A DNA stretch of 64,000 bases. It comes from Scheffersomyces stipitis CBS 6054. Lineage: Eukaryota > Ascomycota > Pichiomycetes > Serinales > Debaryomycetaceae. A program made the position numbers and the translations under genes. Shown piece by piece: positions 1-64,000 of this stretch (its first letter is position 1; each line of letters begins with the position of its first letter). The notes beneath the pieces were generated by a model. That model worked only from the letters and a program-made list of their open reading frames with translations, was not told where the DNA came from and did not search any database. Location of the stretch: contig NC_009042.1 in NCBI RefSeq assembly GCF_000209165.1, forward strand, positions 1,612,001-1,676,000, given 5' to 3'.

Positions 1-2
1 CT

Positions 3-1424
3 CTACTATGTATGACACAATTGCTCACCCAAGCTGCTGTGTCTCAAACAGTCAACAATTCTGAATACGTGGCTCGTACTTTTGGGGTTCAAGACAAACC
101 TGGAGAAATCTCATGGTTCACAGCTTCATACTCCTTGACCGTTGGTACTTTCATCCTTATATTTGGCCGTTTGGGAGATATGCATGGTTATAAGTTGATG
201 TTTGTGCTAGGCTACCTTTGGTTCGGGATATTCTCTCTGGCTACTGGTTTTGCAGGGTTTTCATCTTCCACTATCTTGTTTGATATCATGCGAGCTTTGC
301 AGGGAATAGGACCTGCTATTCTAATGCCTAATTCTGTCGCTTTGATTGGTAGCTACTATCCTCCGGGATTTAGAAAGAATCTTTGCATGTGTCTTTTTGG
401 TTCTGTAGCTCCTACTGGTTTCATCCTTGGAGCCTTTTTTAATGGTATTTTTGCTCAGCTTGTCTGGTGGCCATGGACATTTTGGGTTTGTGGAATGGTG
501 TGCTTTGTAATAGCTGTTGCCGGATTCTTTGTGATTCCAAAAGGAGTGGGTATACTTGCAAAAGGAAGCTTCGATTATTTCGGATCTGCTGCAGGTGTTA
601 CTGGCTTAATTCTATTTAACTTTGCATGGAATCAGGGACCTGTTGCAGGCTGGGAGAGACCGTATGTATATGTTCTCATGATAGTTGGATTGATTTCAAT
701 TGCTCTTTTCTTTTACATTGAGAAGAGTGTAATCGACCCGTTGGTACCTAGGTCGGTGTTAAAGGGAGAGACTGGTGCTGTGTTAGGTTGTATTGCTGCA
801 GGTTGGTCCTGTTTTGGAATCTGGCTTTTCTATATGTACAGATGGTCTTTGGTCATTGACGGGGACACTCCTATTCTAGCAGCCACAAAGAATTTACCAT
901 GTATAATACCTGGATTTCTTGCTGCTATATCTGCAGCTTTCTTGGTCCAAAGGTTTCCTACTTCCTTTGTGTTGTTTTTATCTATGCTTGCATTCTTTGT
1001 TGGGATAGTACTTATGGGAACAAGACCTGTTGGTCAGATTTTTTGGGCACAGAAGTTTGTCAGTTTGCTCATCCAGCCTATAGGTATGGATATGTCTTTT
1101 CCAGCCGCTTGCATCATTCTTAGTTCTGCATTACCTCCGGCACAACAAGGGATAGCTGCTTCCTTAGTGGCCACTGTCGTCAACTATTCCATATCCATTG
1201 GATTAGGATTTGCAGGCACTGTAGAATACTACAAAACAAAAGATATGTCTCCAAGCTTTGAGACTACGGTACATGGTATAAGAGTTGCATTTTATATGGG
1301 CTTTGGCTTGGCCGGATTAGGAGTGCTTGTTTCTGCTTTGTTCATGTTTCAACAAATTATAAATAAGAAGAAAAGGAGCCCCTCCGCAGATGAAGAAAAA
1401 TCTACTAGAGCACCATCAGTTTGA
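3..1424 (+). CDS. MFS drug:H+ antiporter, DHA2/ATR1-like, 5' end outside window
   Basis: Major facilitator of the 14-TM DHA2 type, resembling the yeast ATR1/YMR279C group (boron, aminotriazole and drug export at the plasma membrane). The frame is open to the left edge and reads directly into a TM1-like segment rich in TQLLTQA, so the N-terminal cytoplasmic tail lies outside the window; the ATG at 12 is probably internal. A loop 2-3 signature GRLGDMHGYK, a RALQGIGPA segment and a GSVAPTGFILG antiporter-type motif are visible, followed by about ten more hydrophobic helices and a short charged tail ending KSTRAPSV. The family call is firm. The substrate is not deducible from the sequence. Confidence 0.85.
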   Translation, partial: LLCMTQLLTQAAVSQTVNNSEYVARTFGVQDKPGEISWFTASYSLTVGTFILIFGRLGDMHGYKLMFVLGYLWFGIFSLATGFAGFSSSTILFDIMRALQGIGPAILMPNSVALIGSYYPPGFRKNLCMCLFGSVAPTGFILGAFFNGIFAQLVWWPWTFWVCGMVCFVIAVAGFFVIPKGVGILAKGSFDYFGSAAGVTGLILFNFAWNQGPVAGWERPYVYVLMIVGLISIALFFYIEKSVIDPLVPRSVLKGETGAVLGCIAAGWSCFGIWLFYMYRWSLVIDGDTPILAATKNLPCIIPGFLAAISAAFLVQRFPTSFVLFLSMLAFFVGIVLMGTRPVGQIFWAQKFVSLLIQPIGMDMSFPAACIILSSALPPAQQGIAASLVATVVNYSISIGLGFAGTVEYYKTKDMSPSFETTVHGIRVAFYMGFGLAGLGVLVSALFMFQQIINKKKRSPSADEEKSTRAPSV

Positions 1425-1781
1425 TGGGATTCCTCAAAACACCTATACCTAATTTATTAATAGCAGCTCGTTTCGAGCAAAATCTAATATATGGAATACA
1501 AATGTAATATTGTAGAAGATGCTTGAAATTACTTCATGTGCACAATTGAATTATCTGTTGATGTCAGTATCTGAATAAACGAGAAAATGGCTGCGAAAAA
1601 TAGATACTTTCTATTCACGAGGTAATGAACTCCATCTAGTATTGCAGTTGATAAAAATTTGCTGCAACCAGTATCAGCTATACAACCTGCTAAGACGATC
1701 ATCGTCAATATCTTTTTCTGAATTTGCTTGATTTTAAGTGTCAGGTTTCTCCAACTTTATTCATCCTATTCTTTGGCGGCT
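1425..1781. other. intergenic spacer, no gene seen
   Basis: AT-rich spacer between the MFS gene and the small HTH ORF. It contains a 14-base word (atggctgcgaaaaa, near 1588) that recurs after the HTH ORF near 2143. Nothing else was recognised. Confidence 0.5.
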
Positions 1782-2057
1782 ATGGCTCTGTCTAACAAAC
1801 GTTCACATGAAGAAAACAGCGCAGGTGAAGACACCGACAGGGTCCTTCAAGAGCAAGATGGAAAGGAGCAACAGTCAAGCAGAATAAGAAAGTATACAAT
1901 AACTGACAAAATCAATTTCATCAGGACTCTTCGAGCCGACCACTCAGTTCCGGTCTATGTCGTTGCGAGGAACCAAGGTATACCAAAAGGTACAGCCTAC
2001 CGCTGGCTTCTGGAATTACGGAACTGGGAAGAAAAAGAGATTCTACGAAAAGGATGA
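1782..2057 (+). CDS. small psq-type helix-turn-helix protein
   Basis: A 91-residue ORF starting at the ATG at 1782; the open frame extends 54 bases upstream but without another ATG. The N-terminal 35 residues are acidic and polar. Residues about 38-80 (TITDKINFIRTL through GIPKGTAYRWLLEL) look like a Pipsqueak/CENP-B-type helix-turn-helix, the DNA-binding module found in pogo/Tc1-like transposases and domesticated derivatives. No catalytic DDE domain follows, since the frame stops soon after the HTH. It could be a domesticated DNA-binding protein, a decayed transposon end or a chance ORF. The fold assignment is inference from the residue pattern. Confidence 0.45.
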   Translation: MALSNKRSHEENSAGEDTDRVLQEQDGKEQQSSRIRKYTITDKINFIRTLRADHSVPVYVVARNQGIPKGTAYRWLLELRNWEEKEILRKG

Positions 2058-2747
2058 CGAAATAAATTCTTCAAGTATTAGCGAAAATACGTGAATATAT
2101 ACTGTCTTGATAGTTTTACTTGTATAATCATATATGAGATATGGCTGCGAAAAAGAGTTTTCAGAAAACAGCCTACCAACTTCTATCAAGTCTTTGACAG
2201 TTTACGATATCAGCAGCGAGCATAATAGTCTTGTAAATGTAACCGGAATAGGCAGATAGCACTTGGATGCAATATCGGTATCTGTCTCTAATGCAATCTG
2301 ATTCATTAGCGAACCCTCGGCCTGGAAAAATTGTAGAATTGTATGAGTGTTAAGCAAATTTATAGATTTGCATATTTCCACCTCTAAACATTTATTAAAA
2401 ACCAGTGTCCATTAATTATATAGATGAAATCACACTGTTATAGTTGCCAACTGTGACAATTCTACAATTCTATCATAGGAATTCGGTCAACTGAACTCTC
2501 ATATATTAGAACTTATCTCTTCCCCACAACCCCTACTGGCATGTGGAACCTCCTGCACAGGGTAGCATGTGAACAGAAGTCTTCACTGTTTTGGTGAGTT
2601 GACATCTGGTTGGCTTTATCAGAAGTTTTGATTTGACACAGTTTTTTTTCTCATCGTTGTGAACACTTTTCTATTCATTGGATTGAATCTTTGTTTGCTG
2701 TAGATTGTGTTTTTCTTCTTCTTCTTGGTGCCGTCTACAATACCGCG
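2058..2747. other. intergenic region upstream of SAC1
   Basis: Holds the SAC1 promoter. A 13-bp perfect inverted repeat (attgtagaattgt at 2330-2342 and its complement at 2456-2468) flanks about 113 bp. No coding sequence was recognised. Confidence 0.5.
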
Positions 2748-4592
2748 ATGTCTCTCGCCCATTCCATTGCTACTGATGGTTCGCACATCTTCTACCACTC
2801 TGACTCTGGCAAATACCTCTTTTTGAGTGGGGACGCCGGAGCCTCGGTCTCAGAGTCGCTTCCTGCCATCTACCTGAAATTGACCTTAGGAGCAAGCACC
2901 CCGGTCTCGTGTATTATTGGTACGATCAAGTTGAAGATCAACCGATATGTCATCGTTGCTGACAAGCACACTGTCACCGGCTCGATCTTGGGCAACGACA
3001 TCGCTCGCATCGATCTGTTCCAGATATTGCCCTTAGCAGTGAACCTGTTCGCCAAGAAGAATCCTGAAGAAGCAAGCTACTTGGACCTTTTGCACCAGAA
3101 TTTGTCTCTGGCAACTTTGTTCTTTTCCATTGGCAACAAGTACGACTTGACGAACTCGTTGCAACGCCAGTTCACCACCGAAGGACTTTCTCTCGATAGC
3201 CGTTTCTGGTGGAACAGCTATTTGTCTGAGGAGCTTGTAGGGAGCGGGGCCCAACAGTTTGTCACGCCCATTATCTACGGTTACTTTAAGTCGCACTCGG
3301 CCAACTTTAATGGACCTCATCCTTTGGACTTTGCTTTATTGACACGTCGTTCCGTTCACAGAGCTGGTACCAGGTATATGCGTAGAGGTGTCGACACCAA
3401 TGGTAATGTAGCCAATTTCAATGAAACCGAACAGATCTTCACTTCAAAGGATCAACACGTATACTCGATCCTTCAGACCAGAGGCTCGGTGCCTGTCTAT
3501 TGGTCAGAAATTAACAACTTGAAGTATAAGCCCAATTTGGTGATCTCATCTCAGTCGGCTCTTGATGCGACCGAAAAGCACTTCGCAGAACAGGTCAGAT
3601 TGTATGGTGACAACTATCTAGTCAACTTGGTCAACCAGAAGGGCTACGAGAAGCCAGTCAAACAAGCATATGAACATGCTGTCGAGAACTTGCCCTCTTC
3701 GCTTGCCAACAAAGTCAATTACATCTACTTTGACTTCCATCACGAGTGCAGAAACATGAGATGGGACAGAATTAAGTTGTTATTGGAACACTTGATCCAG
3801 TTGAACTACACCAGCGATAACTATTTCCACTACGACTTGGCCGCTAAGAAAGTTTTGTCAACCCAAACCAAGATTGTGAGAACTAACTGTATGGATTGTT
3901 TGGATAGAACCAATGTCGTGCAATCGATGATTGCCCGCTGGGTGTTCCAGAATCAATTGACTAAAGCGGGCTATTTGTCCAAGGAAAATGTTACGCCTTG
4001 GGAAGTGTTGGATCCAAAATTCAATTTGTTCTTCCAAGACTTCTGGGCCGATAATGCCGACGCTGTTTCGTGTGCCTACTCGGGTACCGGTGCTTTAAAG
4101 ACCGATTACACGCGTACTGGTAAGAGAACTAAAAAGGGGGCGCTCAACGACTTGGCCAACTCTATCACACGTTACTACAAGAACAACTATAAGGATGGAA
4201 GTAGACAGGATTCGTTCGACTTGATTTTGGGAAGATACAAACCTTTCGAAGACTCAGTGACGTCTCCATTCGTAGACAGAAGACCTCCATATATTCAGTT
4301 GTTGCCCTACTTGATGGGTACATCGTTGCTTGTATTGATAGCCATCTTGTTGTTTCCAAGAGGCTCGATTACTGACGCTAAGAACTTGTTGGTTATTGGT
4401 GGCTGTTTGTTCTACAACATCCGAAGCTTGCTCTATCTTAATAAGGAGGGCTACCAGTTTGTCAACTGGCCCCAGTTGGTGTCGTTGGACTACTTGAAGA
4501 AGGTTGAGATACGCAATGCAGACGGTAACGTATCTGGTATCAAGTTCGTAGAGGAGGACAACTTCAAGAGTGTTGGTAAGAAGAAGAACTAG
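2748..4592 (+). CDS. SAC1: phosphoinositide (PI4P) phosphatase Sac1
   Basis: Integral membrane lipid phosphatase of ER and Golgi that removes phosphate mainly from PI4P. The first ATG is at 2748, giving 614 residues against 623 in S. cerevisiae; open sequence further upstream has no ATG. The Sac domain includes TRRSxxRAGTRYMRRGVD, GNVxNFNETEQI and KPNLV blocks, and the catalytic CX5R(T/S) motif appears as RTNCMDCLDRTNVVQS near residues 383-398. Two hydrophobic segments near residues 522-542 and 546-565 form the C-terminal membrane anchor, followed by a cytosolic tail ending in lysines. Conservation with fungal Sac1 is strong along the whole length. Confidence 0.97.
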   Translation: MSLAHSIATDGSHIFYHSDSGKYLFLSGDAGASVSESLPAIYLKLTLGASTPVSCIIGTIKLKINRYVIVADKHTVTGSILGNDIARIDLFQILPLAVNLFAKKNPEEASYLDLLHQNLSLATLFFSIGNKYDLTNSLQRQFTTEGLSLDSRFWWNSYLSEELVGSGAQQFVTPIIYGYFKSHSANFNGPHPLDFALLTRRSVHRAGTRYMRRGVDTNGNVANFNETEQIFTSKDQHVYSILQTRGSVPVYWSEINNLKYKPNLVISSQSALDATEKHFAEQVRLYGDNYLVNLVNQKGYEKPVKQAYEHAVENLPSSLANKVNYIYFDFHHECRNMRWDRIKLLLEHLIQLNYTSDNYFHYDLAAKKVLSTQTKIVRTNCMDCLDRTNVVQSMIARWVFQNQLTKAGYLSKENVTPWEVLDPKFNLFFQDFWADNADAVSCAYSGTGALKTDYTRTGKRTKKGALNDLANSITRYYKNNYKDGSRQDSFDLILGRYKPFEDSVTSPFVDRRPPYIQLLPYLMGTSLLVLIAILLFPRGSITDAKNLLVIGGCLFYNIRSLLYLNKEGYQFVNWPQLVSLDYLKKVEIRNADGNVSGIKFVEEDNFKSVGKKKN

Positions 4593-4972
4593 GAGTGATT
4601 TTTACAGGTGCAGTGGCACTAGATAATAACTAGAATATAAATTTATAATATAGTACAGTATGTTTGTGAGAGAGTGTATGCCTTGGTATCCAGAGGAAGA
4701 AGCAAGAAAGAGTATAAAATTAAGGTTCTGTGCTTCCTGAAGATTGTTATTCTTTGAATCTCTACAATACAAGTGTTTTGTGATAATAACTATGATAAAG
4801 ATATGGCTATGTCTTGTAAGTAAAGTTCTTGCTTTTCATAATCAATTATTACATTTTTCGCATCCATAATTTGTCCACTTTGTGCACTCCGAATGTCAAC
4901 CCAGTGAAATTTAAACAAAACTCGATGTGAATTTCTTTATTCAAAATCTACTCTGCTATCATAAACTACACA
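4593..4972. other. intergenic, SAC1-YRA1
   Basis: AT-rich tail of SAC1 and promoter of YRA1. No gene or RNA was recognised. Confidence 0.5.
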
Positions 4973-5692
4973 ATGTCTGATATATTAGAAAAGTCTCTCG
5001 ACGAAATCATAGGTGAAAACAAGTCGTCAAGAAGACCCCATCGCCGGTCTGGCGGTCCTTCCAGAAGAGGAAACCAGAGCAGAATACAGAAGACTCCATA
5101 CACCAGAGAAAGACCCACCAACAGCCATTCAAATTATCGTCCTTCGTCTTCGTCTTCATTGCCTGGCTATATTAGAGAAATGTCGCATTCTCGCCCAGTC
5201 TTAAGAGTCAAAAATATCCATCCAGACTTGAATGGTGAAGACTTGTCGAATTTATTTGGAAACATATCAGCTGTTGAGTTTGTCAAGTTCGACAACAGAG
5301 ACGACAGTGTCGCCTACGTCTGTTTTGAAACTGATAATACCCGAAGCAACGCAGCAGCCATCGAAAAATACAACGGCAAAAAGGCTATGGGCAATGTGTT
5401 GGTTGTAGAAAGTGCCACGTCCTTGGCTGATAGAATCTCAGGCCTTCCTACAAATACAAGGATTATCCGTGGCAAGAATGGTCCAGCTCCAGGAGGAAGG
5501 GAAAGAAAGATCGGCCAAACACCCGGAGGAAGGGAAAGGAAAAAGAAAGAGCCAAGACCTAAACATGTTAAGAAGTCTGCCGAAGATCTTGATAATGAAT
5601 TGACTGCCTATATGAACAACGGTGGTGACTCTGGTGCCACGGAATCTGCCGAAACTGATTCTCAAAATATCGACCAATCCATGAAGGACTAG
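4973..5692 (+). CDS. YRA1: mRNA export adaptor Yra1 (ALY/REF), intronless
   Basis: REF/ALY-family RNA-binding adaptor that bridges mRNPs to the Mex67-Mtr2 export receptor in the nucleus. 239 residues. The N-terminal REF-N box (SLDEIIGENK, residues 8-17) is followed by an Arg/Ser-rich linker and one RRM at about residues 75-150, with RNP2-like LRVKNI and RNP1-like SVAYVCF. After the RRM comes SLADRISGLP, then two copies of PGGRERK within a basic stretch. The C-terminal REF-C box matches KKSAEDLDNELTAYM. The S. cerevisiae gene carries a long regulatory intron; here the frame is continuous from the ATG to the end of REF-C. A 7-residue repeat in the linker is the only oddity. Confidence 0.93.
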   Translation: MSDILEKSLDEIIGENKSSRRPHRRSGGPSRRGNQSRIQKTPYTRERPTNSHSNYRPSSSSSLPGYIREMSHSRPVLRVKNIHPDLNGEDLSNLFGNISAVEFVKFDNRDDSVAYVCFETDNTRSNAAAIEKYNGKKAMGNVLVVESATSLADRISGLPTNTRIIRGKNGPAPGGRERKIGQTPGGRERKKKEPRPKHVKKSAEDLDNELTAYMNNGGDSGATESAETDSQNIDQSMKD

Positions 5693-5975
5693 AAATTGAT
5701 CACAATTTCTGTATATTGACAAAACAAAACCTAAAGATAACGTAATTGACAATATGGAAATGAATCGAAAATGAATCAAATTGAATGAAGACAATTTGAA
5801 ATAATCGAAAATCCACTAATGTCATCAAAATTTCAAATAATGCAAAACTACACTTCCAAAAATTCAAAAACCAATTTTTCATTACTTGTACTTAATCTAT
5901 ATGATAGCAAACTAGAATAATATATACCGATGCTACCATGAGAGCTACAAATAACTATTAGTGTGAGACTCGAGT

Positions 5976-7703
5976 TTAACCCATACCTTGGGTCAATTCG
6001 ACCATCTCGATGTAGTGTTTCTTAGTCATCTTTCTCCAGCTCTTTCCGTAGTACAAGGTTGGAACAATGAATGCTATAGAGACAAAGTCAATCACGGCCA
6101 ATGTGATGTAGGTACTGGAAGTTCCCGCTCCATCCAACCAATAGGAGCAGACAAACGTGAAAACACATGCCAAGGTGTTGTTGATGATGGAAACACCAAC
6201 CATACCCTGGATGACAATTTCGGGATAGGCATCCATAAGGTAAGACATGGCAGTGTCACCAATGGAACCCCAGCCAAAACCAATGAACCCTAACCCAACG
6301 TAGATTACCTGCCAGGGCCATTCCCTGGCAGCACCGACGCCAAACATGATCAAACCAACGGGAGAAATGATCAAGGTGATGAACAAGAGCCACAATCTGT
6401 ACTCTGGCTCGTAGATACCTCCATTCTTTCTGGCAATCCACAAGACATGTTTATCAGACAACATACCAGACATGAAACAGCCAATACAAGCACCAATTAA
6501 TGTGGCTACGTTCATGATAGCAACCCCAGTTTCACTTTTGTTCCATGGATCGTCGTAGAAGTAGGTATCCTGGGTGGTCAAGAAGAAGGTCATATATGCA
6601 TCTTGCAAACCCCACAAGAGACCAGACAACCATACAGCAGGGAAGGTAAAGATTTTGAAGTAGACGATGAATCTCTTGACGTACTGCTTGAAACCGTAGC
6701 CTTCTAAGTATGGGGAAGGAGTGATGATGGCTATTCTCTTGTGGTATGGTTTCAATTTCTCTTGTACTTGAGCTTCAGCGTCTGCGACTGGAGTTTCAGA
6801 CAGAAACTCAGTGACATCATTCTGTTTTGTTTCAATGTCTTCGTTCTTTTCCAAGGAGCTTTCAATTTTCTGGAGGTCTTCCTTTTTGTCGTTTTCTTCT
6901 CCTTCTACCGAATTATTGGACTGGTAGACCACGGAGTGCTTCATTCTGTCGAAGACAGTTTCTTCACATCCAAAAATGATGACAATCAAGGTGACACCAC
7001 AGATAATGGCACCCCACCATCCAACCCATCTGAACGTCTGTGATTGGGAAATCAAGTGGGCAATCAATGGCCCCAAGAAGGAGCCTACAGAGGTGGCCAA
7101 GATATACACTGTCAAAACGGAACCCAATTGATGTTGAAAGAATATGTCTGACAACGATTGTTGGACCTGAGCTTCGGCACAAGCTTCGGACATACCTACG
7201 AATGCCTGTGACCAGATGGTATCAGCCGTTTTTCTGGACAGGGCAAACCACACGGAACCCAATGTACCTGCAAGAAGACAGATGATATACGTAATTCTCC
7301 TACCGTAAAGAGAAGAGGCAGGGGCAAAGAAAATACACGACCAACCGATGAAGATGAAAAGAACACCGGCTCCTGTGTTCATGGCATCGTAACTGATACC
7401 GTAAATTGCGTTCAACGAATCCTGTGCTGCGCCGGCGTCGTTGGAAGTAGCAGCTGTCAATGCTGTGATGAACGACAACAAGACGAAATGCCACATCTTT
7501 CTGCCGGTAGACCAGTTCAATGGGTCATTTGGTGATTCTGAGGGCTGAGGCATCAAGATGATACCATCCTTGTTTCTCTTCAAAGGTTTGGCACTGGTGC
7601 TGGAATCAATGGAGGAGGCATCATTGCCAACCAAGATGTTGGTGGTACCAGGGACAAAGTTGTCGTCGTAGTAGTTGGCGGTTGTTTCGAGAGTTCCGCT
7701 CAT
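5976..7703 (-). CDS. HOL1: polyamine/histidinol MFS transporter Hol1
   Basis: 12-TM DHA1-type transporter of the plasma membrane. S. cerevisiae Hol1 is the high-affinity polyamine importer and, when mutated, takes up histidinol. 575 residues. The order matches Hol1: a hydrophilic N-tail with the PGTTNI block, IILMPQPSESPNDPLNWS before TM1, the loop segment TSNDAGAAQDSLN, YGRRITYI in loop 2-3, SEACAEAQVQ with SLSDIFFQHQLGSVLTVYI, FGCEETVFDR ending the first half, a long charged central loop with KPYHKRIAI, and REWPWQVIYVGLGF in the second half. It is divergent from the Dicer-like gene, with 1.2 kb between them. A short uORF in the leader may couple translation to polyamines. Confidence 0.93.
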   Translation of the reverse strand: MSGTLETTANYYDDNFVPGTTNILVGNDASSIDSSTSAKPLKRNKDGIILMPQPSESPNDPLNWSTGRKMWHFVLLSFITALTAATSNDAGAAQDSLNAIYGISYDAMNTGAGVLFIFIGWSCIFFAPASSLYGRRITYIICLLAGTLGSVWFALSRKTADTIWSQAFVGMSEACAEAQVQQSLSDIFFQHQLGSVLTVYILATSVGSFLGPLIAHLISQSQTFRWVGWWGAIICGVTLIVIIFGCEETVFDRMKHSVVYQSNNSVEGEENDKKEDLQKIESSLEKNEDIETKQNDVTEFLSETPVADAEAQVQEKLKPYHKRIAIITPSPYLEGYGFKQYVKRFIVYFKIFTFPAVWLSGLLWGLQDAYMTFFLTTQDTYFYDDPWNKSETGVAIMNVATLIGACIGCFMSGMLSDKHVLWIARKNGGIYEPEYRLWLLFITLIISPVGLIMFGVGAAREWPWQVIYVGLGFIGFGWGSIGDTAMSYLMDAYPEIVIQGMVGVSIINNTLACVFTFVCSYWLDGAGTSSTYITLAVIDFVSIAFIVPTLYYGKSWRKMTKKHYIEMVELTQGMG

Positions 7704-8945
7704 TTTCTGGGTGTGTGGTCAACTGATATAACAGATGAAATTAATGCGATGAGATGATTTAAGGTCTTGTGACTATTAGCTATGAGTTAGCAAGTTGGCA
7801 AGACAATTTTATTTATTTGTGGGAGTCGCTAAAAAACAAAACTTCCTCTTCTATGTGTAATAAAATGGAAGAAAAAAAAACCTGTTTGATATGAAACAAT
7901 TATGTCAGTCAGTAGGCCATAATGGTGAATCCGTAGATACTAAGCGAAATGTGATTTGAAACGAAATGGTGGAGAAGAGAGAGAACAAGCAAAAAACAAA
8001 GACTGTTGGTTTTGCTTATTCACTAGTTTAGCTTCAGGGGCGCAAACGAGGAAATGGTCGTATAGGTCTGCTGGAAGAAAAGAATTTCCGTTTCTCTAAA
8101 CTTTTGCCAGAGGAAAGTCTGCCTTTATACTTGAAGAAAAAATTGATGCTAAAATGCACTGTGAAAAAAATATTAGTACTGAAATTTTTTCAGGCTAGCA
8201 AATTTCGCAGCACGAAAAAGAAACAACAATTATTGCAATAATAACACTTTTTGACAGGGCTGGATTTGATCACATGACTCGGATACCCCACAGTATTTTC
8301 CGATCGTTAAAATAGCTGGAAACAATTTGTTTAGGCAATGCAATCCCGACAAGTGCAAAATTCATGTACCAAAATAGAGGTTGGGAGTATCTGTTACTGC
8401 TGGATAGCTGATTCTGTACGATAATCATATGTTGGAATTCTTTGGTCAAGGAATTCGCTCTTTGAGAGAAAATTTTCATCAGCTTTGATGGCACTTGACT
8501 CTAAGTAAAGATAAAAGGTATCAATTGTATTTTTCTGAATGATGCTCAAGCTTTGTTGTCCACATCTGTCCTTCATGAATGTATCATCCCATTGAGCTAT
8601 TCTAATCAAGACTTCGTCCATACAGTAGTGACTGAATGAATGGATTGGCTCTTAAAGTTGATAAGTGGTACTCGCACGACTTTGGTGAAGTTCAGATCTT
8701 TTATTTGGATATGGAAAGTTTCATTCTTGAACTTATTATTCTTTCTTTCCAATCTTTACTTTCGTCTACTGGATTCACGGGTGTGCTATTGCAACGGTAC
8801 AGAATTGCGAACTTCCGTTTGTGATTCTTGATTTCTGATATTTTGTCTTTTCTCTGTTTTTGTTTCTTATTGTGGGTTTTCTCTGAACTCTGATTTTTCT
8901 GCTATCTGAGTTTGAAGTTTGTATTCTCTTAACTTTACTGTAATT
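7704..8945. other. divergent intergenic region, HOL1 / Dicer-like gene
   Basis: 1.24 kb promoter region. A TATAAAG-like box lies on the minus strand near 8114-8122, and the HOL1 leader uORF is at 7909-7920. Several overlapping short frames at 8270-8830 on both strands have no recognisable product. Confidence 0.5.
7909..7920 (-). promoter_or_regulatory. three-codon upstream ORF in the HOL1 leader
   Basis: Minus-strand ATG GCC TAC TGA (Met-Ala-Tyr-stop), 206 bases upstream of the HOL1 ATG. It is the only ATG on that strand between about 8270 and the HOL1 start. An A at -3 gives it a good initiation context. S. cerevisiae HOL1 is known to be controlled by a short polyamine-responsive uORF ending in Pro-Ser-stop; this one ends in Tyr-stop, so equivalence is an inference. 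Whether it is in the transcript depends on an unmapped start site. Confidence 0.4.
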
Positions 8946-10736
8946 ATGTCGAATCGTTCGCTTTTGGAATGGGCAGATGATCTCGTCACCATTAAAGGCA
9001 GTGTCTCTCAGCTTCAAGCTGCTGTGAACCAGATCACAGCCAAAGCTCCAACTCCTCAGGAATTAGCCGGGTTGCTCACAAGTTTGAACGAATCACATGA
9101 CCCTAATGACAAGCCCATAATTGACAAGCTAAACGGATTCTTTGCCTCTCCACACATCAAAGTGGGAGTCCGTTTGCGACAGTTGTACGACAGCAAACAA
9201 TTGCCTCTTCTCTCGGCTCTTTGCAAGATTAACTTCAAGAGTGCTAAAGCCGATAAGTACTCTTCGTATTTCCTCGAGTTTGATCCGTCAAACTCCCCCG
9301 AAACGGTCTCAGACGACGACGATGCCAGCACAAGTAAAGAAAAAAAGGTTGATGTCTCTTCCTACCCACCGATGATTCCACCCATCTCCAATGATGCACT
9401 TTTGCTTCGTGTAATGACAGACAAATCATATCACCAACCTAGTGATATACTTGAGCTGGAAACGAGGACTCACGACATTAATCGTACGCACAATGAAAAG
9501 CTTAGTATCTTAGGCAGATCCTTGTTGGAGTTGCTCCTTTACCAGATCTTGGATGAAAGATTCCCTAATATGTACGGTGAAGAAATGTTTGTATTTCGTC
9601 ATAAATTGTTATCCCCTGGCATTTTGACCAAATTAGCATTCGGCTATAATTTGGTAGACCCATACAAGTACAACTTGTCCAGTGAAATTGATCTGAATAG
9701 GAAGATGGAGATTTTTGGTAAGATCTTCTTGAGCTATGTAGCTGGGCTCTCTATGGATGGATATACGCAGTCTGAGATTAAGTTGTGGATAAGAAAGTTA
9801 TACGACCCAATATTGAAAGAATTGGATAGGGCCATCAATGCGGGTGCTGGTGCGAATGCATCCCTAGCAGAACTCAATTTCCTTTTCAAGAAAATTACAA
9901 ACTTATACGAATTGCCAGTGCAGCAGGCTACTTTGGAGTTCAAACAATTGCAATCAGATCCATACGTAGCTCAGGCTATGGTGAATGACGAAATCATTGG
10001 AATCGGAACCAGTAGCAACAGTTTTGAAGAAGCTAAAGAAAGAGCTGCGTTTGATATTGTCAACGACGACGTCAAACTAAAGAAGATTACTGCGACTTTG
10101 ATCAAGGAATATCAGCGGAATAGAGAAAGCACATCCTCTGACAATTTATTACCATATCCCGCTAAACCTCCATCTATACCAAACATACCAGTACCTCGAA
10201 TTGTGGCTTCTCCGCCTATCAATAATCATTCGGCGCAATTTGGCATTCAACATGACTTCGGGCTGTATCAAGCTCCTCCACAACAACTGTATCAGCAACT
10301 GTTGCAACCTCAACAGCAGCGTCCGATTCAACAGCAACATCTTCAAAACGTAAAGTATACTCAACAATATCCTCAACAGTTCCAGCAACAGCCACAGATG
10401 CCTAATATGGTAGGTTCGCCGTACAATGCTCTACAAACTCCGTTTGGACAGTCTGCGTATTCCCGGATTAATGCAAGAGATAATGTCCCAACTAATTTGG
10501 ATAACAGCAACAATGCAAAAAACAACTTGTACGCCATTTTGGGAAAAGTTCACTTGGAGCCGGACTATGTATATTATAAGACTAACAATGATTTCCAAGC
10601 TACAGTCATAGTGAAAAACACCAATACGGTCCTAGGAGTTGGATACGACATTAACAGAAAAGTAGCGGCTCAGAAGGCTGCTATTGCCGCCTTACAGAAC
10701 CGAAGCAAGTTGCAAGAGTTGGGCATCAACATCTAA
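8946..10736 (+). CDS. budding-yeast Dicer/Rnt1-like protein with degenerate RNase III and two dsRBDs
   Basis: 596 residues from the first ATG at 8946. After a helical N-terminal region (1-150) comes an RNase III fold at about 155-310. The signature NERLEFLGDS aligns with NEKLSILGRS (183-192), so the metal-binding Glu and Asp are Ser187 and Arg191. The second acidic pair aligns with GKIFLS, with Lys259 and Leu262 in place of Asp and Glu. A dsRBD follows at about 321-380, then a Gln-rich linker (440-490) and a second dsRBD at about 525-594. RNase III plus two dsRBDs is the architecture of non-canonical yeast Dicer (Dcr1). Loss of the acidic residues argues for a non-catalytic paralogue, perhaps like the C. 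albicans Dicer-like CDL1; that name is recalled, not verified. Confidence 0.75.
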   Translation: MSNRSLLEWADDLVTIKGSVSQLQAAVNQITAKAPTPQELAGLLTSLNESHDPNDKPIIDKLNGFFASPHIKVGVRLRQLYDSKQLPLLSALCKINFKSAKADKYSSYFLEFDPSNSPETVSDDDDASTSKEKKVDVSSYPPMIPPISNDALLLRVMTDKSYHQPSDILELETRTHDINRTHNEKLSILGRSLLELLLYQILDERFPNMYGEEMFVFRHKLLSPGILTKLAFGYNLVDPYKYNLSSEIDLNRKMEIFGKIFLSYVAGLSMDGYTQSEIKLWIRKLYDPILKELDRAINAGAGANASLAELNFLFKKITNLYELPVQQATLEFKQLQSDPYVAQAMVNDEIIGIGTSSNSFEEAKERAAFDIVNDDVKLKKITATLIKEYQRNRESTSSDNLLPYPAKPPSIPNIPVPRIVASPPINNHSAQFGIQHDFGLYQAPPQQLYQQLLQPQQQRPIQQQHLQNVKYTQQYPQQFQQQPQMPNMVGSPYNALQTPFGQSAYSRINARDNVPTNLDNSNNAKNNLYAILGKVHLEPDYVYYKTNNDFQATVIVKNTNTVLGVGYDINRKVAAQKAAIAALQNRSKLQELGINI

Positions 10737-11800
10737 ACAAAAGAAGAACTGAAGGTCAGTTCTGAGAATCGTTAGAATCGGATACGATTTAGTGTGTATT
10801 AGTGTGTATTAGTGAAGTAAGTATAACAATCTCTACTATATATACGTGAACTTTTACTGTGTACTACTATAACGGAATTCTAGATTGTAAAGATCGTTTT
10901 ATGACCCAGGACAATCGAAATGTTTGAAATCACATTCAAAATGCAAATTCTAGTAGTTAAGAATGGTTGCAATATTTTGGTGAGTCTTCATTTCTTCTTC
11001 ATATTACCCGGCGCAAACTATTTGGTTGGGCCCAGAAGGTTTTGACAAGCTGCAGAGAAAAGGAAAGAATTCTAGCCGATGATTTTGAGCTCATAGAAGT
11101 GGTCATTAGTGCGTGGCTGTTGGATGATCTGGTTTGGAGAGCCAGAGAGATTTTGACAAAATTGCGACTTTATTCAGCGTTGGTGTCGGTCTTACTTAAT
11201 TGCCTAAATCCGACTTGATGCAAGTGCCGCAAATTGGAGCGCAAGGACGATTCTTATGGATGTAAAGGCGCGCGAAGTGTGCGTTGCAGTTAGGTGGCAC
11301 CGGAACTGGGCCAACTCTGCCATATTGGGTCGGCCGGAAGTGTGACAATTCGCCAGCGTGATGAAGGCAGCGCAACGGTTGCAAATGGACCCGGTCGAAA
11401 TATTGCAGGTTGCAGGTGTGTTATTCGACTGTTGCAAAAGACCGTAGTGGAAAGCCGACTATATGTAAAACCACGCAAAAAAGAAACGCGCTGGCCAATC
11501 AGACGTTCCGGATACACATATATACGCACTTGTGTAAATGTGGGTATTCCGACTTGCCCCGAAACTAAATTTTTCACGTTTGCGTTTGATTTTTTCTTTT
11601 TCGGGTGTCGATGATTTAAATACCATTCCAATTCTTCTTCCAACGCTGGAATCTTTTTCTGAAATTTTCTTTTTCATTCGTTGTTTGTAAAGCACAGATA
11701 GAGTCTATACTGGTCTTATTTGATATAGGTATCATCCATCTATTTATTATACGCACGCAATCCTATAGACTTCCTCCTTATATATACATATTTATTCACA
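10737..11800. other. intergenic region, MIR1 promoter
   Basis: 1.06 kb. A TATATATACATA stretch lies about 20-30 bp before the MIR1 ATG, with a longer AT/pyrimidine-rich leader upstream. The stretch 11200-11500 is more GC-rich with short frames on both strands, none recognisable. No RNA gene was identified. Confidence 0.5.
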
Positions 11801-12715
11801 ATGTCTACTCCTGCTATTCCTCAATTCACCATTGGTGATTACGCCTCGTTCGCTTTGGCTGGTGCCATGGGTTGTGGTGTCACTCACGGTGCCATGACTC
11901 CAATTGATGTCGTCAAGACCAGAATTCAATTGGAACCAACCGTCTACAACAAGGGTATGATCGGTTCTTTCAGACAAGTCATCTCCACCGAAGGTGCTGG
12001 TGCTCTTTTGACCGGTTTGGGTCCAACTGTCTTGGGTTACTCCTTGCAAGGTGCCTTCAAGTTCGGTGGTTACGAATTGTTCAAGAAGACCTTCATTGAA
12101 CAATTGGGTTACGACACCGCCAAGAGATACAAGGACTCCGTCTACATCGGTTCTGCTGCTCTTGCCGAATTCTTCGCCGATATTGCTCTTTGTCCATTGG
12201 AAGCCACCAGAATCAGATTGGTTTCCCAGCCAACCTTCGCTAACGGTTTGATTGGTGGTTTCTCGAGAATCTTGAAAGAAGAAGGTGTTGGTTCTTTCTA
12301 CAACGGTTTCACCCCAATCTTGTTCAAGCAAATTCCTTACAACATTGCTAAGTTCTTGGTTTTCGAAAGAGCTGCTGCTGCCATCTACGGTGCCATCCCA
12401 ACCCCAAAGAACGAATTGTCTTCGTTTGCCTCCACCGGTGTTAACTTGTCTGCTGGTATCATTGCCGGTTGTGCTGCCGCTATCGTTTCCCAACCTGCTG
12501 ACACCTTATTGTCCAAGGTCAACAAGACCAAGAAGGCTGAAGGTCAATCCACCGTCGGTTTGTTGATCCAATTGGCCAAGCAATTAGGTATTAAGGGTTC
12601 TTTCACCGGTTTGCCAACCAGATTGGTCATGGTCGGTACCTTGACCTCCTTGCAATTCACCATCTACGGTTCCTTGAAGAAGACCTTGAACTGTCCTCCA
12701 GCCGTCGATTTGTAA
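11801..12715 (+). CDS. MIR1: mitochondrial phosphate carrier
   Basis: SLC25A3-type carrier of the inner mitochondrial membrane that imports phosphate for oxidative phosphorylation. 304 residues in three repeats of about 100, each with the carrier signature: PIDVVKTR (residues 34-41), PLEATRIR and [28 protein letters not shown] is the family-typical first block. No cleavable presequence is seen, as in S. cerevisiae Mir1. Codon choice is extremely biased (TTG for Leu, GGT for Gly, AAG for Lys), unlike the neighbours, which implies very high expression. The 233-residue frame on the opposite strand is a by-product of this bias. Confidence 0.97.
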
Positions 12716-14115
12716 ACGCACCGTTAGCATTTATAAGAATATTAATAGACCTTAGACCCCTCCAATTCATTATCCATCCTCGCTTCATCTAAAATCCTGA
12801 ATCCGAGTTCTTCTTTAAATTGTATACATTGAATAAAATCTACATCACGATTTAAACGTGGCTACCAAACCAAACCACCTACCGCAGTCATTCCATCATG
12901 TTCATTCTGATCAGTGGAGCTATTATACTTGAATTGTAAAGTTAATGGTATTCTATTGTATCAGCATACATGGGTATTCTTGCTAGTCTATGAACAGTTC
13001 ATATAGAGTGCTTTTTTTTGAACTGTGTTGTGTTTTTTATTGTGAGTATTATCTTGTATATATTATGTATATTGAATACTGAATGTGTATTTAACCTTAT
13101 TGTTTAGTATGTAATTATAGCTTTCCTGGTGGACTCATTGTTGGACAGTCTCGGGTAAAAATTCATTTCTCGATCTGTCGGCAGGAAGGAGATTTGTATC
13201 TATTTTCCAGGCTTAAAATCAAAATTACTGGATGCGGAACACGGCCAACATTTGACTCCGACCATATCTTCAAAAGACCGCTTGCTATTGGCTGTCTGGT
13301 GGTTTCTTTGCATTTCAAATGGTTTTCTTGCCGGATCTTATGATCCCTGCTCTCGCAGTCATGTTGGTGAGTTTCCAGATCGCCGGGAGCCGCCAGCTTA
13401 TCTGTGATGTACATACAGGATTCTCGGTCGGAAGTGGACACGTGCCCTCGGATGTCCTCCGCGCTGCACTTGTGCATTTCGTTCTCGGTTCCTGGAGTTT
13501 GCATCTTATCCGAGATGAATCCAATCCAGATGGACCCCGATGGGGTAACGATTGGCACAGATGAAGACGAGATGGTTCAGGTTGGCTTATGCCGGTGTAT
13601 GTCGCTAACAAAGCTGGCTAGAGTCACTCTGGGGCATATTGCTGGCTTGATCACGAGTCGAAGCAACCTTCTGCACGGCTAGGCAGGCCAAGTCTACCTC
13701 ATATTCCAGATTTTGCAATCAATCTAAAGCACATACCGATACCTGTTTTCGAAAAAGTCTAAAGTGAACATTCCCGGCTGCCGCAGCCAATTACTTCTGA
13801 TGAGTGTTTCAGAAGTGTCAAGAGTGGGCGATATTTGACATTGCATCTGCCTTTCTCTACTTGGTTCTGGCAACTTGACTCTCTTTCTGGTACAGTTCAG
13901 CAGATTAAGGCGCCCCATGCAAGACAGAAATATTTTGCGGCCATTTGGAGCTTCTACTATGTGCACCATTTTGCATCAATTCGCTGAGCTTCTAGTGACC
14001 AAGACCTACCCCAAGAATGACTAGAATAATTTGCCATATATAAACCGACATTCCCTTGCCCAGAGGCATTCCGAAACCAAACATCTTGTCCAGCCAAAAT
14101 TTTCGCTTATCCACC
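12716..14115. other. gene-poor interval with a GC-richer block
   Basis: 1.4 kb. The stretch about 13190-13690 is visibly more GC-rich than its surroundings and keeps short frames open on both strands (up to 131 codons), without recognisable domains. The rest is AT-rich MIR1 3' sequence and the promoter of the secreted-protein gene. Confidence 0.45.
14037..14044 (+). promoter_or_regulatory. TATA box of the secreted-protein gene
   Basis: TATATAAA, a perfect consensus, 72 bp before the ATG at 14116. It lies only 12 bp before the ATG at 14056, which argues that 14056 is not in the mRNA or is not used. Confidence 0.6.
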
Positions 14116-14649
14116 ATGTTTTACTCCTACATTCTATTGTTTTTCGTCTGCTTTAGCGAGGCATATCCTTTGCTCAAAAAAGAATTGCAACCTACTTCTC
14201 CTACATTTTCCCTAATAGCCTTGCACCAAGGAGCTCAGTTTCAGTCCAACTTGGTGAAGTTTGACGGCATTGACCTCAAACTTTGGGCTGACGCACCTCC
14301 TTTTTTTGGAAGAATCAAGGGTAACCAAGGGTTCGTACTCAATATTCCTGACGCAACATTTCCACCACCATCTCCAGTTGCTGTTGTCGTTGATTCAAAA
14401 GGCAGGCTCACATCCAATGCCAACACAACCACAGAAGCACTGGGCAATTTTGGAATCTCCAGTTCTCTTTTGACTTTCAACGGTTCCTCGGACTTTTTAG
14501 CTTGTCCTTCAGGTAACTATAGAAGCGAATATGATATATATGCTTTGACTGGAGAAACAAATTGTCCAAATCCGGAATTTGGATACGGCTATAATATCAC
14601 TTTATTGGTCCAAGTACTGGCTACTGTTGACTACCTGCCTGAAAACTAA
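14116..14649 (+). CDS. small secreted, cell-wall-type protein
   Basis: 177 residues from the ATG at 14116. Residues 1-16 (MFYSYILLFFVCFSEA) form a signal peptide, followed by a Lys-Lys pair that Kex2 could cleave. The mature part has a VDSKGRL segment, a FLACPSGNYRSEYDIY segment and a second Cys (TNCPNPEFG), a layout like the C-terminal module of PIR/PGA30-31-type and phiA-like fungal wall proteins. Asn-X-Ser/Thr sites are present (NTTTE, NGSSD, NITLL). No GPI signal is seen at the C-terminus, so it is likely soluble or wall-associated. The family link is by pattern only. Confidence 0.65.
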   Translation: MFYSYILLFFVCFSEAYPLLKKELQPTSPTFSLIALHQGAQFQSNLVKFDGIDLKLWADAPPFFGRIKGNQGFVLNIPDATFPPPSPVAVVVDSKGRLTSNANTTTEALGNFGISSSLLTFNGSSDFLACPSGNYRSEYDIYALTGETNCPNPEFGYGYNITLLVQVLATVDYLPEN

Positions 14650-14730
14650 AGCAAACTAAACGTGTATTGAAAATCCGCGTGTTCATATATCAGCGGCTCC
14701 TAATTTGTATCTAAAAACAGTTCATGGTAT

Positions 14731-15645
14731 TCATGAAGTTTCGTCGACCTTCTTTTCTTCCAGATCTTCCTGAAAGGTTTCAATGTCTCCTTCTCTCTTC
14801 TTTGTAAGTCTTCTGTTAATGTAATATGTTGAAATAAAAACGGTTGCACTCACAAACTCCATAGTGGTTCCCATAATATATTCGTAAGCCACAAACGAGC
14901 TTGCAAGTCCTTCTGCTGTGTAATTAGAAAGTAGGAAGTAGTCCATCTTGTCCAAGTATATAGACAAGATACCAAACACACCTCTGACCAAAAGGAAAGG
15001 GGCCACAATGAATACAGCATAGATGAACTCGTGGCTAATCTTCTCAACGAAATAACTTCTGAAAGCTAAGAAGATTGCAACGCATGTTTGAAAGAGAAAT
15101 ATCGATTGACCTACGGTCCTCAAAACCCTGGAAGTGACGAGCTTTCCTGAGTGGCCGTTGATTTCCTCAATTGTCAAACCAGATAGCATAGATCCACCAG
15201 ATATAATGAATGAATTGGCAGGGATCAAGAGGTAGTGAAACACGTTGTAAAGGGACAAGCGTGCTCTGAGACGATCTGTGAAAGTTTTGGCTTCAGATAC
15301 TTTAGCTTTCCTGTCCTCCCTGCAAGGCCTGATCCAAGAATATCCAATGACAGCATACTGAGCTCTGGCAATGAAATGGTACGCGGATAAGATAAGAACA
15401 AAATAACCTTCAGCACTGAAAACCAAATAGGCAATAAGAAATTGCCAATGTGCCCAGCCTAGGGCTGCAAATGCTACTCCACATAGCTGACCTGCTACTC
15501 GAAAGATCCCGTGGATGAGAAGGGTGGTATAAACACTTCTCCATCCTTCCTTGATGACGATGTTGATTGCAAGAGCAGTATATATTACATACAAAGAAAG
15601 AAAGATGGAAGCAGCTATACCGGAGTCTTTAGATTCGAATCCCAT
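14731..15645 (-). CDS. multi-pass membrane protein, tandem paralogue 1
   Basis: 304 residues with seven or eight hydrophobic segments and a charged C-terminal tail of about 30 residues. It opens with SGIAASIFLSLYVIY, then FRVAGQLCGV, LIAYLVFSAEGYFVLI and YSWIRP, all shared with the copy at 16861-17772; the two align end to end at roughly half identity, so they arose by tandem duplication. The layout recalls fungal RTA1-like or DUF7702-like seven-helix proteins, but I cannot name the family with confidence. A minus-strand TATATAAG box lies near 15730, about 90 bp upstream. Function unknown. Confidence 0.8.
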   Translation of the reverse strand: MGFESKDSGIAASIFLSLYVIYTALAINIVIKEGWRSVYTTLLIHGIFRVAGQLCGVAFAALGWAHWQFLIAYLVFSAEGYFVLILSAYHFIARAQYAVIGYSWIRPCREDRKAKVSEAKTFTDRLRARLSLYNVFHYLLIPANSFIISGGSMLSGLTIEEINGHSGKLVTSRVLRTVGQSIFLFQTCVAIFLAFRSYFVEKISHEFIYAVFIVAPFLLVRGVFGILSIYLDKMDYFLLSNYTAEGLASSFVAYEYIMGTTMEFVSATVFISTYYINRRLTKKREGDIETFQEDLEEKKVDETS

Positions 15646-16860
15646 TGTAAGTTGTGAATTAGAGAGTTTTTGTTTGGTTAATTGGAGATTAGGAACTTAA
15701 CCTTGAGTCGTGAGAAATTGTACAGACTTATATATTCGTAAAGATCTACTCAACCTTATTCACTAACTGGAATAACGCCGTGCCGTACATTTCTTGCACA
15801 CAAAGTTGAGGCTGATCGACTGCTTAGACAATGGGCTGTATCGATCACCACTTTCGATATGATTGGACGGAATGACTCCACAGAACAGGGCTTAATGGCG
15901 ATATGTGTGAATTGGGTATAATTCCCGAGAAAGTCGGACTTGAGCTCAGGAAGATTTTAATACGAAGGCTTATTTTTCTTGTTTTTCATTCTTAATCTTT
16001 TTGTACGGGCCAAATAAAGTTGCATTAGCTTATTGTCCCTCAAGAGGTTGTGCATGTGCGTAAATGACCTAAAAGGCAATGACGCATAGGAACGTTAATT
16101 GGTTTCGTATGCAAGAACCGTTTGAGAATTAAGCGCTTAACTAAAGCTCTAATTGATGGCTGTGCCAAGCCTTCTAGAACTCCAATGTTGAAGTGAATAT
16201 TCCTTGAAATTGTGATATTGAGAATCTGATTTCCAATGGTCGGTCAAATTCTTGTTCTCCACAAGAAGGACTTTTTGACAAGTAACAGCTAGATAATATG
16301 CTCGGGAGTACGTTGAGAAATACGTTGGGAAACATTTTCGGAGTATTTTTAGAAATATTCTAGGAACAATGCTAGTTCGTATTGTACAAACCATTGGGGG
16401 TTTGGTATCGGCAAATCGTGTGCTTTATCCCGTCCTGAAATTTTTGTACACTATACCTGTCTAGAATCTTTAAATCCACTGTTGGTGGGCTTAGTTTGGA
16501 AACACATTCCGCAGCTATGAAGGCCAGGGACATTCGGCGAATACGCCTAGATCATTTGTCATTGCAGATTAGCAAAAGGTATGATGATAGGCTAAGTAAC
16601 AATGAAAAATTAGGCTGCAAGAGAGACCCTCCTTCAGCTTTCCGTGCCAAATTAGTCGACTTTCCGGGTTTACGAATTTCTGTAGTCACTACCATTTTGA
16701 TAGCTTCTAGGGCTGTGAACTTCTTCCGTTGGAGATCATTATTCCAACATCTCCATGTATGGCTACTTGTACAATCTGTCTTCGAATTATATTCCTTTGT
16801 ATTTCCATTATCTAGATAAATGCAATGATTGAGTGAGAGCAGCTAGTAAGCACAAATTGC
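15646..16860. other. intergenic region between tandem paralogues
   Basis: 1.2 kb, AT-rich. Only short frames without start context or recognisable product. It contains the promoter of the first paralogue. Confidence 0.5.
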
Positions 16861-17772
16861 TTAACTGTAATTCGAATCCATCTTTCCTTTTTCTTCTACA
16901 TGCCATTCCTCTTCGTCTTGTTCTGCTCGCCTGTTTTGTCTCTTCTTCAGGATGTAGTAGATCGAGATGTACACAACGGCTGTGATAAATTCCATGGTTG
17001 TGGCCAAAGTGTATTCAAAAGCAATGAATGTAGAAGAAATGCCATTTTCATTGTAATTGCTCATTTCAAAGTAGTCCATCTTGTCTAGGTAGATAGACAT
17101 TACTCCAAATGTACCTCTGGTCAAAATGAATGGGGAGGCAATGAATATACCATAGATATTGATGTGTCTAATATTTTCGCCAAAGAAGCACCAGAATCCA
17201 AGACTAACAGCAACAATAGTTTGGAAGAGGAAAATGGATTGGCCACTCACTCTTAATCTTCTAGATAATTGAACACTGCTATTCTCAGATGCTAAATCAT
17301 CGGCACCAGCTAACATGATACCACCGCTGATGACTAGGGCGTTAGCAGGAATCAAAATTAAGTGGAAGACCCTAGCAAGCGAATATTTGGCTCTTATTTT
17401 TCCTAGAAACGATGTAGCAGCTTGCTGTTTGATTTTTATGTCTTCCTTGTTGGGTCTGATCCAGGAGTAGCCAACAACTTGGTACTGGGCATTGGCAATG
17501 AGATGGTATGATGTGATAATAAGAACAAAGTAACCTTCTGCATTGAGCACGAGGTAAGCAATTAACCAATGCCAATGATTGAACCCGAGAGCTGCAAATA
17601 CAACACCGCACATTTGTCCGCTTACTCTGAAGACACCATAGACCACAAGCGAAGTATAGATGGTCTTCAAGCCTTCTCTTCTTACTATGTTGATACTAAA
17701 ACATAAGTAGATAACATATAGACAAAGATAAACGGAGGCTGCAATACCGGAGTGAACTGATTTGAAAGCCAT
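16861..17772 (-). CDS. multi-pass membrane protein, tandem paralogue 2
   Basis: 303 residues, co-oriented with and homologous to the protein at 14731-15645. It shares SGIAAS, LYVIY, FRVSGQMCGVVFAALG, LIAYLVLNAEGYFVLI, YSWIRP and LDKMDYF blocks and the same helix spacing. The central loop after YSWIRPNKEDIK and the acidic C-terminal tail are the divergent parts. Such a pattern suggests a plasma-membrane or vacuolar protein with a conserved helical bundle. No catalytic motif is seen. Function unknown. Confidence 0.8.
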   Translation of the reverse strand: MAFKSVHSGIAASVYLCLYVIYLCFSINIVRREGLKTIYTSLVVYGVFRVSGQMCGVVFAALGFNHWHWLIAYLVLNAEGYFVLIITSYHLIANAQYQVVGYSWIRPNKEDIKIKQQAATSFLGKIRAKYSLARVFHLILIPANALVISGGIMLAGADDLASENSSVQLSRRLRVSGQSIFLFQTIVAVSLGFWCFFGENIRHINIYGIFIASPFILTRGTFGVMSIYLDKMDYFEMSNYNENGISSTFIAFEYTLATTMEFITAVVYISIYYILKKRQNRRAEQDEEEWHVEEKGKMDSNYS

Positions 17773-19231
17773 GTTGTAGATTAATTGTTCTTGCTGTGTG
17801 ATATCTGAGTAACTGAGGTAATTGCAAAATTTGATCGCAATTTATGGGTGTATTTATATGGCAAAGAAGGATGTAATTTTTTGCCAAGTATAACTTGCAT
17901 GCCCATCTTCATTGGTGCAATATTTCCTCGTAGTTTATTGGTTTGTTTTAGAAGCAGTTAGCCGTGTCCAAGGGATTCTCGAACAGGGTTTTAGAAGCGC
18001 AACTGTATTGTTCATGCATGGTTAAGGAGGTGTCAAAAAATATATAGTGCACCAGATGTATTGTCATGCATTTACGATAGAAAATCAAGTTTGACATAGT
18101 AGAAAAATGATGTAATGTTGAGATAATGTTAATTTTGATTTTCTGGTGCATAAGAAAATATCAAAAATGATGAAATGTTCCAAGTATGTGTTATTTGCAA
18201 TTTTATGTTGCATAATAATTGAAAATTTCGCAACCTTAAACCAGTTACCGTTTTAATATCTGAATGCGCATTCTGCCCTAAGAAAAAGTACATTGCGTCA
18301 TGAACTGATAGGAGGCAGTTTACGTCTATTGCGCAATAGTCCTACTTTCAACCGTGAACCTTGTATCGGTACTTCATAAGTCTCTTGCCGCTTACCACAT
18401 AATTCAAGGCTGCTTACGAAAGCGGATAACTTTTTATTTTCCCTGATTTCTGTTGATCTCCACTTTTTCACTTGACTAAAATTCCTTCTCTAAAACGTGC
18501 ATCTCAACCGACTCTAAATTGTTAGGATGAAAAACACTTCGACCGTTACATATAGTTAATCTTCCACTTCTCTGATTAGAATAATGGGAGAATTCCTACG
18601 TCATCGTAAATTTGACGTGATATATACGGTTGGGATATGTCTTTGAATACTAAATCCTACTCTGGCCAGTATAGTAATGTCGCAACATTTGCATAAATCT
18701 AGTCATACTAAGGAGCAAGTTCAACTATTTATGTTATTAGAGGGGCTTGGGGAAACACAAATTGTTTCACGATGGAGATTAATATCAAATAGACAAGCAC
18801 TATCAGCGTGTTGTATATGAGAGCTTCCAATGAACTCATGATTTTGAAAAGATTCAGAGAGATTCTCAAGATACGAATTTCGTTTGATCACTTGTTTGGG
18901 CCATTTGCAACTAGGATAATATTGTACAACAGCGCCTAGAACAACTTAGTGGTCTATTTCTAGTAAGCTAAACCAAGAAACAAATTCAATACTTTAGATT
19001 TCAGGAGATATTTTTGCAACATATTTTTTGTGACAGAACTTACTCTCTGCGACATCCAGATTAGAGGGAACAAATTTTTTATCTGAGACAGGATAATTCT
19101 GATAACATCGACAGTGTCATGTGTGTGTTTGCACGTGACTTCTGGATGAGATGCTTGAAATTTTTTGATTCTTTAGTACTTATCCAACAATAGCGTTCTA
19201 GTGTAGATAATATTAGCATATCTCTGGGGAC
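17773..19231. other. intergenic region upstream of RPA34
   Basis: 1.46 kb. A minus-strand TATA box sits at 17851-17858. Between 18040 and 18180 short words recur (aaaaatgatgtaatgtt and aaaaatgatgaaatgtt). No gene or RNA was recognised. Confidence 0.5.
17851..17858 (-). promoter_or_regulatory. TATA box of paralogue 2
   Basis: Minus-strand TATAAATA, a consensus TATA element, about 80 bp upstream of the ATG at 17772. Confidence 0.5.
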
Positions 19232-19939
19232 ATGGTATCATACAAGTCTAGTGAATATGTCCAGGACTCGGACTCTGACTCCGATACTGACAACCAATTC
19301 GAGCCTCCTAAGAATTTCCATAAAGTTTCCAATTCGGCTTCCACGCCTTTCCCAATAGCATCTACTGTTTCAAACAAGGAGATCTGGTTGATTAAGGCAC
19401 CAAAAGGTTTCCCCATTAATGATTTGAAGAGCTTGCCAGTTTCTTTCACATCCACCTCTATAAACAATGGACCAGCCCCGGTCAAAGTCAAGGGACAATC
19501 TTTCCAGATCAATGAAGAGTTATTGGTCGAAGATGCTACTGAGAATCGTAAATACTCCATCTTGGTAAATACCAAGAAGAATTCTTCTTTCATACCTTTG
19601 GAAAGTCAAAACATAGCTCGTTTTTACAACGTTAGAGAAACAGTCAAGATTCCAAAAATAGATCTCGAAAAGGTAGTCATACCAAGGGTAGATGTCGAGA
19701 AGGTTGAAGATTTGAGAATGAGACACTTCCCTACCGGATACGGGGCAGAATCCTACGAGGAAGCCAGTGTTATTCCTGCAACTACCAAGAGAAGAGCCGA
19801 GGGTGACGACAAGGAGACAAAGAGGTCCAAGACAGAAGAGTCTCCAAAGAAGAAGAGCAAGAAGGAAAAGAAGGAAAAGAAAGAAAAGAAGGACAAGAAG
19901 GACAAGAAGGAGAAAAAGGAGAAAAAGGAAAAGCATTGA
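19232..19939 (+). CDS. RPA34: RNA polymerase I subunit A34.5
   Basis: Pol I-specific subunit that forms the TFIIF-like A49-A34.5 heterodimer in the nucleolus. 235 residues against 233 in S. cerevisiae. The N-terminus SSEYVQDSDSDSD, the dimerisation segment EIWLIKAPKGFPINDLKSLPVSF, the block ETVKIPKIDLEKVVIPRVDV and RMRHFPTGYGAESYEE match the family in order. The last 50 residues are an almost pure Lys/Glu/Asp tail of KKEK repeats, as in other yeasts; this produces a low-complexity purine run in the DNA at 19840-19935. Confidence 0.92.
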   Translation: MVSYKSSEYVQDSDSDSDTDNQFEPPKNFHKVSNSASTPFPIASTVSNKEIWLIKAPKGFPINDLKSLPVSFTSTSINNGPAPVKVKGQSFQINEELLVEDATENRKYSILVNTKKNSSFIPLESQNIARFYNVRETVKIPKIDLEKVVIPRVDVEKVEDLRMRHFPTGYGAESYEEASVIPATTKRRAEGDDKETKRSKTEESPKKKSKKEKKEKKEKKDKKDKKEKKEKKEKH

Positions 19940-20297
19940 ATTGCCTGGTAAAGCTGCTAAAGAAGGACTATTCTCTGGCATCATGGTGAAGTTATCATTG
20001 CAATGAATCGGGCTTATTGTCCGGTTCAAGTTCCTACACCCATTGCATTTTGTATCATTTTTAGAATCTTAATATAAGAGTTGTACAGTTATTTAAAGCA
20101 GGTTTTAGTGATTTCAATAGCTATATAAGATATTGAGGACATCATGCTGAAAGTGATGTTAAACATAAAAGTCTTGCAATTCGGTTCGAAAATTGAAGCC
20201 TGCGAATTTTGTGCGAAACAATTTTTTGTTAATATTTAATAAAGATCGAGAATCAGAGACGATTCTTCTCAATTAACTTCGTTTGCAAAACACTAAA

Positions 20298-21209
20298 ATG
20301 GGTGGTACTGCTTCAAAGCCTGCTAGGAAGCTCACCAATTCTGTCGTTGAAAACGCAGGTAAAGCTATAAATCGGTCACAGAAGGTGAACCAATTGCCTT
20401 CTCAAGCCTTGAAAGAGAAGTACGAAAGACATATTGAACAAGAACTGCTTCAGGGGCAGAATCAAAATGAGAGCCGTTCTCAAAGCCAGGATAAACCGCA
20501 GTCAATAGACGAAAGTCTAAATCAGGGCCCGTCTATAAATTTATCCAACACAAATAGCACTACCACGTTTGACCCTAAGCTTCTCAAGAAAAAGTTGGCT
20601 AGTAAGCAAGTAACGAAGCACAGCAGCGAAGCAAATGTTCCATATGGAAAGGATGGCGGAGATCCACAAATCGATGGGACCGATCCATACGATCCCGGAT
20701 TTGTCAGCTCCATTACAAGGTTAGGCAAGCAGATACATTCTATATCGTTGGACCAGGATGCTCGTATGAGACAGCAATCCATGGCTCTCAAACAGCTCAA
20801 GTTCCGTAAGCAGCTCTTCGAAGAAGGAGAAAGAGAGGTCCAGAGTCAGATGAAACAAGGTGTAGAAGCTGGACATGGTTCTACGGAAAAAGAAGTTATA
20901 CGGACTATGGTACATGCTAGAACGTTGGGTGCCATAATAAACGACATTCATGATCCTAGACTTGATGATAGCAGAATTCTTCTCGACTATCAATTGCATC
21001 CTGATTTCCTCAAAGAGTTGGGCAAGCGGTTCAAGGTGGCTACAAACACAGTGGTTATAGAGGACAATACAAAGGAGGATGAAATCGGCCACAGAATAAC
21101 ACCCATTTCTTCTCCAGAAGCGATGACGGACGAGAACGGAGAGTTGGGCGAAGCCATGGGCACCGAAAAGTTGAAGACGTTGAAAGACAGACTCAGTTTG
21201 GATAATTGA
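20298..21209 (+). CDS. unrecognised protein with N-myristoylation-type start
   Basis: 303 residues from the ATG at 20298; the upstream open frame has no ATG. The start MGGTASKPARKL fits an N-myristoylation signal (Gly2, Ser at position 6, basic residues after). Residues about 35-80 are Gln/Glu/Ser-rich and probably disordered. Residues about 140-240 (SSITRLGKQIHSISLDQDARMRQQ onward, to LLDYQLHPDFLKELGKRF) are predicted helical and look like the conserved core. No enzyme motif is visible. It could be a membrane-tethered scaffold or a mitochondrial-surface protein. I do not recognise the family. Confidence 0.7.
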   Translation: MGGTASKPARKLTNSVVENAGKAINRSQKVNQLPSQALKEKYERHIEQELLQGQNQNESRSQSQDKPQSIDESLNQGPSINLSNTNSTTTFDPKLLKKKLASKQVTKHSSEANVPYGKDGGDPQIDGTDPYDPGFVSSITRLGKQIHSISLDQDARMRQQSMALKQLKFRKQLFEEGEREVQSQMKQGVEAGHGSTEKEVIRTMVHARTLGAIINDIHDPRLDDSRILLDYQLHPDFLKELGKRFKVATNTVVIEDNTKEDEIGHRITPISSPEAMTDENGELGEAMGTEKLKTLKDRLSLDN

Positions 21210-21543
21210 AATTTCAAATAGAGATATGGAAGTGGTTGTATATAGTTTGGGTCAGTATATATTGTAAATATAGTACAATGTTGTACTAATTTTGAAGAAT
21301 TGTAGCTAGGAACCAGTTGAGCAGGTGTTTCTATGTAAATTATACTCATGTAGTGAAGGTTTCCATATTTAGTTGTTTATCATTGTTTTTCCTTTTCTTG
21401 ATATATCTTCTGGCAATCAGCCTACTCTTCGTGCTAAATAAATTACATACTTAATATTCCTGCGAATTGCCAATTGCGAAATGCGGAGATGATTTTCACA
21501 AGAACAACTACTTTCTTCATTTTGCAACTACAGATTCTACAAC

Positions 21544-22281
21544 ATGTCGGTAACCAAGAAGCTCGTAACAAAGGAAGTAATATCGCTCCTTTCTCAGTTT
21601 ACTCCCTGTGATGTCAGTGACTCTCTCAACAAACATGGCGTTTCTGACGGTGGATTTATTCCCAATTTGGTTAACCAATCACCTGTTGGAACCGGTATAT
21701 CCTCTGCGGTAGGAAAAGCATACACTGTTCTCTATGCTCCTAAATCGGACCCCCGGCCAGCCATCAAAGAATCTTATATCGATTTAGTGCCCGCAGATAG
21801 TATTGTAGTATTAGGATTGCCACTTGAAGCTCAAACTGTGCAAGCACCATATGTTCGAGTCAATAATGCTCTCTATGGAGGACTTATGTCTACCAGAGCT
21901 CGCTATCTTGGGGCCAATGGGTCGGTAGTTTTGGGTCGTATCCGAGATCTCGATGAACACAACGCCTTAAAGTATCCCGTATGGTCCTATGGTGTTGGTA
22001 CTAGTGCACCAGGTCCATTGGTGAAAGTAGTAGGCATCAACGTACCTCTTGAAGTCAAAGTAGCTCTGTTGGATGAAGATCATAAAGTCCTCACTATCAA
22101 TCCGGGAGACTACTTAATTGCAGATAAGAATGGAGTTGTTCGTCTACCAGATGATGAGCAGTTGCCCAGCATTCTAGAATATATCCCGAAGAGAGTCGAT
22201 GCTGATACAAAGGTGGCTGAAGATATTCAGAACGGTAAACCCGCTAAGGAATCTCAAAACTTGTGGAGAAGCAAGATATAG
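21544..22281 (+). CDS. RraA-like / HMG aldolase-fold protein (YER010C-like)
   Basis: 245 residues spanning one RraA/demethylmenaquinone-methyltransferase-like domain. PCDVSDSLNKHG at residues 21-32 is the typical opening, and the segment ALYGGLMSTRARYLGANGSV followed by GRIRDLDEH carries the Arg-Asp pair used by class II HMG/CHA aldolases to bind substrate and divalent metal. NPGDYLIADKNGVV closes the domain, as in RraA. S. cerevisiae YER010C is the closest known yeast relative and has HMG aldolase and oxaloacetate decarboxylase activity as a class. The in vivo substrate in yeast is unsettled. No targeting signal is evident. Confidence 0.85.
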   Translation: MSVTKKLVTKEVISLLSQFTPCDVSDSLNKHGVSDGGFIPNLVNQSPVGTGISSAVGKAYTVLYAPKSDPRPAIKESYIDLVPADSIVVLGLPLEAQTVQAPYVRVNNALYGGLMSTRARYLGANGSVVLGRIRDLDEHNALKYPVWSYGVGTSAPGPLVKVVGINVPLEVKVALLDEDHKVLTINPGDYLIADKNGVVRLPDDEQLPSILEYIPKRVDADTKVAEDIQNGKPAKESQNLWRSKI

Positions 22282-22947
22282 GGGCTCTCTTAGAATTATT
22301 TATTCTGTAGATTGTTATCTTTACGATTGATATTTAGGTTATTTTACTATTACTATTTATATAGTTGTGCTGTTGTAATTATTCTTTCGTGCTATTGTAG
22401 GGCTGCTGTGAAGTATGTATTTTGCTGAAGAAGCTCAGTAGAAGGATGAAACGACATACAGTGTCACTTTTGGACTAAATGACTTTATTAAGTCTATTCG
22501 ATAGGCTAAATTCCTTTCAGTTCTTCTGAATGCCCATACTTATTAATATTATATGGTTCGCTTGCCGCGAATTGTGGGGCTAATCAGTGAAAAAAGACTT
22601 GATTCTGAAATCAATTTTCACATTTTCGAATACATACCAATGCTGGACAAGTAAAAATACTTTATTCGTGTATTTGCTCTACTAAAGTTATCTCCCTTTA
22701 CTCCATAGCCTTTCTCGCCTATATCATATTACATACGTCCACTATCAACATTCGCTTTCGTCCTCCAAATCAAACCCCGTAGATCCTCCTGCACGCATTT
22801 TCTACAGAAAACACCTGCGATTTGGTAATGTGGGACACTTTATAGAGAGTGTCTGATTCTTTTGAAAGCTGCTTCTTCTTGCTTCTGTCACTTTCTGTAA
22901 TAGTTCCGTCGTATACGTCTATTTCCGGAATTTTACTCGTCACATCG
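22282..22947. other. intergenic, promoter of the VID28-like gene
   Basis: AT-rich. The frame of the next gene is open from 22849 but without ATG until 22948. Nothing else was recognised. Confidence 0.5.
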
Positions 22948-25900
22948 ATGCCGCTCGACCTACACTCGGATACAGAACATTCTGTGTCCATCACAGCATC
23001 GCCCCCAACTTCCACAGCAATCTACACTCTTGAAGAACTAGCTGAGTTACGAGTCAGTCTCATCGGCAACAAGGATCTCAAGTTCAAGAAGGTGGGCGAT
23101 GTGCGGTTTATCCAGGCACTCGTCAGCGATGTCCAAGCCCAAATCTCCCAGATTCTCATGGCCAGTCTGGCACTGGCAGATTCTCATTCGCATCCGTTGA
23201 ACAACTTGGACTTTCTTGAACAATTGGAAAAGAAGGCTGTCGTGGTCAACATCTTGTGTTCATTTATTTCTGAGGTCAATACAAACAAGCATGAAAATAT
23301 CACCACCTGCTTGCGTTCATTGGAAGAAGTCGTAGCACCCATCATCCAACTCTTGAACTACTTCGTCGATACTTTTATCCCTTCGTTAGCATCTACTTCA
23401 TCTTCTCCAACATCTGGGTCAGCTGACCAAGATAAACAAGACACTGACAATAGAGACATCATCTCTAAGATAGAGACCTTGATGAATTACTTCTTGGACA
23501 TCTTCTTGAACCTCGCCAACATCCACAACCACAACATCTCGTCGGATCGGCTATGGAAATTTATCATCTGCTTACTTATTGTAGGAGAGACATCCGAACA
23601 CTCTGTGGCCAATTGGAATCTTTTGACCAAGCTGTTGAAATTGGTACCTATTCTCTTGTCGAATGCCCGAATCGACTATTCTTCTTCGATCACGTCGATC
23701 ATTACTCTTTTGACGGCATTGTTGAAGAGATTGTCAAGAGAATGTGATGTCATCGTAGCGACCCATTTTCCGCAGGTAGCCAACTCGCCTGAACTCCTAC
23801 ATCAACTAGCATTCGAAGATTCTAACTTGCCCAATATTGAGCTCAACAGAAACATCATCAGAACTAACATCAATCCCTCGTTGCTCAACGGCTTGATAAC
23901 TTGCACGGCGCAAATCTTCAGTTTCTTTAAGGCAAACGATTACGACATTCTCATGGCTTCGCCAACAGGCTCGTCCGTGTCAGCATCTTCGGCTACTACA
24001 TTGACAACATCCACAGCTTCAAAAAATACCGTTCTGAGGTCGTCGGTGGTCGTTTTATCTATAAGCGTCTATCTTTCGTTGTTACTACTTGTTAAGTATG
24101 ATGATAGGTTCTTGAACCTTTCTGCATTGAACTTGATATTTTTCTACCTAAACAACTTAAGGCCGTCTAATGAGTTAAACGATAACTTGATCTACAAGAA
24201 CTACACTAAGTTGTTCCCCAAAATTATCGAGATGTTAGAATTGGATAATGAAATCTCCAAGAAAAACCTCTCTGACTCTAAGAAAAAAGAGTCAAAAATT
24301 GCCTTGGATCTTCCAATGTACCTTTTCTCACCTGGAAGAATCTTAGCTGATCTATGCGCTCAGTATCCCTTGTTAAACGATGAAATCAAGGATGCCAACA
24401 TAGACCTCAATGTAGTCAAAAATTTGGAGGCTAGCTTCAAGTTCAGCCATTTGTTGAAGGTGTTGAGAGCTCTAAAGAAGAATTCCAACCACGGAAAGGC
24501 GATTGTGGACTTTACAGTCTTATTGAGTACGCCGAGAGATGACAGTGTTCTTGCAGATTTATTATTGTTATTGAGTGTATACACTAGCTCCACGGAAGAT
24601 TATCGTCACAGGGTAATTAACTATGCATCTGAAAATAGCAAACTGGTTTCGTTATTGCCTCAGATCATTTTTGAAATCATAGACAACTACCATTTCTTGT
24701 TGACCCAGATTCAGTTGAATTATCGTTTGTTGTACCCTCGTAAAAGACGCTGTCTAGTGCCAAAGAAAGACTTGCCGTGGTTTGGTAGAAACCTCGGCAT
24801 AGTCAGAACTTTGCTCGACAGTTCTGTGTATACAAACTGTTTCTATTTGGTCAGATCACTTTCGAGATCTGTTTCTTCATTGAGAACTTTCTTTGTAGAA
24901 TGCAACTCGATCTCCAGCTTTGTTAGCGAAGATGGTTGTAAGGACGTTGCTGGTGGATTGATTACAAACTTCTTGCAGATTCTCAAATGCTACGAATCGT
25001 CAGACCAGATTTCAGACTTCTTCAATAATTTGAACAAAAATGTTGATGTCAACGGTTCGTACTATTTGAACAAGAGAGCAAAGATGACCAACAAGGCGGC
25101 CTCCCTTGGAATTTTGGCTAACTTCATCTTGGACTTCAGTGCTCTTCGTTACAGTATTGTGAATTATGACAATTTCTTGCAGAGCCTTTCAGTCATCTTT
25201 CAAAATGCATCGACTTCAGTCAATGTTGGAAGTAATAATGATAAATTGACTGATGAAGATATATATCAAAAGAATGTGATTCAGTTGAATACATTGCATG
25301 TTGTCAAAAATTTCATGTTTAACGAAACCAACGAGAATAAGAAGGAACTTTTGGATTATTTTCCCTTGATTTTCTTATTCCAGAAGACTGTGTATGGTTT
25401 ATCGGATTATAATCAAGAGGATCCTATTGAAATTCGAAACTTGAAGTTGCAACAAAAGCTTGTTGCTTTTGGTATTTTGAGAAATTTCACAGCTGCATCC
25501 CCAAGTTTCAATGCTATCTTGGCCAATTCCTACGAACAGGAGTTTATTAGCTTCGCACAGGACCCTAATTTACCGGCCAAATGGGCAGACTTCATTGTTG
25601 CAACTATTAAGAATGTCAACATATTTACAGATCTTCCAGGTTCCATAGAACTCGATGATGAGTTCTTAACTGGTTTGATTCTTAATGACGATTATGTTGA
25701 TCTAGTAAGTGCCATAAACTATCTTGAAGACCATAAGTACACAAGCATAGATAGGATCAAGAAGTCACAATTTCCTCGTGATGTCTTATTAAAGCTATGG
25801 ATTCGCTTTTTAAGCTTGACTCCTCTGGAAACATTCTTGCTGAAGTTGGATTTAAACGAAAAGATAAATCTTTCTACGAATTTAAACGAAATCAAGTTGT

Positions 25901-26721
25901 CGATTGTGTGGATAATCATCAATTTGACATGGAAATACTCTACATATGGCTTCGATGTACGTGAGGGTGCAAACTACAATTTGTTCGATACTGTGGACGG
26001 CTATAATTTGAGACCAGGTAGTCTTCCTACAAGAAGAATCATGGTTGAGGACTCCGACGATGATGATGCAAATGAAATTGCCGAACAAGATATTTCTATG
26101 TCTAATCTACCTGATGAATTGTCGGTTCGAGATAGGGCGTTATACTTGCATCGGTTTGGATTTTCGGATGTATTGGTCAAATTGATTAACCTTTATTCGA
26201 AGCAATTCGAGACTCCTGCACCAGTAAAGGAGAAAAAGAGTAGATATATCGGCGAAATAACCAAGAAAGGAAGTATCGCTGTAGAAAATAAACTTTCAAA
26301 CAATGACAAGCTGCCGGCGCCCAAGCGGTTTGACATTCAAAATAGTCATGATTTGCTAGAGAACTTGAAAAAGGCAAATCACCAGATCATGACACTTTTG
26401 AGAGGAGGGGGACGTGTTACTAACAAACCCAGCGGGCGTGTCAGTGATGCTGCGGTCTCTGTAGAGGTTTTTGATGAGGTTTCTAGAAGAGTGAGACGTC
26501 CCAGCGGTGTTGTTAGCTCCGGAAGAATTCAGCGTCCAGATGTTAACCGAGGCGGAGAAGGCTTTGGCTATGATTCCGATGACTACAATGCTGGAGAGAG
26601 AGAATCGCACAGTTCGGATACGACCAGCGTCGACGACCAGGAGATGGAGAATGCAGAAAATAGGGGTGATGATGAAGGGGAAGACGAATCGGAGGAGCCT
26701 AGAGAGTATTGGGTGATGTAA
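22948..26721 (+). CDS. large armadillo-type protein, VID28/GID5-like
   Basis: 1257 residues from the first ATG at 22948. Mostly helical, with Leu-rich repeated segments such as YTLEELAELRVSLIGNKDLKFKKV near the start and several LxxLL/NNL turns consistent with an armadillo superhelix. The C-terminal third has LSIVWIIINLTWKYS and RDRALYLHRFGFSDVLVKLINL, then HDLLENLKKANHQIMTLL, resembling the end of ARMC8/Vid28 (Gid5), the scaffold that recruits substrate receptors to the GID ubiquitin ligase for degradation of gluconeogenic enzymes. It is longer than S. cerevisiae Vid28 (about 920). The last 100 residues are acidic and Arg/Gly-rich. The assignment rests on the C-terminal resemblance. Confidence 0.6.
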   Translation: MPLDLHSDTEHSVSITASPPTSTAIYTLEELAELRVSLIGNKDLKFKKVGDVRFIQALVSDVQAQISQILMASLALADSHSHPLNNLDFLEQLEKKAVVVNILCSFISEVNTNKHENITTCLRSLEEVVAPIIQLLNYFVDTFIPSLASTSSSPTSGSADQDKQDTDNRDIISKIETLMNYFLDIFLNLANIHNHNISSDRLWKFIICLLIVGETSEHSVANWNLLTKLLKLVPILLSNARIDYSSSITSIITLLTALLKRLSRECDVIVATHFPQVANSPELLHQLAFEDSNLPNIELNRNIIRTNINPSLLNGLITCTAQIFSFFKANDYDILMASPTGSSVSASSATTLTTSTASKNTVLRSSVVVLSISVYLSLLLLVKYDDRFLNLSALNLIFFYLNNLRPSNELNDNLIYKNYTKLFPKIIEMLELDNEISKKNLSDSKKKESKIALDLPMYLFSPGRILADLCAQYPLLNDEIKDANIDLNVVKNLEASFKFSHLLKVLRALKKNSNHGKAIVDFTVLLSTPRDDSVLADLLLLLSVYTSSTEDYRHRVINYASENSKLVSLLPQIIFEIIDNYHFLLTQIQLNYRLLYPRKRRCLVPKKDLPWFGRNLGIVRTLLDSSVYTNCFYLVRSLSRSVSSLRTFFVECNSISSFVSEDGCKDVAGGLITNFLQILKCYESSDQISDFFNNLNKNVDVNGSYYLNKRAKMTNKAASLGILANFILDFSALRYSIVNYDNFLQSLSVIFQNASTSVNVGSNNDKLTDEDIYQKNVIQLNTLHVVKNFMFNETNENKKELLDYFPLIFLFQKTVYGLSDYNQEDPIEIRNLKLQQKLVAFGILRNFTAASPSFNAILANSYEQEFISFAQDPNLPAKWADFIVATIKNVNIFTDLPGSIELDDEFLTGLILNDDYVDLVSAINYLEDHKYTSIDRIKKSQFPRDVLLKLWIRFLSLTPLETFLLKLDLNEKINLSTNLNEIKLSIVWIIINLTWKYSTYGFDVREGANYNLFDTVDGYNLRPGSLPTRRIMVEDSDDDDANEIAEQDISMSNLPDELSVRDRALYLHRFGFSDVLVKLINLYSKQFETPAPVKEKKSRYIGEITKKGSIAVENKLSNNDKLPAPKRFDIQNSHDLLENLKKANHQIMTLLRGGGRVTNKPSGRVSDAAVSVEVFDEVSRRVRRPSGVVSSGRIQRPDVNRGGEGFGYDSDDYNAGERESHSSDTTSVDDQEMENAENRGDDEGEDESEEPREYWVM

Positions 26722-28851
26722 ATATTTCTGCGACAGATATGGATAGATCTGCAACAGTTTTTCCATTTCTGAATAATATTATGATTAATGGCCGAAAGGT
26801 GATTGTAGAATGTATATTATTTAGAGAGCGGGCTTATTGTACTATTTGGGGCATAGTGAATGGTAGTTTCTGCTTCTAACAATGCTACAAGGTACATGAG
26901 TACAACGGCGAAATTTTATTATTTTTTGGAATTGCCGCAAATTTTAGAGAGTCTGAATGGATTGAATGAGATCATCGGAGGTTACAATGAAGAGGGAACC
27001 AGAAAAAGGCCGAAAGGAGGGAGGCAGAACAGATTATGTAGACAATTTCAGCCAATTTAGTGCTAGCCAATTTAGTGCTAGCCAATTTAGTTTGTTTAGT
27101 AATGAATTTGGACCAAGATCTTCATTCGCCTCATAAGGGACGGTGTGCCGATCTGTATTGCGCTAGAGGATTGCCTGGCTAAAAGTGCCGATGCCGACTT
27201 TGGCATGTCGTGGATCTGCTTTTGAGGCAACTTGGAGCCGGATAATTATTATGCAAGGTTCAGATTGACAGCTTCGTAAAATTCATTGGCCATGTCTCCT
27301 GCGGTACGGTGCCTAGATTGTTAGTACGTGGCAGAGATGGTGATGGGCGCTATATACAGATGGAGCGAGATGTGCCAGAATTTTCGGCGCCAGGTATGAA
27401 ATTTTTCCACATTCAGGTCCTCAGCGTGGATAGAGTACTAAGCGAGCCTTTTGCACTTTCGAAGAAATGCCTCGGAACTAGCGGTGGGCATATAGCGTAT
27501 TTTCAGCGGTTGCTGGTCGGCACAACCAGAGTATGCACTTAGAAAAAGCCCAAAATTCAGTCACCGCCAGTGCGTCTACAGAAATTTTAACCACTAGATC
27601 ACACCTGTAGGCACACAATGGACAAGAACAAGGAGATGTTGTTGCGAGATCTAGCGGAAGAATTCCCACTCCCGGATGCTTGGCTCGCTGAAGGAGAAGG
27701 TCTCATGAACCAAGTCTACGCTACGGGCGGCAGTTCTAGAACGGAATAATACAGGGATATTTTCTGCGAGAGCTGCTATTGGGGCCCTCTGGCAGATGGA
27801 CTGGTGTAGAGGGGTCAACTAAAAAAGTGTTAAACGTAAATTCACCGTTGAAAAAATCCAACTCTGGAAAATTCCAGATACTGCGCTACTAAAAACAGGA
27901 ACCAATACCGACATTTCTGACATGGCAGAGGTGTCTCGCAGATCCTGCAAGTTCGCTAGTTTGCCAACCCGGCAGTGGTGGTGGCACTGCCTATACGATG
28001 ACTATGTCTATGCAAAGGGGCTCCCTACCAGCATAGTGCTAGACACCACCCAACAAGCTGTCAATTGTCTTTAATCCCTGCACCGGCCATTATGAAGGGC
28101 TGGAAAAAATAATGTAGCAGGAGAGTGAAAAAATACAATGGCACAGTAATTAAACGCTTCAAAAAAGAAATTCACTCGTCTGCAGGACGGCTGAACTTTT
28201 TTCTAGTCAATTTTTCTTTCGTAATTTCCATGTCTCAACCTCACAGTAAGGCGAACGGTTTGTACATTTTACACACAAACGTAGTAGAAGAACGTTGAAT
28301 TTAATACCACTTGCTAGTTTGGTTCTGCTTGTGAATCTCAGTGTCAGCACAGTTTTAGTTTGTTCGGATTCGGAATCGTGGTCGGGCTGCTACTTCCTGT
28401 CGTTCCGAGAATCACCATATATACCGACTTGTGGTATTTCTGTCTCAGGCTAACCTGGTTACCGTATCAAAGGTACCAAAATTCCTAACTTCCTTTTTAA
28501 AAGCACCAAAACTTGCGGACTTTTCTTGTAGACTCCACATACTGCTGAATTATCCCAGTGCAAATCATCAGGCAACACCCAACTTCCTTGTCTTTTCATC
28601 CCCTGATCGTTCTGCGGTATCTTTTTCGGTTTTCCACTCCAGAAATCGATAAAATTTTGCAAACGGACCACTAGATATACACCACTACGACTGGAATAAT
28701 AAACTTCGTTTCATCAACCTTAACAACTTATCCAGTTTGTCGCCGTACTACCGCTTGTTAGTTTGTATTACTCATAGAACTACTACTAGAAACAAGATAA
28801 CTGTACTTCCTATTCATACAACCATATTGCATCTAGATCTATATCATCAAC
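26722..28851. other. 2.1-kb intergenic region upstream of the PKA gene
   Basis: No gene was recognised. It contains the 15-bp tandem repeat at 27051-27090 and a pyrimidine-rich TPK leader. Length and lack of frames suggest a large regulatory promoter for the kinase. Confidence 0.5.
27051..27090. repeat. 15-bp tandem repeat, 2.7 copies
   Basis: Unit gccaatttagtgcta is repeated exactly at 27051, 27066 and (first 10 bases) 27081. Confidence 0.9.
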
Positions 28852-30006
28852 ATGACGTCAATGGAAAACACAGAGACCAGCATTAGATCTCTCAACGATA
28901 TCAACCTCGAAGAGATGGCGCAGAAACAACAACAACAAAACATATACGTTACGCCACCAGTTCTAGAGAACCAGAAGACAGCGTCACAGCTAAGTTTATC
29001 CAAGAAAAGCTCTAAACATTCCAACCGTGACACTACGACACGCGGGAAATACACGTTGAACGACTTTCAGATACTAAGAACATTGGGAACAGGGTCGTTT
29101 GGGAGAGTGCATTTGACTAGATCCATCCATAACGGAAGATTCTACGCCATGAAAACGTTGAAGAAGGAAATAGTGGTGAATATGAAACAGGTGGAACACA
29201 CAAACGACGAAAGAAGAATGTTGAAATTAGCCCAGCATCCGTTTATCATCAGAATGTGGGGCAGCTTCCAAGACTGTCACAACTTGTTCATGATCATGGA
29301 TTACATAGAAGGAGGAGAGTTGTTCTCGTTGTTGAGAAAGTCTCAACGGTTCCCGACTCCCGTAGCCAAATTCTACGCTGCTGAAGTGTTCTTGGCCATC
29401 GAATATTTGCACAAGTTGGATATCATCTATCGTGACTTGAAGCCAGAAAACATCTTGTTGGACAAGAATGGCCACATCAAGTTGACAGACTTTGGTTTCG
29501 CTAAGGAGGTGACAGATGTAACCTACACCTTGTGTGGAACTCCAGATTATATTGCTCCAGAAGTAGTTGCTACTAAGCCATACAATAAGTCAGTGGACTG
29601 GTGGTCATTCGGTATTTTAATATTTGAAATGTTGACCGGATACACTCCATTCTACGATCCGACCCCTATGAAGACTTACGAAAACATCCTTAACGGTACC
29701 ATCACCTACCCTGACTACTTACCTCCAGATATCTTGGATCTTTTACAGAAGTTGATCGTCAAGGATTTGACTCAACGTTTGGGTAACTTACAGGGAGGTT
29801 CTGATGATGTGAAAAACCATCCATGGTTCAAAGAAGTGATTTGGGAAAGATTATTATCAAGAGATATAGAAACACCGTACGAGCCTCCAATCACTTCTGG
29901 TGTGGGAGACACATCCCAGTTCGATAGATATCCAGAGGATAAAGATCTCGACTATGGAATCAGCGGAGTAGAAGATCCATATGGCCTGCTCTTCAATGAC
30001 TTTTAA
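28852..30006 (+). CDS. cAMP-dependent protein kinase (PKA) catalytic subunit
   Basis: 384 residues. The N-terminal 60 residues hold a short polyQ run. The AGC kinase domain runs from about residue 70 ([18 protein letters not shown]) with the Gly loop GTGSFG, the ATP-binding Lys in YAMKTLKKE, catalytic [16 protein letters not shown] and the T-loop [14 protein letters not shown], whose Thr is the activating site. The C-terminal hydrophobic FNDF ends the protein as in all PKA catalytic subunits. It is a TPK gene acting downstream of cAMP and Bcy1 in growth and morphogenesis. Whether TPK1 or TPK2 cannot be decided without a tree. It is convergent with the next kinase gene. Confidence 0.95.
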
Positions 30007-30384
30007 ACTACTTACCCTCATGGAAAATATCCCTCATGTTTTACGAAGCATTCTCTGTACACTAGTTTTAATCCTGCAATCATTTACTGTCAGATAAGCA
30101 AGTCAAACCAAGGAACGAAACTTTCTAGCTATCCAATCTTTTTCTTCGTCTCTTAAGTTTGTATTTTCACTAATCTTCATTTTCTTTTCCTCTTCCAATG
30201 CATTCATCGGTGAGTGCAACTTCGCCCTATTATATAGTCTAATTCTCTTCCATCCCAAGTCACTATATGTATATACTATTTCTATATATGACACTACAAG
30301 ATGGTTTCAATGCAACAAAGGAATATAATTAGTTCTATCTAGTAAAATTGTATTGTAGTATATTATAATTACAAGTAATGCTCT
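30007..30384. other. convergent 3' intergenic region
   Basis: Shared downstream region of two convergent kinase genes. AT-rich; no gene recognised. Confidence 0.5.
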
Positions 30385-32406
30385 CTAAACGCAGCATTCT
30401 ACTGCTGTCATCCAATCTGATTTCAAGAAATGGTCAACTGTGATTCTTGTTTTGAAATCCACATCCAAGAGCTTGTACATCAATATCCTCCTTAGTTCAC
30501 ATAAGTCATCCTCGTCCTCGTTCTCGTTATCGTCATTAAGTTCGTCATCTGAGTTTTCGTCGTCCGAATCGTGAAAGCTTCTTGTCTTGAAGATTCTATC
30601 GAATGGTGGGAATGTGCCAACTTTGGTAACTAGCCATTCTTTCGTCTTGTTATCGTAGTCAGCAACCATTCTTGTCTTTGTATATTCTTCAAATACCTTG
30701 TCCTTGTATTTCTGGTCCTTTGAAGTGAAGTGATGAGACTTCAACTCGGTAGTCTCCCAGAAATATCCACAACTGTATGTATTTGTACTCTCGTCTGTGT
30801 CTTCGCAGTTGAAAAGCATATCTGTCTTCTTGCCAGTATAATAGTGCCATCTGATATTGAACAACACTGATATGATTATACCAAGTGCCCAACAATCTTT
30901 CTTGCTGAGTGAATACTGGTTTTTCAAGGCGCAAGAAAACTCTTCTGGCGCAATGTAAGGCATGGAGCCTGTCGGACCTTGATTTTTTACCAACTGTTCG
31001 CATTGGTCCCATTCCGTTTTGAATACTGAAGACTTGCCAAAATCTGACAATTTCAATAGCATCCTTCCACGAGAATCCATCTCTGAACTTGGTGAAGACT
31101 TGTAAGCAATTAAGACATTCTCCAACTTAAGATCACAGTGTGCCACACCGTGTAAATGCAAATATTTCAAACCTCTGGCGATTTGTTTGATAAAGCAGTC
31201 AATTTCATCCAAAGACATGAAGTTCACTGGCTTGTTTTTCCTGTCAACCGTAGTTGTCAAGTATGTAAATAAGTCTCCGCCCGGAGTACATTCCATGACT
31301 TGACTGAACTTCCAGGTGCTTTCCGCTGTTGAGTTTAAAGGCGGCAACGTCACCATAAGATCTACAGTCTTTACGACATGCTTACAGTTCAAAGTTGAAG
31401 ATATCACGAATTCTGATATCACTCTATCAGCGAACTTCTCGTCTGATTCCTTGGTCTTCTTCTTCTGTAATTCCTTGACAGCGTATAGAACATGGGTTGA
31501 GTCTAGAAAGACCTTCGCTTTCTCAGGGTTTGGGTCGATGATCTTAACAAACCCGTAAGCCCCTTTACCGATGACATCTTTAACTACGCCATACCTTTCG
31601 TAAAGTGTCTTTCCGCTAGAAAGGCACTGATATTGAAGCTGTACATTCGATTTGGATTTGCTGATCTTCTTCATCTTTTCCTTCAAGTGGTTGATCAACT
31701 CTATCTGATTCTTGCCAATAACCGAGGTTTCATTGCCAAATCCAGGAGGCAATCTGTGGATCTTGAAGTTCTGCTCCAAGAGCGAATATGTCCTGGCCAG
31801 CTCTTCGTTTGCAATGTCAGTAAGCTTATCGCCATGTGATAATTCCATACCGCAGTAGCCCATAATTGTCAGGAGGTGGATTGCCAACTGTTTCTGGTTC
31901 ATTTTTCCTTTGGCCTTAAGAGAATGAAGGTGTTCTTCTTCTTCTTCGTCGGAATCAATTTCTTCTTCTTCGTTAGTAGAATCAGCTGTACTTTCATCGA
32001 AAGAATCGGAATTCGCAGAGTCATTCGAATCAGTGTCATAGTCACTTTCTTCCTCATTGAGCAAAGTATTGTAGTCGTCACCATCAACTTCCGCTATAGT
32101 ACTCACTTTCTTCTTTAATCGTGGAAGCGAATAAGCACTGGACTTAGACTCTGTTGTCGATCTTTGCTCGGGATCGATCTTCAACTTTGTTTCTAATTGT
32201 GTATCGATCGAATTAACGAGAGCATCAACCTTCTTGGAGCTGTCAGATCTGAATAGTCCTTTAAGCGTAGATGAGCTGGTCGCAGCTGAAGACTGCGATG
32301 TTGTAGAGGTATGTGAAGAAACAGATCGCAACGAGTTAGATCTTGACGCCCGTGAACTTGCCGTTCCGCCACCATCGTCCTTCTTCTTGGAACGAAACAA
32401 GGGCAT
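30385..32406 (-). CDS. Ser/Thr protein kinase, HAL/NPR1 subfamily-like
   Basis: 673 residues. The Ser-rich N-terminus (1-60) and a strongly acidic stretch (about 125-160) precede the kinase domain at about 271-660. Motifs: Gly loop GKGAYGFVKI, YAVKELQKK, a long insert before HVVKTVDL, catalytic HCDLKLEN, SDFGKS and PYIAPEEF. The segment EFVISSTLNCKHVVKTVDL resembles EFCIGSTLHHPNVIETVDV of the yeast HAL4/HAL5/HRK1/NPR1 kinases, which regulate plasma-membrane transporters. A second acidic insert lies near the C-terminus. HCD instead of HRD is seen in part of this subfamily. The exact orthologue is uncertain. Confidence 0.75.
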   Translation of the reverse strand: MPLFRSKKKDDGGGTASSRASRSNSLRSVSSHTSTTSQSSAATSSSTLKGLFRSDSSKKVDALVNSIDTQLETKLKIDPEQRSTTESKSSAYSLPRLKKKVSTIAEVDGDDYNTLLNEEESDYDTDSNDSANSDSFDESTADSTNEEEEIDSDEEEEEHLHSLKAKGKMNQKQLAIHLLTIMGYCGMELSHGDKLTDIANEELARTYSLLEQNFKIHRLPPGFGNETSVIGKNQIELINHLKEKMKKISKSKSNVQLQYQCLSSGKTLYERYGVVKDVIGKGAYGFVKIIDPNPEKAKVFLDSTHVLYAVKELQKKKTKESDEKFADRVISEFVISSTLNCKHVVKTVDLMVTLPPLNSTAESTWKFSQVMECTPGGDLFTYLTTTVDRKNKPVNFMSLDEIDCFIKQIARGLKYLHLHGVAHCDLKLENVLIAYKSSPSSEMDSRGRMLLKLSDFGKSSVFKTEWDQCEQLVKNQGPTGSMPYIAPEEFSCALKNQYSLSKKDCWALGIIISVLFNIRWHYYTGKKTDMLFNCEDTDESTNTYSCGYFWETTELKSHHFTSKDQKYKDKVFEEYTKTRMVADYDNKTKEWLVTKVGTFPPFDRIFKTRSFHDSDDENSDDELNDDNENEDEDDLCELRRILMYKLLDVDFKTRITVDHFLKSDWMTAVECCV

Positions 32407-33758
32407 CGTTATCAGTGCTTAGTCAGCTGGAAGTGATGGAGCAAATAGTAAGTGCAGCTATTTTGAGATGCGAAAAGTGAAATTCGAGTTTCAGGGGCAA
32501 ATAGCAACCTCCAGTAGGCTCGGGCTGGAAAATCGAAGTGGGATAATCCAAATGAAAAGAATAAAGCAAACGGATTGAAGTGAGATTCGTAGTCAAATTT
32601 TGTAAATGAATTACAGAATTGTGGTCAAGCCGAACAACTAAACTAAATTTATAACCAAGAAAAAGAGCCCGCCGAAAGTGAAAGATTCGGCACTGCATCT
32701 AGTTTAGGTTGGTGTCACGATTGTGGAGAGATGAGGTAAGCGAGTGGCATGTGTTTTTGTCACGTGATATTTTTGTTTATGCAGGTGTATGTTTTTTGTT
32801 CATGTGATCTATATCACATGATGGTGCGTTTCACACGTGACCATTTCACCTGCCGTGTGTCACCTGGAGTTGGTCACCTGGAATAAATCCCATTAAGGAA
32901 ATGGGACGAGATGGCACAAAGACGCGTGTTTACATATTTTCTTACGGCGCCCAGAACACGAAGGAGAAATAACCAACTCCTTTCGCAGGCAGTAACAGCC
33001 AGGAACTCCCGCTAACAAATTCTAAGAGGTTGCAGAGTATCACTGGCTGATACCGTTCAATAATAAACGAGTTCAACATCTTCAAAGTGCTCTATATATT
33101 TGTCACCATATTTGTACGTGTAGGCATTCATATCTTGCCATCTTAACTATTACTGTAGCCATATATATAGCCCAATAGCTCGACTTGTTCCTGTCTGTCG
33201 TTTCAGATCTAAAGGAGCTATCAGGGTCGCAAGGTTTTAGCTCTAATTCCCTTTCACAGCGTGTTGTTTACATTGTGTGTGAAATCATTTTGCACAGTCC
33301 AGACGTTTCGGGTTTTCTTTTCGTGTACAGAAATAGCAACACCTCATTTCGAAACCTGAAGAAAAAAAACCGGCTACTTATCCATTCTCATCTGCTTGAC
33401 GATTCTGTTATCATCGAAGGTTTTCTTTCTCGGCCTAGGAAGACAATTGGTTTTGTTGCGATAGTTGTGTCCGCAAAATCCTCCGGTTCGTACTGTGTCA
33501 CTCTTAGTCGCTTTTGTCACCTGGCTCGTATTCTTTCACAGATAGAATCGCGGTGTTTTTGATTTACTGTGATCTTTGCACATCCCGTTTTCCACTTCTT
33601 CGCTTGTTTGTTGTGTTTTCCATTAGACTCAACTCCACTCCAAGCGTATCCAGTCCTCGACATCTCGTCCATCGTGCCCTTGCTCGTTGACATCATCCCA
33701 ATTCTACAGCATTGTCCAATCTCAATTCTCTACATACTCACTTAGTTGATAATCCATT
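32407..33758. other. divergent promoter region, HAL-like kinase / CLA4
   Basis: 1.35 kb. It contains the E-box and palindrome cluster at 32761-32839. The CLA4-proximal 500 bp are pyrimidine-rich. A 125-codon frame at 33185 begins with TTG and has no recognisable product. Confidence 0.5.
32761..32839. promoter_or_regulatory. cluster of CACGTG E-boxes around an 8-bp-arm palindrome
   Basis: CACGTG occurs at 32761-32766 and again at 32834-32839. Between them, catgtgat (32801-32808) and its exact complement (32813-32820) form a palindrome with a 4-bp spacer. CACGTG binds bHLH factors (Cbf1, Pho4, Tye7 class). The factor is not deducible. Confidence 0.5.
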
Positions 33759-36302
33759 ATGACGAGCATCTACACGTCTGACCTCAAACATCACAGAAGA
33801 GCTCCGCCCCCGCCTCCTGGAACCGGATCAGGCATGAACTCAGCTACGGGGTCGACTTCCTCGTTGGCTCCTTCGACGTCGTCGTCGCACAAGAACTCTA
33901 TTCAACTCAACATCAACTCCAACAAACGCCAGTCTGGCTGGGTCCACATCAAAGACGACGGTATCTTTACGTCGTTCCGCTGGAATAAACGGTTTATGGT
34001 AATTAACGAAAAAACTCTCAACTTTTATAAAAACGAACCAACTCCAGCAGACTCGCCAGACTTGTCGTTCCCTTTGAACCACATCAGCATCATAAACCTC
34101 AAGCCCAATTACGGTTACACCAAGACATCGCAATGTTTGGAAATCGTCCCCAAGAACAACGGCAAGGTCATTCTCATATCCATCAAGTACAACAATGACT
34201 ATTTGGACTGGTTGGATGCCTTCACCACCAAATGCCCCTTGGTGCAAATCGGCCAGGCTAACTCGTCCAATCCTATCTCCGGCAATTCGGGGGTGTCCAA
34301 TCCCATCAACTTCACACATAGGGTCCATGTCGGTTTCGACCCTGCCAGTGGAAACTTCACAGGCTTGCCAGATACCTGGAAGACGTTGTTGCAACACTCT
34401 AAGATCACCAATGAAGACTGGAAGAAGGACCCTGTTGCTGTGATCGAAGTGTTGGAGTTCTACTCCGACATCAACGGTGGTTCGGCAGCTTCAACTCCAA
34501 TGAGCTCGCCTGCTATTGGTTTGAACTATAACGCTAGCGCTTTCAACCAGACGAAGAATCTCCTGGAATGGACTAAACCTCCATCCAAGAATAACAGTAA
34601 TAGCAATAATCACAACCAATTGTCATCGTCTTCTTCGACTTCGAACTTTCAACCTTCAAGGGCGGCTCCAAAGCCACCAATGCCGTACCATTTAACCAGC
34701 CAGAAGTCTTCGAATAGCATTTCGCCATTGAGCAATTTGATGACAAAGACTAACCAGTCTGCCCCATCTGAAACCACCGAAAAGAACAGTGATTTGGTGC
34801 CTATAAGAAGAGCTCCTCCTCCACCTGGTGTGAATAAGCCTGCTCAAACGGCTCCTGTGTTCAAGTCGAGTCAGTCTACTTCGGCTATACCCACAAGTAA
34901 TAACTCTAATATGCCTACTGGTTTAGGTATTTCGACATCTCCTGGTAGTAGTACTACGATTCCAAAGCAGGTTCCTCCATCCTTGCCACCAAACTCTAAG
35001 GTTCATCCAGATTTGACCATCCAAACTGGAACCAATAATTATATTAATGCTAATAGTAAGTACCAGGGGCCATCGAGTGCTCCTGCTAGTGGACCTGGTT
35101 ATATTAAGCCATTTGGTATCACGAATAAGTTACAGCAGCAACAGCAGACAAAGTCTTCCACTGAACCTCTTCAGGTAAGTGACAAGGCGAACAAGAATGT
35201 CGAGTCGCCCATCAAGCCACTTCAGCCAAAGAAGGACGTTGCAGTTGCTGCAGCAGCTCTTGCAGCAACTTCTGCTGCAAAGAAGACTGATACCAAAACA
35301 AAGATGCCTATGGGTCCTGCGCCTATTAAGACTGCTAAGCAACTCAAGAAAGAGAGAGAAAAGTTGAACGACATGCAGATCATTGCAAAGTTGAAAACTG
35401 TGGTTAATAGCAAGGATCCTACTCCTTTGTTCAAGATTATCGAAAAGGCAGGTCAAGGGGCTTCGGGAGCTGTGTACTTGGCAGAAATGGTTAAAGAAAA
35501 CAATAGGAAGGTTGCCATCAAGCAAATGGATTTGAATATCCAACCACGTAAAGAGTTGATTATCAACGAAATCTTGGTGATGAAGGATTCTCAACATAAG
35601 AATATCGTCAACTTCTTGGACTCCTACTTGAGAGGAAATTCAGACTTGTGGGTCATCATGGAATATATGGAGGGTGGTTCCTTGACTGAGATCATTGAGA
35701 ACAATGAATTCAAGTTAAGTGAAAGACAAATTGCAACTATCTGTTTTGAAACTTTGAAGGGGTTGCAACATTTGCATAAGAAGCATATTATTCACAGGGA
35801 TATAAAATCAGACAATGTGCTATTGGACGCAAAGGGGAACGTCAAGATTACAGATTTTGGTTTCTGTGCTAAATTGACAGACCAAAGAAACAAGAGGGCT
35901 ACCATGGTAGGCACACCTTACTGGATGGCACCGGAGGTGGTTAAGCAAAAAGAATATGATGAAAAAGTGGACGTTTGGTCCTTGGGTATTATGACAATAG
36001 AAATGATCGAGGGTGAACCCCCATACTTGAACGAGGAACCTCTTAAGGCTCTTTACTTGATTGCCACAAATGGTACTCCAAAGCTAAAAAAGCCAGAATT
36101 ATTGTCAAATTCAATTAAAAAGTTTTTGTCTATCTGTCTTTGTGTTGATGTTAGATACAGAGCAACTACTAATGAACTACTTGAGCACTCCTTCATTCAA
36201 CATAAATCGGGGAAGATCGAAGAGTTGGCTCCATTGTTGGAATGGAAGAAAAATGTGCAGAAGAGCGACGCACACACATCACTCACTCTTGAGGACGAAT
36301 AG
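33759..36302 (+). CDS. CLA4: PAK-family kinase Cla4
   Basis: 847 residues. Domain order: a proline-rich start (RAPPPPPG), PH domain about 58-165 (SGWVHIKDDGIFTSFRWNKR at its start), CRIB/PBD about 178-235 (INFTHRVHVGFDPASGNFTG), a long Ser/Pro/Asn-rich linker with two further RAPPPP patches, and a C-terminal STE-type kinase at about 557-820 with GQGASGAVYLA, VAIKQMD, HRDIKSDN, DFGFCAKL and GTPYWMAPEV. PH plus CRIB plus kinase is diagnostic of Cla4/Skm1. Cla4 is an effector of Cdc42 in septin assembly, budding and hyphal growth at the cortex. The linker length is typical for Candida-type yeasts. Confidence 0.95.
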   Translation: MTSIYTSDLKHHRRAPPPPPGTGSGMNSATGSTSSLAPSTSSSHKNSIQLNINSNKRQSGWVHIKDDGIFTSFRWNKRFMVINEKTLNFYKNEPTPADSPDLSFPLNHISIINLKPNYGYTKTSQCLEIVPKNNGKVILISIKYNNDYLDWLDAFTTKCPLVQIGQANSSNPISGNSGVSNPINFTHRVHVGFDPASGNFTGLPDTWKTLLQHSKITNEDWKKDPVAVIEVLEFYSDINGGSAASTPMSSPAIGLNYNASAFNQTKNLLEWTKPPSKNNSNSNNHNQLSSSSSTSNFQPSRAAPKPPMPYHLTSQKSSNSISPLSNLMTKTNQSAPSETTEKNSDLVPIRRAPPPPGVNKPAQTAPVFKSSQSTSAIPTSNNSNMPTGLGISTSPGSSTTIPKQVPPSLPPNSKVHPDLTIQTGTNNYINANSKYQGPSSAPASGPGYIKPFGITNKLQQQQQTKSSTEPLQVSDKANKNVESPIKPLQPKKDVAVAAAALAATSAAKKTDTKTKMPMGPAPIKTAKQLKKEREKLNDMQIIAKLKTVVNSKDPTPLFKIIEKAGQGASGAVYLAEMVKENNRKVAIKQMDLNIQPRKELIINEILVMKDSQHKNIVNFLDSYLRGNSDLWVIMEYMEGGSLTEIIENNEFKLSERQIATICFETLKGLQHLHKKHIIHRDIKSDNVLLDAKGNVKITDFGFCAKLTDQRNKRATMVGTPYWMAPEVVKQKEYDEKVDVWSLGIMTIEMIEGEPPYLNEEPLKALYLIATNGTPKLKKPELLSNSIKKFLSICLCVDVRYRATTNELLEHSFIQHKSGKIEELAPLLEWKKNVQKSDAHTSLTLEDE

Positions 36303-39300
36303 TTTGCATTATAGAAAACGATAAGAGCAGATGTTTTCTTTGCGTTTGTGTTCCGATAGATGTTACTGATTATCTTTAATTTTAACTAATGTATTTATTT
36401 CTTCTGACAACATTTCTTAAATAAAAGTGTTTCTATTCTAAGTCAATGTAAGGGAAGTCAAAACTCAATTTTGAAATGAAGGATCTCGCATGAATCCCGC
36501 TTCTGATCCTAGTGGGGATGAACATTTGCATTTTAATAATAATAAGTGGCTCCGAGCGACTTTCTTCTTGCCCTACAGAACTTCAGGAAGGTTAATCTTT
36601 GCACCCAAACACCGAATTCGCCAACGACCCGGATTTCCATTCCGGAATTCAGCACCTTCATTTATAATTCGCGTTGCAACTGTTCAACTTAAAAAATATT
36701 CTCAACAAAGAGGGCAGACGCCAGACTGAAGATCTGAGGCATTTGGACTACCACATTTCCTGTTGCTGCTCCTACGGAAGTGATGACATTCCTTGCGGCT
36801 CTGCGCTCCTAAGCGCGTGTGGTCGTCAGATGTAGTTGCTCACAATGAGATCTTGCACTAAACGGCGATTTAATGATAACAAGTAGATTATAGTACATAA
36901 ATAATTCAGGGCATTTTCATTGGCTCAATATTGATAATCTTCTGTACGAATTGTTTCTTAGTCATTCTCTTGGAAGGTTACATCGCTCGAACTTTGCAAG
37001 AAATCGACGGGTGCAAAAGGGCCCACTTGCTTAGCTTATTTATTGGCGCGATTGTCTTATTAGCTGGGCATTGGTTTGCTCACTGTCTGTGACATCAATG
37101 GTTTGTAGACACATGACCTACCGGCAAATTGCATTCAATGAAAGTACGAGGTAAATTGGCCAATGGCTTACAAGGAAGTAGTTGGCAAATCTGGCAGTTG
37201 GACACGATCGTGTTAGATGATTATTGTTTGCAGTACTGTATGATTTTGCCGAACACTTTTTACGGGAAGAACAATGGAAAAATGCCAGCGGTGAATCTAG
37301 GTGTATCACTGGGGAACTGTAGGGATGCAGTGATAATAGTACACCATGCGGATATGGAAAATCTGTAGTTCAGCTGGTGAAACCTGGCCGATAGTACATA
37401 TTTTAGACCATTTTAACTTCGGGAAATATTAAGTACGACATTGCTCAATATTTTGAAGCACCTTGTATACATTGCGGAACAACCACACATAGAAGAAAAC
37501 TTAAAATATATATGGGACGAGTGTTATCCGACGATCTTGTTGCCCATTATTAATTTTAGGGGAGGCTGAGACCAAACCTATTCTGAACAGAAAAGATGAA
37601 TTGGATTCTACCCTAAAAGGACGATCGACAAGAATCGTAATTGATATATTTAATTATTACAAGTCTTGTGTCAGGGAACGCGATATTTTTTGATTAGCAA
37701 GCTTCGCTAAAAGTTGCTCCGCTGATCTTAAGGGAGTCCGCCGTAATTGATCCAGGTTGTCACATATATCGTATGAGCCCGTGGTGCAGCCTCGTCTGTA
37801 CTGTTGTGTAACAGCGACAAGAACTTTTGAGCAGAGATCAAATGTGGAAATCGGACTGAAGCGCAATATCCAGAAATGAAGTATGGGTGACAAAATAAAC
37901 GGACTCGAGTGGAGTTCAACGTCACCGTTATCATTTGACAAAATATCATGTTATTTTTTAAATTCATTTCTAAAAAGCTCAAAGTAAGGTTCTGTTAAAC
38001 TCTGTCTAAAGGTTCTATTTCACCAGGAAAACAAAAAGATCCATACCCTGGAACTGGAGCCAATTACTCAAAAAACAGTGTAGAGCATCCAAGGCGGGTT
38101 CAAGAGACAGAAAAGTATATTCTGAAGGGCCCAAGTCCCGAACGATGTAGTTTTGCATGGAATGCTGATCATACCTTATTCTAGATTTTGCAGATCACAC
38201 TCGTGAAATGTTTTTGCACTAGACACTTTTTGTGGGAAAGCAAATTAAAAAGCTGAAATATGGAATAATTGGGGGATCCAATTTATGAGGCTGTGGGTTA
38301 CGTAATCGCTAAACCTAGAATAAATACTACTGCTGCTGTGTAGAATGGTGTATGACTAAATTTAGGCTTTTTGAGTGTGATATGCGCCTTCCTGTAAGCA
38401 TGTGTTATGCATAACACTTGCAGAAATGTCGTTCACTACAATTGAAATGATGATGCGATTCATATGTAGTGGGACTCAGTTCAGGAGGAAATCGACTTCC
38501 AATTCATGCAGACGGAGCAGGCCGAACATTTGTGTTTTTCTATTAATAATTCCTTTCCGGGGCCGAACAATTGAATCGAAATATACGAAATCGCTTTCGT
38601 GTCAACTATTTCGCAAGCTGCTGGCCAGAAACGAAAACATACAAAAGAGTTTTGCCAGAAAGCAACATATTAGTACACATTTGTAATTATTAGACCAAAA
38701 GCATATTCCTATAGAAATGCATTTTTAGAAGTGCTAATTCCGTTGGGCGTTAGTTCAGTATTTCGCGCATATAAAGCCGCTTTAGTGCTCTAATCCAATT
38801 TTAACACTATTCACTTTCAAGTTGGGGTTTGTAACAGTGCCACAGCTACGAGTGGATAGCTGAATATGCTTTATGCAAGCTACGGGTCGCATGTAGATAG
38901 CCCTGGGACCTGACACCAAAAGCAAGGCACCATTTCTAAAATGAGATCAGCCAAAGAAAATGCAACGAGATAGAGTTTGATCATAGATACTTTATCAATA
39001 TTATCAAGCCATACAGCAAAATAAGGCATATTCACCATATAGGGCACACTGGAAATGTACCATTCCAGACGAGAATTTTAAGGTTTACGATTGTCTCTAG
39101 TACGGGATGTTTGCTGTGACGACGAGCAACACCCTGGAAATTTACTGAAGCGGATATTGTGCATTTCCATTGTATGGCATTGCTTGCCTACACGCTGTTG
39201 CTTGCCAAAAACTGCTGCAGAAGTGTAATTAATGCTCAAACTTAAGGTTGAATCTTGGTCGCGAATCTCCAATTAGGTAAACTTTAACAGTAACCCAAAA

Positions 39301-39879
39301 CACAAACTTGCCTTGACATTGGAATGCATTTGGATCCCAAACTTGAATAATGAAAGATCTTCTTTGTCAACGTCCTTTTAAATCAGCCCAGCCGAAAGTC
39401 TCTGACGACAATTGTTAAGGAGTATCCCTTTTTCCAAATCCTGAATTTCATGCCTTTCCTTGTCTTGTGGTTTCCGCACTTGAAAAACCACATGGCACGA
39501 GTAGCACGCATTTGTGATACTTTCGCTTGAGTTTACTATTGCAGACTCCTTGTACACATTAATTCATATGAAAAATTGCTCTTCACAAGTTCGTAGTGAA
39601 TACACATGCACTTCTCTATCAAAAATTGTCTAGATCGGTAATGAGAGCCTACCAATTCGCTTAGTTTTTGTACTCGTTAACTTAGCTATGTAAACTACAA
39701 GGAGCTTCTGGAAACGCTTTATTTTCTTGGGATACGTAAGCAAAACTTAGGAAATAAGCGAAAAGATAGTTAGATATCTATGATTACCTTATATTGAAGA
39801 AGATCATATCTAATAATACAAAAGACCAAACAGAACATTAAAACAAGCTGCATATAAGACAGCAAATACTTTACACATG
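36303..39879. other. 3.6-kb gene-poor interval
   Basis: No frame above about 95 codons and no recognisable product on either strand. AT-rich, without LTR ends or tRNA-like T-arms that I can see. One perfect AAACTTTAA word (complement of TTAAAGTTT, the published Wor1 core) is at 39279-39287. Confidence 0.5.
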
Positions 39880-41958
39880 CTATGATGAAGCACTGTAGTT
39901 GTAGGCACCAGAAGCAGCTGCCCCACTACTTCCACCGTCGTCGCTGGCTCCTACTGTAGCCGTACTGCCAGCCACGCTTGTAGTTGTGCTAGAAAGAGGA
40001 TGAGAAGGTAAAATATGATGATGGTGGTTTGGATGAATATGAGAGCTGTTGGCATAATGTGGTAGATTATGGGGAAGTGGCGATGCATTTCCACCGCTGA
40101 CTACTCCACGAGGGTCGCTCAACTCGCCACCTGCTGGTGGAGGGGCTGTAACGTAGCCTCCTCCCACCGATGGGTTTGTACTAAACCAGCCGCCCTGATT
40201 GGCGGAATTGTACATCCCGCTGGGTCCACTAATGCTCGTAGAACTTGCACTAGCGCTGCTATTACGATACTTGCTTTTTGGAGTGACAGAAGATGGGGGA
40301 CCACTGAAACTGTTGGATGAAGAGCCATGGATCATGTTGCTACCAGTAGAACTCACTGATCCATTAGAAGCACCGCTGATTGAGTATTGGTCAGATGAAC
40401 CGGACACGGAACCAAAATGATATTGAGGACCTCCAGGGACAGAATAGATTTGTTGTGGTTGTTGGAAATGTTGTGGGAATGGTGGATAGTGAGATATCGA
40501 TGTGTTGGTTGATCCCGGTTCATGTTGTTGTTGAGCTGGAGGTTGCGGCTGAGGTTGAGGTTGTGGTTGCGGTTGTGGTGGTTGTAGTTGTGGTTGTGGT
40601 TGTGGTTGTAGCTGTGCTTGTTGTTGTGGTTGTTGATAGGCAGTGGCGAATTGTTGTGGTGAAATCATGTAGTTGTTATATGATTGAACAGAAGCACCAG
40701 ATGTTGATCCTGGTGCTGAGCCAGACCCAATTGCTTGAGTATTGTAGTTGGCTGTAGTCTGATGTGTGGCTCCAGTGAACGGGTTTATAAAAGTCAATTC
40801 CCCTTGTTGGTTGCCGACACTGTTGTCGTCCTCTCTTTTTATATATGTGTTTGACATTTGCTGGGCTGGAGGAGGCGGTTGAGGATATTCCTGTTGTTGA
40901 GGCTGATGTTGTTGTTGCTGGGGAATGGGCAACATGTACTGTTGATTGGGATGTGCTACTACCTGTGGTGCATGACTGCGGCTATCTTGTGGCGCTCCAA
41001 TAGGTGGACCATACTTCAGAGTTAAGTATTGCATTGAACTTGGAGGAGGTTGATGTTGCTGTTGATTTGCAGGAGCTATAGAGCCAACACTAGCACTGTG
41101 CTGTGAATGTGGGGGTGGTTGGTGTTGCATTTGTGGTGGTTGCTGAAGTAAAGACATGTTCTGCAATTGGTAATTGGTGTCTAAGAAGTAGTAAGCTTCG
41201 TCCTCGATCGGTATTTTACCTCCCAACAGTGAGTCTTTCACTGCATTCCAGAGACTGTTAGTTATGGACAAGTTTTTCAAGTCAGTCTCGGAAGGTCTTT
41301 GGAGTTTGCCATTTAAGACATCGTCAGCATTATAGTAACTGATCAAGTGAATAGTCTGTTTTTCTTCTTTCTTATCAATATGAAGTTCTTTTGACGAAGT
41401 GGTCAAACTTAAAGTTTTCTTAATTAGCCCCTGATCTTTAAACACATACGAAGTTACCAATGGACCACCGCCCAAGAGGCCCTTGCTGTATTCGGAGGTG
41501 GTACTAGATGAAGTGGAATTTATTGAGTCGTTTTGCTGTTGAAGTAATTGCTGCGCATGAGGAATGGATGGTAAGGAATTATTGGAATTAATAGAACCAT
41601 TCAGCTTTCTGGAACTGTTCTCTAAAGGATCTTGCTCGATACTTACCTTTCTCTTCTTTTTCTTTTTGTCGTCTTTCTCGCTCAATGAGTGTTTGTCCAA
41701 TTCACGGTACACTAAGAACCTACCTAGTATTCTGGAAGGAGACCAGGCGATCCCGTCTGTCCATCTCTTAATCCCAGAGTGTTCTTCAATGAATACAAAC
41801 ACATTGCCTGACTTTATGAGATTGCCTCTTTCTCTTTCATGAGGTCTTCGAGGTACTAATTCCAACTGTTTGTCTAAGATTTCCTGAATAATTAGCAATG
41901 CATCTTTGGTCGACCCTACGTACCCATAGTATGAAGGGTTTAATTTTGTTGTTGACAT
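39880..41958 (-). CDS. WOR1: WOPR-domain transcription regulator (Wor1/Mit1/Ryp1 family)
   Basis: 692 residues. WOPR part a is residues about 8-85: YYGYVGSTKDALLIIQEIL, RRPHERERGNLIKSGNVFVF and the DNA-contacting IKRWTDGIAWSPSRILGRFLVYREL. A basic KKKKKRKV stretch and a Ser-rich linker lead to part b at about 158-270 (LVTSYVFKDQGLIKKTLS, QTIHLISYYNADDVLNG, LRPS-like LQRPSETDLKNL). The remaining 400 residues are Gln/Pro/Ser-rich with QPQPQ repeats and a His cluster, as in fungal WOPR regulators. C. albicans Wor1 is the white-opaque master switch; S. cerevisiae Mit1 governs filamentous growth. The symbol is given by family; orthology to WOR1 rather than another WOPR paralogue is not proven. Confidence 0.88.
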   Translation of the reverse strand: MSTTKLNPSYYGYVGSTKDALLIIQEILDKQLELVPRRPHERERGNLIKSGNVFVFIEEHSGIKRWTDGIAWSPSRILGRFLVYRELDKHSLSEKDDKKKKKRKVSIEQDPLENSSRKLNGSINSNNSLPSIPHAQQLLQQQNDSINSTSSSTTSEYSKGLLGGGPLVTSYVFKDQGLIKKTLSLTTSSKELHIDKKEEKQTIHLISYYNADDVLNGKLQRPSETDLKNLSITNSLWNAVKDSLLGGKIPIEDEAYYFLDTNYQLQNMSLLQQPPQMQHQPPPHSQHSASVGSIAPANQQQHQPPPSSMQYLTLKYGPPIGAPQDSRSHAPQVVAHPNQQYMLPIPQQQQHQPQQQEYPQPPPPAQQMSNTYIKREDDNSVGNQQGELTFINPFTGATHQTTANYNTQAIGSGSAPGSTSGASVQSYNNYMISPQQFATAYQQPQQQAQLQPQPQPQLQPPQPQPQPQPQPQPPAQQQHEPGSTNTSISHYPPFPQHFQQPQQIYSVPGGPQYHFGSVSGSSDQYSISGASNGSVSSTGSNMIHGSSSNSFSGPPSSVTPKSKYRNSSASASSTSISGPSGMYNSANQGGWFSTNPSVGGGYVTAPPPAGGELSDPRGVVSGGNASPLPHNLPHYANSSHIHPNHHHHILPSHPLSSTTTSVAGSTATVGASDDGGSSGAAASGAYNYSASS

Positions 41959-44900
41959 CGCCTTGACTTATGGTGTAGCTTGAAGTGGATATGAATATTG
42001 GATGATTAATATGGATCAAAGATTCCTTTCGTTGAAAAGTGTCTTTGCAGTGTAACTTGGTAAGACTTGTCCTATTGATTGTAGATGAATTGAAATCTAT
42101 TGAGTAAAATCTGCGGGACTGGAAACTTAAATACAAATATGTGGAAGTATTTTAAAATGAACTGATCCTAATGTGTAAATTCTTCCCAGCTAGTAAACAA
42201 GAAGTTGCAACTTTGAATAATGCTACTGAGAGTTTCTAAATCTGACCTCCGATGGAATATTAAAGATAGCTATGTGGATACAAAGTGAATACAAGGATGT
42301 GATACAAAAAATGGTAGTCTTGTCGACTTCGAAGTCTGTTTACTGGGACTCTCGGCTACCTTCTGACTAGCACCCACACTATGGAAATGATTTGATGGGG
42401 AAGGTCTTGATTGAACAAGAGGGTAATATCACAACGATTACGCAAACGCCTAGGAATTGTGATAACAACAAAAGATCGGATTCTACAAACAAACTAGTAA
42501 GAGAAGAAAAGAAAAAGAAAAACCTTCAATTTATATATCTACAACCACTATACGTAAATAAGTTGTACTATACCAATCACAATTATAATTTGTTCCAAAA
42601 AAAAAATAGGGAAAATAAATATTACATAAGCTCAAAATATTATCTGTTCAGTTTTTTATTTTCACCATTTCAAAATAATATTTTGCAGAAAAGCTAATTT
42701 GAGTTGAAGGTTCTAACGACATTCCATAAAATAGCTCCAAATATAACAAATGTCTCCGCATACTATTCAGTCTTGGATAATAATATTTTACGGGGGGGGG
42801 TAAAAAACAATATATTTCCTCTGGCTTCCAGCACGGCTCGTGATATATCAAATCAATAATAAAACGTTCCCTAACGACAACGCCACTTTGGCGGAAATTT
42901 GTACCGAATACTTTGCTTGCGGTCTACTTAGTTGGTTGTTCCACATTTTCTGATACTGTACTATCTCTAAAATCCATGACACCAGAAGAAAATATTTATA
43001 ATCGAATCTAGTAAATTCCGAGACTGTACATATCTTCGTACGATATATCCACAACACACTATTCAAACCGCCATTGTTCGGGTGCATCAACTGTATCAAC
43101 TTTTTCCATCAGTATGTTCCTAAACTTCAACTCCACCACTCGGCCGGTTCGCTGAACAAGCTGTACGTAATCATCTCTCATGAAAGTAGCAGTCGTATAC
43201 TATCTTTTTTCGGGAAACAACGCTCAAAGTTGGCGTTTGCCATCCGGCTAATCTTTCGACGTAAATCCGTGCTTATGGAGACTTTACTTTTTGGCTATGC
43301 TGATTCACCTGTCATCCCCTCCCTTTGTAGATAGTTGGTGAGAATACACTTAGAAACGAAATCGCATCACAGCTTCCCCTATTCCCCTCTCTCCTCTCGG
43401 CACATCTCGGTTGTAAAATTTTTGGCTCTATAGGTAGGACGATAAAACTGAAATAAGTTTTACCGAGAAGTTTTATGTCTACCCAGTATTCAGTAATTAC
43501 TAGTTGGAAGAGAAAAATAGAAAGATAGTGAAGCAATCAGATACCACTATAGTATTGGAGTTCAATTCCCGAATCAACATTCTTCAGAAATGTTTAGATA
43601 CTTCCAAATGCTGGTATACTTCCAAGCAGTGTCACTTGTAGTTTCGTAGTTCCATAAACTGATAAACTATTATAATAAGTGACAATTTTGGTCCAAACGG
43701 AAGGGCGGCTGGACATAGAGAATTGATTTTGTAGCAATTCAAATCATATGAAATACTTCCTTCTCTGGAAGTACTCTCTATGCAATGTGTAAGCTTTTCT
43801 GGCCATTTATGTTCTCCAGATCTGAAGCAATCTTTCACCATTCCAGTCACACAAAATAGAGTTCGCGTTTGGATGTTTGGACGTACGTTTGAGCCTGATG
43901 ATGTGACCATACGTAGACTAGTGCCACATCAGCAGGCATAAAAATATATCTGCCAATTATGAAGAAGATAGCAATATCTTCGCTGGAAAGGTTTGATTGC
44001 TGCTGATAACAACAACGACTCAGCCTAGGTATCCGAAAAATCTAGAATGATGATGTGTAAACTTCGTGTGTGTTAGTTTGCCCTTTCTTCCTACTTCTTT
44101 GTGGCACTGGTCTAAACTGTAGCGAAGAAGCACTACTATTTTTGTGCCATAGGCCATGTGTTGTATTTTTTAACCTGTACATAGTACGGCCGAAATTCGT
44201 GCACTTCCATTTTGGGATAGCGCAATAATGCGAACCGAACTGAATGTATGCAGTGGTTACGATCCCAGGCCCTTGGAAACCTTATTACATAACTTTAACC
44301 TAGCCAAAAAAGATAATCTGCATGATGTACAAAGCAAGATGTATATGCAGAATATCGTCATTAATGTCATCACCCTTTTCTTAGTTTGTAATTAGAACTA
44401 CAGCAATAAACAATACTTGTCAGTACGGACATGTGCAAGGCTAATAGTATATAATTCCTGTCTGTTTTTTAAAAGCTTGAGCTTATTGTTCAGAAGGTTT
44501 GCATTCAGCAAACTTGACTTTGCTCAAATCTGCTGTTAGATTTCTCACGGACACAGACATGCAGGGAGTATTTTTGGACAATTGGTCTAAAGTGTTGTTC
44601 ACGCAATTTATCTACTTCTTGAGTAGCGTGTGTACAAAACGTGATCTCTAAATGATTTGAAATCGAAAAACAAGAATTATCCACGGAAATTAAGATGGAT
44701 TGAAGCCTCTTGACAATATGACAGCCATTCTGGTTCCTTTAAACATATCCCAACATTCTAGTCATTTCTTCAATCACAACATTTGTAGCTGAGGCTCAGC
44801 ACACCTGGAAAATAGCCTAGACGCCGCGCTGCTAAAAGTAATTATCTATGTAAGGCTCAGTCCATTTACCACGCAGAGAATGTATATTGCCGAAATGCCG

Positions 44901-46816
44901 TTCTACTCAATGACTAGCTATTGCAGAGGCTGGCATGAGAATTGATTTGCCGTTGATGATTGTTCAAGAATTCTGAACATCAAAGTTCTACTATGGTCTC
45001 GTTTGCTCTAGAATTTTCTAATAATATCCGATTGCAAACTCTGAATTATTATCTTGCTCTCGCGACAATTCTATTTTTCTACGGAAGGAGTCAATTTTAA
45101 AACAGAATAATTAATGTGCTTCAAAGTTGTTAAGTAGATATGGATTGTGTATATTGAGAATCGGACTACACCCTGAGTTAGAAGGAGCAGAAATATAGAG
45201 GCACTTGAAGGGAGAAAATATGAGGATAAACCTTGATCCGTAAGAAGAAGCAAGAATTGAAGGTTTCGTTTACCTTCTTTTTTGTTCTTTTGGCTAATAT
45301 TTAAGAAAATTATCGTCACACCTATAAATCTGAAATTCAAGAGTCTCTGGGGCATCTATGCAAACCGAATAGTGATAACGTTACAATCAAGATACCACCT
45401 TGTCAGAATGATTGTGGAAACATATCTTCTCGTTATGAACTTCCTTGTCGCAGTGTCTTCCATACATAAAGGGCGATATAATAACTACGCATAAAATTGG
45501 TACATATAAAAATAATGAACCTTACAGGAAATGCAAATGCGGTATCTAAATGCAAATAGCAGGTATTACCAGGGCCCTTAAAAATGTTGAGCCATGTTGC
45601 ATCAACTTTGTTCATAAACTGATAAAACATGCTTAGCGCTCAACTTGCAACAGGAACAAGTATCACAGTGGTGCTGGAAGTGCGACTAAATATTGCTCTA
45701 CAACTTACCAGATCTGGGCAACATATTCTGGAACTTATAATTCACTCTGTTGTATATCTGAGAAATATTGACATGATTTCCTGTATCGGTTATCTGATCT
45801 GGCTAAACTATATGCTTTGTTTCGTTTCTGACGATGTGACAAGAAAGATCAATCACCTATTCAATGGTTTTTACACATGTAAGTCGAGCGCATAATTGTG
45901 TGCCTCTTAGATTTGCGCCTAACTTGGGCACCGATTTGGCCAACGTTTACTACCCTCAATCCCTGAGAAGTAAGCAAGGAACAACTAGTCCGCGATAGCC
46001 CATAACACAATGTACATAGTTAGAACAACTTCTTTGCAATTAAGAGGCAAGACATTGCACAGAGCGAAGTATAATATAGTCGGAAAAGTTTGTCGCTTGC
46101 CAGGAACGTATCTACGTATTTCACACAAGCACAGGTTGTTCGGAGCTAACTCAAGTCAAAAGAGGCAACATGTTATTTTGTGCAGACAGAACCTTGTTTC
46201 GGAAGCGAGTATGGGGATCAGGCTTAGCCCATGAAAACGACTGAGAGCAGTTGCCTGTTTGGACCTTGCTCGGTCTATATGATAGAAATGCAAATGTGCA
46301 TACATAGCATTGAATCTATTATGTGTGTGTAGACAGCACAATGGCATCAATTTGGCGCATAGTGTCAGCCACTTCTGTGGTTTGCCATGATTGTGGACAT
46401 GAATAGGAGACAATCAACACTGTCAAAAATATGTGCTGTTACCATCTCCACAAAAAGGCCCCTCCGAATCACAACAATCACTCAGGCGGCGCTGTGCAAC
46501 TAAAAACCCGTTAACATGAATAGACCTGTCTATGCTCCGTATATTGAGTTAGCCTTTTTACTCGCGATAGTAACTCCTCATTTTATCCCCGCCCCTATTT
46601 TTTATTTTTTTGAGTCCGCTTGCATAGGAGGCTATATCTAGAATACACACGATCAAATCGTTAAAGGGAGCTCGCCCCAGAACTCCATCCAAGCATTACT
46701 TTCGAACAGCATCTGTTTTTGATACCATTATCAGAAGTCTGCAAACTAACCTGATACAATAGTTAGAGGAGTTATTATACATCAACAAGCACAATACTAG
46801 TAATTGATCCAGGTTT
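41959..46816. other. 4.9-kb upstream region of the WOPR gene
   Basis: The longest non-coding interval in the window. All frames are short and without recognisable product. It contains a run of nine G at 42792-42800, an inverted repeat tacttcc/ggaagta at 43754-43773 and a TTAAAGTT word (complement) at 44291-44298. The right part is the promoter of the F-box gene. No tRNA or LTR was found. Confidence 0.5.
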
Positions 46817-49000
46817 ATGTTAACTGCAGACACTAACGATTACCACACCTATCTACCTCCCTACCGGTCTCTCTTGAATCCTAACGCTAGATACGACTAT
46901 AGGACTCACTCTTTGGTTCCAATAAGCCAAAATGAATTGAACGTTCTTCATTCATCGTTTACAACGAGAAACAGCTCCAATAAAGTGTTCAGCAAGGAAT
47001 CAAATGGAGGAGGTAGCAGCGGAAACGGCGGTGGATCCTCTGGAGGATTCAAAATGAAATACAAATCCCTATTGAGCGATGTTAGTCGTTCATTATCGAT
47101 GAGACTAAGCAATCCAAATTTAATATCATCAGTAACGTCATCAGGTGCTTCCACTATTAGCAATTCCGGTCCCCCCACTAGATCATCTACAACGAATACT
47201 TTGATTATCTCAAAACCAATTACAATACCTCCAGTTCAATTCCAAAGTCTTCCAATGGAAATATTGGATTATATCTTCTTTTTGGTAGATTCAAAAATTG
47301 ACTACAAAAGTTGTTTGTACACAAATAAGCTCTTCTATTACTTTGCCAAGCCGTACTATTACCAAGATCTACAGTTTACGTCTACATTTCGATTTGCCCA
47401 ATTTATATCGTATCTAAGGTTCAATTCAGAAGTTGGCCTTTATGTTAAAACAATTGATTTATCTGGAATAAAGCCAGGATATGAAGAAGAGGCCGACGAA
47501 GAAGTTGAAGACAATAACCAAGCCGTCATAATACGTACAGTTACTGAAGATTCTACTGAAACCACTGACGATTTTGCAACCGCCGAAAAGATATTAGCGG
47601 GCTGGAGAGATTGGAAATTTAAGAATAACCCGTTATACTCTGTCCATTCGGGCACGTCGAGTGCCCTTACTAAGATTTCTTCGAACTCTCAAATTCTGAT
47701 GTTGTCGTCAAAGTCAAACACATCATCTCATAAGTCGTTATCTTCAAAGAGGTTTTCAAAGCCATTTAAATACTTCAAGTCTAAGAAAAGAGGTAGATCT
47801 GGCTCCTTGAGCGGTACCACCAAGGCAAGGAAGGCTCCCAGGGTCGAATATTTGAATTTAAGAGATGACCCAAATGTAAATTCTACTTCTTCCATTTTGC
47901 AGAGAGTGCAGAGCCCCCATCCCTTGATCAACAAGTTCTTGCTCAACTATTCAACATCAAGAGATGTTCCAATTGGGTATGTGCTTCATTTAATTAATTT
48001 ATGTCCTAATATCGTATCATTGAATTTAGGCAATCTTTCATTATCAATAGATTACGAAATCAGCAGGTCCATGATATACAAGTATCAAACATTTGATTTA
48101 ATGAACAATTATCCTAAGGAGTTAATCTACAAGATCGACGACATAATGAGACTTAGTGATTTTGACGACCAATTATCATTTGAAGGAAGTATTTTGAATG
48201 GAAACTTCAGCAATAACATCGAAGCTGCCAGTTTTCATAATGCCGCGGCTTCAATAAGGCAAAGTGCTTTTTCAAGTAGCAATCTATTCAGATCGAATCA
48301 ATCTACTTCTTCTACTGCTTCTTCGGTGTATTCAATTCCAACTTTTTCGAAGCCTGTTAGGAAATACAACAGCCTATTACCTCCTTTGCCCCAAACAGTG
48401 GCTGATATTTCGTATTTGAATAAAGGGGACGGAAAGGTTTATTTGAGCGATTTGAATTTGAAGTCTATCAACAATAATTATTTGAAGAAATTGAACGACG
48501 AAGAGTTATTAAATGCTATTATCAAAATGCATGGCAGAAAGTCTCAAGGCACCATCCAGCTTTTCAGCAACTCGTTCCTCAATAGTGGAATTTCTCACGA
48601 CCAGAAAGGAACTTTGAAGTATCTCAATTTGTCATCCATGATCTGGTTAAATAAATCACTGATCCAGAAGTTTTTGAAAAGTGTTGCTCTCAAGAGTAGA
48701 AGCGAGTATCAGGAATATTTGACTGACGAAGACAGCTATAGTGTAGACTCCGAATCGGATATTGAGATTGTGGATACAGAATTTAATCTTGCCCTCTACA
48801 GACAAGATTTGGTTATTGATTTGACAGATTCAGGCATGTACAAGAACTTGCAATGGGCCAAGAAGATAGACTTAAGAACTCGTGAAGGTTGTAGATTGGT
48901 GCACAAGATAATCCATGATGAGTTGTACGACTCATTTGACGAATATTTGAGAAGAGAAAGAATAAGAAGAGGTCGCATGGGTGAAAACTATTTAGCTTAG
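46817..49000 (+). CDS. F-box protein with leucine-rich segments
   Basis: 727 residues. The N-terminal 135 residues are Ser/Gly-rich, including GGGSSGNGGGSSGG. An F-box-like motif, FQSLPMEILDYIFFLVDSK, lies at about 140-160. It is followed by SCLYTNKLFYYFAKPYYYQDL and TFRFAQFISYL, then acidic and Ser-rich inserts and late Leu-rich segments (INLCPNIVSLNLGNLSL, KYLNLSSMIWLNKSLIQ) that suggest degenerate LRRs. F-box proteins present substrates to SCF ubiquitin ligases via Skp1. It resembles S. cerevisiae YBR203W (COS111) in this arrangement, but I am not sure of orthology. Confidence 0.65.
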   Translation: MLTADTNDYHTYLPPYRSLLNPNARYDYRTHSLVPISQNELNVLHSSFTTRNSSNKVFSKESNGGGSSGNGGGSSGGFKMKYKSLLSDVSRSLSMRLSNPNLISSVTSSGASTISNSGPPTRSSTTNTLIISKPITIPPVQFQSLPMEILDYIFFLVDSKIDYKSCLYTNKLFYYFAKPYYYQDLQFTSTFRFAQFISYLRFNSEVGLYVKTIDLSGIKPGYEEEADEEVEDNNQAVIIRTVTEDSTETTDDFATAEKILAGWRDWKFKNNPLYSVHSGTSSALTKISSNSQILMLSSKSNTSSHKSLSSKRFSKPFKYFKSKKRGRSGSLSGTTKARKAPRVEYLNLRDDPNVNSTSSILQRVQSPHPLINKFLLNYSTSRDVPIGYVLHLINLCPNIVSLNLGNLSLSIDYEISRSMIYKYQTFDLMNNYPKELIYKIDDIMRLSDFDDQLSFEGSILNGNFSNNIEAASFHNAAASIRQSAFSSSNLFRSNQSTSSTASSVYSIPTFSKPVRKYNSLLPPLPQTVADISYLNKGDGKVYLSDLNLKSINNNYLKKLNDEELLNAIIKMHGRKSQGTIQLFSNSFLNSGISHDQKGTLKYLNLSSMIWLNKSLIQKFLKSVALKSRSEYQEYLTDEDSYSVDSESDIEIVDTEFNLALYRQDLVIDLTDSGMYKNLQWAKKIDLRTREGCRLVHKIIHDELYDSFDEYLRRERIRRGRMGENYLA

Positions 49001-49495
49001 AATTTTCCAAGTAAGCTTAGCGCTTAGTCTGAAACAACGAAGTTGGTATGAATTTGAAATACATAGAATGTAGAGTGCTACATGTGAATGTCCCAGGCAT
49101 CAGGTCATCACCGTTTCATGGATCAGCCAGGCCTAGTAAACTAGCGGCGACCTCTAACAGCGATGGTTTTAAAGCTGGCTCCTCTAAAGGGACTGCTCCC
49201 TCCAGTGGGATGATGATTATTCTACGAATCCCAAATTACAACCTGTATCTGACTAGCTCATAATGTTAACGCTAGCGCCTAATTGATACAAGTAGAATTC
49301 AAAATTCCCATAAGTAAAAAAGAACAGATTTTATAATTTCACTTCAGCTCGAGACTTATAAAGATTTTTTCCTTACAAAATCCGGGTAACTATATATGCA
49401 CTATCTTCAAACTCCTACATCAGTGAACGGCCTGCTTATAGTTGGCACAAACATTCTCTGTTAGTCAATTCTTTATAAATATAGTCCACACAGAG
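49001..49495. other. intergenic, TFA2 promoter
   Basis: AT-rich. The TFA2 frame is open from 49442 but begins with TTG; the first ATG is at 49496. Nothing else was recognised. Confidence 0.5.
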
Positions 49496-50353
49496 ATGTC
49501 TGACTTGTCAGCACAGTTATCTGCCTTTAAAAGCAAGATCAAAAGTGGGCCTTCTGTAACTGTTGCTAGGAGGCCAGTAGTACAAAAGCCCTCCTCTCCA
49601 TTGAAAAACAATCAGCTGAAAGACAGAAAGTATGACGAAACCAGAAATGGCGCGAAGAGACTTGCCTCTAATGATTCTGTAACTGAAGTGTTTAAGAGGC
49701 AAAAAGCATCCATGGGAGAGATAACTGGATCAGCATTATCTACACAATTACATTTAGCAGTGGAATATATCAAACAGCATGACTATCCTTTGCTGGTATC
49801 TAAAGTACAAAATTATCTTGCTTTTGATATAACAAACACAATATTACCATTGCTTAAGGAGATAGACCGAATCAAATATGATCCTGAACAGAATACTCTT
49901 GAATACGTTTCCTTGCATAATATCAGAAGTGCTGATGACCTATTGACATTTCTTAGAAGGCAAGCTACTTTCAAAGGAATTGCTGTCAAGGATTTGAAGG
50001 ACGGTTGGGCCGGCTGCTTGCCAGCAATTAACGAATTGGAAGAGAGTAATAAAATTTTGGTTTTGCGCAATAAAAAGGAGAATGCTCCTAGAATGGTATG
50101 GGCCAACTTTGGTGGCCCCTTGGGTACGATTGAAGACGAATTTCTAGAAATGTGGAACTCTGTTAAGCTGCCAGACCCAGAAAACTTGTATCAAGCATTA
50201 ATAGACCAAAGTTTGAAGCCAACTGGTGCAGATCCAAATTTAGTGAAGAAGAAGCCACAGCAGCAGGAAAAGAAACAGAAAAAAGCAAGAAGAGGAAAGA
50301 TTACGAACACTCACATGAAGGGCATGTTGATTGATTACACTCAATTGGTTTAA
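49496..50353 (+). CDS. TFA2: TFIIE small subunit Tfa2
   Basis: General transcription factor subunit that with Tfa1 recruits TFIIH to Pol II promoters. 285 residues from the ATG at 49496. A basic disordered N-terminus (1-85) is followed by tandem winged-helix domains: first at about 90-165 (STQLHLAVEYIKQHDYPLLVSKVQNYL, LEYVSLHNIRSADDLLTFLR) and second at about 170-225 (GIAVKDLKDGWAGCLPAINELE, PRMVWAN). WAGCLPAIN and the C-terminal ARRGKITNTHMKGMLIDYT block are family hallmarks. Confidence 0.93.
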   Translation: MSDLSAQLSAFKSKIKSGPSVTVARRPVVQKPSSPLKNNQLKDRKYDETRNGAKRLASNDSVTEVFKRQKASMGEITGSALSTQLHLAVEYIKQHDYPLLVSKVQNYLAFDITNTILPLLKEIDRIKYDPEQNTLEYVSLHNIRSADDLLTFLRRQATFKGIAVKDLKDGWAGCLPAINELEESNKILVLRNKKENAPRMVWANFGGPLGTIEDEFLEMWNSVKLPDPENLYQALIDQSLKPTGADPNLVKKKPQQQEKKQKKARRGKITNTHMKGMLIDYTQLV

Positions 50354-50650
50354 GGAATTCTAACCCTTGTATCAATTTTTTTGATACTATCAATGATTAT
50401 TTAATGAATTAGAAAACACTTTGAATTTATTTTTTCAATTGCTTGTATTATTTCTCTCAAACTCAAAGTAAATTCTTGCTGTTTTTCAGGATCTTGATAA
50501 AGAACGTCGTACTGCCTGCCTGTTATACTATAGTTACATAATTGTGCGTAATTTTGAGCACGAACGAGATCATTAATGGATTTTTTTCTTTCACAAATAA
50601 GTTGTCAATACTAACTCTTTACCTACCCAATAAAGCAATTCATAAAAGCG

Positions 50651-51134
50651 ATGTCTGGTATGTTGTGATTGATATATAAGCAAATGTTTGATTTATCGAT
50701 TGTTATCTCGTGTATGACTCGATATTACACTTTTACTAAAAGAAGGTTAAACTAACAATATCACAGTCGATTTCAATACTGTTGCAACTGAATTCTGCCA
50801 CTTTTACTACCAACAATTTGACTCTGACAGAACCCAATTGGGTAATTTGTACAGAGATCAGTCAATGTTGACCTTTGAAACCTCTCAATTACAAGGAGCC
50901 AAGGACATAGTTGAAAAATTGGTATCTTTACCATTCCAAAAGGTAGCCCACAGAATATCTACTTTGGATGCTCAACCAGCCTCTCCATCTGGAGATATTT
51001 TGGTCATGGTTACTGGTGAGTTATTGATTGACGAGGAACAAAATGCCCAACGTTATTCTCAAGTTTTCCATTTGATTCCAGATGGAAACTCCTACTATGT
51101 TTTCAATGATATCTTTAGATTGAACTACTCTTAA
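50651..51134 (+). CDS. NTF2: nuclear transport factor 2 (Ran-GDP importer), one intron
   Basis: Two exons: 50651-50657 and 50767-51134, giving 124 residues. Exon 1 is only ATG TCT G; exon 2 reads in as [18 protein letters not shown], matching the first residues of yeast Ntf2. [40 protein letters not shown], and the end [14 protein letters not shown] are near-identical to the family. Ntf2 is a cone-shaped homodimer that carries Ran-GDP through nuclear pores. Without splicing the frame lacks an upstream start, so the intron is needed. Confidence 0.95.
50658..50766 (+). other. NTF2 intron
   Basis: 109 bp. The 5' splice site is GTATGT, the branch site AACTAAC is at 50750-50756, and the 3' site is CACAG at 50762-50766. 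The short branch-to-acceptor distance is normal for yeasts of this group. Confidence 0.9.
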
Positions 51135-51366
51135 ATATGAGGTCAAATATGACAAATTAAGCTCCCTTGGTGATATAGAGTTCAAATAATACAAAATATT
51201 TAGCCGATTTTCTAGGGTGTCTCAGCGTTGTTGTCTACGTAGTTTTGTATAGTATGATAAACATGGTTAACCGCACTCCCTATTTTTTTCCTATTTAAGA
51301 ACAAAAACAGCACAGATTTCGTTTACACCTAGGAGCTTTCAACGCCCAGGTTAAAAAATTCATCAA

Positions 51367-53313
51367 ATGCTGTCTCCAGATGATCAACCTTCCATTCCCA
51401 GAAGGCCCAATAAGTCACCAAAAAAGACAAATAGTACCATCGTGTCTTCCGATTGCGGGGAAATTGAAGCGGAAACGCTAGTAGTCGAACCTCTAGTCCC
51501 GAGAAGACCAAAGAGATCAAGTGCAACAAGTGATCCATCCGATCAAAGCGAGAATCTTAGCGTAACAAGTTCTTCAAGTTCTTCAAGTTCTTCAATACCT
51601 ATAGTACCTTCACGTCCAAGAAAAAGTGGTCCAGAACCTACTGACGATAATACCCAAATTCAAGAGCCAGCTCCAATTGCTCAAGTAGTTGATGCAATCG
51701 TTCCATCGGATTTGACTAAAGTAACTGAGGTAGCAGGAGATGATTCTCCATCTCAAGAAGATAGTGCCGAACCATTGAAGGAAAATACTGGACATGCTCA
51801 AGAAGAAGTAAGCGAAGGAAATATTGCGGAACTGATAGCCCATCCAGTTGAAAATATCCTTCAAACAGAAGAATCGGTTACCTCTACAGTTAACGAATCT
51901 GTTCTTAATTCGATGAAGATCGATGGGTCTGTTATTTCGGGAGATGGAGATGGAGACAAAACCCCAGGAAATTCCAATACAAAGATTACATTCAAAGATG
52001 AAGACGACAACAACTCCCATATCGGTTCCGATGAGTCGAGTTTCAACGACGATGTTGAAACCGTACTGCAAGAAAAGGATGACAATGAATTGAATTGCAG
52101 GCAAGCAGAAAATGACATTCCCAATCTGGAAGGGGAAAGAAGTCAAGATTCAACAAAAAAGGTTGAGATTCTCCAGCTTACTTCCTCCAACTTGGAGCAG
52201 AGCAAGAGGGATCTAAGTCATCAAATCGTTCATAATAATTATGAGAAGGCTGAATACAAGGACGATGGGCAGCAATTAAATACAGAAAATCCTAAAAAGA
52301 AAACCCCATTTGTTCCGAGACGTCCAAAGCTCTCAGAGACCGAATTTGAAAAAGAAGCTAAATTAAGCGTCGAAGACTTGAAACAAGGCAATATATTTAA
52401 GGAGGAGAAGGAGGATGAGGGAACCGAATCTGATATAGGCAGTAATTCGTCTACTTTGGATCCACAGCGAACGAGTTTTGTTATGAAACCTCCTATCGTT
52501 CCTTCACGTCCAAAGAAAAACATCAATTCTTCAACATTACAAGAAGAAGGCAACAAACCCAGAGCCCCACCTCCAAAGCCGAAAAAGTTAGGTTCCAGAA
52601 TAGCAGCATTTCAACAGATGCTTATTCAGGAGCCTGCACCTCTGCAATTAGGCTCAAAACGAGAATCAAATCCTCCTCAGTCCTTTAACAAGAAGCTTTC
52701 ATCTGATAAAATTAAGTTCGCGGAAAGCTTGCAAGGAGTTGTCGGAAAGGGGGTTCCATTACCTGGCTTGGCCAATTCGAACTTAATTCTCAAGGAGAGC
52801 ACTCAAGACGAAAAGGAAAGAATAAGAGATTATTCCGCTGAACCAATAAAGACAAGAAACGATAGAAGAGCAAGAGGTCCAAAAGGGAAAAGACTCCCTA
52901 AATCATTACAAGAACCAGTTAGAATTGAAAGTGAATCAAGATACAAGTTGGTATCCTATGATTTATGGGAGGTTAATCTATCTTCTCAATTAAACAAAGC
53001 AAATGAAAGCGATAAAATGAAAAAGGGCTCAACAACCGTACTTCCAAAATTTGGCACTTCTGGATGTGAGCATTACACGAATCTTGCTCCTATTGACTCT
53101 AAAGACAGCCTTGGAGAAGAAATAAGCGAGACAAATGTTTCTGCAAATAAGAAATTAGAAGAAACAGGCGATAACCTGAAAGAGGTACCTTCAGAGTCAT
53201 CTGTTCTTAAGGGATCAGACAAAGAGGAGCCATCCTCAATAAGTGATGATTATGTTCTGATTGAGAAATCGTCTTCACAGGGAGAGGATCAGGTTGACAA
53301 CGATACGGATTGA
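51367..53313 (+). CDS. AIM21: actin-patch protein Aim21
   Basis: 648 residues, mostly disordered and acidic, with repeated polyproline-like basic motifs: IPRRPNKS, VPRRPKRS, VPSRPRKS, VPRRPKLS and VPSRPKKN, the SH3-binding sites that recruit Aim21 to Abp1/Bbc1 on endocytic patches. The conserved C-terminal module starts near residue 400: APPPKPKKLGSRIAAFQQML, KIKFAESLQGVVGKGVPLPG, then RRARGPKGKRLPKSL. Aim21 with Tda2 limits barbed-end actin assembly. A nine-residue Ser run (SSSSSSSSS near 69-77) is encoded by a 9-bp direct repeat. The segment order matches S. cerevisiae Aim21. Confidence 0.85.
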   Translation: MLSPDDQPSIPRRPNKSPKKTNSTIVSSDCGEIEAETLVVEPLVPRRPKRSSATSDPSDQSENLSVTSSSSSSSSSIPIVPSRPRKSGPEPTDDNTQIQEPAPIAQVVDAIVPSDLTKVTEVAGDDSPSQEDSAEPLKENTGHAQEEVSEGNIAELIAHPVENILQTEESVTSTVNESVLNSMKIDGSVISGDGDGDKTPGNSNTKITFKDEDDNNSHIGSDESSFNDDVETVLQEKDDNELNCRQAENDIPNLEGERSQDSTKKVEILQLTSSNLEQSKRDLSHQIVHNNYEKAEYKDDGQQLNTENPKKKTPFVPRRPKLSETEFEKEAKLSVEDLKQGNIFKEEKEDEGTESDIGSNSSTLDPQRTSFVMKPPIVPSRPKKNINSSTLQEEGNKPRAPPPKPKKLGSRIAAFQQMLIQEPAPLQLGSKRESNPPQSFNKKLSSDKIKFAESLQGVVGKGVPLPGLANSNLILKESTQDEKERIRDYSAEPIKTRNDRRARGPKGKRLPKSLQEPVRIESESRYKLVSYDLWEVNLSSQLNKANESDKMKKGSTTVLPKFGTSGCEHYTNLAPIDSKDSLGEEISETNVSANKKLEETGDNLKEVPSESSVLKGSDKEEPSSISDDYVLIEKSSSQGEDQVDNDTD

Positions 53314-53745
53314 GGACTTAAGTAGCTAATCTAGAACTAAATTGATGTATTCTATTTACCCGACAGTAGAAAGATATCCCTTAGTTTGGGGGTCATAAAT
53401 GTAGTAGGTTCATGTTGACATGTTTATCACTAGTTTCAACTTGCATATTTCAACAATTTGCATTTTTGCGGTCTTCGATGCCGCTGAGATTTGCTGAGAT
53501 TTCGAATTTCACATGTTGGAAATCCTGAAGTTATTCACGAAACAGAAGACTTCTCCATGTCTGAAAGGGCACAGCTTTCGCGAATAAACAGAATTGGCAT
53601 ATATTAGAGATGAAAAGAGTTACTGGGATGACAGCAGACTCTGATAGCCATTTAAGGAGTACTAAAAGAATCTTAAAGTGTTTCCAACGCCTCATAATAG
53701 CAGACTCCTCAGCTCATCTCATAGATACTTCACGGAAATAACCTA
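53314..53745. other. convergent 3' intergenic region, AIM21-CWC21
   Basis: AT-rich; nothing recognised. Confidence 0.5.
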
Positions 53746-54207
53746 TCAACGCCTTGCGTCGTTAGTCTCCTTGAATCTTGGTTTATAAACATAGCAAGAT
53801 TTATTTTCCACCGACCGCCCCATCTTTGAAAGCTCTACTTCTTTCTTGTTATTCTTCGAACTAACGTTGAACCGCTTTTGTTTTAGCGATGCTTTCAATT
53901 CATCTACTTTGGTTGCAATTTCTTCTTCTTCGACACCCTGCTCTTCTAACTCATCTCGTAGTTCAATGCACTTCAATTCCACTTCTCTGTTCCTATTGTG
54001 ATCTATTATTTCCATTTTCGCTTCAATACGATAATGGCGATTCTTAGATTCTCTTTCAAGGTTCCTCTTTTTCTTCTTTTCAACCTTTCGCTTTTCATAA
54101 TGAGTTGCTTTGACTTTCAAATCTTCATCCTTTGCTAAACTTTGCTGTACGTAGCCAGATGTGCCAGATCCCCTAGCAGATCCTAATCCTATTCCATTAT
54201 AAGACAT
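53746..54207 (-). CDS. CWC21: spliceosomal protein Cwc21
   Basis: 153 residues. The start MSYNGIGLGSARGSGTSGYV is the SRRM2/Cwc21 signature that contacts Prp8 and Snu114 near the catalytic centre. Residues 30-75 are a basic coiled segment, and the cwf21 domain follows at about 80-110 (IELRDELEEQGVEEEEIATK VDELK pattern). S. cerevisiae Cwc21 has 135 residues. No RS tail is present. The protein acts in 5' splice-site positioning. Confidence 0.92.
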   Translation of the reverse strand: MSYNGIGLGSARGSGTSGYVQQSLAKDEDLKVKATHYEKRKVEKKKKRNLERESKNRHYRIEAKMEIIDHNRNREVELKCIELRDELEEQGVEEEEIATKVDELKASLKQKRFNVSSKNNKKEVELSKMGRSVENKSCYVYKPRFKETNDARR

Positions 54208-54635
54208 CCCTATGAAGTTATTTCTTCCAATTTACGTAATGCACCCCACAACGAAATAACCACCGAACAATCTCAATATTTGGCCCCGTATTGCTTGTGA
54301 TAAATAGTATTTGAGTATTTATGAAAGACTGCTGTTGGGCTATTAGGGCAGAGTGTTGCTTGCAAACAAAGTCACTAGTATCAGACAACTTTCCCAGTTT
54401 GGAAGGTGTATTTAATGGATCGATTTATTCTACATTTGAACGCGGGTCTTTCGAAAAAAATTTTAGAATTTGAGGCGACAGTTCCTCGAAGACCACTTGG
54501 ACTCAGGCTCAACATCAGTATTTATATTCTCAGTTTCCCACGTATTTCTCCAGCTGTTGAAGCAGACATTTCAAATTCTCTTCCCATACCAGAAAAGATT
54601 CGAATTGCTCATTCGTATCATACATATCCAAAAGG
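54208..54635. other. divergent promoter region, CWC21 / MNN2-family gene
   Basis: 428 bp. A short frame at 54406 overlaps the mannosyltransferase start and has no recognisable product. Confidence 0.5.
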
Positions 54636-56429
54636 ATGATTCATAGATTACCAAAAGCCAAAACAAGGTTGGCTATCACGATCTTTATATTGATATTTCT
54701 ATTCATAACAGCCAGATTTTCCTCACACAAACGGTATGATGTCAAAGTAATGCAAGATAATGAAGTTATGGTAGGTGATATAGAGCGATTGTACCAAGAG
54801 CAGCAGATACACGAATTGAAGCTCAACGACGTCGATATTCCAATTAGTCCGGAAGAATCTCATCTACAAGAGAAAAGCAAGAATGTATTACTTTCTCAAG
54901 CATTTTGGAACAAGATATTTACAATTATTTCTGAAGCTAAGGTGAACATAACAAAGGATGATCTTCCCAAAGCTGTCAAGTTTCTCGCCAAGTCTGAGCA
55001 GAAAGAAGGTCCCAACACAAAGGAAGTATTACTTTCCAAAGCTGAAATATCAGACGACGTTTTTAAGGAATTTAAAGATAAACACGATCAATTTTTAGAT
55101 GTGTTACCTTTGAAGATATCGGAAAGTGCTTACAAGAAAGGAACTAGAGGGGTTGTTATGGTGGGTGGAGGTCGGTTTTCATGGCTATCCTATCTATCGT
55201 TGATAGCCCTACGTGAGACAGGATCACAGCTTCCAGTTGAGATTGTAATGCCAAAACTTCAAGATTACGAGAGAGAATTGGAGTTTTGCAATACAATTTT
55301 ACCAAAATTGAAAGCAACTTGCGTTGTTCTACATGAGACTTTGGGCGATGAAATCATGGAAAAATGGTCATCAAACTTTGCTAACTATCAATTCAAATCG
55401 TTGTCCCTACTCATGTCATCTTTTGAGCAGGTTCTTTTGTTAGACTCCGATAACATCATTCTCTCTAACCCTGATTCAATCTTTGAAACCAAGTTATTCA
55501 AATACTATGGTATGATTACCTGGCCAGATTATTGGAAAAGAACTATATCTCCCAAATATTATCAGATTGCTGGAATCGATGTGAACGAGAGAAAGAGGGT
55601 TAGATTCAATCGTTTTCCATTGAATGTAGCTACATCTCCCGGAGAGAATGTTGACCATGAAGATATGAACAACGTTCCATTCCATGACTTAGAAGGAGCA
55701 ATGCCAGATTTGTCTACAGAATCTGGTCAATTGATAATTGATAAGTCTAGCCACGGGAGAACGCTATTGTTGGCATTATACTACAATATGTATGGACCCC
55801 GGTTGTACTATAAATTATTCTCCTTAGGAGAACAAGGTGAGGGCGATAAGGATACCTTTGTAGCAGCTGCAACCGTCACACATCAAAAATTTTATCAGGT
55901 TAAATCTTTCATTCAAACATTTGGCTATCTTGATTCCGAGGGAAGATTTCAAGGAGTTGCTATGGGTCAAAAGGACCCACTTACAGATTATGACAAGTTC
56001 CAAGATAAAGCATTGAAACCTATATTTAACGAAGAGAGCAACCCAAAATCTATTCCTGAGCAGATAGACATACTTCAGGGCGTTATGGACAACGATTTTA
56101 GCGACAACAATGGAGTTCCAATATTTGCAATTCATTGCAACTATCCAAAGCTAGACCCATTACAACTACTTGATAGGGATGATCTCTTCGATAAGGAAAA
56201 AAACCGTTTGAGGTATAGGTTATACGGTTCAATGAGTTATAAGAAATTCATAACTACCAGTAGTGGAGAGAGAAAGCTTGCAAAAATAGATTTTGAACAT
56301 GAACAGTGGACGCACATGCGGTCTATTTTATGTGAAGAAAAATTACACTTCGTCCATTTTGACAAACACAATATGGACGACATATGTAAATTTATTAACA
56401 ACCAAGTTGAATTTTTAACAGCTGAGTAA
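54636..56429 (+). CDS. alpha-1,2-mannosyltransferase, MNN2/MNN5 family
   Basis: 597 residues, type II Golgi membrane protein: a short basic cytosolic tail (MIHRLPKAKTR), one TM at about 12-28, and a lumenal GT71 domain. GTRGVVMVGGGRFSW and SLSLLMSSFEQVLLLDSDN carry the expected nucleotide-sugar elements, with DSDN near residue 270 as the DxD Mn-binding motif. STESGQLIIDKSSHGRTLLLALYYNMYGP and GEGDKDTFVAAA are further family blocks. Mnn2-type enzymes add alpha-1,2 mannose branches to N-glycan outer chains of the wall mannan. The family has several members in Candida-type yeasts, so the paralogue is not named. Confidence 0.9.
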   Translation: MIHRLPKAKTRLAITIFILIFLFITARFSSHKRYDVKVMQDNEVMVGDIERLYQEQQIHELKLNDVDIPISPEESHLQEKSKNVLLSQAFWNKIFTIISEAKVNITKDDLPKAVKFLAKSEQKEGPNTKEVLLSKAEISDDVFKEFKDKHDQFLDVLPLKISESAYKKGTRGVVMVGGGRFSWLSYLSLIALRETGSQLPVEIVMPKLQDYERELEFCNTILPKLKATCVVLHETLGDEIMEKWSSNFANYQFKSLSLLMSSFEQVLLLDSDNIILSNPDSIFETKLFKYYGMITWPDYWKRTISPKYYQIAGIDVNERKRVRFNRFPLNVATSPGENVDHEDMNNVPFHDLEGAMPDLSTESGQLIIDKSSHGRTLLLALYYNMYGPRLYYKLFSLGEQGEGDKDTFVAAATVTHQKFYQVKSFIQTFGYLDSEGRFQGVAMGQKDPLTDYDKFQDKALKPIFNEESNPKSIPEQIDILQGVMDNDFSDNNGVPIFAIHCNYPKLDPLQLLDRDDLFDKEKNRLRYRLYGSMSYKKFITTSSGERKLAKIDFEHEQWTHMRSILCEEKLHFVHFDKHNMDDICKFINNQVEFLTAE

Positions 56430-57419
56430 TTAAGAAAGACTGTGTATCAATTTCATACTCAGTATTGAGAAAAAACATATGCTTAACTTGACATATAAGG
56501 GTGAAATGTAATAATTATGGCAATATTTTGACTGTCCAATACATTAAGCTTCACCAGAAAATTAGAGTACTTTCTATATAACTTAACCATAAGCTTTTTA
56601 TAAATTGCAGTTCAATGCACTAAAGAGGGATTGTGGGCGTCATCAGCAATCACCATTCAACTGTAAGGTAGACAATGCTCTCAGTATTCGTGTATTATTC
56701 TATAAATGGTCTACAATGCCTAATTTCCGACGGCTCATCAAATATGGTGTCTTCGGTTTGAGAAAGGATATTAGAAGAGAGACACTCCCAGGAAGTGTCG
56801 GGGGATAGACAGAGTATGCAGTCATAGAGTAGAGGAGGTAACTGTGAGCTCTGTTGAATTTTATGGTCTCTACTTGTAAACCCTCTTAATTGACTGACCG
56901 TTTGAAATTTGTCTTTGGTATTCATTATTTGATACAACTGAACTGGCCAAGACGGAAATACCGAACTCTATAGTTATTCAACAAGTCATTCTCCAAACTT
57001 CTAGAATAACCCCCCTCAAGTGAATCATAAATAGATTAATTATTAACATGAAAACTACTCTAAACTTTGAGGATCCTGGCTCTCTTCATGGATCTTTATT
57101 ACAATATTGCCTGCACAACAGAGTGGCACCGCTTGTCTGCATTCGTGCTTGATTTTCATAACTCTTGATAATGAAGTTAATCATATATCCTAAACTAAAT
57201 ATTGGAATATAACCACCTTATTTACATTTATTTTCTCTTCCTGGAAGCTTGGAAGACTCTTCTGCAATAACATTTCGTGAGGTTCAACTGAAGAGTATTT
57301 CTAGTAGTACAGCACTTGCTATGGTGAACTTCCTTTTTGCACCTATGAAGCCATGTCTGTATACACTCACTCGGTAGTTGATTGCAGCTATTACTTCATT
57401 TCCTCCAATTTCAAAAAAT
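56430..57419. other. intergenic interval with dispersed repeat
   Basis: No gene recognised. It contains the repeat at 56852-57150 that is related to the block at 60399-60700. Confidence 0.5.
56852..57150. repeat. dispersed repeat D, copy 1 (LTR-like end)
   Basis: Related to 60399-60700: shared words include ctagaataacc, ccctcaa, gattaattat, actttgaggat and ttgcctgcaca in the same order. The part 56852-56983 begins TGTTGAA and ends TTCAACA, as the LTRs nearby do, and a purine-rich strand complement (gaggggggtt) lies 20-30 bp beyond, so it may be a degenerate LTR with a polypurine tract on the minus strand. No matching target-site duplication was found. Confidence 0.5.
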
Positions 57420-57788
57420 ATGACTGAAAGAAGCAGAATTAAAAAGAACACATTGAATGACAACAAAACAGCAGAGGAAACAGTTGGGGAACAATTTCGG
57501 AGTCCAGATGCAGAGGTGGCAGAAACATCAGCGATCAAGAAATGCGAACTCTTCAGAGTACTCAGAGCCGAACGGTATTCTTTTGAAGATAAGAAATCCG
57601 AAACATTTGAGTATCAAGACAAAGATCCCGCGACTGGATTTGTATTGTTGCCAGAAATTTATGTCGGCGCTATCAATATGGAGTCGTTATACTTGTATGC
57701 AAATGTCAGTAGAAAGGATATCATATCAATAAGAGACCTTAACTCTTCTCTTATTGACTACTGGGCAAAATATCCAGAAAATAATTAA
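57420..57788 (+). CDS. unrecognised 122-residue ORF at the edge of the retroelement cluster
   Basis: Starts at the ATG at 57420; earlier open sequence has no ATG. The first 55 residues are charged and polar, followed by a more structured half with FVLLPEIYVGAINMESLYL and ISIRDLNSSLIDYW. No Cys-rich, HTH or enzymatic motif is seen. It stops 37 bp before the last codons of the minus-strand pol remnant. It may be a real small gene, a fragment or chance. I do not recognise it. Confidence 0.4.
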   Translation: MTERSRIKKNTLNDNKTAEETVGEQFRSPDAEVAETSAIKKCELFRVLRAERYSFEDKKSETFEYQDKDPATGFVLLPEIYVGAINMESLYLYANVSRKDIISIRDLNSSLIDYWAKYPENN

Positions 57789-57824
57789 AAAGGTAGCCGC
57801 CCAAAAAAGGATGAATTAGAATAT

Positions 57825-60270
57825 TTATAGACGGATCCGAGGTGGAAAAGATAGATGCTCCGAGATTGTGGAACGATCAGCACCAAGAGAAGAGACTCGA
57901 GTAGCAGAAGACACTGAAGTAGTTAATGGGGCTGGATAAAGAGAACGCACCGGGGTATGAGTCGACGGAGGCTGCGACAGAGGAGTAGTAGATGCAGCAG
58001 GAGAGACCGGTGTCGAAGCAGACGACAGAGCGGCAGATGAACCTGGCGATTGAGCAACAGTACTGCCAGATGGCGTGGATGGAGGCGAGGGAGATGGGGC
58101 CAGAGATACACGAGGACCCTGAGTGAGGCCTGGAGCGGGTGCCAGAATAGAATGAAAACTGCCACCACCACTACCTCCACCACCAATGGAGGTAGCCGAC
58201 ACGACAGTTGACGTCAGAGGTCTTACAAAAGGAAAGACATTTTCCTGGAACCGAACATGAGAAGAGGTAATCACTTGTCTGGTAGCGAGGTCATAAACAA
58301 GATGAGCTTTCCGAAACGGATCAGCTCCAAGATAAACACCCTTGATTGCACGAGCGACCAACTTCAGTTGACGGTGATTAGGTGGAACATTCACAAAGGC
58401 AGCACACCCAAACACTTTAAGTTGAGATAAGATAGGCCTCGCGCCATGCCAGAGTTCAAATGGGGAGCGATTTTGGAGAACAGGTGTTGGTAGCCGGTTT
58501 AGGAGAAATGCAGCATGTTGGAGTGCATGCGGGAAGAGCGGTGAAGGAAGAGAACACGCAGTGATCATGGTACGCGTATTATCAAGAACAGAGCGAATCG
58601 CTCTTTCAGCACGTCCATTTTGGTGTGAGTTACCAGGCACAGTGAGCTGGGTCTGGATCCCTTCTGCCGCAAAGAATGAAGTAAGCGTCAGATTGACAAA
58701 CTCACCTCCATTGTCAGAACGAACAGACACGGTAGCCACCACGACTGGAGAAGTGGTTTGTCCATGCCTTAATAACTTTGATAATGAAGTCCGCAGCATC
58801 CGATTTCTTGAGAATAGGGCCAACAGCCTTGAAGCGAGTAAAGTCGTCGAGAAGAATACAAAAATAAAACAACGAGGAGGGACCACCGGCATGAGGACCG
58901 GACAAATCACAGTGAAGAAGTTGCAAGGGAGCAGATGTGACTGGGCCGGTGGTCGTTTTGGGAATAACCCGAGTGCTCTTGGAGCTAAGACATGCTTCAC
59001 ATGAAATCGAGTCGGGAACAGCCGTGCGATGCATGTTCGGATATTTCAAGGCCAGACGAACGACAGTCGGAGAAGGGTGGCCAAGGCGAGCATGAACAAG
59101 AGCAGAGGCAGAAACAGGTGCCACACCAGGATCCGCAGCAGGAGCAGCGACCGTAACAGGAGCGGGGGCCGAGTAGGCAGAGTGGTTAGCCCGCGAGACA
59201 GTCGAGGGGCGGACGATTTCAAGACACAGCAAGTAAAGATTTCTCAGGTCTCTGGTGGCAAGTTGGCCATACTTAGGGTGAACAATATCATCATGAGAGA
59301 TAACAAGTTTGTCACCCGTAGTAGTTACAGCCAGGATGGAAAGAAGATTCTGAGTACAGTCAGGAACGTAAAGAACATTGAAGACCCGAATCTTCTGGCC
59401 ATGGAGATCAAGAGTACCGCGACCGGCAATCGAGAGAGGCTCGTGACCGGCGTTCATGACAGAACCAAAGTGAGGAATGATGTCATGGAAGAGACTTCTA
59501 TCGTTACAAATGTGGGTAGAAGCACCTGAATCAAAAATAAAGCTGGCAGAGGAAGAAGAAGCCAAGAGGGCATAGTGGGTGTAGTGAGCGAGATGAGCCT
59601 AGTAAGCACCGGGCTGGTCAAAACCAAAGGTCAGAGCATCATCCGCGAGAGCATAATGAGCAGCAGGCTTTGGACGAGAGCCGTGCTTCCTGCGGTGCTT
59701 TCCTGGACCGCCAGGACCGAAACGAGAAGCCATACGAGGAACTTCACCCTCACGATAAGGAGCAGGGCAGTTCTTGGCCATATGACCACACCCATAGCAG
59801 TTGTAGCAATCAAGCTGCCAAATCAGATCCGTACCTTTTGTTGAAATTCAGAGAATTGAAACTATAATTGTAATCTAACAATCAGATAACTATGTGCAGT
59901 ACTGGCTGCAAATTTACAAATAAGGAAGTTCCACTGGTCCTATCTCTGAGAATAGGAGTAACCCCTTATCAGACCCGCCTCAACGGAATAGAACTTATCC
60001 GTAATGAAATTGGAGGCGGGCTAGAGATAAGAATAGGGGGAGATAAGAATATGAACAAGGGGGAAGATAAGGGTGGTAGGATATTCTCCAATATCAGAAG
60101 AATAATCAGAACTTGAAATTGAACTTCATTATCAAGAGTTAACTATATCTTTATTAATATACAATGTCTAATTTTCAACACCTTTAGCCTTGATCAAGTT
60201 CCTGGTGACAGGACCCGAAGGTGAAGACAATGAGGTAAGGGCATAAGCAGATTGATATTGAAATGAGAAT
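57825..60270 (-). pseudogene. Ty1/copia gag-pol remnant (element 1), GC-rich, truncated
   Basis: Read from 60270 down to 57825. The gag end carries a zinc knuckle CYNCYGCGHMAKNC (CX2CX4HX4C), interrupted by the solo LTR at 59839-60180. After an in-frame TAG at 59601-59599 the same frame continues into protease (FIFDSGASTHICND) and integrase: HARLGHPSP and CEACLSSKSTR (HHCC), LLHCDLSGPH with the first catalytic Asp. A frameshift near 58735-58760 moves the rest (RSDNGGEF, second Asp; NSHQNGRAERA, Glu) to another frame, which ends at 57825 after KLVARAIKGVYLG and a Pro/Ser-rich tail. Reverse transcriptase and RNase H are absent. It is visibly more GC-rich than host genes. Non-functional as it stands. 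Confidence 0.85.
59839..60180 (+). mobile_element. solo LTR, family A, copy 1
   Basis: 342 bp, TGTTGAAA...TTTTCAACA ends. A 5-bp duplication CCTTT (59834-59838 and 60181-60185) marks the insertion, which splits the gag of element 1. It is identical to copy 2 except for lacking a 19-bp block containing TATAAATA. A candidate gag ATG at 60164 lies 17 bp before the LTR end. Confidence 0.93.
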
Positions 60271-60319
60271 TGTTGATATGATGGTCTCTAGTTTATGTAG
60301 ACCTCTTGATTGCCTATCC
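60256..60319. repeat. 64-bp duplicated unit, copy 1
   Basis: Repeats at 60384-60447 with three mismatches. The LTR-C fragment 60320-60385 lies between the copies. Confidence 0.8.
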
Positions 60320-60385
60320 TGTTGAAATCCGGTATTAGATAAAGTTTGATAATGCATGGATATGCATGATCTAGAAAATATCGTA
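60320..60385 (+). mobile_element. fragment of LTR family C
   Basis: 66 bp matching the first bases of the LTR at 62379 with one mismatch (g for a near position 40). It is a 5'-end fragment, with no other LTR parts attached. Confidence 0.8.
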
Positions 60386-60447
60386 TTGAGATGTGAATTG
60401 TTGATATGATGGACTCTAGTTTATGTAGACCTCTTGATTGCCTATCC
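60384..60447. repeat. 64-bp duplicated unit, copy 2
   Basis: Second copy of the unit at 60256-60319. Confidence 0.8.
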
Positions 60448-60700
60448 ATGTTGTAATTTGTCTGTCTTCTTCTTTATCTTGATACAACTGTTTAAAACAA
60501 GGCGCGCAACTTGTCTATATGGATACAGCGTATCCTACAGTTGTTCAATATGTTATTCTCTACATCTCTAGAATAACCTCCCTCAAATGAATCGTAAATT
60601 GATTAATTATAAACGTATAAACTTTTTCAAGACTTTGAGGATTTCAGCTTTCTTTTATACCTCAGAGTTGCCTGCACATCAGTGCGGCTTAATTTGCAAC
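60399..60700. repeat. dispersed repeat D, copy 2
   Basis: Begins TGTTGATATG and shares ordered words with 56852-57150. A second, 5-bp-longer start of the same type is at 60271. No target-site duplication seen. Confidence 0.55.
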
Positions 60701-60972
60701 CTGTGCGTTTCTGAATAATGCTTCTCATCTGAAATATTATTTCTTGCATTCGCAGTTTTCTTGCACGCTCAGTTTCTTGTTATATAACTAAACTTCAATC
60801 TATTGGATTACTCTAGATTTCCAATCTCAACAAGAGTTGCCTGCACATCAGTGCGGCTTAATTTGCATCTGAAATATTATTTCTTGCATTCGCAGTTTTC
60901 TTGCACGCTCAGTTTCTTGTTATATAACTAAACTTCAATCTATTGGATTACTCTAGATTTCCAATCTCAACA
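60664..60972. repeat. two-copy tandem repeat (169 and 140 bp)
   Basis: Unit agagttgcctgcacatcag... occurs at 60664-60832 and 60833-60972. The first copy has a 29-bp extra block, and the rest looks identical. The second copy contains the last codons and stop of the split gene on the minus strand, so the first copy duplicates that gene end. Confidence 0.9.
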
Positions 60973-61786
60973 TTATCTTCATACGAACTTAATTGTTCAA
61001 TAAGAATTGACTCTATATCGTCTCTTTTACCTTCTCTCACTGTAGTAACTACTTGATGTTGAATATGCTGATATCAAACCTAAAAGCATATTCTATATTC
61101 TATTTTTAATCCAATGCGTAAACTTTATGAATGCAGGATTTGCAGCCATTCAGACATAATTGTGCACAGTAATGTGATAAGATAACATCTACCAATGAGA
61201 ATCAATTATGTCCGACTAACCTGAAATTCTGGTCATGTCGTTTCATTTCATCCTGATGAGGGGTCAGCCTGTGATTGTATTTGGCATCTATATAAGGGGG
61301 TCTTACTCCCCCTTCTCCTTTCTAACTTTCTATAACTTTTCTTCTTCTATATGGAAATTATCTATCTTAAATAAGTTAATCAATATACTGTCCTACATTA
61401 TGAACAATCCGATTCAATCTACTGAGCTTCCAAAGCAAACAGTTCAACACTTGAGACGCTTTTGTATCATCGCCGCTACTTAAAAACACTGCCCACCACA
61501 AGCATTCAGTTTCTTCGTTACTGTATGTTACTGGGAAAGTAGGAGCACCATCGCCCTGGACAAGCATACTATAACCACTTTCATTCCATGCTATATACTC
61601 TTGAAAATAATCAGGACATGTTAACGCCTCAGGCTTTCGTACATCATATAAGTTGACATTACTTTTCAAGTTCACCCGTTGCAACAGCGAGTTCTTCCAG
61701 CTCAACTTTCCTAGCTTCCTTTCGCCTTTCGTAGTAGGTACGGCCGATACAATAGCCAACAAAACCAGAAAGACAAGGGTAAACAA
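60948..61786 (-). pseudogene. small secreted-type protein gene split by a solo LTR
   Basis: The minus-strand frame begins with a hydrophobic signal-like stretch (LVFLVLLAIVSAVPTTKGERK) and continues with Cys-containing segments (ALTCPDYFQEY, EETECLWWAVF) to 61450, where the LTR 61057-61449 interrupts it. After the LTR and one copy of the duplication, the frame resumes and runs 36 codons to a stop at 60948. The present LTR-encoded tail ends at 61376. No ATG precedes the signal-like stretch in frame, since a TGA lies 7 codons upstream; an ATG at 61820 is in another frame, so a second lesion or an unseen exon is possible. No known family was recognised. Confidence 0.6.
61057..61449 (+). mobile_element. 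solo LTR, family B
   Basis: 393 bp, TGTTGAA...TTCAACA ends, flanked by a 5-bp duplication CTTGA (61052-61056 and 61450-61454). It holds TATATAAG at 61289-61296, a hairpin of AAGGGGG/CCCCCTT at 61294-61314, and a candidate gag ATG at 61400, 47 bp before the end. Confidence 0.93.
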
Positions 61787-61916
61787 ACTGATTGAAAAGA
61801 TTATTCAGGAGGGTCTTCATGCGCTTCTGATTTCCTTCGATATTGCTCTAGTCTTTGAACAGATCGTTGGCTTTCTGTCCGTTTGCTGAATTCGGTTGAT
61901 GTGGAAGTGTTTTTCT

Positions 61917-62277
61917 TGTTGAAATTCAGAGAATTGAAACTATAATTGTAATCTAACAATCAGATAACTATGTGCAGTACTGGCTGCAAATTTACAAATA
62001 AGGAAGTTCCACTGGTCCTATCTCTGAGAATAGGAGTAACCCCTTATCAGACCCGCCTCAACGGAATAGAACTTATCCGTAATGAAATTGGAGGCGGGCT
62101 AGAGATAAGAATAGGGGGAGATAAGAATATGAACAAGGGGGAAGATAAGGGGTTCTGAACAATATAAATATGGTAGGATATTCTCCAATATCAGAAGAAT
62201 AATCAGAACTTGAAATTGAACTTCATTATCAAGAGTTAACTATATCTTTATTAATATACAATGTCTAATTTTCAACA
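61917..62277 (+). mobile_element. LTR, family A, copy 2
   Basis: 361 bp, TGTTGAAA...TTTTCAACA ends. It contains the 19-bp block with TATAAATA (62163-62170) missing from copy 1. Flanking 5-mers differ (tttct and actac), so this is not a simple solo LTR with intact duplication. No primer site follows; a gag fragment does. A candidate gag ATG is at 62261. Confidence 0.9.
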
Positions 62278-62378
62278 ACTACTCTCTCCTCTGCTGGACT
62301 GAAGTCTCACCAGAAAGCTCCTGCCACCTCTCCTATCTGGAATACCCGTTGCTATACGTGCTCTGGTAAGGGCCACCG
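62278..62378 (+). pseudogene. copia gag zinc-knuckle fragment
   Basis: 34 codons open between two LTRs, ending in WNTRCYTCSGKGHR, the first half of a CX2CX4HX4C knuckle. The fragment is cut by the LTR beginning at 62379. It is not in frame with the ATG inside the adjoining family-A LTR. Confidence 0.7.
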
Positions 62379-62846
62379 TGTTGAAATCCGGTATTAGATA
62401 AAGTTTGATAATGCATGAATATGCATGATCTAGAAAATATCGTAGATACCGGATATTGATAATCTAATAGATTTGGCTGCAACTCTTGTGAGAGCAAATC
62501 ATATATCATAATAAGGATATGGTGGTAATAGAAAACACAATGGCAGGTATACAGAGAGGATAATAGAACCCCACACGGACATATGGAAACAGATGTGGAG
62601 AAAGGTCTCAACCCCACAGCTATGAGATGAACGTGATGCAGAGAATAGGATCCATGAGATATTGAACAAGAATCACATGGAGCATGTGAGTGTGAGACAA
62701 CAACATAAATAAGGGTGGTATCCCCTTAGAGTTAGATAGACTTTCTAAATGTTTTAATAACGATAACGAGAACAACTTACAAGTTCTACCTTTACTGTTA
62801 ACAATTATTACACGTAAGACACTATGAATGCTTCTGAACTTCAACA
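62379..62846 (+). mobile_element. 5' LTR, family C, of element 2
   Basis: 468 bp, TGTTGAA...TTCAACA ends, immediately followed by a tRNA primer-binding site. The 5-bp flank is caccg; the partner is outside the window. A weak TATA-like stretch ataaataa is near 62705, and the gag ATG at 62824 lies inside the LTR. Confidence 0.9.
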
Positions 62847-64000
62847 GGTTATGAGCCGTCACCTGAAGTTCAACTACTCAATCTCGTTTCCTTCAGAACA
62901 AATGTTGACTTCCATCAACGACTTTTCATTATGGAAAACCAGAATGGATCAACTTTTCGAACCAATTGGAAAAGAATTTGTGGCATATCTTTTGCCTCTG
63001 ACAAATGTTGACACTGGATACACTTCTGAGGACAGATCCGCATTCAACTCCTATATTGACTTTGTTCTTTCCAAAACCTTGTCTGAGAAAGTTCGTAGTA
63101 CTCTCAGTCGTGAGCCAGTCACTGGCAGAGCACGTTGGTTACGGGTTCTTGATCTTTATGGTACCATGGATCACCACGATGTTGCTCACTATGTCAAGTC
63201 GTTATTGACAGTGATTAGCACTCCATCTTTGACAACTGACGTGGTTAAGCCGGTTTTTGACTCTCTTTATTCCTTGAACGAATCCTATACCTTTGATGAA
63301 ATTAAGGGTCTTCACCTTCTAGTTACTCGAAGTTCCCCTAATCTCATGCAAAATCACTTCCACCTGGGCAACGAATCGTTGAAGTATGATGATGTTTTCA
63401 AATTTCTAGCAAAAGCAGAGAATTCTACCGAAACTCCTACTGCTCCATCAGTTCTTGCTGCTACCTTTTCCACTGACACCAGACGTCCTTCTGTTGATGC
63501 CAATGATCCGCTTTGGAACACTAAGTGTTACAACTGTGGTGGTCGTGGTCACAGACGTGATGTGTGTTGCTCGCCTATTCGTGTTGGTAAGTATACTGGA
63601 TGGCTGACCAATACGTCCAAGAAGCGCTCCTTTAGTGACAATGAGCGCAAGAAGCAATACAAGTCAGGTGCTACTGCAAATGTTGCTGTTAACGAAAGTG
63701 CTTTCGTGCTCACTACAACCACCGGCACCACGACATCTCAGTCACCGGAGTTCATCTTTGACTCTGGTGCTTCGATTCACATTTGTCATGATCGGTCCTT
63801 GTTTTGGACTTTTAAACCGGAGTCCGGTAGTTTTGTTTCTTGTGCTGGCGGAGTTCGTCTTCCTGTCTTAGGTAGAGGGTCTATCAAGTTTAGGTCTGCT
63901 GATGAGACTATAGTCCTTCAGGAAGTATGCTATGTTCCAGAATGCACTAAGAATCTTATCTCCGTGCATGCTGCTGTTCGTGTCTCTGGTTCGCCCCTTA
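62824..64000 (+). CDS. Ty5/Tca5-like gag-protease (pol) ORF, open to right edge
   Basis: 392 codons without a stop from the ATG at 62824 to the window end. Residues 1-220 are the gag capsid-like region (FSLWKTRMDQLFEPIG is typical of copia gag). The zinc knuckle CYNCGGRGHRRDVC is at C235, C238, H243 and C248. The protease active site DSGAS starts at Asp313, followed by LGRGSIKF and CYVPECTKNLIS, conserved in copia elements. Gag and protease share one frame. Integrase and reverse transcriptase should lie beyond the edge. No lesion is seen, so the element may be intact. Confidence 0.88.
   Translation, partial: MNASELQQVMSRHLKFNYSISFPSEQMLTSINDFSLWKTRMDQLFEPIGKEFVAYLLPLTNVDTGYTSEDRSAFNSYIDFVLSKTLSEKVRSTLSREPVTGRARWLRVLDLYGTMDHHDVAHYVKSLLTVISTPSLTTDVVKPVFDSLYSLNESYTFDEIKGLHLLVTRSSPNLMQNHFHLGNESLKYDDVFKFLAKAENSTETPTAPSVLAATFSTDTRRPSVDANDPLWNTKCYNCGGRGHRRDVCCSPIRVGKYTGWLTNTSKKRSFSDNERKKQYKSGATANVAVNESAFVLTTTTGTTTSQSPEFIFDSGASIHICHDRSLFWTFKPESGSFVSCAGGVRLPVLGRGSIKFRSADETIVLQEVCYVPECTKNLISVHAAVRVSGSPL
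62847..62857 (+). other. primer-binding site, half-tRNA iMet type
   Basis: GGTTATGAGCC directly after the LTR end matches the complement of the initiator-Met tRNA anticodon arm (GGCUCAUAACC), the primer arrangement known for Ty5 and Tca5-type elements. Confidence 0.8.

What the first reader, a model, noticed from the sequence alone, without database searches (positions are those of the whole stretch)
57825..64000. Nested Ty5-like retroelement cluster, possible centromere flank
Seen: at least four LTR families or fragments, two with exact 5-bp duplications, a nested gag-pol remnant and an element with half-tRNA iMet primer site, all within 6 kb and absent from the other 57 kb. Known: in Scheffersomyces stipitis and Debaryomyces hansenii clusters of Ty5-like elements (Tps5, Tdh5) occur once per chromosome at putative centromeres. 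Inference: the right edge may enter a centromere; a subtelomere is the alternative.
Basis: partly seen in the sequence, partly recalled or inferred. Interest (0 to 1): 0.8.

Follow-up and report, generated by a model that had tools for sequence, protein, structure and literature searches.

The report
Yeast centromere edge of nested retrotransposons
The right end of this window enters the single large cluster of Ty5-like jumping elements that marks the centromere of one chromosome in the xylose-fermenting yeast Scheffersomyces stipitis, a structure already described in print.

Summary
The genome (15.44 Mb, 8 contigs) encodes a xylose reductase identical over 317/317 residues to PDB 5z6t. The window is C2:1612001-1676000. 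From 56.9 kb on it holds nested Ty5-like DNA: four LTR families (here R, B, X, D), target duplications CCTTT, CTTGA and CACCG, a split gag-pol remnant, and an element with an initiator-tRNA-Met primer site. The cluster runs to about C2:1705.9 kb (37 kb), more than 1 Mb from either contig end. GC3 of flanking ORFs falls toward the cluster. This fits the published definition of S. stipitis regional centromeres (PMC8546629). CENP-A was not testable. One side result may be new: the LTR of the noncoding LARD element shares a TATA-box segment with a repeat at all 16 chromosome ends, reading toward the telomere.

The parts
56853..57182 (-). decayed LTR of the D (LARD) lineage, outermost left member of the cluster (ends approximate)
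   Evidence: 74% over 147 bp with the D LTR (56941-57086), plus 20 bp identical to LTR B
57420..57785 (+). fragment of a scavenger-decapping (DcpS) type gene, probable pseudogene at the cluster edge
   Evidence: Pfam DcpS_C E=0.0073, below cut-off; 62% over 65 aa to an ORF at C5:1598232
57941..60255 (-). gag-pol remnant of the X-type element (integrase, SH3, Pol_BBD and zinc-knuckle pieces in broken frames), split by LTR B1
   Evidence: about 96% to copies on C1, C2 and C3; Pfam pieces, integrase and zinc knuckle below cut-off
59839..60180 (+). solo LTR B1 with 5-bp duplication CCTTT (59834-59838 / 60181-60185)
60256..60319 (-). 64-bp fragment of a D LTR
60320..60385 (+). first 66 bp of an R LTR, caught between two D LTR pieces
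   Evidence: 98% identity
60384..60972 (-). D LTR (60384-60833) of the noncoding LARD family, with a further tandemly duplicated part to 60972
61057..61449 (+). solo LTR X with 5-bp duplication CTTGA (61052-61056 / 61450-61454)
61450..61832 (-). DNA with an orphan ORF, found nowhere else in the genome, interrupted by LTR X (other part 60973-61056)
   Evidence: no other genomic match to 61452-61832; the only homologue listed is the window's own ORF; no Pfam match
61833..61916 (+). 84 bp shared at 98.8% with the LARD interior next to its primer site
61917..62277 (+). LTR B2 of an internally deleted B element
62278..62378 (+). gag zinc-knuckle piece of the same B element (100% to C2:1680340-1680440), target of the R insertion; its continuation resumes at C2:1684924 with CACCG
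62379..62846 (+). 5' LTR of a full-length R element; its 3' LTR (C2:1679129-1679388 and 1684708-1684923) is interrupted by a full-length B element
   Evidence: both 3' pieces identical to the 5' LTR
62847..62857 (+). primer-binding site complementary to initiator tRNA-Met (half-tRNA type)
62824..64000 (+). gag-pol ORF of the R element, start inside the LTR; runs to C2:1679104 (1426 codons)
   Evidence: Pfam Ty5 Gag N-terminal region and Pol_BBD above cut-off, zinc knuckle below it

Best explanation
This is the left edge of the regional centromere on contig 2 of S. stipitis: a roughly 37-kb block without ordinary genes, built by repeated, nested insertion of Ty5-like retrotransposons (the published Tps5a/b/c and LARD elements) into one another. 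Shown here: the elements, their duplications and primer site, the nesting order, near-identity of LTR pairs in CEN1-3 (recent insertion, or gene conversion), decayed copies at the outer edges, one block per contig, and the GC3 gradient. Inferred: the integrase is steered to centromeric (Cse4 or other special) chromatin, so new copies land in old ones and push older ones outward; insertion is balanced by LTR-LTR deletion, which leaves the solo LTRs and truncated pieces seen in the window; Cse4 nucleosomes are held at the block epigenetically rather than by one fixed motif.
For: Species: xylose reductase 317/317 to PDB 5z6t, 15,441,179 bp in 8 contigs. One cluster on each of 8 contigs, 22.7-43.0 kb, together 270 kb or 1.75% of the genome. 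The clusters hold R 41 of 42, B 25 of 26, X 46 of 46 listed (14 of 54 X candidates were not scored), D 23 of 41 (the other 18 subtelomeric) and RVT_2 44 of 62; the other 18 RVT_2 matches are dispersed singly with no listed LTR of these families beside them. Ty5 Gag domain: 12 of 12 matches in clusters, on 7 of 8 contigs. Duplications, tRNA pattern. Fourteen LTR pairings in CEN1-3 gave 0-3 differences each. Remnants at the outer right edge of the block are only 74-84% identical to other copies. GC3 of flanking ORFs: 0.358 within 5 kb, 0.447-0.464 beyond 20 kb, 0.483 in arm loci; Spearman 0.64, n=53; near vs far 0 of 20000 permutations. Published: S. stipitis regional centromeres are Tps5 plus LARD clusters of about 20-40 kb (PMC8546629, passages); PMC12711049 (passages) agrees.
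Against: No CENP-A or Hi-C data were read for this locus; the Hi-C calls for S. stipitis (PMC4477656, abstract and passages) were visible without coordinates. Total GC is higher in the clusters, not lower. The GC3 trend is significant on C2 (n=29) and pooled, not on C1 alone (n=17, p=0.18) or C3 (n=7, slope negative, p=0.59). No Ty5 Gag match was found in the C4 cluster.
Confidence: 0.93

Rival explanations
1. The cluster is a subtelomeric retroelement nest.
For: Ty5 of Saccharomyces targets telomeric silent chromatin (recalled); the D LTR has relatives at chromosome ends.
Against: The cluster lies at 1.67-1.71 Mb of a 2,740,984-bp contig.
Confidence: 0.01
2. The cluster is only a safe haven: Ty5-like elements pile up in gene-free pericentromeric DNA, while the true Cse4 site is a short sequence inside or beside it, such as the point centromeres once reported.
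For: In Wickerhamomyces anomalus, isolates with and without Ty5-like elements exist, and the authors propose a separate 21-bp motif as the centromere (PMC12711049, passages), so the elements can be guests.
Against: The title of Coughlan and Wolfe 2019 (seen only in reference lists) says that the reported S. stipitis point centromeres are LTRs. I made no search for a motif shared by all 8 clusters, so this rival is weakened, not excluded.
Confidence: 0.15
3. An ordinary retrotransposon hot spot with no centromere role.
For: Other copia-type elements insert singly across the arms (18 RVT_2 matches).
Against: One cluster per contig on 8 of 8, families nearly confined to them, GC3 gradient, and the published assignment.
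Confidence: 0.04

Closest known systems
S. stipitis regional centromeres with Tps5a/b/c and LARD elements (PMC8546629, citing Jeffries 2007 and Coughlan and Wolfe 2019)
   Same: Same species by the tests here; same element classes (autonomous Ty5-like plus noncoding LARD), same size range, one cluster per chromosome.
   Different: Nothing essential found. I did not see published element sequences, so R, B and X are not assigned to Tps5a, b and c.
Ty5-like centromere clusters of Debaryomyces hansenii, Ogataea polymorpha and Cyberlindnera sargentensis (PMC12711049 and PMC7482064, passages)
   Same: Ty5-like elements and LTRs clustered at centromeres.
   Different: In C. sargentensis all copies appear to be pseudogenes; here long open frames and near-identical LTR pairs are present.
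Ty5 of Saccharomyces
   Same: Initiator-tRNA-Met anticodon-arm primer site (diagnostic of the Ty5 family, PMC12711049) and Ty5 Gag N-terminal domain.
   Different: Ty5 targets telomeric and mating-locus silent chromatin (recalled); here the autonomous elements sit in the centromere clusters.

Membership tests
Ty5-like LTR retrotransposon | PBS complementary to the initiator tRNA-Met anticodon arm, directly after the LTR | tested here: met
   GGTTATGAGCC follows copies of the R, B, X and D LTRs; recalled tRNA-iMet pattern with GGGCTCATAACCC matches 3 genomic places
Ty5-like LTR retrotransposon | Ty5 Gag N-terminal domain, copia-type Pol (RVT_2) | tested here: met
   Pfam PF17241 just above cut-off, 23.8 vs 23.5 bits; RVT_2 at C2:1677692 in a 1428-codon frame
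Ty5-like LTR retrotransposon | TG..CA LTRs and 5-bp target duplications | tested here: met
   R, B, X: CACCG, CCTTT, CTTGA. The D LTR, in element orientation, starts TG but ends TA
S. stipitis regional centromere | only large Tps5 cluster on its chromosome, about 20-40 kb | tested here: met
   one per contig on 8 of 8, 22.7-43.0 kb
S. stipitis regional centromere | long gap between ordinary genes | tested here: met
   a mannosyltransferase ORF ends at C2:1668429 and a SNF5 ORF begins at C2:1706644; the ORFs of 150 aa or more between them overlap element DNA
S. stipitis regional centromere | Cse4/CENP-A occupancy and centromere clustering in Hi-C | not testable with these tools
   no ChIP or contact data held; supplementary coordinates not available
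S. stipitis regional centromere | GC trough at the centromere (Lynch et al. 2010, title seen in the PMC8546629 reference list; GC3 detail recalled) | tested here: met
   GC3 0.358 near vs 0.447-0.464 far, pooled over three contigs and significant on C2; not significant on C1 or C3 alone; total GC shows no trough

The most novel reading that the evidence does not exclude
The LTR of the centromeric LARD element and a repeat present at all 16 chromosome ends descend from one Ty5-like LTR. The shared part is a TATA-box segment and sequence downstream of it (about 115-190 bp), and every subtelomeric copy found reads toward the telomere. The relic may therefore serve as the promoter of a telomere-directed transcript (TERRA-like), so that one LTR lineage would supply promoters both in centromeric and in telomeric chromatin. 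The sequence relation and orientation are shown; the promoter role is inference.
Probability: 0.2. Interest if true: 0.55.

Novelty: already known. Interest (0 to 1): 0.3.

Why it matters
It confirms from raw sequence that a centromere can be recognised by a single nested Ty5-like cluster per chromosome, and it places the window at a centromere edge of a biofuel yeast. Whether such elements make the centromere or merely target it is still debated (PMC12711049, passages); elements with near-identical LTR pairs in all three clusters read here (CEN1-3) make S. stipitis a good place to test that. The shared LTR segment at centromeres and all telomeres would be new ground if it proves functional.

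Tried and rejected
Subtelomere: rejected by position. Total-GC trough: not found; the clusters are richer in GC than their flanks. Host-gene capture by LARD: 84 bp at 61833-61916 are shared with the LARD interior, but the direction of transfer cannot be told. Orphan ORF at 61450-61832: no Pfam match and no relative listed. tRNA genes in the window: none (bacterial settings). Rfam: only snR42 at 49086-49369, unrelated. PMC2997560 is not held. Hi-C coordinates for S. stipitis were not in the passages seen, and no supplement look-ups were allowed. A search for a motif common to all eight clusters was not made.
Full report
Identity of the source. The window is C2:1612001-1676000 of a 15,441,179-base genome in 8 contigs. 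One of its aldo-keto reductase genes (C5, locus L015), read with CTG as serine, is identical over 317 of 317 residues to PDB 5z6t, named NAD(P)H-dependent D-xylose reductase; that this is the S. stipitis enzyme is recalled. Whether contig 2 bears the published number 2 was not checked.

What is in the window. Read left to right from the last ordinary gene (a mannosyltransferase ORF ending at window 56429): a decayed D-lineage LTR (56853-57182); a DcpS-type gene fragment (57420-57785) with a partial paralogue on C5; a gag-pol remnant on the minus strand (57941-60255) split by LTR B1 with duplication CCTTT; a mosaic of D LTR, a 66-bp R LTR end and D LTR again, with a tandem duplication (60256-60972); DNA with an orphan ORF, interrupted by LTR X with duplication CTTGA; 84 bp shared with the LARD interior; a deleted B element (LTR B2 joined to a gag zinc-knuckle piece, 61917-62378); and the 5' end of a full-length R element (62379 on) with an initiator tRNA-Met primer site and a Ty5-type Gag.

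Nesting beyond the edge. The R element sits inside the B gag piece: CACCG flanks it on both sides, and the B sequence resumes at C2:1684924 as in the B element at C2:1680436. The 3' LTR of R is in turn interrupted by a full-length B element (C2:1679387-1684708, duplication CGTGA). Then follow a LARD (1685343-1689006, minus orientation, duplication CTTCA) and two X elements (to 1702682). Beyond them comes a partial gag-pol copy (1702683-1703696, 96-97% to another copy; SH3 domain in its ORF), a B LTR, and older remnants at 74-84% identity out to about 1705930. The next ordinary gene is of SNF5 type, at 1706644. Young copies in the middle and decayed ones at both outer edges fit insertion targeted to the middle of the block.

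One cluster per chromosome. Listed LTR matches in the whole genome: R 42, B 26, X 46, D 41. The tool calls its counts lower bounds; for X only 40 of 54 candidates were scored. Clustered at 15-kb linkage together with RVT_2 matches, each of the 8 contigs has exactly one large cluster, of 35.0, 34.1, 39.1, 29.6, 22.7, 25.1, 41.4 and 43.0 kb for C1 to C8 (C2 is 37 kb with the decayed LTR of the window added). Inside them: R 41 of 42, B 25 of 26, X 46 of 46 listed, D 23 of 41, RVT_2 44 of 62. The exceptions are one R fragment (C6:33961), one B LTR (C7:557819), 18 subtelomeric D matches, and 18 single RVT_2 matches in the arms with no listed LTR of these families beside them; these may belong to the arm families Ava, Bea and Caia named in PMC8546629 (not tested). 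The Ty5 Gag family PF17241 has 12 matches, all in clusters, on 7 of 8 contigs (none on C4).

Control inside the window. The first 56,800 bases have no match to the held CEN1, CEN2 or CEN3 regions at E 1e-5; of the last 7,200 bases, 5,706 are covered by matches to other copies.

Composition. Total GC is 0.435-0.436 in the three clusters examined and 0.372-0.405 in their flanks, so there is no total-GC trough; an earlier analysis also noted overall high GC in 20-40-kb intergenic regions with repetitive skew, found on eight of nine P. stipitis chromosomes as then assembled (PMC2924309, passages). GC3 of flanking ORFs of 150 aa or more, however, falls toward the cluster: 0.358, 0.372, 0.417, 0.464 and 0.447 in bins of 0-5, 5-10, 10-20, 20-30 and 30-60 kb; 20 ORFs in arm loci average 0.483. 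Spearman 0.64 over 53 ORFs; near (under 10 kb, n=25) versus far (20 kb or more, n=21), 0 of 20,000 permutations. By contig: C2 0.67 (n=29), C1 0.34 (n=17, p=0.18), C3 -0.25 (n=7, p=0.59).

Age. Fourteen LTR pairings of elements in CEN1-3 differ at 0 to 3 aligned positions each. Pairs were assigned by position, and two sets share a middle LTR. Both 3' pieces of the window's R element are identical to its 5' LTR. This points to recent insertion, though gene conversion could also homogenise LTRs.

Literature. PMC8546629 (passages) states that S. stipitis regional centromeres are composed of Tps5a, Tps5b and Tps5c and LARD elements, and identifies them as the only regions with a large Tps5 cluster of about 20-40 kb, citing Coughlan and Wolfe 2019 (not read; title seen in reference lists). 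PMC12711049 (passages) lists S. stipitis among yeasts with Ty5-like centromere clusters and discusses whether such elements make or merely follow centromeres. PMC4477656 (abstract and passages) made Hi-C centromere calls that included S. stipitis; I did not see the coordinates. I did not see published centromere coordinates or sequence, so the identification rests on that definition and on the absence of any other cluster on C2.

Side result. The D LTR query has 18 matches outside the clusters, all near contig ends, on 14 of 16 ends. A 900-base query from C1:501-1400, which contains the shared segment, hits all 16 ends, and at each end a match covers the segment (query positions 206-319) (40 of 48 candidates scored). 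Lengths of C4-C8 were not fetched, but subtracting the lengths of C1-C3 and the highest matched coordinates of C4-C8 from the genome total leaves 3,154 bases for all five right ends together. All 18 D matches are oriented so that LARD-sense reads toward the telomere. The homologous stretch is LARD-LTR sense positions 163-352 in one subtelomeric copy (71%) and 169-283 in the other (77-78%); the TATA box is present in both copies read, and the decayed LTR at 56853 is related too (74%). On four ends there is an inner D match 8.3-8.7 kb from the outer one, start to start, which suggests a tandem subtelomeric unit. I take the subtelomeric copies as relics of a Ty5-like LTR spread by exchange between ends; a promoter role is untested.

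LARD interior. The 2.77-kb interior has no open frame over 91 codons and contains about 14.7 copies of a 50-bp tandem repeat. Five full copies lie on C1, C2, C4 (two) and C8, and a shorter one on C7, at 98-100% identity; decayed pieces lie on C3 and C5.

Verdict. Real, correctly interpreted, and already in print for this species; novelty is low, and the side result is the part worth following.

Noticed in passing
window 60384-60833 (D LTR); C1:705-819, C2:9333-9512 and 16 further places near chromosome ends: A TATA-box segment of the centromeric LARD LTR is related to a repeat found at all 16 chromosome ends, with every D match oriented toward the telomere.
   Followed up: partly
L031:7366-8101 (C2:1687366-1688101): The LARD interior carries a 50-bp tandem repeat of about 14.7 copies; LARDs are nearly identical on C1, C2, C4 (two) and C8.
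   Followed up: partly
window 61450-61832 and 60973-61056: Orphan ORF inside the cluster, found nowhere else in the genome and interrupted by LTR X; the adjacent 84 bp are shared with the LARD interior.
   Followed up: partly
window 57420-57785: DcpS-like (scavenger decapping) gene fragment at the cluster edge, 62% over 65 aa to a C5 ORF.
   Followed up: partly
window 49086-49369 (-): snR42 H/ACA snoRNA (Rfam RF01265, 65.1 bits).
   Followed up: no
C7:557819-558179: A 99% identical B LTR far from the C7 cluster, the only near-full-length exception to confinement listed.
   Followed up: no
C1, C2 and C4 left ends, C7 right end: Two D-related matches 8.3-8.7 kb apart on the same end suggest a tandem Y'-like subtelomeric unit.
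   Followed up: no
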